NCBI GenBank assembly: GCA_004322275.1
Contig: SCTA01000009.1
Span: 1 to 50,366 of the forward strand
DNA length: 50,366 nt
DNA from: a bacterium
GTDB taxonomy: Bacteria > Desulfobacterota > Deferrisomatia > Deferrisomatales > BM512
Direction: 5' to 3'
Position 1 is the stretch's first letter. Each line of letters starts with the position of its first letter. A model generated the notes under the pieces. That model had not been told where the DNA came from and searched no databases. It saw only the letters and a list, made by a program, of their open reading frames with translations. A program made the position numbers and the translations under genes. Shown piece after piece: positions 1-50,366 of this stretch.

Positions 1-141
1 CTATGCTGGCGGTATTGTTGGGTTTCGCTTAAAGGTTTCCTTATTAAGGTCTTCTCGCAAGGCCCAGGTTTTGCTGCCGCTCTCCGCTTCGTGGTCATGG
101 TCGCTCAACGCCAACCTACATGACACATACCTGTAAAAATT

Positions 142-459
142 TACCTTCGAGCCGATAAGAGAAAAACCCCCTCCTCTTATCGGCGAGCCTTCTTTTCGTC
201 TCCCATTCTGGCCCGTACGCGGCGCAACGAGTGGAGGCGTCGGGCCGGCGCGGGGTCTTAGCGGAGCGAGTGCCCCGTACGGCCCAGCCGGAACGAAGTG
301 GTCGCGCTGAAAGCGCGAGCGGAACCTTCCGGGCCGAGTTTTGTCCCACTTTTTCGACAAAAGTGGGGCGCGGGTGCGGGGCGCGCCAAGCCCCGCTAGT
401 GTAAACGTGCGAAGCACACAAAAGTCACTGGATTCCCGCGCTTCGCGCGAGAATGACGA
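142..459 (+). repeat. Family A repeat, subtype I, copy A1 (solo)
   Basis: The copy starts with the constant box TACCTTCGAG (142-151). Hairpin H1 follows, with CCGATAAGAG (152-161) pairing with CTCTTATCGG (174-183). Next come the GC-rich core with the GGGGTCTTAG motif, a CGCGCT/AGCGCG hairpin, hairpin H2 (CCCACTTTT 345-353 with AAAAGTGGG 359-367) and hairpin H3 (GCGGGG 376-381 with CCCCGC 391-396). The outer end is TGTAAACGTGCGAAGCACAC, then a GCGC palindrome up to about 459. The stem sequences differ from other copies but stay paired. It lies just beyond the 3' end of the PAP2 gene. Bases 1-141 hold nothing I recognise. Confidence 0.85.
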
Positions 460-503
460 GTAGGTATTGCCGGCTTTCGTTCCTCAAGCCGGCCTGCGTT
501 CTC

Positions 504-1334
504 TCAGAACCTCGCCGTGAACGCCAGCATCGGCCCTTGTTCCGTAAGCTGCGGGTGGAAGGTTATACCCTCACCTCCGGGGTGATAGGAGGCTATCGCC
601 TTTCCGGTGAAATAGCCTATGGCGGCTCCGGCGAAGGCGTCGGAGGCCCAGTGTTTGTCGTCGTAAACCCGCGAAAGGGGGGTGATGAGGGCTACCGAGT
701 AGATTAGCGGAGCCGTCCACCAGTTATCGGTCCCGTACCTGTTGGCGATAACGGCGGCGACGGAAAAAGCCCCCGCCGAGTGTCCCGAGGGGAAGGAATC
801 CTTCGAGCTGTTCGCGAAATCAGGGCCGTCCCATTCGTAGGGGCCGTCTTCGTTAAAGGGGCGGTGGCGGTGGGTGGAGAGCTTTACAACCTGGACGCCG
901 ACTGCGGAAATAACCGCCGCCTCGAAGGCGAGTTTCACCGTCTCCGTGGTGTAGTCGCTCTCGAAAGCCCAGCCCCCGGCCCAGACCGCTCCCATCGCAG
1001 GAAGAAGGAATCTTCCGTTTCCCATGAGTTCACCGGCCTTCGCCAGTTCGTCCAATCGGCGCGAGTGTTTAGCCGAGAAGCGCTCCCGTATCTCTTCGTC
1101 GCTGTTGTAGAACGCGGCGGCGGCGACGACGGTCAGAGCCGCCTTCCCCCAGTAAGCCCCGTCACCGCTTGCCGGGGAGGAGAGCATGGCGGCGGTATCC
1201 TTGTAAAACCATGAGAGGTATGAGCTCTCGCCCGCCGCTTCGCCGTTTTCACCGGCCAGGGCGGGAAAGGCCGCGAGAAGGACAAGCAACATCGCCAAAA
1301 AACGCTTCAACCCTCTAACCTCACTGTCCGGCAT
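504..1334 (-). CDS. PAP2-superfamily phosphatase, exported
   Basis: This is a membrane- or periplasm-facing phosphatase of the PAP2 (type 2 phosphatidic acid phosphatase) superfamily, which usually acts on lipid phosphates or undecaprenyl pyrophosphate. All three signature blocks are visible: K151 followed by RP at 158-159, PSGH at 182-185, and SRVYDDKHWASD at 221-232 with its catalytic His. An N-terminal signal-like segment ends near ALA (residue 27). The ATG at 1334 is preferred; an upstream GTG at 1361 and a TTG seven residues downstream (with a nearby GAGG) are alternatives. The protein ends in Phe after an aromatic-rich tail, as in some outer-membrane proteins, but membrane location is not proven. 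Substrate is unknown. It is a single gene with family A copy A1 downstream. Confidence 0.85.
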   Translation of the reverse strand: MPDSEVRGLKRFLAMLLVLLAAFPALAGENGEAAGESSYLSWFYKDTAAMLSSPASGDGAYWGKAALTVVAAAAFYNSDEEIRERFSAKHSRRLDELAKAGELMGNGRFLLPAMGAVWAGGWAFESDYTTETVKLAFEAAVISAVGVQVVKLSTHRHRPFNEDGPYEWDGPDFANSSKDSFPSGHSAGAFSVAAVIANRYGTDNWWTAPLIYSVALITPLSRVYDDKHWASDAFAGAAIGYFTGKAIASYHPGGEGITFHPQLTEQGPMLAFTARF

Positions 1335-1560
1335 CGTTTCTTTTTCGCCAGTACACCACACCGCGCCCGCCTTCCGCCAGCGGGAAACGGCAAATTTTCC
1401 GTCCGGCTATTTTCGAGCGGTTCGATAGGATAAATTCCGGTAAATCCCTAGCTGCATGTTCGTATATGTCAACATTAGATTGAACTCCTCCCGGTTTCCG
1501 GTTATTTTTGAAAAAAGGAAAACCGGAACCCGGAATTTTCGCCTGTCGAATGTGGAGCCC

Positions 1561-2583
1561 ATGGGCCTTGTAAAGCGCTTTTTACTGATTATTTTCGGCA
1601 CCGTGCTGGTCTTCGGCATAGTCCTCGGCTACGCCCTCACCCATTTTATCGAAAAATCGCACCTCGAACGAACCACGAGAACTTACGTGGCCATAGTGGA
1701 GGAGGGAGCGCTCTTTGCTTTCACCAAAGCGGATTTTTCGCCCTCCCTTTCAGCGGAACAGAAAGCTGCGGTGCGCGCGAAGCTGGCGTCTTTTTACTTC
1801 GGCCCGGACACGGTTAGCCGGAAGGTCTGGTCTACCGATCACGAAGTCCTCTGGGCCAGCGAGGAAAAGCTCGTCGGATCGCGCTTTCTCGACGACCCGG
1901 AGCTGGACGAGGCCCTTTCGGGAAAGGTGGCGAGCAACTACACCGACCTTCTGAAAAGCGAAAACCGCCTCGATCCGAAGGGGCAGAGGCTCCTTGAGAT
2001 TTACGTGCCCGTATCCTTCGGCAAGGGCGAAAAACCGGACGTTGTCTTCGAGGTCTACAGCGACGTGGCCCCCCTCGTGCGGGACATGGCGGCCATGAGG
2101 AAGATACTCTGGGCCGGAAATATCGCCGGGATAGTGCTCCTGATCGTCGCGCTCACCCCGATGTTCGTAAGGGCCTCCAGGCGCATCGAAAACCAGAGGG
2201 TGAAGATCGAGCGCTCCGAGGCGCGTTTCCGGAACCTCCTGAAATTCGCCAACGACGGCATCATCGCGATGGACCAAAGCCGCAACATCGTAATCTTCAA
2301 CAGGACCGCCGAAAAGCTCTTCGGGCTGACCGAGAGCGAGGCGCTCGGCAGGAAGTTCGACGATCTGGTGTCGAAACCCTCGCGCCCGGACTTTCTGGGC
2401 GTGGTGGAGCACCTGAAAAAATCAAAATCGCAAAAAGGCCTTGTCATGGCGTGCAGCGGCATGAGAAGCAACGGCATCATCTTCCCGATAGTCCTCTCCC
2501 TTTCCACCTCCGAGGAGGACGACGAAGGGCTCATGCTGGCTATTGTGGCCGACGCCGCCGAGAGGCAAAAGCTCGGGGTATGA
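1561..2583 (+). CDS. Membrane-anchored PAS-domain sensor lacking an output domain
   Basis: The protein has 340 residues. A transmembrane helix near residues 6-28 is followed by a periplasmic sensor region of about 150 residues, a second helix (around 183-204), a short linker rich in Arg and Glu, and one PAS domain (about 220-335, containing the segment NDGIIAMDQSRNIVIFN). The frame stops right after the PAS fold. No histidine kinase, GGDEF, EAL or methyl-acceptor domain follows, and the next bases hold the promoter of the SlyD-like gene. The ATG at 1561 has GGAG six bases upstream and gives a clean N-terminal anchor; the frame is open further upstream but that part is not convincing. It may signal through a partner protein. 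The ligand is unknown. Confidence 0.8.
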   Translation: MGLVKRFLLIIFGTVLVFGIVLGYALTHFIEKSHLERTTRTYVAIVEEGALFAFTKADFSPSLSAEQKAAVRAKLASFYFGPDTVSRKVWSTDHEVLWASEEKLVGSRFLDDPELDEALSGKVASNYTDLLKSENRLDPKGQRLLEIYVPVSFGKGEKPDVVFEVYSDVAPLVRDMAAMRKILWAGNIAGIVLLIVALTPMFVRASRRIENQRVKIERSEARFRNLLKFANDGIIAMDQSRNIVIFNRTAEKLFGLTESEALGRKFDDLVSKPSRPDFLGVVEHLKKSKSQKGLVMACSGMRSNGIIFPIVLSLSTSEEDDEGLMLAIVADAAERQKLGV

Positions 2584-2618
2584 CAGATGCCGACAAACTT
2601 TTTTTTCGCCTCCCCGCC

Positions 2619-2647
2619 TTGACCTCGCCGCCTTTAGAACTTATCTT
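2619..2647 (+). promoter_or_regulatory. Sigma70-type promoter for the SlyD-like gene
   Basis: TTGACC (2619-2624) and TATCTT (2642-2647) are separated by 17 nt. The predicted start of transcription is near 2654, about 54 nt before the ATG at 2708. Found by eye. Confidence 0.6.
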
Positions 2648-2707
2648 CATCCAGTCCACTGCCCCGAGTCGGAATTCTTCTCAGGGCATTCAAACCGAAA
2701 GGAAAAA

Positions 2708-3268
2708 ATGGTCATTTCGCCTGATAAATACGTTTCGATCCACTACACCCTCACCCTTGACGACGGAGAAGTAGCCGACACCACGAGCGGCGGGACTCCG
2801 CTCAGCTTCGTTCACGGCTGCGGTCAGATAATCCCCGGGCTTGAAAAAGCCCTTGAAGGAAAGAGCATCGGCGACAAGTTCGTAGTCACCGTCCCCCCGG
2901 AAGAGGCCTACGGCCTCACCACGGACGAGATGTACCGCGACCTCCCCAGGGAAAACTTCCCGGACGACCTGATTCTGGAGCCGGGAATGGGATTCACGGC
3001 GGAAGGTCCCCACGGCCCCGTCTCCTTCTTCGTGGTCGAAGTCAAGGGAGACACCGTCGTGGCCGATTTCAGCCATCCTCTCGCAGGGAAGACCCTCACT
3101 TTCGACGTTGAGATCGCGCAGGTCGAGGAGCTCAGCCCCGCCGAGCTTCTCCTGATGAAGGGCGAAGCAAACGACGATGGCGAGGGCTGCGGTTGCGGCT
3201 CCTCTTGCGGAGAAGGCGACAGCGGCTGTTCCCCCTCCTCCTGCGGAGGCGGCTGCGGCTGCGGCTGA
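2708..3268 (+). CDS. slyD: SlyD-like FKBP-type peptidyl-prolyl isomerase with Cys-rich metal tail
   Basis: This is a 187-residue cytoplasmic FKBP-type prolyl isomerase and chaperone of the SlyD group. The FKBP half (about 5-70) contains GQIIPGLEKALEG and the PPEEAYG motif, and is split by the insert-in-flap chaperone domain (about 72-125) before the fold closes with LTFDVEIAQVEE. The last 26 or so residues are almost only Gly, Ser and Cys, with seven cysteines. In E. coli SlyD the equivalent tail is His/Cys-rich and binds nickel, so this all-Cys version may prefer another soft metal (inference). The ATG has AAAGGA five bases upstream. A strong terminator follows directly, so the gene is monocistronic. 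Confidence 0.92.
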   Translation: MVISPDKYVSIHYTLTLDDGEVADTTSGGTPLSFVHGCGQIIPGLEKALEGKSIGDKFVVTVPPEEAYGLTTDEMYRDLPRENFPDDLILEPGMGFTAEGPHGPVSFFVVEVKGDTVVADFSHPLAGKTLTFDVEIAQVEELSPAELLLMKGEANDDGEGCGCGSSCGEGDSGCSPSSCGGGCGCG

Positions 3269-3291
3269 ACCCGTAGTTATCAACGACAAAA

Positions 3292-3321
3292 GGCCCGCGT
3301 CATGGCGCGGGCCTTTTTTTT
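3292..3321 (+). terminator. Intrinsic terminator after slyD
   Basis: GGCCCGCG (3292-3299) pairs with CGCGGGCC (3306-3313), followed by eight T residues. Confidence 0.92.
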
Positions 3322-3381
3322 ATTCAGCAAAAAGAAATAAGTTATTTAAGGCTTTTAAAAACTTCGAGGAACCTCGCCTTT

Positions 3382-3505
3382 CCGGCAATCTATTTCGGCG
3401 AAGGGCAAGGAGTCCGCAGGGCGCGCGGTCGCAGGCAGTAGCGTTACTACGCCAAGACCCGCGCCCGAGAAACGACACAGTCCATTCGCCGAAAGAGGAA
3501 GCCGG
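3382..3505 (-). repeat. Family B 3'-UTR element, copy B1
   Basis: This is an imperfect palindrome of about 124 nt. Its outer arms are CCGGC (3382-3386) and GCCGG (3501-3505), the second arms TTTCGGCGAA (3393-3402) and TTCGCCGAAA (3485-3494), then GGGCGCG with CGCGCCC, and an apical GTAG/CTAC stem. Read on the minus strand it begins 6 nt after the stop codon of the CsgG-like gene. See copies B2-B4. Beyond it, on the same strand, lies a small CGAGG/CCTCG hairpin followed by a T run. Confidence 0.85.
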
Positions 3506-3511
3506 TCCAAG

Positions 3512-4426
3512 TTATTTTCTGCGCTTGCCCACGTCTCCCTGCTGAAACCCCTCGCCCTTTTCGACGCTGGTGATGGCAAGGTGGTCTCCGCCGATCTTTT
3601 CGACTACGACCGTTCCGAGCTGCGTCTCGTCCCTTCCGAGCTCCTGCCCGTTACCGGGGTCGCGGATAATCTCCACCCTGTAGATGTCGTACTTGTCCCC
3701 GGTCTTGACGCCGTCGGCCTTGCCCTTGTTGAGGTAGACCTTCCCGTCCTTCGAGGAGACGACGCTGCAGTCGTCGGAGGGGGGCGCGCCGCCGGCGCTG
3801 GCGGTGAAATCCGAGAGTTTATCCGTCATCTCCTCGGTGATCTCTTCGACTGCGGGCATGAAAACCTTTTTGGCGACCGTCTCGTCCCAGTCGGTCCCGG
3901 CGCCGGTGCCCATAACGTCAATCGAGTAGTTTGAGGTCGATACCGTCTCGCTCTTGCTGAAGACTATCTCGCCGGTCTGGACGTTGACCACGCGGGCGGT
4001 GAGGTTGCCCTCCGAGGTCTTTTTCCCCGCCGAGCCCCAGAGTCCGCCGACCAGGCCGCTGAGACCTCCGCCGCTGTGCACCTGCTGTTTCTTTTGCGAA
4101 AAATCGATGTTCCCGAAGACCATGAACTGCACCCCGGCCATCTTGCCCGCCTGGACGGCGGTGGACTGGCTCACATCGTCGCTGACCTGGAATTTCTGTT
4201 CCCTCAGCAGGGCTTCGAGCTGCTGGCGCTCCATGACGCTGAATTTTTTGGTGTTCACCAGGGCGTCCACGAACCAGTCCTCGGAGGCTGTGCCGACGTG
4301 TCCGGACCAGTTTCCGCTGGATTTTTCCGTAAACTTGAGAACCGCGATTCTTGGTCCCGCCGCGAAGGTGGCGGAAGCAAAAAGCAAAACCAGCAAGAAC
4401 AAAACCGGCAGCAGATTCTTTTTCAT
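3512..4426 (-). CDS. CsgG-family exported protein with FlgT-like C-terminal domain
   Basis: This is a 304-residue exported protein. A signal peptide (1-22, ending ATFAA) is followed by a CsgG-like domain (about 25-200), recognisable by RIAVLKFTE near the start, the ERQQLEALLREQ helix and the AGKMAGVQFMVFG strand. The C-terminal part (about 218-300) resembles the FlgT C-terminal domain, with KVYLNKGKADGVKTGD. CsgG proteins form outer-membrane export channels for curli, but many relatives in this architecture have unknown roles. There is no lipobox Cys, unlike E. coli CsgG, so it is probably periplasmic. No csgA/csgB partner is nearby. The start has GGGGAGAG upstream. It is transcribed alone and ends at family B element B1. 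Confidence 0.82.
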   Translation of the reverse strand: MKKNLLPVLFLLVLLFASATFAAGPRIAVLKFTEKSSGNWSGHVGTASEDWFVDALVNTKKFSVMERQQLEALLREQKFQVSDDVSQSTAVQAGKMAGVQFMVFGNIDFSQKKQQVHSGGGLSGLVGGLWGSAGKKTSEGNLTARVVNVQTGEIVFSKSETVSTSNYSIDVMGTGAGTDWDETVAKKVFMPAVEEITEEMTDKLSDFTASAGGAPPSDDCSVVSSKDGKVYLNKGKADGVKTGDKYDIYRVEIIRDPGNGQELGRDETQLGTVVVEKIGGDHLAITSVEKGEGFQQGDVGKRRK

Positions 4427-4477
4427 CGATTCTCTCCCCTGTGTTTCAGAACTCTCAAGTTATTGCCGATGATAAGC

Positions 4478-4506
4478 AAAATAATGTTTACATTTTCTGC
4501 CGTCAA
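4478..4506 (-). promoter_or_regulatory. Sigma70-type promoter for the CsgG-like gene
   Basis: On the minus strand TTGACG (4506-4501) and TATTTT (4483-4478) are spaced by 17 nt. Transcription should start near 4471, about 45 nt before the ATG at 4426. Confidence 0.55.
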
Positions 4507-4598
4507 AACCGGCCCGTCAAGTAAAAGTCCCTCGAATTCATTCCCGGCCGGCTTTGTGAATTTTTGCGCAGCCTTAAAAGCTTGAAAAGTGGTTTCCC

Positions 4599-4627
4599 AT
4601 GACAGAAAAGGCCCAGTGTTGTATTCT
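4599..4627 (+). promoter_or_regulatory. Sigma70-type promoter for the STAND NTPase gene
   Basis: ATGACA (4599-4604) and TATTCT (4622-4627) have a 17-nt spacer. The predicted 5' UTR is only about 23 nt and contains GCGAGG seven bases before the ATG at 4657. Confidence 0.55.
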
Positions 4628-4656
4628 GTTCAGGTGATCACTGAGCGAGGTTATCC

Positions 4657-7416
4657 ATGAATGCTCCGATATTTCTGACCGAAACCCAAAGGGAACTCGA
4701 CCCGAACCGGCCGGGGAGCCTGCTTCATCCCTCGGCGGGTTTTTCCGAACTGGTGGGAAGAAAGTACGAGGTGGACGGCCTCCTTCGCTTCATTACCGGC
4801 AAGGAGCAGTTTACCTGGCTTTCGATCTTCGGCAACGGGGGCGTCGGCAAGACCAGGCTGGCCCTCGAAATCGCCCACAAGTGCAGCAATAAGGGCTGGC
4901 TTGCCGGTTTCGTGCCGGGTGACGCCCTCGACCGCTGGGTGCTCTCTCCCGAATTTGAAACCTGGGTGCCTTCCCAGGATACCCTGATAATCGTCGATAA
5001 CGCGGCGCGAAAGAGCGAGATTCTCGGGAAACTCCTTACCCGCTTCGCGAAGTGGGGCAAAGGGCCAGCGAATTTCAACACCAGAAAGATCCGGGTCATT
5101 CTGCTTGAAAGGCGCGCCGCCGTGGAGGCGGGGTGGCTCGGGGAACTGCTTTCGAGCGTCGGCAACGAGAACTGGGAAAACGTTCACCGCTCGATGGAGG
5201 TTCCGCTTCGCCTCGGCTTTCCCGGCAGGGACGACCCCGACGGGACGATGGTAGCCATCCTGAAAACGGCGATGGCAAGCTGGTCCCGCCTCTGCGGCAA
5301 ACCCGCGCCGGATATGCCCCAGCTTGGCCGCGACGCCCTCCTCAGCTTGCGCCGCAACACCGACTACAACCCCGTCTACCTGCAGCTTGCCAGCCTGCGG
5401 GCCTGCGAACAAGGCAGCGCGACCAACATACCGGACTGGCCGAAGGGCCAGCTGCTCCTCTGGGCGGCCAACCGCGAAAAGGCTTACATCCGCGCAAACT
5501 GCCCCAGGACCTCCGACCACATACTGGTCGAACGCGCCGTCGCCAACCTCGCCTTTTGCGGAGCCAGAGACTCCAGCGACGAGAAATTCTGGCAGCTCCT
5601 GCGGCGCGACGCCGAAACCATGGGCGCTTCCGCCTCCTCGGTCGAGAACACCATCACCGGACTCGCCGTGGTGGCGGGAAAAACCGGCGAAGGCGGCCGG
5701 ACGATCTTCGTACCCATAGCCCACGACCTCGTCAACGGCGCCTTCGGGGTTCACGTGCTCTCCGAGTATCGCGAGGTTATGGAAAAATCCCTCGGAGCCG
5801 CGCTGGACCTCGACCCGGAGCAGACCTGGCTTCAGCTCATAAGGACTACCGGCGACCTTTCCGGCGTGGACGGCTTCGAGACCGTCAGGGACTGGCTGGA
5901 CCTGGTCATCGCAGAAAGGCCGGTGGAAGAGCTCATCTGGGTTTCGCGCCACACCTCGATGAAAAACTCCAACCTCGCGGCCTTCGGCGTCGCTCTCCAC
6001 GAGACTCTGGTGCTAAAGCTCCCCCAGAGCCCCGCCTACGCCCCCGTCCGCGCCGACACGATGAACCGCCTCAGCGTCTCCAACTTCGAGCTCGGGGCGG
6101 TGAGCGCCGCAACCGAAATAGCTAAAAGAGCGGTTGACGCCTATGAAAAACTGACGGCCGAGAACCCCGCCTATCTCGGAAGGCTCGCCAACTGCCTGAA
6201 CAACCTCTCCGCCTTTTACGCGATATACGGCCGCCCGGTGGAGGCGGCGAATTCGGGCGCGCGGGTGGTGGACATCCGCAGAAAGCTTCTTGCCAAGGGG
6301 GATACGGGACCTGCCCGGGCGGAACTCGCCGGAGCGTGGACCAATCTCGCCGCCTATTTCATCCGCTCCGGCTATTATGAAAAAGCCGCTGAATCCGCGA
6401 AACAGGGGCTCGCCCTCTGGGAGGACCTCGTCAGAAAGAGTCCCCAGGCCTTCACACCGGGGCTGACGCAGAGCCTCGTCAACCTCTCCATAGCAAACGC
6501 CCGGGCGGGCCGCTACGACGAGGCGCTGCGGATGGGAGACCGGGCGACCGGCTTTTTGAGGGATCTGGCGGAAAGGAACCCGGACGCCTTCGATTCGGAG
6601 CTTGCCTGCGCGCTGGCGAACCTGGCCGGTTTTTACGGCGCTCTCGGCAAAAGGCAAAAAGCCCTCATCTACGCGGAGGAGGCCGCCGAGATAATCGAGC
6701 GGCTGCACCTTAGAAACCCGGAGACCTACGGCGAAGACCTCGCCCTCACCCAGAACAACCTCGCCGCCGAACTGCTGCGCTCCGGCAATTTTTTGCGCGC
6801 CGAAAAAGCCGCTAAAAGAAGCGTCGAGATTTATGCAAAGCTGCTCACCACCAGAAAGATGCGCTTCGCCCCCCCTTACGCGGTGGCGCTTTCGACCCTT
6901 GCCGCAGCCAGCAACCGCAGGATGTCGCCGGAACAGGCGCTCTCGTCGGCGACCAAGAGCGCCGAGATACACGAACAGCTTTCTTCGATGCGGCCCGAAG
7001 GCTACACGGACAGAAACGCGGCGGTAAAGATAATACTGGCGAGGGTTCTCGGCGACGTCGGCATGGGAGACAAGGGATTGCCTGTCGCCAAGCAGGCGCT
7101 GGACGGCTACTCGAAGCTCTGCGACGAAAAACCGGGCGTCTACGACCTTGACTACGCCGCGGCGTGCGGACATGCCGCCGAGACGGCGAAGGCCGCCGGA
7201 GAGACGAATCTGGTTGACATCTACTACTGCAAGGGCCTTGAAATCCTCAAGAACCCCGTGGAGAAAAACCCTGACGGAGCCATTCCTCTCCTCGCCACCC
7301 TGACCTCCGCCTACCTGAAATTCTGCAAGGAATGCGGAAGCAAGCCCGACAACAGCCTCATGGGGTATTACGAACGGGTGCTGAATCTGATGATAAAATC
7401 TAAAAAAGGCAAATGA
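4657..7416 (+). CDS. STAND-class NTPase: NB-ARC-like core with C-terminal TPR array
   Basis: This is a 919-residue signal-transduction NTPase. A short N-terminus leads into an NB-ARC-like P-loop domain with Walker A GNGGVGKT (59-66), Walker B TLIIVDN (109-115) and a following VILLERR segment (about 148-154) typical of the sensor-1 Arg. A helical winged-helix region (about 250-400) is followed from about residue 460 to the end by tetratricopeptide repeats of the kinesin-light-chain type (repeated AENPAYLGRLANCLNNLSAF-like units). No N-terminal effector domain can be seen; only about 30 residues precede the core. STAND proteins with repeat sensors act in bacterial immunity and in regulation. 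There are no partner genes: its own promoter lies upstream and a riboswitch-controlled gene downstream. Function is not assigned. Confidence 0.85.
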   Translation: MNAPIFLTETQRELDPNRPGSLLHPSAGFSELVGRKYEVDGLLRFITGKEQFTWLSIFGNGGVGKTRLALEIAHKCSNKGWLAGFVPGDALDRWVLSPEFETWVPSQDTLIIVDNAARKSEILGKLLTRFAKWGKGPANFNTRKIRVILLERRAAVEAGWLGELLSSVGNENWENVHRSMEVPLRLGFPGRDDPDGTMVAILKTAMASWSRLCGKPAPDMPQLGRDALLSLRRNTDYNPVYLQLASLRACEQGSATNIPDWPKGQLLLWAANREKAYIRANCPRTSDHILVERAVANLAFCGARDSSDEKFWQLLRRDAETMGASASSVENTITGLAVVAGKTGEGGRTIFVPIAHDLVNGAFGVHVLSEYREVMEKSLGAALDLDPEQTWLQLIRTTGDLSGVDGFETVRDWLDLVIAERPVEELIWVSRHTSMKNSNLAAFGVALHETLVLKLPQSPAYAPVRADTMNRLSVSNFELGAVSAATEIAKRAVDAYEKLTAENPAYLGRLANCLNNLSAFYAIYGRPVEAANSGARVVDIRRKLLAKGDTGPARAELAGAWTNLAAYFIRSGYYEKAAESAKQGLALWEDLVRKSPQAFTPGLTQSLVNLSIANARAGRYDEALRMGDRATGFLRDLAERNPDAFDSELACALANLAGFYGALGKRQKALIYAEEAAEIIERLHLRNPETYGEDLALTQNNLAAELLRSGNFLRAEKAAKRSVEIYAKLLTTRKMRFAPPYAVALSTLAAASNRRMSPEQALSSATKSAEIHEQLSSMRPEGYTDRNAAVKIILARVLGDVGMGDKGLPVAKQALDGYSKLCDEKPGVYDLDYAAACGHAAETAKAAGETNLVDIYYCKGLEILKNPVEKNPDGAIPLLATLTSAYLKFCKECGSKPDNSLMGYYERVLNLMIKSKKGK

Positions 7417-7495
7417 GGCTCGTCTCCTGTTACAAAATCGTAAAGGCTATTTTAAACCGAGGGGCGAAACCATGCATTTACCACCTTTACACCCC

Positions 7496-7524
7496 TTGAA
7501 ACCGCCAAACCAAAAGAGTATTCT
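7496..7524 (+). promoter_or_regulatory. Sigma70-type promoter upstream of the c-di-AMP riboswitch
   Basis: TTGAAA (7496-7501) and TATTCT (7519-7524) are separated by 17 nt. Transcription would begin near 7531, a few bases before the aptamer, as expected for a riboswitch leader. Bases 7417-7495 hold nothing else recognisable. Confidence 0.65.
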
Positions 7525-7534
7525 CCCGCCATTC

Positions 7535-7648
7535 AATCGCCGAGTCCCGCAGACCGCGGGAACGGGGGACCCGTTTTTTCGGGGCTAATCGCCTAACCGC
7601 GTAGGGCAATCTTTCCTGCCCGAGCCCGTCAGCTAACCCCGCAGGCGT
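7535..7648 (+). ncRNA. c-di-AMP riboswitch (ydaO-yuaA class) aptamer
   Basis: The leader carries the ydaO-class consensus blocks in order: ATCGCCGAGTCC near the 5' end, GAACGGGGGACCC (about 7560-7572), GGGGCTAATCGCC (about 7581-7593), TAGGGC followed by GCCCGA, and CCCGTCAGCTAACCCCG (about 7625-7641), closing with GGCG that pairs with the initial CGCC. This class binds cyclic di-AMP and usually turns off potassium or osmolyte uptake and cell-wall genes. Here it precedes a KimA-type potassium importer, the classical target in Bacillus subtilis. The call rests on the remembered consensus, and the match is close over the whole length. Confidence 0.9.
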
Positions 7649-7705
7649 CGGACAGGACCCCTCGCTAAAGCTTGAGGAGTCCTCCGAAAGACTATCTTTT
7701 GGAGG
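7649..7705 (+). promoter_or_regulatory. Riboswitch expression platform: two competing hairpins controlling the ribosome site
   Basis: CCTCCGAAAGA (7681-7691) can pair with TCTTTTGGAGG (7695-7705), an 11-bp stem that buries the GGAGG ribosome site of the KimA gene. The same CCTCCG is also the 3' arm of an alternative hairpin made by CGGA (7649-7652), GGAC (7655-7658) and CCTC (7660-7663) with GAGG (7674-7677), GTCC (7679-7682) and TCCG (7683-7686). The two structures are mutually exclusive. No T run follows either, so control should be at translation rather than termination. Confidence 0.75.
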
Positions 7706-7710
7706 TTAAT

Positions 7711-9822
7711 ATGGAAGGTCCCAAAGACGAAAAACCTTCGTCTTCCCCGGTGGGAGAAAGCGCTCCCGCACCTAAAACCGTACACAGTGTCGAAGAGATT
7801 CCCCCGCCCCCTCCCGTCGCCGGAGGGCCGAACGGCAACGGACAGCACGGTTTCGCCAGAAAACTGAAAAATATCCTCTTCGGAAAGCCCCGCGACCCCA
7901 CCGATCCGACGGTGTTTCACAACATCTCGCTTATCGCCTTTCTCGCCTGGGTCGGTCTCGGCGCGGACGGCCTCTCCTCCTCGGCTTACGGCCCGGAAGA
8001 GGCGTTCCGCCAGGTTCTTGGCCACGAATATCTCGCGCTTTACCTGGCGCTTATGACCGCCATCACGGTAGGCATCATTTCCTTCGCCTACAGCCTCCTT
8101 ATCGAGCATTTTCCCTCCGGCGGAGGCGGCTACGTAGTCGCCACGAAACTGCTCGGCCCGAAGGCGGGTGTGGTTTCGGGCGCGGCGCTCGTCGTCGATT
8201 ACATACTGACGATAACGATATCGGTGGCTTCGGGGGCTGACGCCATTTTTAGCTTTCTGCCGCTTGCCTGGCATCCCTACAAGATACTGGCTGCTTTCGC
8301 GGGGCTGATAATCCTTACGGTGCTCAATCTGCGCGGAGTAAAAGAATCCGTTAAAATCCTGATGCCCATATTCATGGTCTTCGTGCTGACTCATTTTCTG
8401 CTCATCGTCTACGGCGTTGGTTCGCAGTTCTGGGCCTTGCCGGAAGTATTCAGCACGGCGCAGGCCAGAGGCTCCTCCGACATGAAGGCGCTCGGCTTCG
8501 CTCCGCTTCTCTTCATTTTCATGCGGGCTTACTCTCTGGGAGGCGGCACTTACACCGGCATCGAATCGGTCTCGAACGGCCTCCAGATATTACGCGAGCC
8601 CCGCGTCGCCACGGGCAAGCGCACGATGCTCTACATGGCGCTCTCCCTCGCCTTCACCGCAGGCGGAATCCTGCTTTGCTACCTTCTGTGGCACGCCACC
8701 CCGGAAGAAGGCAAGACGATGAACGCAGTCCTTCTAGACAGGGTGTTCTCCTCCTGGTCGATCGGATCCTGGCGCTTCGGGCCGTGGCTGGTGATCCTGA
8801 CGCTGTTCTCGGAGGGCGCCCTCCTCTTCGTCGCCGCGCAGGCCGGTTTTATCGACGGTCCGAGAATCCTCTCCAACATGGCGCTCGACAGCTGGGTCCC
8901 CCACAGGTTCGCCAACCTCTCCGAACGCCTCGTGACGAAAAACGGAATTTTCGTCATGGGGATATGTTCGGCGATCCTGCTCCTGTACACCGGCGGAAGC
9001 GTCTCTTTCATCGTGGTTCTGTACTCGATAAACGTCTTTCTGACCTTCAGTCTGACCGAAATGGGAATGTCGCGGTTCTGGATGACCGAGGGAAGGAAGC
9101 ATCACAAAAACTGGTTTCGGAACCTGTGCGTCCACATGATGGGTCTGGTGCTCTGCCTCTCCATCCTCTTCGTGACGACCTACGAAAAATTTTCCGAAGG
9201 CGGCTGGCTGACGCTCGTCGTAACCTCTTCTTTCATAGTTCTCTGCGTCCTCATCCACCGCCACTACGAAAAGGTCCGAAACGAGATAAAGAAGCTGGAC
9301 GACATCCTCTGCGTCATACCCGAGGGAACGGAAGTTCCCCCGGAGCCGCTCGATCCGGCCAGGCCGGTGGCGGCGCTGCTGGTCTCCGGCTACGGCGGGC
9401 TCGGCATCCACTCGCTTCTCTCCATACACAGGCTCTTCCCCGGTTTTTACAAGGACATGCTCTTTCTCTCGGTAGGGGCGGTGGATTCCGGGCACTTCAA
9501 GGGGCAGGAGGAGATGGCGGCGCTCCGGCGCGGAACCGAAGAGAGCCTCACGCACTACGTAGAAAGCGCGAGGGGGCTCGGCTTTCGGGCTGATTACCGC
9601 TTCAGCGTCGGCACCGACGTCCTCGACGAGGCGGAAGAGCTTTGCCACGACGTAATGCGCCAGTACCCGAAGGCGACCTTCTACCTCGGGAAGCTGGTTT
9701 TCAGGAAAGAGAAACTCACCAACAAGATACTGCACAACGACACCGCCCACGCCATACAGCGGCGGCTCCAGTTCTCGGGGCTGCAGACGATAGTTCTGCC
9801 GATACGGATGGAGGGGGTTTAA
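7711..9822 (+). CDS. kimA: KimA-type potassium importer (APC/KUP superfamily)
   Basis: This is an inner-membrane potassium importer of 703 residues. A Pro-rich cytosolic N-terminus (1-60) precedes about 12 hydrophobic helices (about 70-540), starting with FLAWVGLGADGLSSSAYGPEE; the GADGLSSSxYGPEE motif (84-97) is the hallmark of KimA/YdaO proteins. A soluble C-terminal domain (about 555-703) resembles the universal-stress-like regulatory domain of that family and is longer than in some homologues. The ATG at 7711 has GGAGG five bases upstream, exactly the site sequestered by the riboswitch platform. The c-di-AMP riboswitch upstream independently supports the function. The gene lies alone, and a small unknown gene follows after 71 bp. 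Confidence 0.9.
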   Translation: MEGPKDEKPSSSPVGESAPAPKTVHSVEEIPPPPPVAGGPNGNGQHGFARKLKNILFGKPRDPTDPTVFHNISLIAFLAWVGLGADGLSSSAYGPEEAFRQVLGHEYLALYLALMTAITVGIISFAYSLLIEHFPSGGGGYVVATKLLGPKAGVVSGAALVVDYILTITISVASGADAIFSFLPLAWHPYKILAAFAGLIILTVLNLRGVKESVKILMPIFMVFVLTHFLLIVYGVGSQFWALPEVFSTAQARGSSDMKALGFAPLLFIFMRAYSLGGGTYTGIESVSNGLQILREPRVATGKRTMLYMALSLAFTAGGILLCYLLWHATPEEGKTMNAVLLDRVFSSWSIGSWRFGPWLVILTLFSEGALLFVAAQAGFIDGPRILSNMALDSWVPHRFANLSERLVTKNGIFVMGICSAILLLYTGGSVSFIVVLYSINVFLTFSLTEMGMSRFWMTEGRKHHKNWFRNLCVHMMGLVLCLSILFVTTYEKFSEGGWLTLVVTSSFIVLCVLIHRHYEKVRNEIKKLDDILCVIPEGTEVPPEPLDPARPVAALLVSGYGGLGIHSLLSIHRLFPGFYKDMLFLSVGAVDSGHFKGQEEMAALRRGTEESLTHYVESARGLGFRADYRFSVGTDVLDEAEELCHDVMRQYPKATFYLGKLVFRKEKLTNKILHNDTAHAIQRRLQFSGLQTIVLPIRMEGV

Positions 9823-9893
9823 AAAGCGTTAAGAACTCGTTATTATCTTCGAGTCTGACATAGAACGACGCCCCTTTGTGAGGAGGGTATCCT

Positions 9894-10361
9894 TTGGCAG
9901 GGTTTTTCAGTGCGTTATTCAGCCGCATTTTCAGTTCCGAGAAGGAAACCGAGGGAATCCTGTCGGGCAGGTTTTTGCGCAATGTAGCTTGTGATGGGGC
10001 ACTGGCAAAGGCGTGCGTCCGGTTGAAAAAACACAACTGTAAAGGGCTTGAGCCTCTTCCAAATATGAGTACGTGGAGTCTTATTTGTGAGGAGATCGTC
10101 GATACCACCTATGAACAACGATACTATGACCGGGTTGTCTGCGAGCTTCACAGGCGAAATCTGACCGACGACCAGATCAAAGAGATGAGAATCTTCGCAT
10201 GGCGCACGGCGGGTTGGCTGAATTTCGAGAAAAACCTTCTGGACTGGAACGGTCTCGGCGAGAAAGACATCTTGATGGCAATTGATTGGCAAGCTAAGGA
10301 TGGATTGATCTCCCAAACCGAACGCGAGTCGCTTATAAATTATCTGAATCAGTTCAATTAA
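9894..10361 (+). CDS. Small hypothetical protein
   Basis: This is a 155-residue protein starting at TTG (9894), chosen because AGGAGGG lies six bases upstream. The N-terminus is amphipathic (FFSALFSRIFSS). The rest is charged, with a Trp-rich middle (WRTAGWLNFEKNLLDWNGLGEKD), and is probably soluble and helical. I do not recognise a family. Base composition is lower in GC than in neighbouring genes. It follows the potassium importer in the same direction and could share its transcript, but nothing ties the two functionally. Confidence 0.6.
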   Translation: MAGFFSALFSRIFSSEKETEGILSGRFLRNVACDGALAKACVRLKKHNCKGLEPLPNMSTWSLICEEIVDTTYEQRYYDRVVCELHRRNLTDDQIKEMRIFAWRTAGWLNFEKNLLDWNGLGEKDILMAIDWQAKDGLISQTERESLINYLNQFN

Positions 10362-10407
10362 ACCTCAGTGGTAGCCTTCGCCGAATTAGATTGGCGAATT
10401 CGCCGGG

Positions 10408-11304
10408 TCAGCGGGGCCGGGTAAATAACCTGTCGGCCGGATAATCCTCCGTCCTCCAGATAAAATCCGCATCGTTGTCGGTAAGCTTGAAGCGCGGGTA
10501 GGAGTCGCCCGAGGCCATGACGACGACCTTTACCGGGATGTCGGAGATGCGGTCTATTTGCTCCGGTATCCCGTGCTTCCAGGCATGGAAGCTGCCCGCC
10601 AGTATAACCAGTACGGTTTCGGGGTTCTTTTTCAGGTATTCGACGGAGTTTTTTGCCATCGCGTAGTCCCAGGCTATCTGCGCCTGGCAAAGCTTGTCGA
10701 TCTCCTCGAAGGTTTTCCCCTTCCCGTGGGGGGACATGGCCCCGGTAAGCTCCTCGATGTACCGCTCGTCCACGTCGCAGGCCAGCCTTCCGAAGCGTTT
10801 GAACTCCTCGCCCTCCAGGGACTCAACCCCGGATCTCGAAACCTCCGCCACCATCTCCCGCCTCACGTTCAGGCCGACGAGGGGGATTTTCTCCTGTCTC
10901 GCGTAGTAGAGGATGTGGTGATAGACCGGGTAAAGTTCCGTCCCCCAGTTTGACGCGAAGAGCGCCTCCATTCCCTTTTCGTCCAGCGTTCCCGCTATCC
11001 AGGCGTCGAGACCTTCCTGCGCGTCGGCCCTGAACATTTCAAGTCCTATGGCGAGTTTCACGCCGGAGTCGCTCAACGACTGTATGAGGGTGCGCTGGGC
11101 GACGTGGTCGTCGGCGCGGTCGTGGCGCTCGCCGAAGGTTATGACCTTCGCCTCGGAGAGCTCGAAGAGAAGCTCGGAGAGGGTCAAAACCCTCATGTCT
11201 CCGGCCCTGTGGATGGTTTTGGCGAAAGAAGGCGAGGACAGAAAAAGAAAACCCGGAAGCGCTAAAAGCACAAAAAGAGATTTGAGTCTGTATGACGGTT
11301 TCAT
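10408..11304 (-). CDS. ChaN-family (haem-binding uptake/Tiki-like) exported protein
   Basis: This is a 298-residue exported protein. The signal peptide (1-26, ending SFA) is followed by the ChaN-like domain with VITFGERHDRADDHVAQRTL (about 48-67), the conserved GLEMF strand, and the closing AGSFHAWKHGIPEQI motif (about 240-255). Campylobacter ChaN binds haem and is linked to iron uptake, and related Tiki proteins are metal-dependent proteases, so haem/iron handling or peptidase activity are the two options. The N-terminus lacks a clear lipobox. The ATG at 11304 has AAGGGA upstream; an upstream in-frame start has no support. No iron-regulated neighbours are present. It is divergent from the AI-2E permease. 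Confidence 0.82.
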   Translation of the reverse strand: MKPSYRLKSLFVLLALPGFLFLSSPSFAKTIHRAGDMRVLTLSELLFELSEAKVITFGERHDRADDHVAQRTLIQSLSDSGVKLAIGLEMFRADAQEGLDAWIAGTLDEKGMEALFASNWGTELYPVYHHILYYARQEKIPLVGLNVRREMVAEVSRSGVESLEGEEFKRFGRLACDVDERYIEELTGAMSPHGKGKTFEEIDKLCQAQIAWDYAMAKNSVEYLKKNPETVLVILAGSFHAWKHGIPEQIDRISDIPVKVVVMASGDSYPRFKLTDNDADFIWRTEDYPADRLFTRPR

Positions 11305-11331
11305 TCCCTTAGCATCCTTCCGCAAAATCCA

Positions 11332-11360
11332 CTTATACAGCCGCCGCGGCGGCGAGTCCA
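11332..11360 (-). promoter_or_regulatory. Possible promoter for the ChaN-like gene
   Basis: On the minus strand TGGACT (11360-11355) and TATAAG (11337-11332) have a 17-nt spacer. The match is moderate. Confidence 0.4.
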
Positions 11361-11393
11361 CACCGGTTGAATATTCCCTTTCAAATCCTTCAA

Positions 11394-11422
11394 TGGACTT
11401 GCAAAGCGCGCAAAGGTAGAAT
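11394..11422 (+). promoter_or_regulatory. Possible promoter for the AI-2E-family permease gene
   Basis: TGGACT (11394-11399) and TAGAAT (11417-11422) have a 17-nt spacer, with the start of transcription near 11429. It has the same -35 sequence as the divergent ChaN-like gene. Confidence 0.4.
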
Positions 11423-11470
11423 CAATAAAAGGCTGCTCGCAAAGCGCCCCCAAAAGAACCGGAGTCAGGT

Positions 11471-12676
11471 GTGGAACTAAGTTTCGACAGATTTTACCGG
11501 CTCAACCAGCGCATCCTGATCTGGATCGCCTTCTTCGCCTTCGTCTGGCTCCTTCGGGATTTCTTCGGCCTCATTTTCATAATATTCATAATATCCTTCA
11601 TGAGCGCCCGCTTCGCCCGCCTCGGGGTGAGATACCTGCGCCTGCCCAACTGGCTGGCAATTACCGTGGTCCACCTCATGTTTCTCACCGCTATCGTCAC
11701 CTTCGTGAGATACGCGACTCCGCGCATCTCGACGGAAGCCGAGACGCTCATCGGCAGGCTGGGCCAGATAGAATCGACGATTCTGGACTACAAGTCGAAG
11801 CTGGCCGTCAAATACCCCTCCATCGACTCGGCCCTTACCGATTACCTCAGAGGGAACATACCCGAAGACGTGGCGATCGAGGAGATGCAGGAGGAAGCGG
11901 CCCGAGGCGAATTGCCTCCGGTTCCGTTGGCGCAGGGCAAGAGCGGCAGGGTAAGTTTGTCGGACGAAAAGCTGATAAAACTCTTCCTCGCCAGAGAAAT
12001 AAACCTTATCCGGGAGAAAGCCCCCGAATATTTCAAACTGCTCTGGCAAGGGTCGGCGACGCTGCTGCTCGCCCTTCTTTTCAGCTTCCTGATATCGATA
12101 GACGCCGTCCGCCTCATGCAGAGCATTTCGAGCCTTCGCCTTTCCAGGCTCCGCGACTTCTACGAGCAGACCGCGCAGCCCGTGGTGCGCTTCGCTTACG
12201 TCGTCGGGCGGGCGTTTCAGGCCCAGTTCATAATCGCCATACTCAACACGATATTGACGGCGGGAGGGCTGATCTTTCTGGGAGTCCCCTCGGTAGCCTT
12301 TTTGTCCCTGATAGTCTTTTTGCTCAGCTTCATCCCGGTTCTCGGAGTGTTCATTTCCACCACTCCCATCGTCCTTGTCGCACTTAACGCCGGAGGAGTG
12401 GGAACGGCGCTGGGCGTGGTGACGATGGTCGTAATCATCCATCTCATCGAGGCCTACGTGCTAAACCCGCTCATCTACGGCCGCCACATGAAGCTCAACC
12501 CCGCCCTCGTCCTCATAATCCTCTACGTGGGCCACCACTCCTTCGGAGTCTGGGGCATGATCCTCGGAGTGCCGGTAGCCTACTACCTCCTCCATGACGT
12601 GCTGGGAGTGCCCCTCTGGGAGCAGCTCGACAAGTCAAGGACTCCCCCTCCCGAAGAACCCGCTGAGGCCCAATAA
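11471..12676 (+). CDS. AI-2E transporter/PerM-family membrane protein
   Basis: This is a 401-residue inner-membrane protein of the AI-2E exporter/PerM family. It shows the family pattern: two to three N-terminal helices (about 14-75), a long soluble insert (about 80-190), then a cluster of helices to about residue 385 that includes VPSVAFLSLIVFLLSFIPVLG and a GRHMKLNPALVLIILYVG segment near the end, the typical signature. Members export autoinducer-2, indole or sodium/protons, so the substrate cannot be told from sequence. The start codon is GTG at 11471 with GGAG six bases upstream. It is a single gene, followed by a repeat cluster and convergent to fchA. Confidence 0.85.
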   Translation: MELSFDRFYRLNQRILIWIAFFAFVWLLRDFFGLIFIIFIISFMSARFARLGVRYLRLPNWLAITVVHLMFLTAIVTFVRYATPRISTEAETLIGRLGQIESTILDYKSKLAVKYPSIDSALTDYLRGNIPEDVAIEEMQEEAARGELPPVPLAQGKSGRVSLSDEKLIKLFLAREINLIREKAPEYFKLLWQGSATLLLALLFSFLISIDAVRLMQSISSLRLSRLRDFYEQTAQPVVRFAYVVGRAFQAQFIIAILNTILTAGGLIFLGVPSVAFLSLIVFLLSFIPVLGVFISTTPIVLVALNAGGVGTALGVVTMVVIIHLIEAYVLNPLIYGRHMKLNPALVLIILYVGHHSFGVWGMILGVPVAYYLLHDVLGVPLWEQLDKSRTPPPEEPAEAQ

Positions 12677-12689
12677 GAGGCTAATGCCC

Positions 12690-12782
12690 CCTTACCCGTC
12701 ATTCCCGCGAAAGCGCGAATTCAGAGGATAGTTGTGTAGGGTGCTGTTAGCCGCGAAGCGGCGTAACGCACCAATTCCCCAT
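12690..12782. repeat. REP-like small palindromes
   Basis: A short imperfect palindrome of the TTCCCGCG...CGCG type (about 12698-12718) is followed by a hairpin with outer arms GGTGC and GCACC (about 12740-12772), of the kind often scattered in bacterial genomes. Similar small palindromes sit at 30342-30361, 32912-32928 and 50124-50148. There is no coding potential. Confidence 0.5.
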
Positions 12783-13106
12783 CGTCATTCTCGCGCGAAG
12801 CGCGGGAATCCAGTGACTTTTGTGTGCTTCGCACGTTTACAACTAGCGAGGCTCTGCCTCGCGCTCCTTGGTACTTCTTTTAGAAAGAAGTACCCAAGAA
12901 ATCGGCCCGAAAGGTTCCGCTCGCTCTTCGAGCGACCGGTCGCTACGGCGGGGGCGTGAGGGGGCACCCACTACGCTTCGCTCCGTTAAGACCCCCCGCC
13001 GCCCTATCCGCCTCCGCTCCCTGCGTCACCTACGGGCCCGAAGGGAAGACGAAAGGAAGGCTCGGCCAAAAGCCCGGATAGCAGAAGGCTTTTGGCCTCG
13101 GATGTA
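12783..13106 (-). repeat. Family A repeat, subtype II, copy Aa (left half of a head-to-head pair)
   Basis: This copy has the same architecture as subtype I but a diverged core, and is inverted. From the outside in it holds the GCGC palindrome, GTGTGCTTCGCAC, hairpin H3 (GCGAGGC 12846-12852 with GCCTCGC 12856-12862), H2 (GGTACTTCTTT 12870-12880 with AAAGAAGTACC 12884-12894), the GC-rich core, and H1 (GGCCAAAAGCC 13064-13074 with GGCTTTTGGCC 13088-13098). It meets copy A2 head to head across about 25 bp. A 22-bp sequence at 12818-12839 is the exact inverted match of 13404-13425. Confidence 0.85.
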
Positions 13107-13131
13107 GTTTTTTTGATAGTTGTAAAAAGAA

Positions 13132-13425
13132 TACCTTCGAGCAAACGGGCTAAAAATGATCCAGCCCGTTTGCGAGCCTTCATTTCGTTCCCCACGAATG
13201 GCCCGTGCACGTAGCAACGAGCGGAGGCGTCGGGCCGGCGCGGGGTCTTAACGGAGCGAAGCGTAGTGGGTGCCCCGTACGGCCCAGCCGGAACGAAGTG
13301 GTCGCGCTTCTTTGAAGCGCGAGCGTAGTGCCCCGGGCCGAGTTTTGCCCACTTTTCCGATGAAAAGTGGGGCCGGGTACGGGTCGGCCAGACCCGTCAA
13401 TCATAAACGTGCGAAGCACACAAAA
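13132..13425 (+). repeat. Family A repeat, subtype I, copy A2 (right half of a head-to-head pair)
   Basis: TACCTTCGAG (13132-13141) is followed by H1 (CAAACGGGCT 13142-13151 with AGCCCGTTTG 13163-13172), the subtype I core, a CGCGCTTC/GAAGCGCG hairpin, H2 (CCCACTTTT 13348-13356 with AAAAGTGGG 13363-13371) and H3 (ACGGGTC 13379-13385 with GACCCGT 13391-13397). It ends in the 22-bp terminal inverted repeat at 13404-13425. H3 differs from copy A1 at both arms, with pairing kept. Confidence 0.87.
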
Positions 13426-13456
13426 AAGCCTCCCCAAAGGGAGGCGATGCATAAAC

Positions 13457-13494
13457 AAAAAAACCGGGCGCTTTGCTGATGCGAAGCGCCCGGT
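13457..13494 (-). terminator. Intrinsic terminator of the folD-fchA operon
   Basis: ACCGGGCGCTT (13463-13473) and AAGCGCCCGGT (13484-13494) form an 11-bp stem. On the minus strand it is followed by seven T residues. It lies 25 nt after the fchA stop codon. Confidence 0.92.
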
Positions 13495-13518
13495 CCTGAG
13501 TTCGGATGTTATACGCTT

Positions 13519-14154
13519 TTAGTGGGCCGCCATTCTCTTCTTCACGTCGGCGAGGGCGAGGACCTTGAGGTCTTCGGCTTCGGCGAAGAGGCGGGCGCGC
13601 TCACAGATGAGCATGTCGGCGAAGGACTTGGTCTTGAGACCGGGGATGTTGATGTCGACGCTGAGCATAGCCGCCTTCATCGCCGCCTCGGCTATGTAGG
13701 CCGCGACGCCCACGTCGGAGATGGCGGACTTGTTGCCGAAGGGCGCAAGCTGCACGGAGAGCTTTATAATCTCAAGGCAGACCTTGGAGATCTCAAGCGG
13801 AACCGTAGAAGCGTTCTGCGCGGCCTTTTCGTTGGCCTCGTCCTTGACGGCCTTCTGCTCGGGGGTGTCCTTGGGCATGCGCCAAGCCTTGACGAAGAGG
13901 TCGAAGGCTTCCATGTCGCGGGCGGTAAGCGCCTTTAGCTGGTCGATGAGCTTAACGGCGGCGGCTGCGATTTCGGTGGCCGCACCCTGATGCTCTTCGT
14001 AGCCCTTCTTTCCTATCGTCAGGTTGGCGACCATGCTGACCATTGCGGCGGCGTTGGTGGCCGCTATGGCGCTTACGGAGCCTCCACCGGGGGTGGGGCT
14101 GGAGGAAGCGGCTACTTCAAGGTACTCGTTGATTGACTTTTCATATATTGACAT
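13519..14154 (-). CDS. fchA: Cyclodeaminase/cyclohydrolase family protein (FchA)
   Basis: This is a 211-residue cytoplasmic, mostly helical protein of the formimidotetrahydrofolate cyclodeaminase (FTCD-C/FchA) family. The N-terminal SSSPTPGGGSVSAIAATNAAA motif (about 18-38) is diagnostic and the length is that of a stand-alone domain. Members either remove ammonia from 5-formimino-THF or, as FchA in methylotrophs, hydrolyse 5,10-methenyl-THF. No histidine-degradation gene is present and it follows folD in one operon (10-nt gap, GGAGG before the ATG), so a one-carbon folate role together with FolD is likely. A strong terminator follows. Confidence 0.92.
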   Translation of the reverse strand: MSIYEKSINEYLEVAASSSPTPGGGSVSAIAATNAAAMVSMVANLTIGKKGYEEHQGAATEIAAAAVKLIDQLKALTARDMEAFDLFVKAWRMPKDTPEQKAVKDEANEKAAQNASTVPLEISKVCLEIIKLSVQLAPFGNKSAISDVGVAAYIAEAAMKAAMLSVDINIPGLKTKSFADMLICERARLFAEAEDLKVLALADVKKRMAAH

Positions 14155-14164
14155 GGTCGCCTCC

Positions 14165-15037
14165 TTACTTGATTGACTTCTGGAGTTTAAGCGCCTTGAC
14201 GGTGTTGCCGACGATGATGGTGGTGGTCAGGCTGCCGACGCCGCCCGGGACGGGGGTGATGACTCCGGCCACCTCTGCGGCGGCGGGTTCAACGTCTCCG
14301 GTGATGGAGCCGTCTTCCTTCTGGTTGATCGCGGCGTCGATGACCGTCGCGCCGGGCTTGATCATGCTGGCCTTGATGAGGTGGTTCGCGCCCGCTCCGG
14401 CGGCGGCGAAGACGATGTCGGCGTCCTTGATGGCTCCGGCGAGGTCAACGGTCCTGGAGTGGCAGATGGTGACGGTGGCGTCGCGGCCCTTGGAGAGAAG
14501 GAGCATCGCGAGGGGGCGGCCCACGGTGTCGCCTCTGCCGACGACGGTGACCTTCTTGCCCTTGATGTCCACGCCCGCGCGATTGACCAGCTCGATGCAG
14601 GCCAGCGGAGTGGCGGGAACGAGGGCGAGGGCTTCCATGTCGCCCAGGATGTAGCCGCGCTGCTCGGCGGTGACGCCGTCAACGTCCTTGGCGGGCAGGA
14701 TGGCGTTCATTACGTTGGCCTTGTTGATGTGCTTGGGAAGGGGAAGCTCTACGAGGATGCCGTGGACCTTGTCGTCCGCGTTCAGCTTCTTCACGAGGGC
14801 GACCACGTCGCTCTCGGGGGTGTCCTTGGGAAGCTCGGTGACTTCGACGACGACGCCCATCTTCTCTCCGACGGAGACCTTGTTTCTCGCGTACCAGACG
14901 CTGCCGGGGTCGTCGCCGACGAGAACGACGGAAAGCTTGGGCGTGAAACCCTTGGCTTTGAGCCCCTCGATCTCCTTGGCTAGTTCTACGCGGATCTCCT
15001 CAGCGATGGGGGCACCTTTGATTATCTTGGCCGACAT
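14165..15037 (-). CDS. folD: Bifunctional methylene-THF dehydrogenase/methenyl-THF cyclohydrolase (FolD)
   Basis: This is a 290-residue cytoplasmic enzyme interconverting 5,10-methylene-THF, methenyl-THF and 10-formyl-THF with NAD(P). The catalytic Tyr/Lys pair is seen in WYARNK (Lys near residue 50), the KDVDG loop near 117-121, the Rossmann motif VVGRGDTVGRPLA (about 160-172), and PVPGGVGSLT near the C-terminus. The length matches the family. The ATG at 15037 has GGAGGGAG just upstream; a longer frame to 15121 crosses the promoter and is rejected. It is the first gene of the folD-fchA operon. FolD usually has cyclohydrolase activity itself, so the second gene may be partly redundant or specialised. 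Confidence 0.96.
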   Translation of the reverse strand: MSAKIIKGAPIAEEIRVELAKEIEGLKAKGFTPKLSVVLVGDDPGSVWYARNKVSVGEKMGVVVEVTELPKDTPESDVVALVKKLNADDKVHGILVELPLPKHINKANVMNAILPAKDVDGVTAEQRGYILGDMEALALVPATPLACIELVNRAGVDIKGKKVTVVGRGDTVGRPLAMLLLSKGRDATVTICHSRTVDLAGAIKDADIVFAAAGAGANHLIKASMIKPGATVIDAAINQKEDGSITGDVEPAAAEVAGVITPVPGGVGSLTTTIIVGNTVKALKLQKSIK

Positions 15038-15090
15038 GACTCCCTCCGTTGCAAATAATTTCAGTTTACGGGCTGGTTGACAAACCCTGT

Positions 15091-15120
15091 TAGTAAAACC
15101 ACACAAGGGGAAGATTGTCA
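15091..15120 (-). promoter_or_regulatory. Promoter of folD-fchA
   Basis: On the minus strand TTGACA (15120-15115) is followed after 18 nt by TTTACT (15096-15091). Transcription should start near 15084, about 47 nt before the folD ATG. Confidence 0.55.
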
Positions 15121-15239
15121 ATTTTTTTAGGCGTGAATCCCCTCTTTTCGAGGGACTTTTTTGAATGTAACGGCGTTTAATCTAGAGAGACACGAGAAGT
15201 CCCCGGTTCCTAAGGGCACGAAGTATTTATTCCGAACTT

Positions 15240-15363
15240 TCGGCAAACTATTTCGGCGAAGGGCAAGGAGTCCGCAGGGCGCGCGGTCGAAGGCAGTATC
15301 GGTTAATACGCCAAGACCCGCGCCCGAGAAACGACGCAGCCATTCGTCGAAAGAGGAAGCCGA
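15240..15363 (-). repeat. Family B 3'-UTR element, copy B2
   Basis: Outer arms are TCGGC (15240-15244) and GCCGA (15359-15363); second arms are TTTCGGCGAA (15251-15260) and TTCGTCGAAA; the apical stem is GTAT/ATAC. Relative to copy B1 the outer stem changes C-G to T-A and the apical stem changes G-C to T-A, each at both arms. On the minus strand the element begins 4 nt after the recG stop codon. Bases 15121-15239 hold no gene. Confidence 0.85.
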
Positions 15364-15367
15364 GACT

Positions 15368-17515
15368 CTAACCTGCCCGCAGGATAGCCAGTTTCCTCTG
15401 CAGCCCCTCGGTGAGCATCGCGGCAAGGACCCGGTTTCCCTCGCTTTCGAGGGAGGGGTCGGCTTGAAGGACCGCCTGCGCCATCCTGCGGGCCCGCTCC
15501 AGCAGGGGGCCGTCGGTGAGGATGTTCCCAACGCGAAGCTCCGGCAGCCCGGACTGGCGGGTGCCCAGCATGTCGCCGGGGCCGCGTATCTTGAGATCTT
15601 CCTCTGATATCCGAAAGCCGTCGCAGGTCTTTTCCATTATCGAAAGCCGCTCCCTCGCGTCGCCTGAGACCGGCCCCCCGACCATCAAAAAACACCAGGA
15701 GTCGTGCTCGCCCCGCCCCACCCTTCCGCGAAGCTGGTGGAGTTGGGAGAGGCCGAACCTTTCGGCGTGCTCGACCGCCATCACGGAGGCGTTCTTAACG
15801 TCGATGCCCACCTCGATAACCGTAGTCGAGACAAGGATGTCTATCTCTCCCCCGTAAAAAGCGCCGAGGGCCATTTCCTTCTCTCCGGCTTTCATCCTGC
15901 CGTGGAGCAGCCCGACCCGAAGCTCGGGGAAGACCTCCTCCGAAAAGTGGAGGGAGGTCTCTACGGCGGCCCTAAGGTCCACCTTGTCGCTCTCCTCCAC
16001 GAGCGGGCAGACGATATAGGCCTGCCGCCCCTTCGCTATCTCGCCCCTGATGAAATCGTAGGCTTTCTGCCGGTTTTCCAGCCTGACCACCTTCGTCTTG
16101 ACGGGTTTGCGGCCGGGCGGCATCTCGTCTATCACGCTGAGATCGAGATCGCCGTAAACCGTCATCGAGAGGCTTCTGGGAATGGGCGTGGCGGTCATCA
16201 CAAGCATGTCCGGAGTGCGCCCGTCCCTCCTCTTCGAGGCGAGAAGAGCCCGCTGCATAACGCCGAAGCGGTGCTGCTCGTCCACGATGGCGAGGCCGAG
16301 GGATTTAAACTCTACGTCGGGCTGGATGAGGGCGTGGGTGCCGATGATTACGTCGATCTCCCCGGAGGCGAGTTCGCCGAGCATCCTCTCCCTCTCCCCG
16401 GCGGGCGCCGAGCCGGTGAGAAGGGCCGTCCTGACGGGAAATCCCTTAAGAAGCGCCGAGATATTCGCGTAATGCTGCTCCGCCAGCACCTCGGTGGGAG
16501 CCATGATAGCGCTCTGGTAGCCGCTCTCCACCGCCATCAGCGAGGAGAGGAGGGCCACGAGGGTCTTTCCGCTGCCCACGTCTCCTTGCAGGAGCCGGTG
16601 CATGGGACTCTCCGACTCCATGTCCCTGCGTATCTCCCCCAAGACCCGTCTCTGCGCCCCGGTAAGCTCCCAGGGAAGAGAGCGGAGGAGCGGCTTTATC
16701 CTGCCGAAATCAGGGTGAAAGGAGATGCCCGGCGCGACCCTGACGCCCTCGCGCTTGCGAAGGAGAGCGAGCTGGAGGAGGAAAAATTCGGAGAGGACGA
16801 GTACCTGGCGGGAGGAGGCGACAATCTTTTCAAGCTCCTCTCCGCCCTTCGGGGGAAAATGGAGCTCTCGAAAGACTTTGCCCATGTCAACCCACGCGGC
16901 TCCCTCCAGCCCGGAGAGCGCCGCCGCCTCCGGGGGGACGGCGTTCAGGAAGACCGAGGCTCCCGCCTCCACCGCCTTTTTCATTATCTTGCGAAGGGCG
17001 CGGGGATGGACTCCCTCCACCTCGGAGTAGACCGGGGTGACGGTTTCCATCTCCCCGTCGTTCGAGCCGTCGAGAGTTTCGAGGTCGGGGTGGATTACCT
17101 CGTGCCTGCCCCCGAAATCGCTCACCTGCCCGTAGGCGATGAGGGTCGAGCCGACCGGGTAGCGCTTTCGCAGCCAGTCGAAGTTTCCGTGAAACCACTT
17201 GAGCACCGCGACGCCGGTGGAGTCGGCTAGCAGCCCCTCCAGCGCCCTCCTTCTCCGGTAGAAGCGCACTTCGAGGCTAATCAGTTCGCCCTGAAAGGTG
17301 GCGCTCTGGCCGTGGTGCAGCTCTCTTATGGGGGCGAGGCGGGTGCGGTCTTCGTAGCGTATGGGGAGAAAAAAGAGGGCGTCTTCGACGGTGAGGAGCC
17401 CCTTTTTGGCGAATTTCTCGCCTATCTTTGGGCCGACGCCCTTGATGAGCGTAAGGGGGGTTCCGAGTACGGACTGCATCCGGCGAAACTCGGCCAAAAC
17501 CGGGACGCCGCACAT
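15368..17515 (-). CDS. recG: ATP-dependent DNA helicase RecG
   Basis: This is a 715-residue superfamily 2 helicase that remodels stalled replication forks and Holliday junctions. An N-terminal wedge/OB region (about 15-240, with TLIKGVGPKIGEKF and FLPIRYEDRT) precedes the motor. Walker A is GDVGSGKT (311-318), the DEQH box 412-415, then MTATPIPRSL, and motif VI QLRGRVGRG near residue 610. The length is slightly above the usual 690 or so because of the chosen start; the second Met (residue 13) is possible. It is the last gene of the eight-gene operon, with its ATG 3 nt after the thiI-like stop codon. Element B2 follows its stop. Confidence 0.96.
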   Translation of the reverse strand: MCGVPVLAEFRRMQSVLGTPLTLIKGVGPKIGEKFAKKGLLTVEDALFFLPIRYEDRTRLAPIRELHHGQSATFQGELISLEVRFYRRRRALEGLLADSTGVAVLKWFHGNFDWLRKRYPVGSTLIAYGQVSDFGGRHEVIHPDLETLDGSNDGEMETVTPVYSEVEGVHPRALRKIMKKAVEAGASVFLNAVPPEAAALSGLEGAAWVDMGKVFRELHFPPKGGEELEKIVASSRQVLVLSEFFLLQLALLRKREGVRVAPGISFHPDFGRIKPLLRSLPWELTGAQRRVLGEIRRDMESESPMHRLLQGDVGSGKTLVALLSSLMAVESGYQSAIMAPTEVLAEQHYANISALLKGFPVRTALLTGSAPAGERERMLGELASGEIDVIIGTHALIQPDVEFKSLGLAIVDEQHRFGVMQRALLASKRRDGRTPDMLVMTATPIPRSLSMTVYGDLDLSVIDEMPPGRKPVKTKVVRLENRQKAYDFIRGEIAKGRQAYIVCPLVEESDKVDLRAAVETSLHFSEEVFPELRVGLLHGRMKAGEKEMALGAFYGGEIDILVSTTVIEVGIDVKNASVMAVEHAERFGLSQLHQLRGRVGRGEHDSWCFLMVGGPVSGDARERLSIMEKTCDGFRISEEDLKIRGPGDMLGTRQSGLPELRVGNILTDGPLLERARRMAQAVLQADPSLESEGNRVLAAMLTEGLQRKLAILRAG

Positions 17516-17518
17516 CTC

Positions 17519-18529
17519 TTACACCCTGAAAGGGTCGAGGTCTTCGTCGCTCGCCCGGCGGACTTTTATCATTCTCTCCGGCTCGTCCTCGACGACCCCG
17601 AAGCCGACCTCGCACTCTTCCGGAGCGCGGGGACAGTAACGAAGAAGGACCGAGGCGGCAAGCGCCCTCTCGTCCCCGCCGGGGCCGGGCCGGAAGATGC
17701 CGAGAGGTCCGGGATGCACCGGGACCTTGACCAGCTCGTCCCCCTCCCGAAAGAGGGTCTTGAGGGCGTTGTTCTCCCCTTCGCTCCGCCCCATCGTGAG
17801 GATGCTCCCGCCGGGAAAACAAAAGGGCCTGCCCGAGAGAAGGAGGCGGATTTCGTCGGGATTCCGCAGCGCCCGGTCGGTCTTGTCGAAATATTTCCTC
17901 ACCCGGACCGCTTTTATCGGATCGGTGAGGGAGCACCCCCCGGCGGGAGTGGGATAGCCGGAGATGCCAAGCTCTTCGGCGAGCGCAATCTGGGCTTTCC
18001 TGCCGCGCCCCGAAAAGGAGTGGAGTTTTTCGCGGTCAACCCATCCTTCCCTCTCGGGCAGGGTCAGCGGAAGTATTTTTGCGCAGAGGGGGCGAAGAAG
18101 GATGTCCTTCGCGCCCATCTTCGCGGCGATAAGGTCCATCGTACCGCGCCGCTGGCTCATCGGGCGCTGGCCGACAACCTCGCCGGTGATGAGGAACTTC
18201 GCGCCGGATTCCTCCATCCGCTTAAGGGCCTTTTTGAAGAGGAATATCTTGCAGTCTATGCAGGGGTTGAAGTTCTTGCCGTAGCCGTAGCGCGGGTGGT
18301 CCACTATCTCCAGGAATTCTCTCGAAACGTCGATTATTTCCGTGTCGATGGAGAACTTTTCCCGGTAATGGCGGATGGTCGCCTCTTCCCGCCCCTTTAC
18401 GCTGGCGCAAAAAAAGGGGCTTATGAAGTGGAGCGCCTTTACCTCCACCCCCTGATCCTGCACCACCCTCGTGGCGAGGATGGAATCGAGTCCCCCCGAA
18501 AGGAGGCTTACCGCCTTAACCCCGCTCAT
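17519..18529 (-). CDS. PP-loop ATPase, ThiI/MnmA-like tRNA thiolation-type protein
   Basis: This is a 336-residue cytoplasmic protein. It opens with a PP-loop ATP pyrophosphatase motif SGGLDS (11-16) and has NPCIDCK with Cys 90 and 93, the arrangement of tRNA sulfurtransferases such as MnmA and ThiI. A GYPTPAGGCSLTDP segment (about 192-205) follows, and then a domain resembling the NFACT-R/DUF814 fold. The expected role is adenylation of a tRNA or other substrate for sulfur insertion, but it is not a canonical MnmA or ThiI and the substrate is unassigned. The ATG at 18529 overlaps the end of the preceding gene by 14 nt, suggesting translational coupling. Confidence 0.82.
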   Translation of the reverse strand: MSGVKAVSLLSGGLDSILATRVVQDQGVEVKALHFISPFFCASVKGREEATIRHYREKFSIDTEIIDVSREFLEIVDHPRYGYGKNFNPCIDCKIFLFKKALKRMEESGAKFLITGEVVGQRPMSQRRGTMDLIAAKMGAKDILLRPLCAKILPLTLPEREGWVDREKLHSFSGRGRKAQIALAEELGISGYPTPAGGCSLTDPIKAVRVRKYFDKTDRALRNPDEIRLLLSGRPFCFPGGSILTMGRSEGENNALKTLFREGDELVKVPVHPGPLGIFRPGPGGDERALAASVLLRYCPRAPEECEVGFGVVEDEPERMIKVRRASDEDLDPFRV

Positions 18530-19352
18530 TTTTAACCGCCGCCCACGCCGCAAGCGCGGCCTCTATGAGTTTCGCCGCCTCCGGCCCGCCCGCCCGCGTC
18601 TCGCGGAGAACGTCCTCGTGGCTAAGTCCGCCGGAGCCGAGCCCCGCCGCCGGGTTCGACACCCTGCCGAAGGCTACCGTGTCCAGGCCAAGGAATTTCG
18701 CCCAGACGCTCTCCGGCACGGTGGACATCCCGGCGGTGGAGCAGCCGAGCGTTGCCGCCATGCGTATCTCCGCAGGGGTCTCGTAGGTGGGGCCGGAAAA
18801 GCCCGCGAGGGTTCCGCTCTTTACGGAGATGCCGGGAAGGGAGGAGCGCACGGGCTCGAAAAGGTCGCGCCGGTAAAGGCTGGAAAGGTCCACAAAGGGG
18901 GGGCCGCCGGAGGTTTTGACTCCGAGGAGGGGGTTTTGGCCCATAAGGTTCACGTGGTCGTCTACGAAAATCCAGTCTCCGACCGCTATATCTTTCCCGA
19001 TGCCGCCGACGGCGGAAAAAAGCATGCAAAAGCGCGCCCCGAGCGCCTTTGCCAGCCGTACCGGAAAGGCCGCAGTGCGCATCGACCCCTCTTCGTAATA
19101 ATGGGGCCTGCCCATGAAAAGAAGGAGCTTTACCCCTCCCACACGCGCTATTCCGGCGGTTCCGGGGTGTCCGGGGGCTGAGGCTTTCTTTCCCGCCAGC
19201 CCGAGGTAATCCCTGGGAAATTCGACCCCCAGAACCTCGGCCGCGCCCGAAAGGCCGGAGCCGAGCACCGCGCAGGCCTCTACCCCCGAGAATTCCCTCC
19301 CAAGCTCCCTCGCCGCTCCTTCGGCTTCAAAATCCTCGAAAAAACCCGTCAA
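18516..19352 (-). CDS. Purine nucleoside phosphorylase (PNP family)
   Basis: This is a 278-residue cytoplasmic enzyme that phosphorolyses purine nucleosides to free base and ribose-1-phosphate. Family landmarks are VLGSGLSG (30-37, phosphate loop), MGRPHYYE (about 80-87), FSAVGGIG, GPTYETPAEIRM (about 187-198), and GMSTVPE, the trimeric PNP signature. The start codon is TTG at 19352, which overlaps the rodZ TGA stop (TTGA), with GGAGA upstream. The C-terminus overlaps the thiI-like gene. It is a paralogue of MtnP encoded in the same operon; the specificity is probably guanosine/inosine (inference from family). Confidence 0.9.
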   Translation of the reverse strand: MTGFFEDFEAEGAARELGREFSGVEACAVLGSGLSGAAEVLGVEFPRDYLGLAGKKASAPGHPGTAGIARVGGVKLLLFMGRPHYYEEGSMRTAAFPVRLAKALGARFCMLFSAVGGIGKDIAVGDWIFVDDHVNLMGQNPLLGVKTSGGPPFVDLSSLYRRDLFEPVRSSLPGISVKSGTLAGFSGPTYETPAEIRMAATLGCSTAGMSTVPESVWAKFLGLDTVAFGRVSNPAAGLGSGGLSHEDVLRETRAGGPEAAKLIEAALAAWAAVKNERG

Positions 19353-20167
19353 GGCTTGAGGGTCTCCAGATCTTCGGGGAACCTTACCTGCACCTCGCCC
19401 CCCGTCTTCTGCGGGGTCCGGAGCGCCGCGCCGTTCCAGCGAAGCTGGAGAGCGCCGTCGTCGGGGAAGGTCAGCTTCACTCTGGCTAAGTCGAACTTCC
19501 TGGTCTCGTTCTCTCCGAGTTCGATCTTCTGGTTTTCCAGCCCGTCGCCCTCGATGACAAGCCAGGTTTTCGCAGAGGCGGTAATCTCAAGGACGCCGGG
19601 GGCGGGCGTTGCGGGCTGGGCCGCCTCCTTCTGGACCGCGGCGGGGGTCTCCTGTTTGGCCGAAACCTCCGAGGGGGCTGCTGCTTCGGCGGCAACCTTC
19701 GCACCCTTCTGCTCCGCCGGCTCCTTCTTCGACCAGGGGCTCCAGATCCAGAGGACCACGCCGATTATGACGAGGAGGCCCGCGGCGATTCCCACGAGGT
19801 AGAGCGCTCCCTGATTGAACATCTTCCCGAAGGCGGGAAGCTTTTCCTTCCCGTAGGTCATGTCCATATCGCCATCGTTGGCGGAGTACTGCGCCAGATG
19901 GGCGAGAGGGTCCTCGCCGCGCGAGATTCTGTACTTTTCGAGGAGACCGGCGCAATCAGCCCCTATCTCGCGGCAGAGGAGCCGTACGAAACCCCTTCCG
20001 ATGACGCCCTTGGGAACGCTTCCCCAGTCTTCTTCTTCCAGAGCCTCAATGTAGCGGATCTGAATCCGGGTGATGTCGCTCAGGCGGCGAAGATCGAAGC
20101 CGGCCTTTAAGCGGGCTTCCTTTAGGGCTTCACCGAAACCGCCGGTCTTGTGCGAAACAGAGTTCAT
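19349..20167 (-). CDS. rodZ: RodZ-like cell-shape protein (HTH_25 + TM + DUF4115)
   Basis: This is a 272-residue bitopic inner-membrane protein. A cytoplasmic helix-turn-helix domain of the RodZ type (about 10-85, GEALKEARLKAGFDLRRLSDIT) is followed by a transmembrane helix at about 120-142, an Ala/Pro/Glu-rich periplasmic linker (145-195), and a C-terminal beta domain like DUF4115 (about 196-268). RodZ anchors MreB and guides rod-shape wall synthesis. GGAG lies nine bases before the ATG at 20167. It follows the TPR lipoprotein gene after a few bases, a common neighbourhood. It lacks mreBCD neighbours in this window. Confidence 0.9.
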   Translation of the reverse strand: MNSVSHKTGGFGEALKEARLKAGFDLRRLSDITRIQIRYIEALEEEDWGSVPKGVIGRGFVRLLCREIGADCAGLLEKYRISRGEDPLAHLAQYSANDGDMDMTYGKEKLPAFGKMFNQGALYLVGIAAGLLVIIGVVLWIWSPWSKKEPAEQKGAKVAAEAAAPSEVSAKQETPAAVQKEAAQPATPAPGVLEITASAKTWLVIEGDGLENQKIELGENETRKFDLARVKLTFPDDGALQLRWNGAALRTPQKTGGEVQVRFPEDLETLKP

Positions 20168-20170
20168 CTA

Positions 20171-20938
20171 TTATTTCTCCAGAAAATCCAGATAGGTTTT
20201 CGCCGTCTTGCCCGTCTCGGACGATGCGCCGAGCTTCCAGGCCTGCCTGAAGGACTCCGCCGCGCCCTCACGGTCTTTTTTCCGGTTGAGGATAATGCCC
20301 TTCTGGAGGTGCGCCTCGGCGAAATCCGGGTAGATGCGTAGCGCCTGATTAACCTGCTCCAGGGCGTCGTTATCCTTTCCCATGTCGAAAAGCACTATGC
20401 CGAGGTTCAGGCGGGCCTGGGGGACGGAGGGATTTACCTCTATCGACTCTTCGAGCCTTTTTCTGGCGTCGTCTATCCTGCCGAGCTTGTAGTAGGCCCA
20501 GCCGAGATTTGAAAGTGCGGCCTCGTAAGAGTTGTAATAGACATTTTTAAGCGCTTTTTCAAGGGCGGCGACCGCGTCGGTATAGCGCGCCTGGGACATG
20601 TAGAGAGTCCCGAGGTTGTTGGCGCCCTCGGAAAACTCGGGCTTGAGTTCCAGCGCCCGCTTGAAGTGCATTTCGGCCAGTCCGTACTCCTTGTGAGCCC
20701 AGTAGGCCAGCCCCATCATGTTGTGTATCTCGGGGTCGTCCGGGGTTAGCGCCTCCGCCTTGGCCAATTCCTGCAGCGCCCTCGCGGGACGCCCCTCCTT
20801 CATGAAGGCGTAGGCGAGCTGCTGCGATGCCAGGGCGTCGTTCTTGCGGGTCTCGCTATCGTTCGAGCACCCCGCCGCCAGGCAGAGGGACAAAACCAGA
20901 AATACCAAAAATACCGCTTTAACGTTTGGCGTTTTCAA
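20171..20938 (-). CDS. TPR-repeat lipoprotein (PilF/PilW-like)
   Basis: This is a 255-residue lipoprotein. A signal peptide with lipobox LAAGC puts the lipidated Cys near residue 24. Six or so tetratricopeptide repeats fill the rest, each with the consensus A-G-Y spacing, for example LGTLYMSQARYTDAVAALEK. It resembles PilF/PilW, the pilotin that helps type IV pilus secretin assembly, but no pilus genes are present, so the role is open. The start codon is TTG (20938) with AGGA about nine bases upstream; 67 nt separate it from the pfkB stop, the largest gap in the operon. It is immediately upstream of rodZ. Confidence 0.85.
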   Translation of the reverse strand: MKTPNVKAVFLVFLVLSLCLAAGCSNDSETRKNDALASQQLAYAFMKEGRPARALQELAKAEALTPDDPEIHNMMGLAYWAHKEYGLAEMHFKRALELKPEFSEGANNLGTLYMSQARYTDAVAALEKALKNVYYNSYEAALSNLGWAYYKLGRIDDARKRLEESIEVNPSVPQARLNLGIVLFDMGKDNDALEQVNQALRIYPDFAEAHLQKGIILNRKKDREGAAESFRQAWKLGASSETGKTAKTYLDFLEK

Positions 20939-21005
20939 TCGTGCCGATTCCTTTTTGCCGGGTTTACCGACAGGATGCCGTATATGAGCTTTTTTGGCAA
21001 CATTC

Positions 21006-21920
21006 CTATATGTCGGCCTCGAAGAAGGTCATCCGGCGAAACTCCTCGAAGCGAGCCCGGAGGTCCTCCCTTTCTAGGTACAGAAGCCTCTTGAAGCTGA
21101 AACTCTCGACGTTGAAGCTTGCCACGGCGCTTCCGTAGACAATCGCCCTTCGTATTCCCTCGAAGGAGATGTCTCCCGTCAGGGCAATCTGGCCCATGAA
21201 CCCCCCGGCGAAGGTATCTCCCGCCCCGGTGGGGTCGAAGATGGATTCGAGGGGGTAGGCCGGGGCGCTGAAGACGTGGTTAGGGGCGAAATAGATAACG
21301 CCGTACTCTCCGCGCTTGACGACCACCCCTCCCGGCCCCCAGTCGAGAATCTTCTTGCCCGCCTTGACGAGGTTGGATTCCTCGGCGAGCATTCTCGCCT
21401 CGGCCTCGTTCAGCACCAGAATGTCTACACGCTCGATGACCTTCTGAAGCGCCGCCCGCTTTCCCTCGATCCAGAAATTCATGGTGTCGGCGGCGACCAG
21501 CGCCGGGGAATCCACCTGATCGAGCACCTTTAACTGAAGCTCGGGGTCAATGTTGGCCAGAAAGAGGTATTCGGCGGCACGCTGTTCGGAGGTGAGAACC
21601 GGGTCGAACCCCTCGAAGACGTTGAGGTGGGTCTCAAGGGTGAGGGCCTCGTTGAGATCGAAGCCGTAGCGCCCCTTCCACCTGAAGGTCCTGCCCGGAA
21701 CTGTGGTGAGGCCGGAGAGATCCGCGCCCCGAACGGAGAGAAAATCAAGCGCGTCCGGCGGAAAGTCTTCTCCTACCACCGCGACCAGCTTTACCGGGGC
21801 GAAAAGGCTGGCGGCCGCCGAGAAGTAAAGGGCGCTTCCTCCGATGGAGTCCTCTTCGCGGCCGAAGGGTGTTTCCACCGAATCTATGGCGACGGAGCCT
21901 ACTACAAGAAGATCTGACAC
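21006..21920 (-). CDS. PfkB-family sugar/nucleoside kinase
   Basis: This is a 304-residue cytoplasmic kinase of the ribokinase/PfkB family. The N-terminal LLVVGSVAIDSVETPFG and GGSALYFSAAASLF (about 29-42), the middle DTMNFWIEGKR segment, and the C-terminal PfkB signature DPTGAGDTFAGGF (about 236-248, with catalytic Asp) are visible. The frame is open far upstream inside mtnP, but the true start is GTG at 21920 with AAAGGAG seven bases upstream, two bases after the mtnP stop codon. The tight link to mtnP suggests a substrate from nucleoside or methylthioribose salvage (inference); adenosine or ribose are alternatives. Confidence 0.88.
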   Translation of the reverse strand: MSDLLVVGSVAIDSVETPFGREEDSIGGSALYFSAAASLFAPVKLVAVVGEDFPPDALDFLSVRGADLSGLTTVPGRTFRWKGRYGFDLNEALTLETHLNVFEGFDPVLTSEQRAAEYLFLANIDPELQLKVLDQVDSPALVAADTMNFWIEGKRAALQKVIERVDILVLNEAEARMLAEESNLVKAGKKILDWGPGGVVVKRGEYGVIYFAPNHVFSAPAYPLESIFDPTGAGDTFAGGFMGQIALTGDISFEGIRRAIVYGSAVASFNVESFSFKRLLYLEREDLRARFEEFRRMTFFEADI

Positions 21921-21922
21921 CT

Positions 21923-22783
21923 TTACGCTCCTTTCAGATACTTGCCGTAGAGGAGGCTCACCGCCTGCCGGGTGTTCTCGGGAACGGCGTCGGGGGCGGT
22001 CATTATCGCGTACTTCGCCGCCTCCTTGCACGCGCACGTCCTCTCGGCGGGAATCAGTGAGACGACCCTCCGCACCAGTTCCTTTGAGTTGTTGACGTTC
22101 TTTCCGAGCACTTCGAGTATCGCCTCGATGCTGACCGCTTCTTCGTGCCAGCAGTCGAAATCGGTGACCGTCGCGACGGTGGCGTAGCAAAGCTCCGCTT
22201 CCCTCGCCAGCTTCGCCTCGGTGGCGTTGGTCATCCCGACTATGGTGGCGCCCCACTGGCGGTAGAGATGGGATTCGGCCCTCGTCCCGAAGGTCGGCCC
22301 CTGTATGCAGACGTAGGTGCCGCCCCGATGAAACTTCGGCCCCAGCCCCTCTCCGGCCTTGAAAACCGCGTCGCCAAGGAGCGAACAGACCGGATCGGCC
22401 ATGCCTACGTGACCTGCGAGGCCGTTTCCGAAAAAGGTGTTGGGACGGGCGAGGGCGCGGTCGATGAACTGGTCGGGAATGACCACCTCGCCGGGTTTGG
22501 CCTCGGGCTGCAGGCTGCCGACGGCGGAGAGGGAGACCACCCACTCGACGCCGAGGGACTTCAAGGCGTAAATGTTCGCCCTGTAGGGCACCTCGGAGGG
22601 CAGGTAGCGGTGGCCCCTGCCGTGGCGGGGCAAAAAGACCAGCTTTCTTCCGGCGTAATACCCCGTGACAAGTTTGTCCGAGGGCATGCCGAAGGGGGTG
22701 GGAACCTCCACCTCGGCTATCCTTTCAAGGCCTTCCATCTCGTAAAGGCCGCTTCCGCCTATTATTCCTATAGCCTTTTCCAT
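21923..22783 (-). CDS. mtnP: S-methyl-5'-thioadenosine phosphorylase
   Basis: This is a 286-residue cytoplasmic phosphorylase that cleaves methylthioadenosine, the by-product of polyamine and radical SAM chemistry, to adenine and 5-methylthioribose-1-phosphate. Visible features are IGIIGGSGLY (6-15), LPRHGRGHRYLPSEV (about 51-65), the QGPTFGTRAE loop, and GMTNATEAKLAREAELCYA (about 184-202), which distinguishes MTAP from guanosine-type PNPs. TDFDCWH gives the base-recognition Asp residues. It starts 3 nt after the rlmN stop codon. Confidence 0.93.
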   Translation of the reverse strand: MEKAIGIIGGSGLYEMEGLERIAEVEVPTPFGMPSDKLVTGYYAGRKLVFLPRHGRGHRYLPSEVPYRANIYALKSLGVEWVVSLSAVGSLQPEAKPGEVVIPDQFIDRALARPNTFFGNGLAGHVGMADPVCSLLGDAVFKAGEGLGPKFHRGGTYVCIQGPTFGTRAESHLYRQWGATIVGMTNATEAKLAREAELCYATVATVTDFDCWHEEAVSIEAILEVLGKNVNNSKELVRRVVSLIPAERTCACKEAAKYAIMTAPDAVPENTRQAVSLLYGKYLKGA

Positions 22784-22786
22784 CCT

Positions 22787-23845
22787 TCAGGACTCCTTTT
22801 CAGGCGCGGCCGGGCACTCCGCCCGCTCTGCGCGTAGCTGGCCGCAGGCCGCCAAAATGTCATCGCCGCGGCTCTTTCTCACCATCGCGACGAAATTCTT
22901 CTCTAAAAGATACTCCTGGAACTTCCTCACGTCTTCCTGCGAGGGAGCCTTGAAGTGGCTGCCCTCGTGGGGATTGTAGGGTATGAGGTTTATCTTGCAC
23001 TTTATGGGCGCAAGAAGTTTCGCCAGCCTTTTCGCATCTTCGAGGGTGTCGTTGAACCCTCCGAGAAGGACGTATTCTATAGTGAAGTGCTCCCTGTCGG
23101 GAAGTTCCAATGTGGCGAGGGTTTTTAAAAGTTCCGCGATGGGCCAGCGGAGGTTGACCGGCATGATGGCGCTGCGCTGCTCGTCGGTGGTGGCGTTGAG
23201 AGAGACGGCGAGATTCATGAGCATGGAGTGGGGGAGTTTTTGTATCGCGTCCACCAGCCCCGAGGTAGATACCGTCACCTTCCTTCTCGAAATCGAGATT
23301 CCCCAGTCCGAGGTGATTATGGAAAAGGCCCGCACCACCGCGTCGTAATTGTGGAGGGGCTCGCCCATCCCCATGAAGACCACGTTTGTCACCCTTCCAA
23401 GCTCCGGGCAGTATTTTTGAGCGGCGATTATCTGGGCGACGATCTCACCCGCTTCGAGGTTGCGGACAAGTCCGCCGCCCGCCGTCCGGCAAAAGCGGCA
23501 CCCCATAGCGCAACCCACCTGCGTGGAGACGCACTGGGTAAGGCGGCCCTCCTCGGGAATGAGCACCGTCTCTATCCTCTCGCCGTCGGAAAGTTCGAGG
23601 AGAAGCTTCTCGGTACCGTCCCGGCTGACCTGCTTTTCCACCAGCGCGGGCAACTCCAGCGACGCCTCGACGGCGAGCTTTTCCCTGAGAGTTACCGAAA
23701 GCTCGGTCATCCCGGCGAAGGAGAGCACTCCGCGACGGTAGATGTTGCTGAGTATCTGGCGGGCGCGAAAGGGTTTCTCGTCGAGCCCGGCGATAAAGTT
23801 CTCCAGCGATTCCCTGTCGAGGCCGTAAAGTAAAACCGGTTTCAA
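22787..23845 (-). CDS. rlmN: 23S rRNA/tRNA (adenine-C2) methyltransferase RlmN
   Basis: This is a 352-residue radical SAM enzyme that methylates A2503 of 23S rRNA and A37 of some tRNAs. The CX3CX2C cluster is at Cys 112, 116 and 119 (GCAMGCRFC), with GMGEPLHNYD (about 159-168), and the mechanistic C-terminal Cys lies near residue 334 (ILAACGQL). It is preceded by the usual helical N-terminus (GLDRESLENFI). The start codon is TTG at 23845 with GGAG five bases upstream. It is the first gene of the operon running to recG, read from its own promoter. Confidence 0.96.
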   Translation of the reverse strand: MKPVLLYGLDRESLENFIAGLDEKPFRARQILSNIYRRGVLSFAGMTELSVTLREKLAVEASLELPALVEKQVSRDGTEKLLLELSDGERIETVLIPEEGRLTQCVSTQVGCAMGCRFCRTAGGGLVRNLEAGEIVAQIIAAQKYCPELGRVTNVVFMGMGEPLHNYDAVVRAFSIITSDWGISISRRKVTVSTSGLVDAIQKLPHSMLMNLAVSLNATTDEQRSAIMPVNLRWPIAELLKTLATLELPDREHFTIEYVLLGGFNDTLEDAKRLAKLLAPIKCKINLIPYNPHEGSHFKAPSQEDVRKFQEYLLEKNFVAMVRKSRGDDILAACGQLRAERAECPAAPEKES

Positions 23846-23884
23846 ATACTCTCCATCCCTTTATAACTTCGTGAATTTCCCGGT

Positions 23885-23913
23885 TTTATACTCCGCCGGG
23901 GAACAACAGTCAA
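23885..23913 (-). promoter_or_regulatory. Sigma70-type promoter of the rlmN-recG operon
   Basis: On the minus strand TTGACT (23913-23908) and TATAAA (23890-23885) are separated by exactly 17 nt. Transcription should start near 23878. It is back to back with the promoter at 23926-23953. Confidence 0.72.
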
Positions 23914-23925
23914 CGCGCCGGGACG

Positions 23926-23953
23926 TTGACACCGGCCAGACGATGCTTATACT
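23926..23953 (+). promoter_or_regulatory. Strong promoter giving a predicted leaderless mRNA
   Basis: TTGACA (23926-23931) and TATACT (23948-23953) are separated by 16 nt. The expected transcription start is about 7 nt downstream, at or next to the A of the ATG at 23960. No ribosome site lies between. Confidence 0.7.
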
Positions 23954-23959
23954 GAATAT

Positions 23960-24913
23960 ATGTTTAAAGGCTTTAACGGGTTAACCCTTCTTCTCGCGGT
24001 AATAGGGGTGTTTTTCGCCGCCGGAACGGCTCACGCTTTCGGCCCGGCGACGCATCTCGAACTCTCCGGCCAGATTCTGGCTAACCTATCGCTGATACCC
24101 GCGGCGACGGCCCAGCTCATCAGCGCCTACCCCTTTGATTTTTACTACGGCTCTATAGCCGCCGACATCGTCGTCGCCAAGAAGATGGCCCCCTACCTCC
24201 ACCACTGCCATAGGTGGACGGTCGGTCTGGACGTTCTGGAGAACTCCGAAAAGCCGAGCCAGAAGGCGTTCGCTCTGGGCTACATGACCCACCTCGCGGC
24301 GGACGTGGTAGCCCACAACTACTTCGTCCCCTACAAGCTCATCGTCGGCTTCACCTCGAAGGCCAACAACCACGCCCTTCTGGAGATGCGCTTTGACTCC
24401 TACGCCCCCCAGAAGGTCTGGGAGATACCGCCGCTCATCTCCAGAGAGATGCACCTGGACAACGACGAGCTTTTAAAGCGCGTCCTTTCGCGCCAGCTCT
24501 TTTCCTTCGCGACCAACAAGACCCTCTTCAAGGGCGTGGTTCTGCTGAGCCGCTCCAGCAAGTGGCAATCGCTCGTACAAAAAGCGATGGAAAACCAAAG
24601 CCCCGCCCTCGACCTTGAGAGAATCGACCACTACAAGGCGCTCTCCTTCAACGCCTGCACCTCCCTGCTCTCCGAGATGGAGGAATCCTGGATTTTCTGC
24701 GCCGATCCTACGGGGCAGAACTCCCTGAAAGCAGCCGGAGAGGTGGCGAGGAGGCTGCGAAACGATTTTCTCAAGGGGAAACTGTCCAGAGAAGGGTTCA
24801 CCAGGATTCTTGAGCGCTACAGGCCCCACCTCGAAGCCTCGCTCTTCGCGAAACCCAACGCCGACAGGCTGTTCCTCTCGGCAATGGAGATCATCGAGAG
24901 CGAAAAGCACTAG
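23960..24913 (+). CDS. Exported zinc-dependent phospholipase C-like protein
   Basis: This is a 317-residue exported protein. The signal peptide (1-26) ends in AHA and is followed by FGPATHLELSGQIL, the start of the Zn-dependent phospholipase C-like fold, and later by GYMTHLAADVVAHNYFVPY (about 109-127), whose His, Asp and His residues match the metal-binding helix of that family. Clostridial phospholipase C uses three zinc ions; activity of distant homologues like this one is untested. The Trp that usually forms the mature N-terminus is replaced by Phe. The start is fixed by the signal peptide, yet the -10 element ends 6 nt before it. Family B copy B3 follows the stop. Confidence 0.8.
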   Translation: MFKGFNGLTLLLAVIGVFFAAGTAHAFGPATHLELSGQILANLSLIPAATAQLISAYPFDFYYGSIAADIVVAKKMAPYLHHCHRWTVGLDVLENSEKPSQKAFALGYMTHLAADVVAHNYFVPYKLIVGFTSKANNHALLEMRFDSYAPQKVWEIPPLISREMHLDNDELLKRVLSRQLFSFATNKTLFKGVVLLSRSSKWQSLVQKAMENQSPALDLERIDHYKALSFNACTSLLSEMEESWIFCADPTGQNSLKAAGEVARRLRNDFLKGKLSREGFTRILERYRPHLEASLFAKPNADRLFLSAMEIIESEKH

Positions 24914-24915
24914 CA

Positions 24916-25035
24916 CCGGCTTCCTATTTCGACGGATGGCTGCGTCGTTTCTCGGGCGCTCCCGTCGTAGTCACGCTACTGCCTGCGACCTCGCGCCCTG
25001 CGGACTCCTTGCCCTTCGCCGAAATAGTTTGCCGG
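24916..25035 (+). repeat. Family B 3'-UTR element, copy B3 (inverted relative to B1 and B2)
   Basis: CCGGC (24916-24920) and GCCGG (25031-25035) are the outer arms. The inner boxes match B1 and B2 when reverse-complemented, including the apical GTAG/CTAC stem. It starts 2 nt after the TAG stop codon of the plus-strand phospholipase-like gene, so its orientation to the upstream gene is the same as for B1, B2 and B4. Confidence 0.85.
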
Positions 25036-25079
25036 AAATCGAAAAACCCTCCGCGTCGTGGAAGAAGTGCTCGCCTGAC

Positions 25080-25742
25080 TTATTCGTGAAGCGCCTCCCC
25101 CATTATTGCCCCCGCGCTCGAAGTTCCTATCCTCGTCGCCCCCGCCGCGATAAGCTCCTCAACCTGACTTAAAGTCCGTATCCCGCCGGAGGCCTTTATC
25201 CCCCTCCTTGGCCCCTCGATTTCCGCGAGAATCCTTATATCCTCGACGGTCGCCCCCCTCGGGCCGTAGCCGGTGGAGGTCTTCAGGAAATCCGCGCCCT
25301 CGCTCAGGGCTATCCCGCCAAGCTCTCCTATCTGTGCAGGGGTTAGAAAGCCGGTTTCGAGGATAACCTTTAAAACCCGGCCTTCGCTCGCTTTCCTCGC
25401 CATTTTCAATTCCGCCGCGACCTCTTTGACCCGCCCTTCGAGAAAGAGCCCGGCGTTGGCGACGATATCGACCTCGTGGGCTCCAATTTGGACAAGCTCC
25501 GCGACCTCTCCCGCCTTTGTTTCCGCCGTGGAGTTTCCCAGTGGAAACCCCGCGACGCTGACCACCCGCGCCTCGCTACCCTTTAAAAAGCCCAGCGCTT
25601 CCCTGACCCTGCAAGGGGCGACGCAGACCCCGTAGAGACCGAGAGCCATCGCCTCGGCGCAGAGTTTTTCGATCCCCGCTCCGCTTGCGGTGGGCGCAAG
25701 CAGCGTGGATTCAAGAGTTTTTCTGATCTCGGAAGGGTTCAT
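25080..25742 (-). CDS. deoC: Deoxyribose-phosphate aldolase
   Basis: This is a 220-residue cytoplasmic class I aldolase that splits 2-deoxyribose-5-phosphate into glyceraldehyde-3-phosphate and acetaldehyde. The Schiff-base Lys is in DFLKTSTGYGPRGAT (Lys near 152), the second catalytic Lys in GIKASGGIRT (near 182), and the proton-relay Asp in HEVDIVANAG (near 89). The length is normal. The ATG at 25742 has GGAG eight bases upstream; the longer open frame upstream lacks support. It fits with the two nucleoside phosphorylases elsewhere in the window as nucleoside catabolism. Divergent from lptF. Confidence 0.95.
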   Translation of the reverse strand: MNPSEIRKTLESTLLAPTASGAGIEKLCAEAMALGLYGVCVAPCRVREALGFLKGSEARVVSVAGFPLGNSTAETKAGEVAELVQIGAHEVDIVANAGLFLEGRVKEVAAELKMARKASEGRVLKVILETGFLTPAQIGELGGIALSEGADFLKTSTGYGPRGATVEDIRILAEIEGPRRGIKASGGIRTLSQVEELIAAGATRIGTSSAGAIMGEALHE

Positions 25743-25891
25743 CAAAATATCTCCGCAGATTTTTTGAGCAGACCGGAACCTATCACTCAAAGTTCTCGCT
25801 GCCAAGAGTGAGGTTGTTTAAAAAACCGCACGCAAGGATGAGCCGCAACAACCTCGTTTCGATTTTGTTTCAGAAGCTGTATTCTACAGAG

Positions 25892-27049
25892 ATGTTAAAG
25901 AAACTCGACCGCTACCTCATAACGGAATTTCTGCCGACCTTCGGACTTTCGCTGGCGGTTTTTTCCTTCGTCCTCCTGCTGCAGAGGCTGGCGAAGCTTT
26001 TCGACCTGGTGGCGACCAAAGGGCTCCCTGTCTCCTCGGTGCTGGAGCTTCTGGCCCTGATGTTTCCCACCCTCCTTCCCCTCCTGCTGCCGATAAGCCT
26101 CCTTTTGTCGGTGCTGCTGGCGATGGGTAGGCTCAGTTCCGATTCGGAAATCACGGCCATGCGCTCCGTCGGCATCGGCCTTTCCAAAAACATGAAGCCG
26201 GTGTTCCTCTTTTCCCTCGCGGTCTTCGTCCTCGCCGCTTTCACCTCGCTCTGGGTTCAGCCCACTTCGGAGCGCCGCCTGCGGCAGGCCCTTTACGACA
26301 CCCTGATGAACCGCATAAACCTCTCGGCGGAGGCGGGAACCTTCTCCCAGCTCTCCGACGGCATCACCCTTTACGCCGCCGGAAAGGGCTCCAAAGAGGG
26401 CGCTCTTAAGGGGATTTTTCTCTACTCCACCCAAAAGCCCCTCGAAAACGCGGTGATAACCGCGGAGAGCGGGATAATCAGGTCGGTAGGAACGGGGCTC
26501 GCTCTGGATCTCCGGGAAGTCGAGATACAGCAGGTCACGAAGGGGGGAAACCTTCAGCGCACCCGCGCCGCCGAATCCAGGATTACGATTCCGGTCCCCT
26601 CTCCCGCGCCCCAGTCCCTCAAGGAGGAGGAGCTGCCCACCTCCACCCTCTTCAGCCAGGGGTATCTTACCGGCTCGGAGAACGACTCGCGGCTTGAATT
26701 ACAGAAGAGGATAGCCCTTCCCTTCTCCTGCATCGTGCTCGGGCTCCTCGGCGCCTCCCTGGGGCTCCACCACGACCGCTCGGGAAAATCGCGCGGCGTG
26801 GTCCTCTGCCTGATGCTGGTCTTCGTCTACTACTCCCTCCACACCTTCGGCCTCACTATGGGGAAGAACAAGCGCATGGACCCGTGGCTGGCGATGTGGC
26901 TGCCGAATTTCGTCATGGGTGCGCTGGCGCTTTACGCCTTTCTCCGAAAAAACCGCGAAAAGCCCCTGCCCTTTGAAAGGGCGATGGGAGCAGCCGTTGA
27001 AAAGATTCACTCCGCTCTTTCCTCCCTCGCCGGGAAGTCCGCGAAATGA
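25892..27049 (+). CDS. lptF: LPS export permease LptF
   Basis: This is a 385-residue inner-membrane subunit of the LptB2FG ABC transporter that extracts lipopolysaccharide for export. LDRYLITEFLPTFGLSLAVFSFVLLL begins the first of three N-terminal helices; a periplasmic beta-jellyroll follows (about 130-265), then three C-terminal helices with RIALPFSCIVLGLLGASLG. The ATG at 25892 fits the family start; a longer open frame begins at 25808 but adds residues that are not family-like. A TATTCT hexamer (25880-25885) ends 6 nt before this ATG and no clear ribosome site is present. The stop codon overlaps the lptG start (ATGA). Confidence 0.92.
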   Translation: MLKKLDRYLITEFLPTFGLSLAVFSFVLLLQRLAKLFDLVATKGLPVSSVLELLALMFPTLLPLLLPISLLLSVLLAMGRLSSDSEITAMRSVGIGLSKNMKPVFLFSLAVFVLAAFTSLWVQPTSERRLRQALYDTLMNRINLSAEAGTFSQLSDGITLYAAGKGSKEGALKGIFLYSTQKPLENAVITAESGIIRSVGTGLALDLREVEIQQVTKGGNLQRTRAAESRITIPVPSPAPQSLKEEELPTSTLFSQGYLTGSENDSRLELQKRIALPFSCIVLGLLGASLGLHHDRSGKSRGVVLCLMLVFVYYSLHTFGLTMGKNKRMDPWLAMWLPNFVMGALALYAFLRKNREKPLPFERAMGAAVEKIHSALSSLAGKSAK

Positions 27050-28125
27050 AGATATTAAACCGCTATCTCGCCGCCTCCTTCTTCCGTAATTTCGCCCTCG
27101 CGGCGGCTGCGCTCCTCGGCCTTTTTCTCCTCATCACCGTCTTCGAGAGCCTCCGCACCCTCCTTCGCTACGACGCCTCCCTGAGCGATTCGGTCAGGAT
27201 GATAGCCTCGCAGATCCCCTGGATGGCGGTGCAGGTAATCCCGATTTCCTGCCTCATCGGAACGATGGCGACCCTTTCGATAATGGCCAAAGACGGCGAG
27301 ATAACCGCCCTTCGCGCCTCCGGCATTCCGATACGCAGGCTGGCCTGGCCTATCATGCTCTGCGGCCTTTCCCTCAGCGTGTTTTGCTTCGTTCTTCAGG
27401 AGCGGGTCGTCCCGGCCGCCTACAGCTATTCCCGGGAAATAAAAAACATAAAGATAAAGGGGATGACGGCGAAAAACATCGCCCGCTCTACCGATGTCTG
27501 GCTGCGCATGGGAGACGCCATCGTACACGCGCAGTTCATCTCGCCGGACCGCAGGGAGATGAAGGGGCTGCAGGTCTTCGAGCTTGAAAAGGGCAAGGTC
27601 GCCCGGCAGATGAACGCGAAAGGCGCTTCCTGGACGGGCGAGAAGTGGACCATGTCCGACATCTCGGTCAAGGCCATCGACGCCGGGCAGGGGTGGAAGA
27701 GCGAGCAGCTTCCTTCGCTGGACTACCCCGTCGCCCCCATGCCCGAGGAGATATACGTCTCCCGCGACCTGCCCGCCGAGCTGTCCATGGCCGATCTGGG
27801 GAAATCCATTGAATCTCAAAGGGCCCAGGGACTGAGCGTGAACGACCTTCTGGTGGATTACTGGTCCAAGACCAGCTTCCCCTTCGCCAGCCTGATAATG
27901 GCGCTTGTCGCGGTCCCCTTCGCCGCGAGGGTCTCGAAGCGCGCCGGGCTCTGGGGAGGGATAGCCAAGGGGATCGGCATCGGCCTTTGCTTTTACCTCA
28001 TTCAGATGTTCGGCATCTCCTTCGGCAGGACCGGAAACATCCCCCCAATGCTCGCCGCGTGGCTGGGCAATCTGGTCTTCGCCCTCCTCTGCGCCCGCCT
28101 CCTTGTCAGGTCCGAATCGGCCTGA
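27046..28125 (+). CDS. lptG: LPS export permease LptG
   Basis: This is the 359-residue partner of LptF. ILNRYLAASFFRNFALAAAALLGLFL is the first helix, IMAKDGEITALRASGIPIRRLAWP (about 85-108) is the coupling-helix region that docks on LptB, a periplasmic domain spans about 125-255, and SFPFASLIMALVAVPFAARVSKR opens the C-terminal helices. The start overlaps the lptF stop by 4 nt, so the two are translationally coupled. No lptA, lptB or lptC is in the window. Its presence shows the host makes lipopolysaccharide. Confidence 0.94.
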   Translation: MKILNRYLAASFFRNFALAAAALLGLFLLITVFESLRTLLRYDASLSDSVRMIASQIPWMAVQVIPISCLIGTMATLSIMAKDGEITALRASGIPIRRLAWPIMLCGLSLSVFCFVLQERVVPAAYSYSREIKNIKIKGMTAKNIARSTDVWLRMGDAIVHAQFISPDRREMKGLQVFELEKGKVARQMNAKGASWTGEKWTMSDISVKAIDAGQGWKSEQLPSLDYPVAPMPEEIYVSRDLPAELSMADLGKSIESQRAQGLSVNDLLVDYWSKTSFPFASLIMALVAVPFAARVSKRAGLWGGIAKGIGIGLCFYLIQMFGISFGRTGNIPPMLAAWLGNLVFALLCARLLVRSESA

Positions 28126-28337
28126 TCGACCCATCCGCAAACACCGTACCGCCCTGAGAAACAGCCGACAAATTTCCCGGAGAGACGCTGGTATCCTGCA
28201 CGCGGCTGGCACCTTTCGGCGCGATTCTCCCGGTTCCGGCCCTTTCAGAAATTAGCCGAGCGGCCAAAATGCCTTTAGGACACGTAAAAAAATTAAAGAG
28301 AAACTAAAAAATAAGGCCCCGAAGGGGGGGCTGTGCG

Positions 28338-28366
28338 TTGACAATCAACTTTGGGGCTGATAAAGT
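28338..28366 (+). promoter_or_regulatory. Promoter of the propionyl-CoA synthetase gene
   Basis: TTGACA (28338-28343) and TAAAGT (28361-28366) are separated by 17 nt, with transcription starting near 28373. The 28126-28337 stretch has no gene; a GGCCCC/GGGGGGCT stem just upstream (about 28316-28332) could weakly terminate lptFG. Confidence 0.65.
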
Positions 28367-28431
28367 TAAACAGCGTTTGTTTATTTCATACGTCTTTTTT
28401 TAAAAATCATAACCGAAAGCAGGAGATTTAG

Positions 28432-30330
28432 ATGGGACGATACGATGAAGTTTTCAGCCGGAGTCTGACCGACAAGGAAGGCTTCTGGGGCGAAGCCGCC
28501 CAGAACATCACCTGGGAGAAGAAGTGGGACAAGGTCCTCGACGACGCCACCCCGCCCTTCTACCACTGGTTCACCGGCGGCGAGCTCAACACCTGCTACA
28601 ACGCCCTCGACCGCCACGCCGACGGCGGGCGCGGCGACCAGACCGCCCTCATCTTCGACAGCCCCGTCACGGAAGTTAAAAAGAAATACACCTACAAAGA
28701 GCTTCGCGACGAAGTGGCGAAGATCGCCGGGTGCATCGCCTCCCTCGGCCTGAAGAAGGGCGACACCGCCATCATCTACATGCCGATGGTCCCCGAAGCG
28801 GTAATGTCGATGCTGGCCTGCGCCCGCCTCGGCGTCATCCACTCCGTCGTCTTCGGCGGCTTCGCCCCCAACGAGCTTGCCATCCGCATCAACGACGCCA
28901 TGCCCAAGCTGATCATCAGTAGCTCCTGCGGCATCGAAGGCAAGAAGGTAATCGAGTACAAGCCGCTGCTTGACAAGGCCATCGAGCTGGCCGACCACAA
29001 GCCCGCGAACACCATCATCCTCCAGAGGCCGATGGTGAAGGCTTCGATGGTAGCCGGAAGGGATCACGACTGGAACGAGATCATGGCCACCGCCAGGCCC
29101 GCGGGCTGCGTGACGGTCAAGGCCACCGACCCCCTCTACATCCTCTACACCTCCGGCACCACCGGCATCCCCAAGGGCATCGTCCGCGACAACGGCGGCC
29201 ACGCCGTCGCGCTCTACCAGTCGATGAAGATCATCTACAACATAAACCCCGGCGACGTATTCTGGGCCGCCTCCGACGTGGGCTGGGTCGTCGGCCACTC
29301 CTACATCGTCTACGCCCCGCTCCTCATCGGCGCGACCACCGTTGTCTTTGAAGGCAAGCCTATCGGCACCCCCGACCCCGGCGCTTTCTGGCGCGTGATC
29401 TCCGAATACGGCGTAAAGGCGCTCTTCACCGCGCCCACCGCCTTTCGCGCCATCAAGAAAGAAGACCCCACCGGCTCGTACATACAGAAGTACGACCTCT
29501 CCAGGTTTGAATACCTCTTCCTCGCGGGAGAGCGCCTCGACCCCGACACCTACCACTGGGCCGCCAACCTTCTCAAGCGCCCCGTAATCGACCACTGGTG
29601 GCAGACAGAGACCGGCTGGGCCATAGCCGCCAACTGCATGGGCGTAGAGCAGCTTCCCGTCAAGGCGGGCTCGCCCACCAAGGCGGTCCCCGGCTTCGAC
29701 GTAAAGATCGTCAACGAATCAGGCAAAGAGCTTGGCCCCAACGAAGAGGGCGTCGTCGTCATCAGAACCCCGCTGCCCCCCGCCTGTCTGCCCACCCTGT
29801 GGAACAACGACAAGCGCTTCAAGGAATCCTACATGGATCCCTTCCCCGGCTACTACTTCACCGGCGACGGCGGCTACAAAGACGCCGACGGCTACCTCTA
29901 CATCATGGGCCGCGTAGACGACGTAATCAACGTAGCGGGCCACCGCCTCTCCACCGGCGCGATGGAAGAGATAATCGCCACCCACCCCGACGTAGCCGAG
30001 TGCGCCGTCTTCGGAGCCGACGACAACCTCAAGGGCCAGGTCCCCGTCGGCCTCTTCGTCCTCAAGGCGGGCGTCACCCGCACAGAAGAAGAGATCGTCC
30101 CCGAGCTCGTCAAGATGATCCGCGAGAGAATCGGCGCGATAGCGTGCTTCAAGCAGGCCAGCCTCATCAAAAGGCTCCCCAAGACCCGCTCCGGCAAGAT
30201 ACTGCGCGGCACCATGAGAAAGATCGCCGACGGCAAAGAATACTCCATCCCCTCCACCATCGACGATCCCGCCATACTCGGCGAGATCGAAGAAGCATTG
30301 CAGCACATCGGGTACGCGAAAAAGCAGTAA
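28432..30330 (+). CDS. prpE: Propionyl-CoA synthetase (acetyl-CoA synthetase family)
   Basis: This is a 632-residue cytoplasmic AMP-forming acyl-CoA synthetase that activates propionate, or acetate, with ATP and CoA. An N-terminal ACAS_N segment is followed by the P-loop YILYTSGTTGIPKG (about 233-246), the core GERLDPDTYHWA, the adenylate motif WWQTETGW (about 388-395), GRVDDVINVAGHRLS (about 497-511), and the catalytic Lys in KTRSGKILRG (about 582-591). HSYIVYAPLLIG and AFRAIKKEDPTG favour propionyl- over acetyl-CoA synthetases. AGGAG lies six bases before the ATG. Third codon positions are strongly C-biased, as in highly expressed genes. It is single and ends in a terminator. Confidence 0.9.
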   Translation: MGRYDEVFSRSLTDKEGFWGEAAQNITWEKKWDKVLDDATPPFYHWFTGGELNTCYNALDRHADGGRGDQTALIFDSPVTEVKKKYTYKELRDEVAKIAGCIASLGLKKGDTAIIYMPMVPEAVMSMLACARLGVIHSVVFGGFAPNELAIRINDAMPKLIISSSCGIEGKKVIEYKPLLDKAIELADHKPANTIILQRPMVKASMVAGRDHDWNEIMATARPAGCVTVKATDPLYILYTSGTTGIPKGIVRDNGGHAVALYQSMKIIYNINPGDVFWAASDVGWVVGHSYIVYAPLLIGATTVVFEGKPIGTPDPGAFWRVISEYGVKALFTAPTAFRAIKKEDPTGSYIQKYDLSRFEYLFLAGERLDPDTYHWAANLLKRPVIDHWWQTETGWAIAANCMGVEQLPVKAGSPTKAVPGFDVKIVNESGKELGPNEEGVVVIRTPLPPACLPTLWNNDKRFKESYMDPFPGYYFTGDGGYKDADGYLYIMGRVDDVINVAGHRLSTGAMEEIIATHPDVAECAVFGADDNLKGQVPVGLFVLKAGVTRTEEEIVPELVKMIRERIGAIACFKQASLIKRLPKTRSGKILRGTMRKIADGKEYSIPSTIDDPAILGEIEEALQHIGYAKKQ

Positions 30331-30375
30331 GGTTAGGCGTCATTCCCGCGAACGCGGGAATTCATAGAAATAAAG

Positions 30376-30407
30376 AGGGCGGCTCCGAAAGGAGTCGCCC
30401 TTATTTT
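30376..30407 (+). terminator. Terminator after prpE
   Basis: AGGGCGGCTCC (30376-30386) pairs with GGAGTCGCCCT (30391-30401), with one G-T, followed by TTATTTT. A REP-like palindrome ATTCCCGCG/CGCGGGAAT (30342-30361) sits between the stop codon and this terminator. Confidence 0.8.
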
Positions 30408-30489
30408 GCTTTAAAAACAGGTTGGGTGGAGTGAAGTGATACCAAAGCTACTTGGCTCGGCTTTTGAAAAATAAATGTATTAAATCATA

Positions 30490-31092
30490 TTAAATAATAG
30501 TATTGTCATAAATTCCATATACCGGTTCTGTTTTGTTGTACCAATGGAATGGTGTTATAGGGTTACTATTTATAAATCTTGAACCTTCATCAATGTGCCC
30601 GAGAATTTTCATTCGCTCCCAAGTTTCACGCAACAAAAAAACCCAATTTGTATTTATTTTTGTGTAAAATATTTTTAGCAATTGTAACGCTTTATTTTTG
30701 CCCTCAAGCTCAAGTATTCCATCAATCGCCAACAAAGTAGCCCAAAGTTCGTCACTTTTGGGGTTGGCGGATATATTGTTAATAAATGTATCAATCTTGG
30801 TACGTAGTATTTTTTCAGGATTATCTAACAAAGAGTTGTGAGCCAATGCCCTTATTGCTGCGATGCAAGTAGATAGGTCATTGCAATTTTCGTACTCTGC
30901 CTTAATTTGTTCCAAGTATATTCCAAGTTTGCCCGATATAAGCAGAATATCAATAGTTGTTTTTTTGTTTGCAAATGCCCAACCAAGTATTACTGATATG
31001 GCGTTATCGTTATAGTCTGATAGAAATTTTATTTTGTCTACCATCACCTCAAAACAATCATTATCTGCCAATAATTTGATAGTTCGTGTAAT
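30490..31092 (-). pseudogene. In-frame 3' continuation of the TIR gene after a TAA codon
   Basis: After the TAA at 31095-31093 the same frame stays open for about 200 codons to 30490. The encoded sequence is helical and repeat-like (ITRTIKLLADNDCFEVMVDKI at its start, then alternating hydrophobic helices) and looks like a smooth continuation of the upstream repeats. The only initiation options are a TTG at 31071 without a ribosome site, or an ATG ten residues later with GAGG only two bases away. The likeliest reading is one ancestral protein of about 770 residues split by a nonsense codon; a separate protein or stop-codon read-through remain possible. It is AT-rich like the TIR gene. Function unknown. 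Confidence 0.55.
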
Positions 31093-32802
31093 TTATTTTG
31101 AGTTAGAAATTGCAATACGCTCGAAGGCTGTAGCTATAATGTCTTCTTCCTTCTTTATATTGTTGTTTATTATTTCTTTTTCCAAAAGAAGTGCAATGTA
31201 ATCACATCTATCGTTGCTCAATTTTGTAATTAATAATGTCTTTATTTCATTCCTGACTTGCAATGCTTCTTCCTCTTCTAATAGCGATATCAACCATTCA
31301 TCATCTAAGCTACCTTCAAATTTAACTAATCCTTCAACAGCTTTTTGCCTTGATGAAGTGAATACACTATTTTTTGCAATTATCTTTAATATTTCAACAT
31401 TTTCAAGAGTTAAATCTTCAAAAAGTTCGTCGATCCTATCTTCTTCCTCTGTCTCAAGTTCTTCTTCTGAAGCCATCTGCAATTTTAGAAATTGTTTTGG
31501 AAGCCACCCCTTTTTAATTGACTGTCTTACCTCTTGGCGAATTGCCTCTGAAGGATCGGCATACAAATGAGCTATCACATCTGTTGTAAGTTTTGAATCA
31601 GGTTCACCATCTATCTTTTCCCCAGGCAGCCAATTGTCGCCAACTTTTTGTCGATATTTATTAAGCAATAAAACAAAAGCAGTATATCTAATCTCAGGCA
31701 TTTTGCTATTAAGACACTTGAATATTGTCATATTTCCATCATCTGCAAAATAATAATAAGGCGTCATGGCAGCAATTCTAACTGCTTCATCTTCGTCCTT
31801 CATTAAAATATTAACGCTCCGCAGAATCTTGCGTTTTTGCATCGGTAATTTACTGGCAAGTATAAAATAGGCAGTTGCGAGCAATTTCTTACATTGAGAC
31901 TCAAGTGGCTTATTTGCCATTTCTATCAAAGGTTCGGTTGCTTTTTCTTTTCCAATTGACACAACTGCACCAATTATTGATTCCGAAAATACCGAAAATT
32001 CACTATTACCAAAAAATCTCAAAAGATATTTCCACGAGTTTTCTCTGTTTCTTTCGATAAACATAAAATCTAATAACGAATTTTTAAACTTGTAGCTTAG
32101 CTCATTGTATTTATCCACATGCATTGACAGGCTATCTTGTACACAATCTAATATTTTTATATCAACTCCAACATCGTTAATTGCATCCCACTTATCATCC
32201 CTTTCCTCAAACATTTGTCTAATCACATCGTATTCGTTTCCAATTAAAAGTAATTTTACATAGCAAACTAAAGCCGGGAGAAACATTGGCTCTATATCAA
32301 TTGATTTAGCAAAATAAATGGTTGCCTTATCGTAATGATGCATTTCAAAAGCTTTTCTACCTTCATCAAACCAATATTCCTTGCTAACATCACTTACGCT
32401 TGACAATACTTTCTTTAATTCTCTGACTATTGAGTCAAAGCCAGAGTCATAACTCAAATATAGTATATTTGCAAGTTGTACCGGGTACTCCAGTAGCACC
32501 TTACTATAGTCCCCTATTATTAAAGGAACAAGAAGAGAACTGTTATTCTGTAGTTTTGCCAATGCAAATGCGGCATTTAATTCATTTTGAGCAAAATTAC
32601 CGTTCACAAAGTTCTCAGATAAACATAGTAAAATTATTTTGCAGCTTTTTAGACCATAATTAATTTTTGTCGAAAAAGAATCGCCTGGCACTAATTCTAA
32701 ATTATCATACCAATATGTAATACCGTTCCGCTCAAGAGCTGAAAGCAATGGTTCGATAAGATGTTTATCCTTATGCGCGTGAGAGACAAAAATATCTTTC
32801 AT
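31093..32802 (-). CDS. TIR-domain protein with C-terminal helical (TPR/HEAT-like) repeats
   Basis: This is a 569-residue cytoplasmic protein. The TIR domain (1-135) starts KDIFVSHAHKDKHLIEPLL, has the YWYDNLEL strand and BB-loop (30-37), and a Glu at 74 in NFAQNEL at the position of the NADase catalytic Glu. A TPR-like hairpin (about 143-180) and HEAT-like helical repeats follow (about 240-569). TIR domains joined to repeats are typical of phage-defence NAD hydrolases or signal generators; that role is inferred. The ATG at 32802 has GGAG six bases upstream. The gene is strikingly AT-rich against its neighbours, suggesting transfer. Its frame is interrupted by TAA at 31095, with about 200 further codons open beyond. 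Confidence 0.8.
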   Translation of the reverse strand: MKDIFVSHAHKDKHLIEPLLSALERNGITYWYDNLELVPGDSFSTKINYGLKSCKIILLCLSENFVNGNFAQNELNAAFALAKLQNNSSLLVPLIIGDYSKVLLEYPVQLANILYLSYDSGFDSIVRELKKVLSSVSDVSKEYWFDEGRKAFEMHHYDKATIYFAKSIDIEPMFLPALVCYVKLLLIGNEYDVIRQMFEERDDKWDAINDVGVDIKILDCVQDSLSMHVDKYNELSYKFKNSLLDFMFIERNRENSWKYLLRFFGNSEFSVFSESIIGAVVSIGKEKATEPLIEMANKPLESQCKKLLATAYFILASKLPMQKRKILRSVNILMKDEDEAVRIAAMTPYYYFADDGNMTIFKCLNSKMPEIRYTAFVLLLNKYRQKVGDNWLPGEKIDGEPDSKLTTDVIAHLYADPSEAIRQEVRQSIKKGWLPKQFLKLQMASEEELETEEEDRIDELFEDLTLENVEILKIIAKNSVFTSSRQKAVEGLVKFEGSLDDEWLISLLEEEEALQVRNEIKTLLITKLSNDRCDYIALLLEKEIINNNIKKEEDIIATAFERIAISNSK

Positions 32803-33100
32803 GTTGGTCTCCATTGCATGAGCCGTGTAGCCGTGTAGGTCGGCTTGAGGCACGAAAGCCGACATTTCATTAATTGTTTCTTATGTGGACACCCGTCAAC
32901 AAGCCGCATAGGGTGGGCTCGGCCCACCATCGCTTGGCCTTTTGTACCTGCGACACCGTGGCGCGCCAAAAAGATGACCAAATCTGTACGTAATTTATTT
33001 TGCGGCCATTATGCGACTTTTTTATCTGGATTGAAAGGGTGTTCCGCTACGCCGTGACGAGGGGTGATTGTGTAAGGCGAGCATAGCCCGCCTTTTTACA

Positions 33101-33362
33101 GCTCGCCGGGCTTCGCCCTGCACCCTTGGTACTTTTTTTAGAAAAAAGTACCCAAAAAATCGGCCCGGAAGGAGCCGCTCGCTCTTCGAGCGACCGGTCG
33201 CTGCGGCGGGGGCGTGAGGGGGCACCCGTTCGCTTCGCTCACTAAGACCCCCCCGCCGCCCTTTCCGCCTCCGCTCCCTGCTTCACCTACGGGCCACGAG
33301 GGAGGACGAAAGGATGGCTCGTCCAAAAGCGGGATCATGAAATGTTTTTGGCCTCGAAGGTA
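33101..33362 (-). repeat. Family A repeat, subtype II, copy Ab (left half of a pair)
   Basis: The inverted subtype II copy has H2 GGTACTTTTTT (33128-33138) paired with AAAAAAGTACC (33142-33152), the C-rich core, H1 CCAAAA with TTTTGG near 33323-33350, and the terminal box CTCGAAGGTA (33353-33362). It faces copy A3 across about 40 bp. The region 32803-33100, between the TIR gene and this copy, holds only a GGTGGGC/GCCCACC hairpin (32912-32928) and no gene. Confidence 0.82.
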
Positions 33363-33401
33363 GATTATCTACACGTATGTTTTGAATAGTTGTAAACAAA
33401 T

Positions 33402-33665
33402 TACCTTCGAGCAAATGAGCCAGTAAAATCTTGCTCATTTGCGAGCCTTCTTTTCGTTCCCCTTTCGGGGCCCGTACGCGGCGCAACGAGTGGAGGCGTC
33501 GGGCCGGCGCGGGGTCTTAGCGAGCTTTAGCGAGCGGGTGCCCCGTACGGCCCAGCCGGAACGAAGTGGTCGCGCCAAAGGCGCGAGCGACGAGTCCGGG
33601 CCGATTTCTTGGTCACTTCTTTATAAAAGAAGTGACAAGGAGCGCGAGGCAGAGCCTCGCAAAGT
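33402..33665 (+). repeat. Family A repeat, subtype I, copy A3 (right half of a pair)
   Basis: TACCTTCGAG (33402-33411) is followed by H1 (CAAATGAGC 33412-33420 with GCTCATTTG 33433-33441), the core, a CGCGCC/GGCGCG hairpin, H2 (GTCACTTCTTT 33612-33622 with AAAGAAGTGAC 33626-33636) and H3 (GCGAGGC 33644-33650 with GCCTCGC 33654-33660). A GGTGGGC/GCCCACC hairpin lies just outside. The region 33666-33816 up to pyk has no gene. Confidence 0.87.
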
Positions 33666-33816
33666 GTAAACTGGTGGGCCGAGCCCACCCTACGCGGCTA
33701 CAGCATCAACAAAGCGAAGGCCGCGAGTCAGCAACGCGCAGCAACCCCCTGAAAAGCGCCTGACCGCCTGGGTAACGAAAGATTTCTGCCCGTTCGATAG
33801 CGCGCATAAAACATGC

Positions 33817-35223
33817 CTAGAGTCGTATAATCTTCAGCAGATTGGTCGTACCGGCTTCGTTGAGGGGAAGGCCCGCGGTGACTATTGCCAGGTCGCCGGG
33901 AGCGGCGAGGCCGCTTTCGAGGGCCTTGGCGCGGCACTGCTCCAAGAGGGCGTCGGTGTCTTCGGGCTCGGGAGTGAGCATCGGCGTCACCCCCCAGGAG
34001 AGCGCGAGGGCGCGCACCGTCTGGGGAAGGGTGCTGAGGGCGAGTATGGGCTGGGAGGGACGGCTGGCGGAAATCAGCCTCGCCGTGGAGCCGCTGGTTG
34101 TCGGGGTTATGATTATTTTCGCACCCGTCTCGACGGCGACGGCGAAGGAGGCGCGGGCTATCGCCTCCGCCGGTTTGGCGCTGACCCCCGCGTAGATCGG
34201 CTTTTGTCCGCCAAATTCTTTCAGTTCCTCGGCCTTGTCGGCTATCGCCGCCATCACCTCTACGGCCTTTACCGGGTCTTTTCCCACGGCGGTCTCCTCC
34301 GAGAGCATCACCGCGTCGGTTCCGTCGGCGATGGCGTTTGCCACGTCGGTAACCTCCGCCCTCGTGGGGGTCGGGTTCGCGACCATCGAAAGAAGCATCT
34401 GGGTCGCGGTCACCACCGGCTTCGCCGCGAGGTTGGCCTTCTTTATTATCCTCTTCTGATGGCCGGGCAGTTCCTCAAGGGGAACCTCTACCCCCAAATC
34501 CCCGCGGGCCACCATTATCCCGTCGAATTTTTCAATTATCGCGTCGAGATTCCTGAGGGCCTGGCGCTTTTCAATCTTGGCCATGAGGCGCGCCTGACTC
34601 TTTTGTTCGGCCATTATCTTTCTGGCTTCGCCGGCGTCTTCGGCGGCGCGCACAAAGCTCATGCTGACCCAGTCGACCCCTTCACGAAGGCCGAAGCGCA
34701 GATCGGCGATATCCTTTTTCGTCAGCGCGGGAAACCCTTCGCCGCCGGTGGGCAGATTCACTCCCTTGAAGCTGGAGACCGTCCCTCCGTGGAGCACCAG
34801 CGCGCGAAGTTCCATGACGCCTACGGCAAGAACCTTGAGCTGTATGAGGCCGTCTATGAGGCTTAGGCTGTCGCCCTCCCGGAGTTCTTTCGTGAGGAGG
34901 GGGTAACGCACGGGCAAAACACCCCTTTCCCCCTTTACCTCTTCGGTTGTAAGGGTAATCTCGTCGCCTGAGTGGAGAAGGACTGGCTCGGGGAACTCGC
35001 CGAGGCGTATCTTTGGGCCTGAAAGATCGAGGAGAACCGCAATCTCCCTGCCTATGCGGGCGGAGACGCTCCGGATTTCGGCTATCGCCTCCGCATGGGA
35101 TTCGTGGCTCCCGTGGCTCATGTTTATTCGCGCCACGTCCATCCCCGCCAGGGCCATTTTCTCTATTACGCCCCCGTCCCTGCACGCTGGGCCTATGGTG
35201 CAGGCAATCCTGGCTCTTCTCAA
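33817..35223 (-). CDS. pyk: Pyruvate kinase
   Basis: This is a 468-residue glycolytic enzyme converting phosphoenolpyruvate and ADP to pyruvate and ATP. ARIACTIGPACR (near the start), the substrate-loop ARINMSHGSH, LLDLSGPKIRLG, the catalytic MAKIEKRQALRNLD (Lys near 215), GIMVARGDLGVE and the VMLSEETAVGKDP segment are all visible, with a C-terminal regulatory domain (about 345-468). The start is TTG at 35223 (LRRARIACTIG), with GGAGG nine bases upstream; the adjacent ATT is an alternative and the frame upstream is not family-like. Single gene. Confidence 0.94.
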   Translation of the reverse strand: MRRARIACTIGPACRDGGVIEKMALAGMDVARINMSHGSHESHAEAIAEIRSVSARIGREIAVLLDLSGPKIRLGEFPEPVLLHSGDEITLTTEEVKGERGVLPVRYPLLTKELREGDSLSLIDGLIQLKVLAVGVMELRALVLHGGTVSSFKGVNLPTGGEGFPALTKKDIADLRFGLREGVDWVSMSFVRAAEDAGEARKIMAEQKSQARLMAKIEKRQALRNLDAIIEKFDGIMVARGDLGVEVPLEELPGHQKRIIKKANLAAKPVVTATQMLLSMVANPTPTRAEVTDVANAIADGTDAVMLSEETAVGKDPVKAVEVMAAIADKAEELKEFGGQKPIYAGVSAKPAEAIARASFAVAVETGAKIIITPTTSGSTARLISASRPSQPILALSTLPQTVRALALSWGVTPMLTPEPEDTDALLEQCRAKALESGLAAPGDLAIVTAGLPLNEAGTTNLLKIIRL

Positions 35224-35415
35224 AATGACAAACCTCCGAAAGAGTGAAATACGAAACCGGCGAAAAAAATAATAGTCTCTAATTCGCCGCGCGAAAGCAA
35301 AAAGCCGCGCTTGGGAGCAAAAAATCAAAAGGAGGGCTTTTTTTAGAATGAAATAGAGTTATAGAATGTTTCGTACAGGCAGTCCCATTCAGCCCTTAAC
35401 CGAAAGGAGCGCCAT

Positions 35416-36579
35416 ATGAAAAGGCTTCTAGGATTTTTTCTGATGTTGACCCTGGCGTTGGCCGGATGCTCCGGCGGCGGAAGCTCCGGCGGAGGCGACG
35501 CCGAGGAGGTCGCCGAGTACAAGGAAGCCGTTCCCGACTCGATGCAGCTCTCGAAGCTCCTCATTCCGGGAACCAACGGGAGGGCTGCGCCGATAATCGG
35601 CCAGGACGCAACCTTTCCCGCCGTCGCCGTGCCGGTTGCTGTCGCGGTAAACGGGGTGGTGGAGATTATCGTAACCGCCCTCCAGAATGTCGTGGATTCC
35701 CCCTATACCTACTTCGACCGTGAAAACGGACAGGTTTTCTGGGGACCCTTCGACTACGACGGGGGCAACGGCGAAATTGTCCTCATGGTTGAAAAGCAGG
35801 ATAAAGTCACCGCCGAGGAGCCCGACTCTTACGTATGGATATTGTTCCGCGTGCCGGACGGTTTCGATCTGGCGGCCGCTATAGCCGCCGGGGAACAGCC
35901 CGCCGACGCCTACCCGGTTCTCGCCGGTTTCTCGGAGCCCGACACCCCGGAAGGGTACTCCGGCTTCGCCATGATGGACCTGAACGCGGACGCAGCCGCC
36001 AGCGCGGCGCTGGGTGAGACCGGCCCCTTCGGCCAGGGCGTCTTCGTCGCGGCTTACGGGAGCTTCACCGACCCGATCGACCCCGGCACAAAGCTGGAAT
36101 ACGTGATGTCGGCTTTCCGCGGCTTCAAGGACGCGGGGAGCGCCGACGCGCCTCTGGACGTGGATTATCTATACGGAAACCTCATCGGCGAAACGAACCT
36201 CACTTTCTTCAACTTCGTCACCGCCGGCGACATCATTACCGATACGTCAGCCCTTGAAACCCTTAACGTCCGCATGGCCTTTCTCAATCAGGCCGACGGC
36301 AGGGCGGAAGTGACGGTGACCGGCGGCGACGCGGTCGGAAGCGGCTATGCGTACGAGTGCTGGGATAACGCGATAAACCAGACCTACCTTGAACTTAGCG
36401 ACGGCGTCAACGTATCGGTCCTGCCGATCGGCGGCGACTCCAGCCTCTGCACTCCGCCCTTCGAGTCCACCCTCGACGAGCTCCAGATGCCCACCACTCA
36501 ATCCCCGGAGATGGAGGAACTCTTCCTTCTGCTGGGAACCCTTGCCAATGGCGGCATCGGTGGGCTTACGGGCCTTTAG
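35416..36579 (+). CDS. Hypothetical lipoprotein
   Basis: This is a 387-residue lipoprotein of unknown function. The signal peptide with lipobox LALAGC predicts lipidation at Cys 18, followed by a Gly/Ser linker. The mature part is acidic and rich in Gly, Asp and aromatic residues, with beta-type patterns, and has two late Cys (in YECWDN and SSLCTPP) that could form a disulfide. I see no known domain. AAAGGAG lies before the ATG. The gene is monocistronic with its own strong terminator and ordinary codon use. Probably exposed at the cell envelope. Confidence 0.75.
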   Translation: MKRLLGFFLMLTLALAGCSGGGSSGGGDAEEVAEYKEAVPDSMQLSKLLIPGTNGRAAPIIGQDATFPAVAVPVAVAVNGVVEIIVTALQNVVDSPYTYFDRENGQVFWGPFDYDGGNGEIVLMVEKQDKVTAEEPDSYVWILFRVPDGFDLAAAIAAGEQPADAYPVLAGFSEPDTPEGYSGFAMMDLNADAAASAALGETGPFGQGVFVAAYGSFTDPIDPGTKLEYVMSAFRGFKDAGSADAPLDVDYLYGNLIGETNLTFFNFVTAGDIITDTSALETLNVRMAFLNQADGRAEVTVTGGDAVGSGYAYECWDNAINQTYLELSDGVNVSVLPIGGDSSLCTPPFESTLDELQMPTTQSPEMEELFLLLGTLANGGIGGLTGL

Positions 36580-36597
36580 TATCTTCACCGCGAATGC

Positions 36598-36629
36598 AAG
36601 AAGGGCGTCCCGGAAGGGGCGCCCTTCTT
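36598..36629 (+). terminator. Terminator after the lipoprotein gene
   Basis: AAGAAGGGCGTCCC (36598-36611) pairs with GGGGCGCCCTTCTT (36616-36629). The T run is weak (ATTT), and the A/T ends of the stem supply U residues in either direction. Confidence 0.8.
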
Positions 36630-36649
36630 ATTTGGTTAAAACTGCGAAG

Positions 36650-36695
36650 CGTCCGTTTATAAAAACGGTGCAGCCGTTCGCCGAAAGAGGAGGCC
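36650..36695 (-). repeat. Family B 3'-UTR element, partial copy B4
   Basis: Only the stop-proximal part is preserved: the boxes GCAGCCGTTCGCCGAAA and GAGGAGGCCG correspond to the right arm of B1 and B2. The distal half is replaced by unrelated sequence, though an ACGG/CCGT stem remains. On the minus strand it starts about 4 nt after the topA stop codon, the same position as the complete copies. Confidence 0.65.
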
Positions 36696-36698
36696 GTC

Positions 36699-38960
36699 TT
36701 ATTCCTGGTTTTCCTTATATCCGCACCCCTTCTTCGGGCAGCGAATCATAGTTCCTCGCTGGGTGACCTTTTCGACGAGGAAGGGGCTCCGGCAGTCGGG
36801 ACACTCGCGGGAGATGGGGCGGTCCCAGAGGGCGTACTTGCACCCCGGCCACTTGTTGCAGGCGTAAAAGACTCGCCCGGTTTTCGACTGTTTTTCGACC
36901 AGCTCGCCTTCGCACACCGCGCCCTCCTCGCCGGGGCAGGGCACTCCGGTGCCCACAGGACGGGTGTAGCGGCAGGTGGGATAATTGGTGCAGGCGATGA
37001 AGCGACCCCGCCTTCCCTGGCGTATCAGGAGGTTTGAGCCGCATTCGGGGCAGGGCTCACCGAGGTTTTCGCCCTCGCTGATCTCTATCGTGCCGTCGGG
37101 CTTTCTGGTGAAACCCTTCGCGTTCTTGCAGGCGGGGTAGTTAGAGCAGGCGAGGAAAAAGCCGTTCTTGCCCCACTTTATCACCATCGGGTTCTGGCAG
37201 CGGTCGCAAGCGATGTCGGTAACCTCCGCGCGGGCGCGGACGTTCTCCATCCCCTCTTCGGCTATCGCCAGTGACTTGCTGAAGGGGCCGTAGAAATCCT
37301 TCAGAAGCTCGCGCCAGTCGCGCTTTCCCGCCTCTACGTTGTCGAGGTCCTCTTCCATCGAGGCGGTGAACCCCGCGTCGAAGACCTTGGGGAAGCTGGC
37401 GACCAGAAGCTCGCAGACGATCACCCCCAGATCGGTCGGGTAAAAGCGCCTTTCCTCAAACTCCACGTACCCCTTGTCGCGGATGGTGGAGAGAATGGCC
37501 GCGTAGGTCGAGGGACGTCCTATACCCTTCTCCTCAAGCTCCTTGACCAGCGAGGATTCCGAGAAGCGCGGAGGAGGCTGAGTGAAGTGCTGCGTTGTCT
37601 CGGCCTTTTCGAGCCGGAGTTCCTGCCCTTCCCTGAGGTCGGGAAGGACCCTTCCCTCGTCGGATTCGTCCTCCTCTGCACCGCCCTCCAGCCCCTCGAC
37701 GTAGAGGGACATAAACCCCTTGAAGCGAAGGATCGAGCCGGTGGCGCGAAGCTCGTAACGCCCGGCCGTTATGTCGAAGACGGTGCGGTCGTAGAGGGCG
37801 GGCTTCATCTGGCAGGATACGAAGCGGTCCCAGATGAGCTTGTAGAGGAGGTACTGGTCCTTGTCGAGGAACTGCTTGACCGTCTCCGGCGGGTAGTTCA
37901 TCGAGGTCGGGCGTATCGCCTCGTGGGCGTCCTGCGCGCCCTTCCGTATCTGGTAGACAAGGGGTTTTTCGGGCAGGTTAGCCTCCCCGTAGGCGGACTT
38001 GATATAGTCGCGGCAGTCGGCTACCGCGTCGTTGGAAATGCGGGTAGAATCGGTACGCATGTAGGTGATTAGGCCGACCGGCTGCCCTTCCACGTCCACG
38101 CCCTCATAAAGGCGCTGGGCGATCATCATCGTCTTTTTCGTCGAGAAGCGAAGCTTGAGCGACGCTTCGCGCTGTATGGTAGAGGTGATGAAAGGCGGCG
38201 AGGGGTTGCGCTTCTGGCTCTTTTTCTCGATCGAGGAGAGGATGAATTTCTGCTTCTCGATCTCCTCTTTGGCGATGCGGGCGTCCTCGGCCCCGGCAAT
38301 TTTCGCCTTTTTGGAGTCGATTTTCGTGAGCCGCGCCGTGAACTGCGGCGGCATCCCGCCGTCGAGAAGGGCCCTCAGGTTCCAGTACTCTTCGGGCACG
38401 AAGGCCTTTATCTCGGCCTCGCGCTCGACGATGAGGCGAAGAGCCACCGACTGCACCCTGCCCGCGGAGAGGCCGCGCTTGACCTTCCTCCAGAGTATCG
38501 GGCTTATCTGGTAGCCGACCAGCCTGTCGAGTATCCTTCGCGCCTGCTGGGCGTTGTAGCGATCCTCGTTAAGCTTCAGGGGGTGGGAGAGGGCTTCCTC
38601 CACGCCTTTTTTGGTTATCTCGTGGATCATCACCCGGTAGACGGGCGCGCCGCCCTCCTTGGGGGCTATCTCCTCGAAGATGTGCCAGGCTATAGCCTCG
38701 CCCTCGCGGTCGGGGTCAGGCGCGAGATAGATTACGTCGGCTTCGGAGGCGGCCTTCTTCAGGGTGGCTATTACCTTCCCCTTGCCGCGTATGACGCCGT
38801 ACTGGGGCTGGAAGCCGTGCTCTATGTCCACTCCGAGCGTCGATTTCGGCAGGTCCTTTACGTGGCCGACCGAGGCTTCGACGTCAAAACTCTTTCCCAG
38901 ATAGCGCTTTATCGTTCGCGCTTTCGCCGGGCTTTCCACTATTAGAAGAGATTTTCCCAT
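36699..38960 (-). CDS. topA: DNA topoisomerase I
   Basis: This is a 753-residue type IA topoisomerase that relaxes negative supercoils. The Toprim domain (3-130) has LLIVESPAKART and the acidic triad DPDREGEA, the catalytic Tyr is at 300 (LITYMRTDS), and the C-terminus has four Cys-rich zinc-ribbon modules from about residue 590 (CDRCQNPMVIKW, CPECGSNLL, CEGELVEKQ, CPDCRSPF). The ATG at 38960 follows dprA closely (15 nt from the dprA stop), and the two genes are commonly adjacent. It is the last gene of the dksA-orf-priA-dprA-topA group. B4 lies after the stop. Confidence 0.97.
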   Translation of the reverse strand: MGKSLLIVESPAKARTIKRYLGKSFDVEASVGHVKDLPKSTLGVDIEHGFQPQYGVIRGKGKVIATLKKAASEADVIYLAPDPDREGEAIAWHIFEEIAPKEGGAPVYRVMIHEITKKGVEEALSHPLKLNEDRYNAQQARRILDRLVGYQISPILWRKVKRGLSAGRVQSVALRLIVEREAEIKAFVPEEYWNLRALLDGGMPPQFTARLTKIDSKKAKIAGAEDARIAKEEIEKQKFILSSIEKKSQKRNPSPPFITSTIQREASLKLRFSTKKTMMIAQRLYEGVDVEGQPVGLITYMRTDSTRISNDAVADCRDYIKSAYGEANLPEKPLVYQIRKGAQDAHEAIRPTSMNYPPETVKQFLDKDQYLLYKLIWDRFVSCQMKPALYDRTVFDITAGRYELRATGSILRFKGFMSLYVEGLEGGAEEDESDEGRVLPDLREGQELRLEKAETTQHFTQPPPRFSESSLVKELEEKGIGRPSTYAAILSTIRDKGYVEFEERRFYPTDLGVIVCELLVASFPKVFDAGFTASMEEDLDNVEAGKRDWRELLKDFYGPFSKSLAIAEEGMENVRARAEVTDIACDRCQNPMVIKWGKNGFFLACSNYPACKNAKGFTRKPDGTIEISEGENLGEPCPECGSNLLIRQGRRGRFIACTNYPTCRYTRPVGTGVPCPGEEGAVCEGELVEKQSKTGRVFYACNKWPGCKYALWDRPISRECPDCRSPFLVEKVTQRGTMIRCPKKGCGYKENQE

Positions 38961-38975
38961 TATTTAAAAATTCCT

Positions 38976-40076
38976 TTAATTCACAGAACGGCTGAACCGT
39001 TTTCCGGGCCATTCCCGTACGAGCCCGTCAAGTAGTAATTCCATCAGCGCGGAGGCGGTCGCACCGGGCGATTCCCCGGCTCTTTTGGCTATTGTGTCGA
39101 TATCCACCGGGGCGTCTTCCAGGGCGGAGTAAATCTTCCCGGCGCTCGTTCCCTTTTCGGGAAAACGGGCGGAGACTTTCCTTCTTTCTTTGGAGGTGGC
39201 TACGCAGAGGCCGAATTCGTCGAAGATATCCTTCGCGCTCTCAACCAGCCTCGCGCCGTTTCTGAGAAGGTCGTTCGCGCCCCTCGCCGATTCGGACCCG
39301 GCGAGACCGGGAACGGCGAAAACCTCCCTGCCCTGCTCCAGCGCGAGCCGCGCGGTGACCAGAGAGCCGCTCCTCTTTGCCGCCTCTACGACCACGACTC
39401 CCTGGCAAAGGCCGCTTATTATCCTGTTGCGCCGGGGAAAGTTTCTGGCCTCGGGCGCGCCTCCGAGAGGGTGTTCGCTTATCGTCGCGCCGCCCCCGGA
39501 AAAAATCCTCTCGGCGAGCCCGGCGTTGAAAGAAGGATAGTACACGTCAATTCCGGAGCCGAAAACAGCAATCGTCTTGCCGCCGCCTTCCAGAGCTCCC
39601 AGATGGGCGGCGGTGTCTATCCCCTCGGCCATGCCGCTCACAACCGTAACCCCGGCCCGGCCGAGCTCTTCTCCGAGCTTTCTCGCCACCGAGAGTCCGT
39701 GGGGGGTCGCCCTGCGGCTTCCCACCACGCCGATGGCGAACTCGTCTTCGGGAAATATACCAGCCCCGTACAGAACTGCGGGGGGATCGTAAATTTCCCC
39801 CAGTTTTTCGGGGTATCCCGGCCCGCCGTAGCGCACTATCCAGTACCCGGCCTCGCGGACTCTGGTTACCAGCTTTTCGGCGAAATCCAGCTCGGCCGCG
39901 CCCAGGGTGAACTTCGGAATCCGAGGGTCGATTCCGGTGCTTTGCATTTCTTCCCACGAGGCGCGAAGCACAGCGCCCGGCGAGCCGAAGCGGTCCAGCA
40001 GAAGCCGGAAGTTCCTGTCGCCAAGCCCCTCGACGAACCGAAGGGCCACGGTTTCGATTATGCCCTCAACGTCCAT
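38976..40076 (-). CDS. dprA: DNA-processing protein DprA
   Basis: This is a 366-residue protein that loads RecA on incoming single-stranded DNA during natural transformation. An N-terminal helix-hairpin-helix/SAM-like part (about 1-60) precedes the Rossmann domain (about 85-295) with VVGSRRATPHG, SGMAEGIDTAAH, SEHPLGGAPEARNFPRRNRIISGL and RSGSLVTARLALEQGREVFAVPG, the standard DprA blocks. A winged-helix DML1-like tail follows (about 305-360). The ATG at 40076 is chosen for its GGGGGGAAG ribosome site. Other competence genes are not in the window. Confidence 0.95.
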   Translation of the reverse strand: MDVEGIIETVALRFVEGLGDRNFRLLLDRFGSPGAVLRASWEEMQSTGIDPRIPKFTLGAAELDFAEKLVTRVREAGYWIVRYGGPGYPEKLGEIYDPPAVLYGAGIFPEDEFAIGVVGSRRATPHGLSVARKLGEELGRAGVTVVSGMAEGIDTAAHLGALEGGGKTIAVFGSGIDVYYPSFNAGLAERIFSGGGATISEHPLGGAPEARNFPRRNRIISGLCQGVVVVEAAKRSGSLVTARLALEQGREVFAVPGLAGSESARGANDLLRNGARLVESAKDIFDEFGLCVATSKERRKVSARFPEKGTSAGKIYSALEDAPVDIDTIAKRAGESPGATASALMELLLDGLVREWPGKRFSRSVN

Positions 40077-40178
40077 CTTCCCCCCTTTCACCGCCGCGAT
40101 CCACGGTACCGGCGGGATAACATATTACCATGCGCATGCAAAATGCAAGAATGAGGGAAGGTTTTTTTAATGGAATTT

Positions 40179-42593
40179 TCAGGCCATGCGCAGAGGATCA
40201 ATATCCACCTGAACGGAAATATCTCCGCCGGGTTTTCCCGCCGGGTCGCCGAGCAGCGCCCGCACGAGGGACTGTAGCCCCCCTGTCTCCCTGCCGGGAG
40301 AGCGCAGGAGTATGTTGAAGCGCCATCTCCCCCTCACCATCGCCACCGGCGCGGGAGCGGGGCCGAGGATGTCCACCCCGCTCCGGGTGTTGTGGCGTCC
40401 GAGCCAGCCGGCGATAAGTTTCGCCGCCGCGAAGGTTTCGCTCTCGCCGGGGCCGGTCACCCGCACCAGCGCGAGCCTGCGGTACGGAGAAAACCCCGCC
40501 AGCTTTCTCATCTCCAGCTCCGCCGAGGCGAAATCTTCGTAATCGCCGCTCTTTACCGCCTGAAGAACCGGATGATGGGGATTGCGGGTCTGTATGTAGA
40601 CGCTCCCCTTCCTGGAGTCGCGCCCGGCCCTCCCCGCCACCTGTGTGAGGGTCTGGAAGGTCCGCTCCCCCGCGCGGAAATCGGCGAAGTGGAGGGCGTC
40701 GTCGGCGCTGAGGACCCCGACAACGGTAAGGCCGGGGAAGTGGTGGCCCTTGACCACCATCTGCGTCCCGACGAGGATGTCGGCCTCCCTGCGCATGAAG
40801 CTCCGCAGTATATCGAGCCCCCCCCTGTCGCCCGCCGAATCCCTGTCGAGACGAAGTGCCCTCGCCTGCGGCCAAAGTAGCGCTATCTCCTCTTCGATCT
40901 TCTGCGTTCCCGCCCCGAGGGCGACCAGTTCGGACATCTCGCAATGGGGGCAGACCGAGGGCGGCCTCGCAGTCTTGCCGCAGTAGTGGCAGACCAGCGC
41001 CCCTGTTTTCCCTCTACGGTGAAGGGTCATGGGAACCGAGCACTTTTTGCACCTTACCGCTTCCTCGCACTCGGGGCAGAAGAGGGAGGAGGAAAACCCT
41101 CTGCGGTTGAGGAAGATAAGCGCCTGTTCCCCCCGCCCTATAGCCTCCGCGACCGCGTTTTTTAGTCTTTCCGAAACCAGCACCCTCCTGCCAAGACGCT
41201 TTTCCTCGTCCCTTATGTCCACCAGTTCGACCGAAGGAAGCTGCGCGCCCGAGGCCCGGAGCGGCAGTCTGAGCGGTTGGCAGCGCCCCTCTTGGGCGGC
41301 GAGCCAGGTTTCAAGGTCGGGGGTCGCCGAGCCGAGGAGGACGACCGCGCCAGCCTCCCTCGCCCGGACCATCGCAACGTGCTTGGCGTTGTAGCGAAGC
41401 CCTTCCGCCTGCTTGTAGCTGGGGTCGTGCTCTTCGTCCACCACGATGAGGCCGAGGTTTTCGAGGGGGGCGAAGACCGCCGAGCGCGTGCCGACCACCA
41501 CTTTCGCCGCACCGGACCTTACCGCCTTCCACTGGAGGCCCCGCTCGCGCTCGCCGAGGCCGCTGTGCAAAAGGGCCATCCTGTCACCGAGGCGCGACGC
41601 GAAGCGGCCGAGAAGCTGCGGGGTGAGCGCTATCTCCGGCACCAGCACCAGCGCGCTCTTCCCCGCGGCCAGCGCGGCTTCCACGGCCCTTATGTAAACC
41701 TCGGTCTTTCCGCTTCCCGTTATGCCCCAGAGGAGAAAATTTTTATATTCACCCTTTTCCAGCGCTTCGCCTATGGCCAAGAGCGCCTCGGCCTGCTCGG
41801 GGGTAGGCTCGAAAGCCGACTCACCGCCGTAGCCAAGGGTGTGCGCCTCCTCGGCGAGGGGCGGAGAATCGAGGAGGGAAACCCACCCCTTTTTGACGGC
41901 GCGTTCCACCGTCCCCGGAGGAATAGAGGCTCCGCGCACCGCCTCAGCCGTGAGGGGGCCTTCCCGCAGGAGGTCCAAAAGCGCCGCGAGGCGTCCGCTC
42001 CGGGCATCGAGACTTGCCGGGTCCGGCGCTCCCGGTGAGAGCAGGCACCAGCGCGCCCCCTTCGGAGCGGCAGGGGCGGTCACCTTCCATACCCTCTTCA
42101 GGTACCCCTTTTTCAGGAGTTCCTCGAAGGGTTTTCTCTGCGCGTTCCAGGCGGGAAGGGGTACTCCCCCCTCCTTTTGGGCTATCTTTCCGAGGAGAGC
42201 TTTCCCGCTCTCTGAGAGTTCGCCCTCTCCCTCGCCCTCGCCGGAGGCTATATAGGAGGGCCTCGTCTCGGCTCTGGCGGCGGGGGGCAGAAAGGTCGCG
42301 AGGGTCTCTCCGAGGGGATGGTGATAGTAGGAGGACACCCATTCGGCGAGGGTCACGAGTCCGGGAGTCAGCGGAGGGACGGGGTCGAGAATTTCGCGGA
42401 GGGGTTTCAGGCGCTTTTTTTCGACGGGGGAGGCCGTGTCGAGGGCGACTATAAATCCCTGAACCCGTCGCGCGCCGAAATCGACCGCCACACGCGCGCC
42501 GACCGCCGCGAGGGTAAGGAGGTCGTCCGGTATAAGGTAGTGGTAAGTTTCGCGAAGGGGGAGTTCGACGGCGACGCGGGCGTAGAGTTCCAT
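40179..42593 (-). CDS. priA: Primosomal replication restart helicase PriA
   Basis: This is an 804-residue superfamily 2 helicase that reloads the replisome at stalled forks. The N-terminal 3'-end-binding domain (about 1-100, VAVELPLRETYHYLIPD) is followed by Walker A GITGSGKT (290-297), the DEEH box (386-389), a zinc-binding insert with several CxxC pairs (CPECEEAVRCKKC, CHYCGKTARPPSVCPHC; about 505-560), and motif VI QVAGRAGRDSRKG (about 650-662). GAGGAG lies six bases before the ATG. It is downstream of an unknown gene and upstream of dprA. Confidence 0.97.
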   Translation of the reverse strand: MELYARVAVELPLRETYHYLIPDDLLTLAAVGARVAVDFGARRVQGFIVALDTASPVEKKRLKPLREILDPVPPLTPGLVTLAEWVSSYYHHPLGETLATFLPPAARAETRPSYIASGEGEGEGELSESGKALLGKIAQKEGGVPLPAWNAQRKPFEELLKKGYLKRVWKVTAPAAPKGARWCLLSPGAPDPASLDARSGRLAALLDLLREGPLTAEAVRGASIPPGTVERAVKKGWVSLLDSPPLAEEAHTLGYGGESAFEPTPEQAEALLAIGEALEKGEYKNFLLWGITGSGKTEVYIRAVEAALAAGKSALVLVPEIALTPQLLGRFASRLGDRMALLHSGLGERERGLQWKAVRSGAAKVVVGTRSAVFAPLENLGLIVVDEEHDPSYKQAEGLRYNAKHVAMVRAREAGAVVLLGSATPDLETWLAAQEGRCQPLRLPLRASGAQLPSVELVDIRDEEKRLGRRVLVSERLKNAVAEAIGRGEQALIFLNRRGFSSSLFCPECEEAVRCKKCSVPMTLHRRGKTGALVCHYCGKTARPPSVCPHCEMSELVALGAGTQKIEEEIALLWPQARALRLDRDSAGDRGGLDILRSFMRREADILVGTQMVVKGHHFPGLTVVGVLSADDALHFADFRAGERTFQTLTQVAGRAGRDSRKGSVYIQTRNPHHPVLQAVKSGDYEDFASAELEMRKLAGFSPYRRLALVRVTGPGESETFAAAKLIAGWLGRHNTRSGVDILGPAPAPVAMVRGRWRFNILLRSPGRETGGLQSLVRALLGDPAGKPGGDISVQVDIDPLRMA

Positions 42594-42603
42594 GAAGATC
42601 TCC

Positions 42604-43287
42604 TCAGGGACGTGATTTTCCCCTGCCGGAGGAGTTGGCTTTTTCGGGAGGTCCGAGTATTTCCAGATCGCCCGCCGGGGTGGAGATCGTTTTCGGCCAG
42701 CCGTTTTCGGAATAGCCCTTTACCTCGGCGCTCGACCCGTCGCCCATGACGACCTTGCGAAGGCGCCAGAAGTCCCTGTCGAACCAGAGCTGCGACAGGC
42801 CGGGCTCACCCTCGCCCCTTGCGCCTATCACGACGGCCACCTTGTCCCCAGCCCGGTCGAGCCTCGCCAGCCCACGGCGGCTAAGGTCCACACCCGCGTT
42901 CGCCGCGTTTTCCTCCAGCGTCTCAGCGGAGGTCCTGGAAAAAAAGTCGAGGGCGCGCCAAAGCGCCTGAAGCCCCCCTCCCCCGCCGATGCCGGGGTCT
43001 TTCAAGGGGTCTCCCCGCTCGGGCAGGAAGTAGTGGGAACCGGGGGTCGAGATTTCAAGGATTCCGGGTTTGGAGTCGAAGAGAACGCGGAAACGGGCGG
43101 GGCCGGAAGGAAGGGCCTTGCGGGCCTTTTCAAAGACTTCAAAGGTGTAGGGAACGAAAGCCGTGAGAAATACCGTGAAAAAAATCAGCGCCGCTACGAG
43201 GGTAAAGCGACGCTTCTCTTTATATGGCCGGGGGGGCGAAGGTTCCGCGCCCCCTGAGGATTTTAAATGACCGCTCTCAGCTGCCAC
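42604..43287 (-). CDS. Hypothetical membrane-anchored protein
   Basis: This is a 227-residue protein of unknown function. A basic N-terminal tail with Pro and Lys (1-28) leads to one transmembrane helix (about 29-46). The soluble remainder is probably periplasmic and has strands resembling LolA-type lipoprotein-binding folds (LWFDRDFWRLRKVVMGDGS, then AEVKGYSENGWPKTI); this similarity is only by eye. The start is GTG at 43287, overlapping the end of dksA by 11 nt, so the two are coupled; priA follows 10 nt after the stop. Its position between dksA and priA gives no direct clue. Confidence 0.65.
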   Translation of the reverse strand: MAAESGHLKSSGGAEPSPPRPYKEKRRFTLVAALIFFTVFLTAFVPYTFEVFEKARKALPSGPARFRVLFDSKPGILEISTPGSHYFLPERGDPLKDPGIGGGGGLQALWRALDFFSRTSAETLEENAANAGVDLSRRGLARLDRAGDKVAVVIGARGEGEPGLSQLWFDRDFWRLRKVVMGDGSSAEVKGYSENGWPKTISTPAGDLEILGPPEKANSSGRGKSRP

Positions 43288-43636
43288 TCTTTTCGATGCT
43301 CTCCATTTCGGTTTTGCAATCGATGCAAAGGGTGGTGACGGGGCGGGCGCGAAGCCTCTTCACGCCGATCTGCTCCCCGCAGTGCTCGCAATAGCCGAAG
43401 GAGCCGTCGTCGATGCGGGCGAGAGCCTCGCGAATCTTCACGATGAGCCTTCTCTCGCGGTCCCTGATGCGCAGCAGAAAATTGCGGTCGGACTCGGCCG
43501 TGGCCCTGTCCGTGGGATCGGGAAAATTCTCGTCGCCCTCTATGAGGTCGGTGACGGTTGTCTGCGCCTCGTCCAGAAGTTCCGCCAGTCTGGCGTTGAG
43601 GATCTCCCGGAACTCTTCCAATTGCTTCTTTTGCAT
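43277..43636 (-). CDS. dksA: DksA/TraR-family zinc-finger transcription factor
   Basis: This is a 119-residue RNA polymerase-binding regulator. A coiled coil (1-75) carries acidic residues at its tip (DLIEGDENFPDPTDRA; DksA uses such tip residues in the secondary channel to respond to ppGpp), and a C-terminal zinc finger has CEHC (about 85-88) and CIDC (about 106-109). It is somewhat shorter than E. coli DksA (151) at the N-terminus, as is usual for deltaproteobacterial members. The ATG is at 43636 with GGAG close upstream. First gene of the dksA-orf-priA-dprA-topA group. Confidence 0.92.
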   Translation of the reverse strand: MQKKQLEEFREILNARLAELLDEAQTTVTDLIEGDENFPDPTDRATAESDRNFLLRIRDRERRLIVKIREALARIDDGSFGYCEHCGEQIGVKRLRARPVTTLCIDCKTEMESIEKSGS

Positions 43637-43669
43637 GACTCCACTCGCACTTACCGGTTATTACTGCTA

Positions 43670-43699
43670 TTGGCACGGGGGCCGCCAAAGGTGTATTAT
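43670..43699 (+). promoter_or_regulatory. Promoter of the beta-barrel-like gene
   Basis: TTGGCA (43670-43675) and TATTAT (43694-43699) have an 18-nt spacer. Transcription would start near 43707, which places the true start codon at 43738 rather than at 43702. Confidence 0.6.
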
Positions 43700-43737
43700 C
43701 CATGAGCCCCTCTAAAAGAATACGGGATTATAGCAAC

Positions 43738-44592
43738 ATGGCGAATCATCGCAAACTTTTTTTATCGGCAGCCCTTGCGCTCCTCTTCCCCGCCCTGTCG
43801 CTGGCGGCGGAAATCCACCCCGAGCTTTTCAACGCGCGGGCGCTGGCGCTGGGCGGCGCGATACGCGCAGTCCCCGCCTCCGTCATGGCGGCGAGGATAA
43901 ATCCGGCCGCCCTCGGCCCGATACGGGGGTTTTTCGGCGGCCTCAGTTACGAAGGGCAAAACCGCGAGGAAGGCGGCTTTGACGCGCTGCAGGTCACCAT
44001 CGTGGACAACCAGACCTCGAATTTCGCTGGGGCTATTCAGTATTCACGCAGGGTCAGCGACTTTCAGCTCGAAGACCTCTCGCTCTCGATAGCGGGCGGG
44101 CAGACGACCTACTTCGGCGGCACCCTGCGCTACATACACGGCAGAAACTCCGGCGGCGAAAGCTGGGAATCCGCAGTGGTGGGCGATCTTGGCGTGCTGG
44201 CCGAGCGTCCCGGCGGCCTTCGCATCGCCGTGACCGGGCAGGATCTCTTCGCCAGCAAGCTCGACTTCCTCGACCCCCGCGCCGCCCTCGGCCTCTCCTT
44301 CAACCTCTCCTCCGTCTGGCTCTTCTCCGCCGATTTCGTCCGCCATCTCGAAAGGGACGTAGAAGAGGGGCAGGACCTCCACATCGGACTCGAATGGTCG
44401 CCCAGGGGCTCCGGCTTCGCCTTCCGGCTCGGCTACATGTACGAGGGTCTGGGGGAAAACCGCTCCTACTCCACCGGCATCGGCTGGAAAAACGAAGAAG
44501 GGCTGGTCTTCGGCTACGCCGTCATGATCCCCGAGGATGACGCCACCCGCTCCGCCGCCATCCACGCCTTCAGCGTACAGGCGGCCCTATAG
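43738..44592 (+). CDS. Putative outer-membrane beta-barrel protein (PorV/FadL-like)
   Basis: This is a 284-residue exported protein. The signal peptide (1-22, LALLFPALSLAA) is followed by FNARALALGGAIRAVPASVMAARINPAAL, a segment like the start of PorV/PorQ and related outer-membrane barrels, then alternating strands rich in aromatics (for example FAGAIQYSRRVSD, FRLGYMYEGLGENR) and a short amphipathic C-terminal strand ending in Leu. A barrel of about 10-14 strands is likely. The specific function is unknown. The ATG at 43738 lies about 31 nt from the predicted transcription start and gives the better signal peptide. Single gene with its own terminator. Confidence 0.7.
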   Translation: MANHRKLFLSAALALLFPALSLAAEIHPELFNARALALGGAIRAVPASVMAARINPAALGPIRGFFGGLSYEGQNREEGGFDALQVTIVDNQTSNFAGAIQYSRRVSDFQLEDLSLSIAGGQTTYFGGTLRYIHGRNSGGESWESAVVGDLGVLAERPGGLRIAVTGQDLFASKLDFLDPRAALGLSFNLSSVWLFSADFVRHLERDVEEGQDLHIGLEWSPRGSGFAFRLGYMYEGLGENRSYSTGIGWKNEEGLVFGYAVMIPEDDATRSAAIHAFSVQAAL

Positions 44593-44623
44593 CCAGTCAA
44601 AGCGGCTCTTCCTGAAACGAAAT

Positions 44624-44659
44624 AAAGGCCGCATCCATTATGGGAGAGCGGCCTTTTTT
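44624..44659 (+). terminator. Terminator of the beta-barrel-like gene
   Basis: AAAGGCCGC (44624-44632) pairs with GCGGCCTTT (44648-44656), and T residues follow. The first 15 bases, AAAGGCCGCATCCAT, recur at 46275-46289, on the other side of the repeat-flanked lipoprotein gene. Confidence 0.9.
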
Positions 44660-44682
44660 GTTTTTGCCATTGCTCTTTATAT

Positions 44683-44964
44683 GTGTGCTTCGCACGTTTA
44701 CACTTGCGGGACTTCGCCCCGCTCCCCTTGGTACTTCTTTTAGAAAGAAGTACCCAAGAAATCGGCCCGGAAGGTTCCGCTCGCTCTTTGAGCGACCGGT
44801 CGCTGCGGCGGGGGCGTGAGGGGGCACCCGTTCGCTGCGCTCACTAAGACCCCCCCCGCCGCCCTTTCCGCCTCCGCTCCCTGCGTCACCTGCGGGCCAC
44901 GGGGAGGACGAAAAGATGGCTCGTCCAAAAACGAGATCATGAAATGTTTTTGGGCTCGAAGGTA
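44683..44964 (-). repeat. Family A repeat, subtype II, copy Ac (left flank of a lipoprotein gene)
   Basis: From the outside in: GTGTGCTTCGCAC, an H3 stem with a G-T wobble, H2 GGTACTTCTTT (44730-44740) with AAAGAAGTACC (44744-44754), the subtype II core, H1 CCAAAAAC (44925-44932) with GTTTTTGG (44946-44953), and the box CTCGAAGGTA (44955-44964). Unlike Aa and Ab it is not adjacent to a subtype I copy: about 925 bp with a lipoprotein gene lie between it and A4. Confidence 0.85.
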
Positions 44965-45010
44965 GATTGTCTACAGTAGATGGGTGGGCTCGGCCCACCA
45001 AAAAGCCCTA

Positions 45011-45040
45011 AAGCCCCGACCATAAACCGGGGCTTTTTAT
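45011..45040 (-). terminator. Terminator of the lipoprotein gene, active in both directions
   Basis: AAAGCCCCG (45011-45019) pairs with CGGGGCTTT (45029-45037). T runs are present in both directions. It overlaps the lipoprotein stop codon by a few bases. Confidence 0.75.
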
Positions 45041-45750
45041 TTGTTAGAGCGCCCCATCCTGTAAGTAGCAATCTCATTCTTTAAGACGTTAACCATTAGC
45101 GTAATGTCTACGACCTTGAAATAGTACATTTTTATTATGTTGGGATTGCCGTTTTCAGTCTTTAATAACTCCCACTCGCCGAATTTACTTTTCCATAAGT
45201 CCGGCTCCCACGGATAATCCGCAAATTTTACTTTATCTTCAACCCATTGGCGGCCGCTCCACCGCCTTTTTGCATCTTCCAGCTTTTCTCCTGAGCCCTT
45301 TAGAAACACAGTTCCCGAGCCTTCAACATCAATAGACTTGCCCGTAAGCACCGCGTTAATAGACTTTTCGGCAACTTCTTTGCCTGTAATTTTTACATTC
45401 TCCTCCCAATTAGGATAATAAGTTGCGGTTACTTTGTATTTGCCCGAGGGGATTTTTTCATTTAACGGAGTGACCGATGGGGAACTGTCGAGCGTTCCGC
45501 GGCCTTTGCCATCGGAGACAAAGACTTTCCCTCCTCCCGGTGCTATCCCGAGCGGCCCATCTGCGAGATCGAGGCCCAGGCTTAGCACCGGCTCACCGGG
45601 TAAGTTGGTCGTTACATCCACATCCACTGTGTACGGTCCTGTTACCATCGGCGAAACCTTGATCCAGAAACCATCCAGACTTGCCGGATAGTCCTTCCCG
45701 CACCCCGCAAAAAACAGCATCGTAAGTAAAAACATCATCCAGCGCTTCAT
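45037..45750 (-). CDS. Hypothetical lipoprotein lying between two family A repeats
   Basis: This is a 237-residue lipoprotein. The signal peptide MKRWMMFLLTMLFFAGC predicts lipidation at Cys 17. The mature part begins with a beta-rich region (VTGPYTVDVDVTTNLPGEPVLSLGLDLAD, about 37-65), with KIPSGKYKVTATYYP typical of immunoglobulin-like or carboxypeptidase-regulatory folds, and ends with an alpha/beta segment rich in Trp. I recognise no named family. Its base composition is lower in GC than in nearby genes. It is enclosed by Ac (inverted) and A4 (direct), so it may be cargo of a repeat-bounded unit (inference). Confidence 0.68.
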   Translation of the reverse strand: MKRWMMFLLTMLFFAGCGKDYPASLDGFWIKVSPMVTGPYTVDVDVTTNLPGEPVLSLGLDLADGPLGIAPGGGKVFVSDGKGRGTLDSSPSVTPLNEKIPSGKYKVTATYYPNWEENVKITGKEVAEKSINAVLTGKSIDVEGSGTVFLKGSGEKLEDAKRRWSGRQWVEDKVKFADYPWEPDLWKSKFGEWELLKTENGNPNIIKMYYFKVVDITLMVNVLKNEIATYRMGRSNK

Positions 45751-45889
45751 ATTCTCCTCCGCGTCAACGGTTTCGCCTAACTCTAGTACCCACTCCCGTC
45801 AATGTCGAAGGCTTTTCCTAGAACTGGCATCCGTCAGGCGGGTTCCGCGCCAAGGGTTTGTATCGTGGCTCTCCCGGCAACCAGCAAAC

Positions 45890-46182
45890 TACCTTCGAGA
45901 ACAAAAGCTCAAAACGATTTCGCTTTTGTTCGAGCCTCTTTTCGTTCCCCTTCGGGCCCGTACGCGGCGCAACGAGTGGAGGCGTCGGGCCGGCGCGGGG
46001 TCTTAGCGAGCTTTAGCGAGCGGGTGCCCCGTACGGCCCAGCCGGAACGAAGTGGTCGCGCTTCTTGAAGCGCGAGCGACGAGTCCGGGCTGAGTTTTGG
46101 GCCACCTTTTGCTCACTCAAAAGGTGGCCAGGAGCGCGAGGCAGAGCCTCGCAACCATAGACCGATGGGCTAAAGCCCATCC
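45890..46182 (+). repeat. Family A repeat, subtype I, copy A4 (right flank of a lipoprotein gene)
   Basis: TACCTTCGAG (45890-45899) starts the copy. H1 is GAACAAAAGC (45899-45908) with GCTTTTGTTC (45922-45931), H2 GGCCACCTTTT (46100-46110) with AAAAGGTGGCC (46119-46129), H3 GCGAGGC (46136-46142) with GCCTCGC (46146-46152). The outer hairpin is GATGGGC/GCCCATC (46164-46181). Regions 45751-45889 and 46183-46272 hold no gene. Confidence 0.87.
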
Positions 46183-46272
46183 TACATATGTATCAAAATA
46201 ATTGTCGTTTTGTCGGATTTTCGCTTCGCTCAATCGCGACCTGCAAAGCTGTTAACCAGTACTGCACAACTG

Positions 46273-46305
46273 AAAAAGGCCGCATCCATCCGGGAAGCGG
46301 CCTTT
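46273..46305 (-). terminator. Terminator downstream of moaC
   Basis: AAAGGCCGC (46275-46283) pairs with GCGGCCTTT (46297-46305). On the minus strand a run of five T residues follows. It is nearly the same hairpin as at 44624-44656. Confidence 0.85.
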
Positions 46306-46328
46306 AATCACAACAAAAACAAAAAATC

Positions 46329-46811
46329 CTACTTCCTTTCAAACCTTCCGCTTCTCCCTCCCTCCTTCATGAGCAGCCTTACCTCCCCTATCTCCATCCC
46401 CCTGTCAACCGCCTTGCACATGTCATAGATGGTAAGGGCGGCGACGCTGGCGGCGGTGAGGGCTTCCATCTCGACGCCGGTGCGGGCGGTGACCTTCACC
46501 CGTGCTTCGATATGGATTTTGCTCGCTTTTTCTTCGAGGGAGAAATCGACGTTTACGGAATCGAGATTGAGGGGATGGCAGAGGGGGATCAGGTCGCCGG
46601 TGCGCTTGGCGGCCATTATTCCGGCCAGGCGGGCGACTTCGAGCACGTCGCCCTTTTTCATCTTGCGCGCGACTATGAGTTTGAAGGTCTCGGGCAGCAT
46701 TGTTATGGACGCGCCCGCTACCGCTACCCTCTCGGTGATCTCCTTCTTGCTTACGTCCACCATCTGCGCCGCACCCGACTTGTCGAAGTGGGTGAGGCCG
46801 TCTTCTCTCAT
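46329..46811 (-). CDS. moaC: Cyclic pyranopterin monophosphate synthase MoaC
   Basis: This is a 160-residue enzyme of molybdenum cofactor biosynthesis that, after MoaA, forms cyclic pyranopterin monophosphate. [18 protein letters not shown] opens the protein, and [12 protein letters not shown] (about 74-85), [28 protein letters not shown] (about 112-139) and the catalytic Lys/Asp/His residues match the family. Its start overlaps the stop of the upstream exported-protein gene (ATGA), so the two are coupled. No moaA is in the window. Length is normal. Confidence 0.96.
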
Positions 46812-47311
46812 TTTGTCTTCTGTGGCGCGGGGGTTGCCGGAGCCGGGGCGGGAGCGGCTGGCGCGACTGCGGGAGCGGGAGCCGGGACCTTGGGGGGATT
46901 GGCGGGGTCGATGATTTCAAAGTGATCGACCACTATGTATTTGTAATCCCTTCCGATGGCGTCGAAGGTGCCGTAGGCGCGTATCGTCGAGCCCTTCTTC
47001 ATCCCCATCAGTTCGGGAACCTGAAGGTGATTTTTCTTCAGGTAAAAACGGATGAGGTTTACGGGGCCGAGGGCGAAACAGAAATATTCGCGGGTGTTTA
47101 TCTTCGTCTTTTGTATCTGGTAGCAAAAATCGCTTCCGGTAAAGAGGAAGGTGCCGTCAACGAAGACGCTTTTTTCCAGATAGAGTTCCATGTCGCGGGT
47201 GAGATCCGACTGCGTGGTCTCTTTGTATTCCTTTGCGGCAAAGGAAAAAGCCGGAAACAGAAAGCTCAGAATTATCGCCAGAAATGCGATGTTTTTAAAA
47301 AAACGAATCAT
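46808..47311 (-). CDS. Exported protein with Pro/Ala-rich tail, unknown
   Basis: This is a 167-residue exported protein. The signal peptide (1-24) ends SFA/A. The mature domain (about 26-135) has the pattern [20 protein letters not shown]...YFCFALGP and [27 protein letters not shown], reminiscent of an OB-like beta barrel with two Cys; the fold is a guess. The last 30 residues are Pro-Ala repeats ending QKTK. The ATG at 47311 has GGAGGG eight bases upstream; the frame further upstream (to 47368) has no ribosome site. It overlaps moaC by 4 nt. Function unknown; coupling to moaC may be incidental. Confidence 0.68.
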
Positions 47312-47519
47312 AAGGAAAACCCTCCGGCATAAAAATCGTATATGACGGATCCGCACCGATCCGGCCAAATAATGATACGGGTTTCACAATCACTTGGCAA
47401 GAGGGTAAGGAGGTGTGAATCCTGCACCCTTTCCGTTTACGAATCGCGATGTTTCTGATATATCTCTCTGGCTTCAATTTTAATTATTTTGCATTTCTTC
47501 ATAAGGATGGGTACCCCAT

Positions 47520-49304
47520 ATGCCGCGCTATGACCTTGTCCTGGTTCACGCCCCCAGCGTCTTCGATTTTCGCAAAAAACCCGCCGTCCACGGCCCCATC
47601 TCCGACGTCATACCGCCGAGTCCCTACTTTGAGATGTACCCGATAGGGCTTATCTCGATCTCTGAGCATCTCACGAGGGCGGGTTTCGAGGTGCGCATAG
47701 TCAATCTCGCGATGAAGATGCTGGACGACCCGAATTTCGACCCCGAGAAATTTCTGAAATCCCTCGATACGAGGATGTTCGGCGTCACCCTGCACTGGCT
47801 CCCCCACGTCAACGGCGCTCTCGCGGTTTCCGAGCTTCTCAAGAAGCTTCACCCCAAGACCCCGGTGATGATGGGAGGTTTTTCGGCCTCCTTCTTCCAC
47901 GAGGAACTCATCCGGGAGTACCCGGCGGTCGATTTCGTCATGCGCGGCGATTCCACCGAAAAGCCGATGGTCGATTTCATGGAGGCCGTCGCCTGCGGCA
48001 GAGAGGATTTTTCCTCCATCGACAACCTTACCTGGAGAGGCAAGGACGGCGAGCCGGTGGTCAATCCCCTCAACTACCGCCCCTCCGACCTGAGCGAGGT
48101 CTTCACCAATTACGAGCACGCCATCCGCCAGTCGATAAGGCATCTGGACATCACCGGCTACCAGCCCTTCCAGACCTGGAAGAAGTATCCGATAACCGCC
48201 GTCTTCACCTGCCGGGGGTGCATACACAACTGTAAGACCTGCGGAGGCGGCACCCACTACTTCTCCGAGACGATGAAGCGCCCCACCCCGGCCTTCAAGC
48301 CGCCCAAACTGGTGGCAAGGGACATGAAGGTGGCGGAGACCTTCATCAACGCCCCCATCTTCATCATAGGAGACGTGATGCAGCTCGGCGAGGAGTACGC
48401 GCTGGAACTCTTCGCCGAGATTAAGCGCCTCAAGATACGCAACGAGGTCGCCATAGAGTTTTTCGCTCCCGTGCCGCGAAAGGTCGTTGCGGCTATGGCC
48501 GACGCGATGCCCAAGTTCAACATAGAGATATCCCCGGAGAGCCACGACGAGGAGGTGCGCTACGCCTTCGGCCGCCCCTTCGACAACAAGTCTCTGGAGG
48601 AGTTCATCGCCGACGCCGAGGAATTCGGTTGCAGGCGCTTCGACATCTTCTTCATGACCGGCCTTCCCAAGCAGACAAGCAAAAACGTGCTGGAGACCGT
48701 CGATTACTGCGAAACGCTGATGAAGCGCTTCGGCAGCCGCAGGATGCTCCGCCCCTTCATCAGCCCCCTGGCCCCCTTCGTGGATCCCGGCAGCGCGGTC
48801 TGGCAGCATCCGGACAGGTACGGCTACAAGCTCTTCTACACGAAGCTGAGCGAACTGCGCGCGGCGCTCGATATGCCGAGCTGGAAATACTTCCTCAACT
48901 ACGAGACCGAGTGGATGACGAGGGACGAGATCGTCTACACCACCTACGAAGCGGGGATGAAGCTCAACGAGGTCAAGGCCAGGCTCGGCTACCTCTCCGA
49001 GAGCGACGCGAAGGTCGTAAAGGAGAGAAACCAGAGGGCGGTCGCCCTGATGCACGAGATCGACAAGGCCCTCGCCATCGCCGACCCGGTCGAGAGGGAG
49101 AGAGCGCTGGCGCTCGTAAGGCCGAAGATCCGCGACGTGGACGAATCCACCCTCTGCGACAAGAAGGAGCTGGACTGGCCCACCGGGCTTTTGCTCCTCC
49201 AGTACCACAAGGTCGCCCCCGTGGTCATATCGGCCTTCCTGAACAGGATTTTCAATCCCCCGCGCGCGAAGAAGATGGACAGGGAATGCTGGAAATCGCA
49301 GTAA
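47520..49304 (+). CDS. B12-binding-domain radical SAM protein
   Basis: This is a 594-residue protein. The N-terminal half (about 1-170) is a cobalamin-binding Rossmann-like domain (PIGLISISEHLTRAGFEV, VMMGGFSASFFHEEL), but the DxHxxG motif that binds cobalamin base-off is not seen. The radical SAM core (about 225-440) has CX3CX2C at Cys 234, 238 and 241 (GCIHNCKTC), and a GGGTHYF segment follows. A C-terminal region of about 150 residues is helical. It probably belongs to a class of unassigned B12-binding radical SAM proteins. The stop overlaps the suhB start by 19 nt. The substrate is unknown. AAGGA lies upstream of the ATG. Confidence 0.82.
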   Translation: MPRYDLVLVHAPSVFDFRKKPAVHGPISDVIPPSPYFEMYPIGLISISEHLTRAGFEVRIVNLAMKMLDDPNFDPEKFLKSLDTRMFGVTLHWLPHVNGALAVSELLKKLHPKTPVMMGGFSASFFHEELIREYPAVDFVMRGDSTEKPMVDFMEAVACGREDFSSIDNLTWRGKDGEPVVNPLNYRPSDLSEVFTNYEHAIRQSIRHLDITGYQPFQTWKKYPITAVFTCRGCIHNCKTCGGGTHYFSETMKRPTPAFKPPKLVARDMKVAETFINAPIFIIGDVMQLGEEYALELFAEIKRLKIRNEVAIEFFAPVPRKVVAAMADAMPKFNIEISPESHDEEVRYAFGRPFDNKSLEEFIADAEEFGCRRFDIFFMTGLPKQTSKNVLETVDYCETLMKRFGSRRMLRPFISPLAPFVDPGSAVWQHPDRYGYKLFYTKLSELRAALDMPSWKYFLNYETEWMTRDEIVYTTYEAGMKLNEVKARLGYLSESDAKVVKERNQRAVALMHEIDKALAIADPVERERALALVRPKIRDVDESTLCDKKELDWPTGLLLLQYHKVAPVVISAFLNRIFNPPRAKKMDRECWKSQ

Positions 49305-50056
49305 CCGCCGCGCTGGCCGCCGGAAAGATTCAGAGGGAGCGTTTCGGCGGAAAGAAGGAGATACGCAAGAAGGGGATCGTGGACCTCGTCACCGACGTGG
49401 ACATAGCCTGCGAGGAAAGGGTCCGCGAGATACTCCTGAAAGCCACTCCCTCCGTGCCGGTTCTCGGCGAGGAGGAAGGGATGAAGGGCGGGAGGAAAGT
49501 TTCCTCCCAATGGATTGTGGACCCGATCGACGGAACCACCAACTTCGCCCACGGCATTCCCATCTTCTGCGTCTCTCTGGCCCTTGAAGAAGAGGGCGAG
49601 ATAACCGTCGGCGTCATCTACGACCCGCTACGCGACGAACTCTTCACCGCCGAGAAGGGAAAGGGTGCCTGCCTCGGCGGGTGCAAAATGTCGGTGACTA
49701 AAACCGCCGTCATGGAAGACTCCCTCCTCGCCACCGGCTTCCCCTACGACAACCGCACCAACCCCAAGGACATCTTCGGGGCCTTCGCCGCCGTCCACAA
49801 ATCCACCAGGGGCCTTCGCAGGCTAGGCTCCGCCGCCATAGACCTCGCCTACGTCGCGGCCGGGAGGCTCGACGGCTTCTGGGAGGTGAATTTAAAGCCC
49901 TGGGACGTAGCGGCGGGGAAACTTCTGGTCGAAGAGGCGGGCGGGAAGGTCACCGGCTTTCACGGCGAAAAGTACGACCACATGAGCGGCGACATCGTCG
50001 CCTCAAACGGCCTCATCCATGAAGAGCTGCTGAAGATACTTGCGAGGCACTTCTAA
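49286..50056 (+). CDS. suhB: Inositol monophosphatase-family phosphatase (SuhB-like)
   Basis: This is a 256-residue Mg-dependent phosphatase. The metal-binding motifs are EEE (62-64), WIVDPIDGTTNF (76-87), and WDVAAG (about 208-213), the classical family triad. SuhB-type proteins hydrolyse myo-inositol-1-phosphate and, in E. coli, also act in rRNA antitermination. An open frame extends back to 48629 inside the radical SAM gene, but the true start is the ATG at 49286, matching the family N-terminus. Overlapping translation with the upstream gene suggests co-expression. Confidence 0.92.
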   Translation: MLEIAVTAALAAGKIQRERFGGKKEIRKKGIVDLVTDVDIACEERVREILLKATPSVPVLGEEEGMKGGRKVSSQWIVDPIDGTTNFAHGIPIFCVSLALEEEGEITVGVIYDPLRDELFTAEKGKGACLGGCKMSVTKTAVMEDSLLATGFPYDNRTNPKDIFGAFAAVHKSTRGLRRLGSAAIDLAYVAAGRLDGFWEVNLKPWDVAAGKLLVEEAGGKVTGFHGEKYDHMSGDIVASNGLIHEELLKILARHF

Positions 50057-50123
50057 AAACAATTAAGTTGCTGCCCCAATACGCCACGTATTGAGTTATC
50101 CCCCCCCCTTCTTTCAATCGATG

Positions 50124-50154
50124 CGTTACGCTATGCTAACGCATCCTACGAGAC
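50124..50154. repeat. REP-like palindrome after suhB
   Basis: ATGCGTTA and TAACGCAT (about 50124-50148) form a hairpin followed by CCTACG, the same type of small palindrome seen at 12740-12772. It could also help end suhB transcription; no T run is present. Confidence 0.45.
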
Positions 50155-50180
50155 TTCAGGTGGTATAGTTGTAAAAAAGA

Positions 50181-50366
50181 TACCTTCGAGCCGATAAGCT
50201 AAAAATACTTCCGCTTATCGGCGAGCCTTCCTTTCGTCCCCTCGGGGCCCGTACGCGGCGCAACGAGTGGAGGCGTCGGGCCGGCGCGGGGTCTTAACGG
50301 AGCGAAGCGTAGTGGGTGCCCCGTACGGCCCAGCCGGAACGAAGTGGTCGCGCTTTTTAAAGCGCG
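50181..50366 (+). repeat. Family A repeat, subtype I, copy A5, cut by the window end
   Basis: TACCTTCGAG (50181-50190) is followed by H1 (CCGATAAGC 50191-50199 with GCTTATCGG 50213-50221) and the subtype I core, and the window ends in the CGCGCTTT/AAAGCGCG hairpin. No subtype II copy lies directly upstream, so this is a solo copy in the window. Its H1 stem nearly equals that of A1, 50 kb away. Confidence 0.85.

Follow-up and report, generated by a model that had tools for sequence, protein, structure and literature searches.

The locus at 12818-13425 of the window (the whole 50,366-nucleotide stretch of DNA that was analysed, which is contig C9 of a 2.88-Mb genome of 45 contigs and 58% GC) raises the question of whether it is a mobile element bounded by its own inverted ends or a structured locus of another kind. 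Both had been put forward in a first-pass annotation, which described a 608-bp head-to-head pair with perfect 22-bp terminal inverted repeats. Model matches obtained with nhmmer placed a subtype II arm on the minus strand at 12813-13116 and a subtype I arm on the plus strand at 13113-13427, confirming the head-to-head pair of related units; as the two matches share 4 bp (13113-13116), the heads abut. Sequence comparison likewise bore out the edges, 12818-12839 being the exact reverse complement of 13404-13425 over 22 bp. The pair sits between converging genes for an AI-2E-type transporter and an FTCD_C protein and, as had been noted previously, there is no transposase or RAYT gene inside or beside it, the neighbours (the AI-2E transporter; FTCD_C and folD) being ordinary. 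Its right tail abuts the T-run of the FTCD_C gene terminator (stem 13428-13445), with which the AAAA of the right terminal module coincides. The 608 nt fold at -385 kcal/mol, compared with -231 for shuffled sequences (z -34.7), well outside what chance would give. The features of the locus are as follows.

12736-12772, plus strand: GTAG-tagged palindrome (GTAGGGTGCTGTTAGCCGC..GCGTAACGCACC), recognised from the sequence.
12783-12812, plus strand: CGTC-1 REP-like palindrome (CGTCATTCTCGCG..GCGGGAATCCA) immediately beyond the left tail, recognised from the sequence by consensus features given in PMC3733652.
12818-13114, minus strand: left repeat unit, core subtype II (copy Aa of the first-pass annotation), tail at 12818 and head at about 13114 (nhmmer subtype II, 283 bits, and alignment).
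12818-12839, minus strand: terminal 'CAC' module with a GCGAAGC mini-hairpin, previously the left terminal inverted repeat (exact inverted copy; 25 genomic copies of its 21-mer).
12952-13004, minus strand: core arm of the left unit, 89% complementary to 13233-13285.
13113-13425, plus strand: right repeat unit, core subtype I (previously copy A2), head at 13113 and tail at 13425 (nhmmer subtype I, 272 bits).
13141-13173, plus strand: hairpin 1 of the right unit (GCAAACGGGCT/AGCCCGTTTGC), with a stem that is swapped between copies as a block.
13233-13285, plus strand: core arm of the right unit, 89% complementary to 12952-13004.
13404-13425, plus strand: terminal 'CAC' module, previously the right terminal inverted repeat (exact inverted copy; 21-mer matches).

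The gap at 12676-12818 is full of short CGTC- and GTAG-tagged REP-like palindromes (12697-12724, 12736-12772 and 12783-12812), in a genome that has no RAYT gene.

Read from head to tail, a unit comprises an AT-rich head (consensus ATAGNTGTAAACAAACTACCTTCGAG), hairpin 1, a long GC-rich core by which the subtypes are told apart, a third hairpin, a GC hairpin and a terminal module. Hairpin 1 is found with several unrelated stem sequences (GCCGATAAGC, GTCCAAAAAC, GCACACGAGA and others), and the third hairpin also exists in several versions. Pairing in the stems was tallied over the three subtypes at those positions that were predicted for both strands when G-U pairs were disallowed. At these 150 hairpin positions there were 3200 Watson-Crick cells, 21 G-U, 8 A-C and 26 other (98.3% Watson-Crick), and 43 of the 150 switch from one Watson-Crick pair type to another. 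We conclude that the stems are kept paired while their sequence changes wholesale, and the description of the locus as a 'paired structured locus' is therefore well supported. We suggest that a unit consists of hairpin modules in series, which base pairing maintains and which pass from copy to copy; given the scarcity of G-U pairs, upkeep at the DNA level or exchange of blocks seems a better fit than a slowly drifting RNA.

The family was catalogued by querying first with the pair and the individual subtypes and then, by profile, the approximately 330 kb fetched around the matches. With 40 candidates scored per search, the counts are lower bounds, and the catalogue may be incomplete: there are at least 123 unit pieces, at least 106 of them of 100 bp or more, and at least 64 nearly full-length units of about 290 bp, which fall into three core subtypes (25 of subtype I, 24 of II and 15 of III). 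Unit sequence totals at least 28.4 kb, or at least 0.98% of the genome, and many contigs end within a unit. No unit match was found in plasmid and phage records; two viral contigs that matched the core pattern were rejected as they did not match the unit models, as were 36 genome contigs, none of which had a unit-like match. Elsewhere in the window the following units and associated genes are present.

126-429, plus strand: subtype I unit with the same terminal module and a CGTC REP (nhmmer).
31093-32865, minus strand: TIR-domain gene of 34% GC beside the second pair (gene calling and domain match).
33073-33380, minus strand: subtype II arm of the second pair (nhmmer).
33383-33693, plus strand: subtype I arm of the second pair (nhmmer).
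44678-44978, minus strand: subtype II unit (nhmmer), with a unit at the same position and orientation in the same-genus genome G001 (comparison with G001).
45037-45750, minus strand: 237-aa open reading frame between two heads, 47% GC, with no Pfam match (gene calling and Pfam).
45883-46186, plus strand: subtype I unit on the far side of the 237-aa open reading frame (nhmmer).
50164-50366, plus strand: subtype I unit cut by the contig end (nhmmer).

The window also contains another dispersed repeat of about 64-73 bp (3379-3451, 15238-15301 and 24966-25038; 94-96% identity), which is unrelated to the units, and a c-di-AMP riboswitch (ydaO/yuaA leader, 7528-7662; Rfam, 91.5 bits) ahead of the open reading frame at 7672-9822.

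Where units are close neighbours they are arranged minus-then-plus in 29 instances, and the few other arrangements involve fragments. Both arms had enough core to be typed in 24 adjacent pairs, a lower bound that includes the 608-bp locus, and all 24 are minus-then-plus and all are I/II, I/III or II/III. Random re-pairing gives a mean of 7.9 same-subtype pairs against the zero of 24 observed, and gave none in 6 of 100,000 trials (P = 6e-5); this pairing rule covers resolved pairs only, since for about a dozen units the partner is hidden by a contig end. In twelve units the contig stops short of the head, and others have a truncated partner, so that the assembly could be concealing some same-subtype pairs. 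We propose that a second unit of another subtype joins precisely onto the head of the first, and that same-subtype pairs, which would form long near-perfect palindromes, are broken or deleted by SbcCD-type cleavage that different subtypes would partly escape. Selection against palindromes is the most likely explanation for the missing same-subtype pairs.

The units are strictly intergenic, and none of the catalogued blocks falls within a believable gene; open reading frames that overlap units lacked a consistent frame and were rejected by the gene caller, so a coding function was dismissed. Unit blocks are enriched between convergent genes: of the 49 that have both neighbours, 25 have convergent flanks, whereas 46 of the 169 neighbouring gene pairs over the same sequence are convergent. 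Unit tails point toward the 3' end of a gene in 59 of 80 cases and toward a 5' end in 21 (P = 2.5e-5), and heads show no such preference (16:17); eight of the 21 exceptions are low-scoring, mostly low-GC genes. At the loci that were read, the gene's own intrinsic terminator precedes the unit (13428-13445 and 44632-44665). We picture the units as lodging past the terminator of a gene, on its downstream side, and as pointing their tail toward its 3' end.

A potential explanation for these observations is that the unit works as a structured RNA, or as a 3'-end element, within the transcript whose gene its tail faces, with a role in termination, in mRNA stability or as a small RNA, and that pairs arise where each of two convergent genes carries one. 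The 59:21 orientation of the tails, the enrichment between convergent genes and the strong covariation are all consistent with this, as is the excess of G-U over A-C (21:8) on the head-to-tail strand. However, the terminator already lies before the unit at the loci read, G-U makes up less than 1% of pairs, which is low for an RNA kept by selection, and the GU-rich strand is antisense to the gene that is faced. Moreover, the exact abutment of the arms is not explained by independent 3' elements, and the units gave no match near the Rfam threshold to any described RNA family. We consider an RNA element to be unlikely.

The mobile-element description amounts to a non-autonomous, MITE-like transposon that is bounded by 22-bp terminal inverted repeats and mobilised in trans, for which the many dispersed copies, the exact inverted ends of this pair and the difference in sites between species can be cited, but the ends themselves argue against it. 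The 21-mer of the pair's end has 25 genomic matches at up to three mismatches compared with none for a reversed control, yet the 'CAC' module is carried by only 18 of 74 full-tail units (loose pattern), the remainder ending in GGGC..GCCC..CTAC palindromes or in other sequence; by the same kind of loose pattern CGTC-like end modules are present in 15 of the 74 and GTAG-like ones in 32. In several copies the terminal module continues into the CGTC-REP palindrome, which is joined to a unit tail at 400-469 as well. The 94% match over 70 bp between 400-469 and 12772-12841 means that homology of the left unit continues 46 bp outward, to 12772, through this palindrome. The 22-bp ends are thus one of several alternative terminal modules of the approximately 290-bp unit and not transposon termini, and since the modules vary and the match runs past them, they are the inner limit of the sequence common to both arms and not an element boundary.

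Other findings also weigh against this transposon. Single units are common, no target-site duplication was seen by eye at the edges of 12818-13425 (the one pair inspected), and the genome-wide check for a RAYT or IS200-type transposase that had been recommended with the original description gave a negative answer: Y1_Tnp (PF01797) is absent from the genome, which is rated 100% complete, although control genomes were positive, and a RAYT/IS200 mobiliser was rejected. Bacterial MITEs such as Correia/NEMIS, ERIC and Nezha are likewise dispersed, non-coding and hairpin-forming; however, in each MITE family the terminal inverted repeats are fixed and characteristic, and target duplications are present, whereas the units have variable ends and no constant bounding repeats. 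We conclude that transposition via the 22-bp ends is not supported and that a MITE is improbable. The units would instead have spread by single-stranded or recombinational copying and not through a dedicated transposase acting on those ends.

Units were present in one of 29 related genomes tested, the same-genus G001, and the other 28 were without them. The G001 units are 70-75% identical and have the same head, hairpins and terminal module. At the locus 44678-46186 G001 has a unit in the same place and orientation: two contig ends, which we infer to join across the gap, can be read together as a single unit with orthologues of the two neighbouring genes on its sides, and the 237-aa open reading frame and the second unit appear to be absent. 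Conversely, G001 has units beside trk and rpsA, and the genome analysed here has none there in the stretch read; the flanking genes at these sites differ too, so there is no clean empty site. Nor is there one at 12818, where folD-FTCD_C is conserved without a unit in two genomes of another genus but the other flank differs. Mobility was to have been abandoned if no empty sites existed and all pairs were vertically inherited, and the outcome was mixed, with one unit inherited in place and other positions differing. Together the common site and the trk and rpsA differences indicate that some sites have been inherited and others gained or lost, so that over time the family has either expanded or suffered losses; movement itself was not observed.

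Of the 123 genes adjoining units, 23 have less than 44% GC, compared with 3 of 141 in the rest of the sequence fetched (P = 5e-6). Subtype III tails show this association most strongly (10 of 19, against 9 of 61 for I and II together; P = 0.0016). These neighbours include TIR, nSTAND3-Mrr, ApeA-like HEPN, HNH and DUF4238 proteins and many without matches. The nSTAND3 protein with an Mrr-type nuclease domain matches the PADLOC candidate PDC-S73 from end to end; it is encoded by a single 754-aa gene (L040 1989-4253; C15:81488-83752) between two unit heads. An ApeA-like HEPN gene (PADLOC PDC-S58) of 41% GC adjoins a partial subtype II unit (L077 2142-3479). Beside the second pair in the window, two genes of 34% GC (30490-32865, the second open reading frame being 30490-31071) form a candidate defence locus, and the protein encoded at 31093-32865 is weakly HEAT-like behind its TIR domain.

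It could be argued from this enrichment that the units are structure-dependent gene-capture sites, with foreign single genes entering at the pair centre and at subtype III tails much as at integron attC sites. Three gene sets do lie between two heads (C9:44978-45883, C15:81453-83843 and C41:276-2619), near-copies of the head sequence (AAGGTAAATTTGTTTAC / AAGGTAATTTGTTTAC) stand on either side of the C15 insert, and G001 appears to have a single unit and no gene at the C9 locus. However, most units have no low-GC gene, genes enter at both heads and tails so that the junction is not fixed, and the five tyrosine recombinases (PF00589) are at unrelated places as judged by coordinates. The units also resemble attC in keeping structure while sequence changes and in having low-GC orphan genes nearby, but they are dispersed genome-wide, are about 290 bp long and have no array, no cassette boundaries and, as far as coordinates go, no linked integrase. 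The low-GC association is a correlation, and it may mean no more than that foreign genes and repeats both end up in the same permissive stretches between genes. Gene capture of this kind seems to us improbable, and we would put no more weight on the bolder idea that the paired units are active entry points, with the genus acquiring low-GC defence genes through a fragile or recombination site programmed into the centre of the palindrome (and into subtype III tails).

BOX- and RUP-type repeats of pneumococci are modular intergenic mosaics of sub-elements, and the units are like them modular and intergenic, although to our knowledge no obligate head-to-head heterotypic pairing occurs in those repeats. 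Short REPs of 20-40 bp form head-to-head dimers with an excess of heterodimers, for which an SbcCD argument has been made, and are sited at gene 3' ends and between convergent genes; a RAYT has been published for GTAG REPs only, CGTC REPs being without one (Di Nocera et al., 2013; PMC3733652). The units share with REP/BIME dimers of the GTAG and CGTC types their extragenic position near 3' ends and between convergent genes, their opposed, heterodimer-preferring arrangement (24 of 24 typed pairs) and their covarying stems, and CGTC- and GTAG-type palindromes stand at the outer ends of many units. In contrast to the single 20-40-bp hairpin of a REP, the unit has about 290 bp, several hairpins and three core subtypes, and tagged palindromes occur only as neighbouring end modules; its heads abut, far tighter than the 20-100-bp junctions typical of REP dimers; and it has low-GC genes alongside and no RAYT in the genome, as GTAG REPs would have. 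Because size and tag differ and RAYT is absent, we do not class the units as REPs, but they work like REP/BIME dimers.

We conclude, with a probability of roughly 0.62, that the 608 bp are a head-to-head, heterotypic dimer of an approximately 290-bp composite intergenic repeat, restricted to the genus, that follows REP/BIME rules at about ten times the length; its same-subtype pairs would be missing through selection against palindromes, and it would have spread without a dedicated transposase acting on 22-bp ends. Its anatomy, modularity, pairing, orientation, heterotypy and gene context were all observed, together with one common site and several unshared ones. The dimer, heterodimer and 3'-end rules of 20-40-bp REPs thus hold at ten times the length in a genome without RAYT, which uncouples them from RAYT biology and turns avoidance of palindromes into an explanation that can be tested. 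The association with low-GC, defence-type genes gives a starting point for finding where orphan defence genes come to reside when a genome has no obvious islands.
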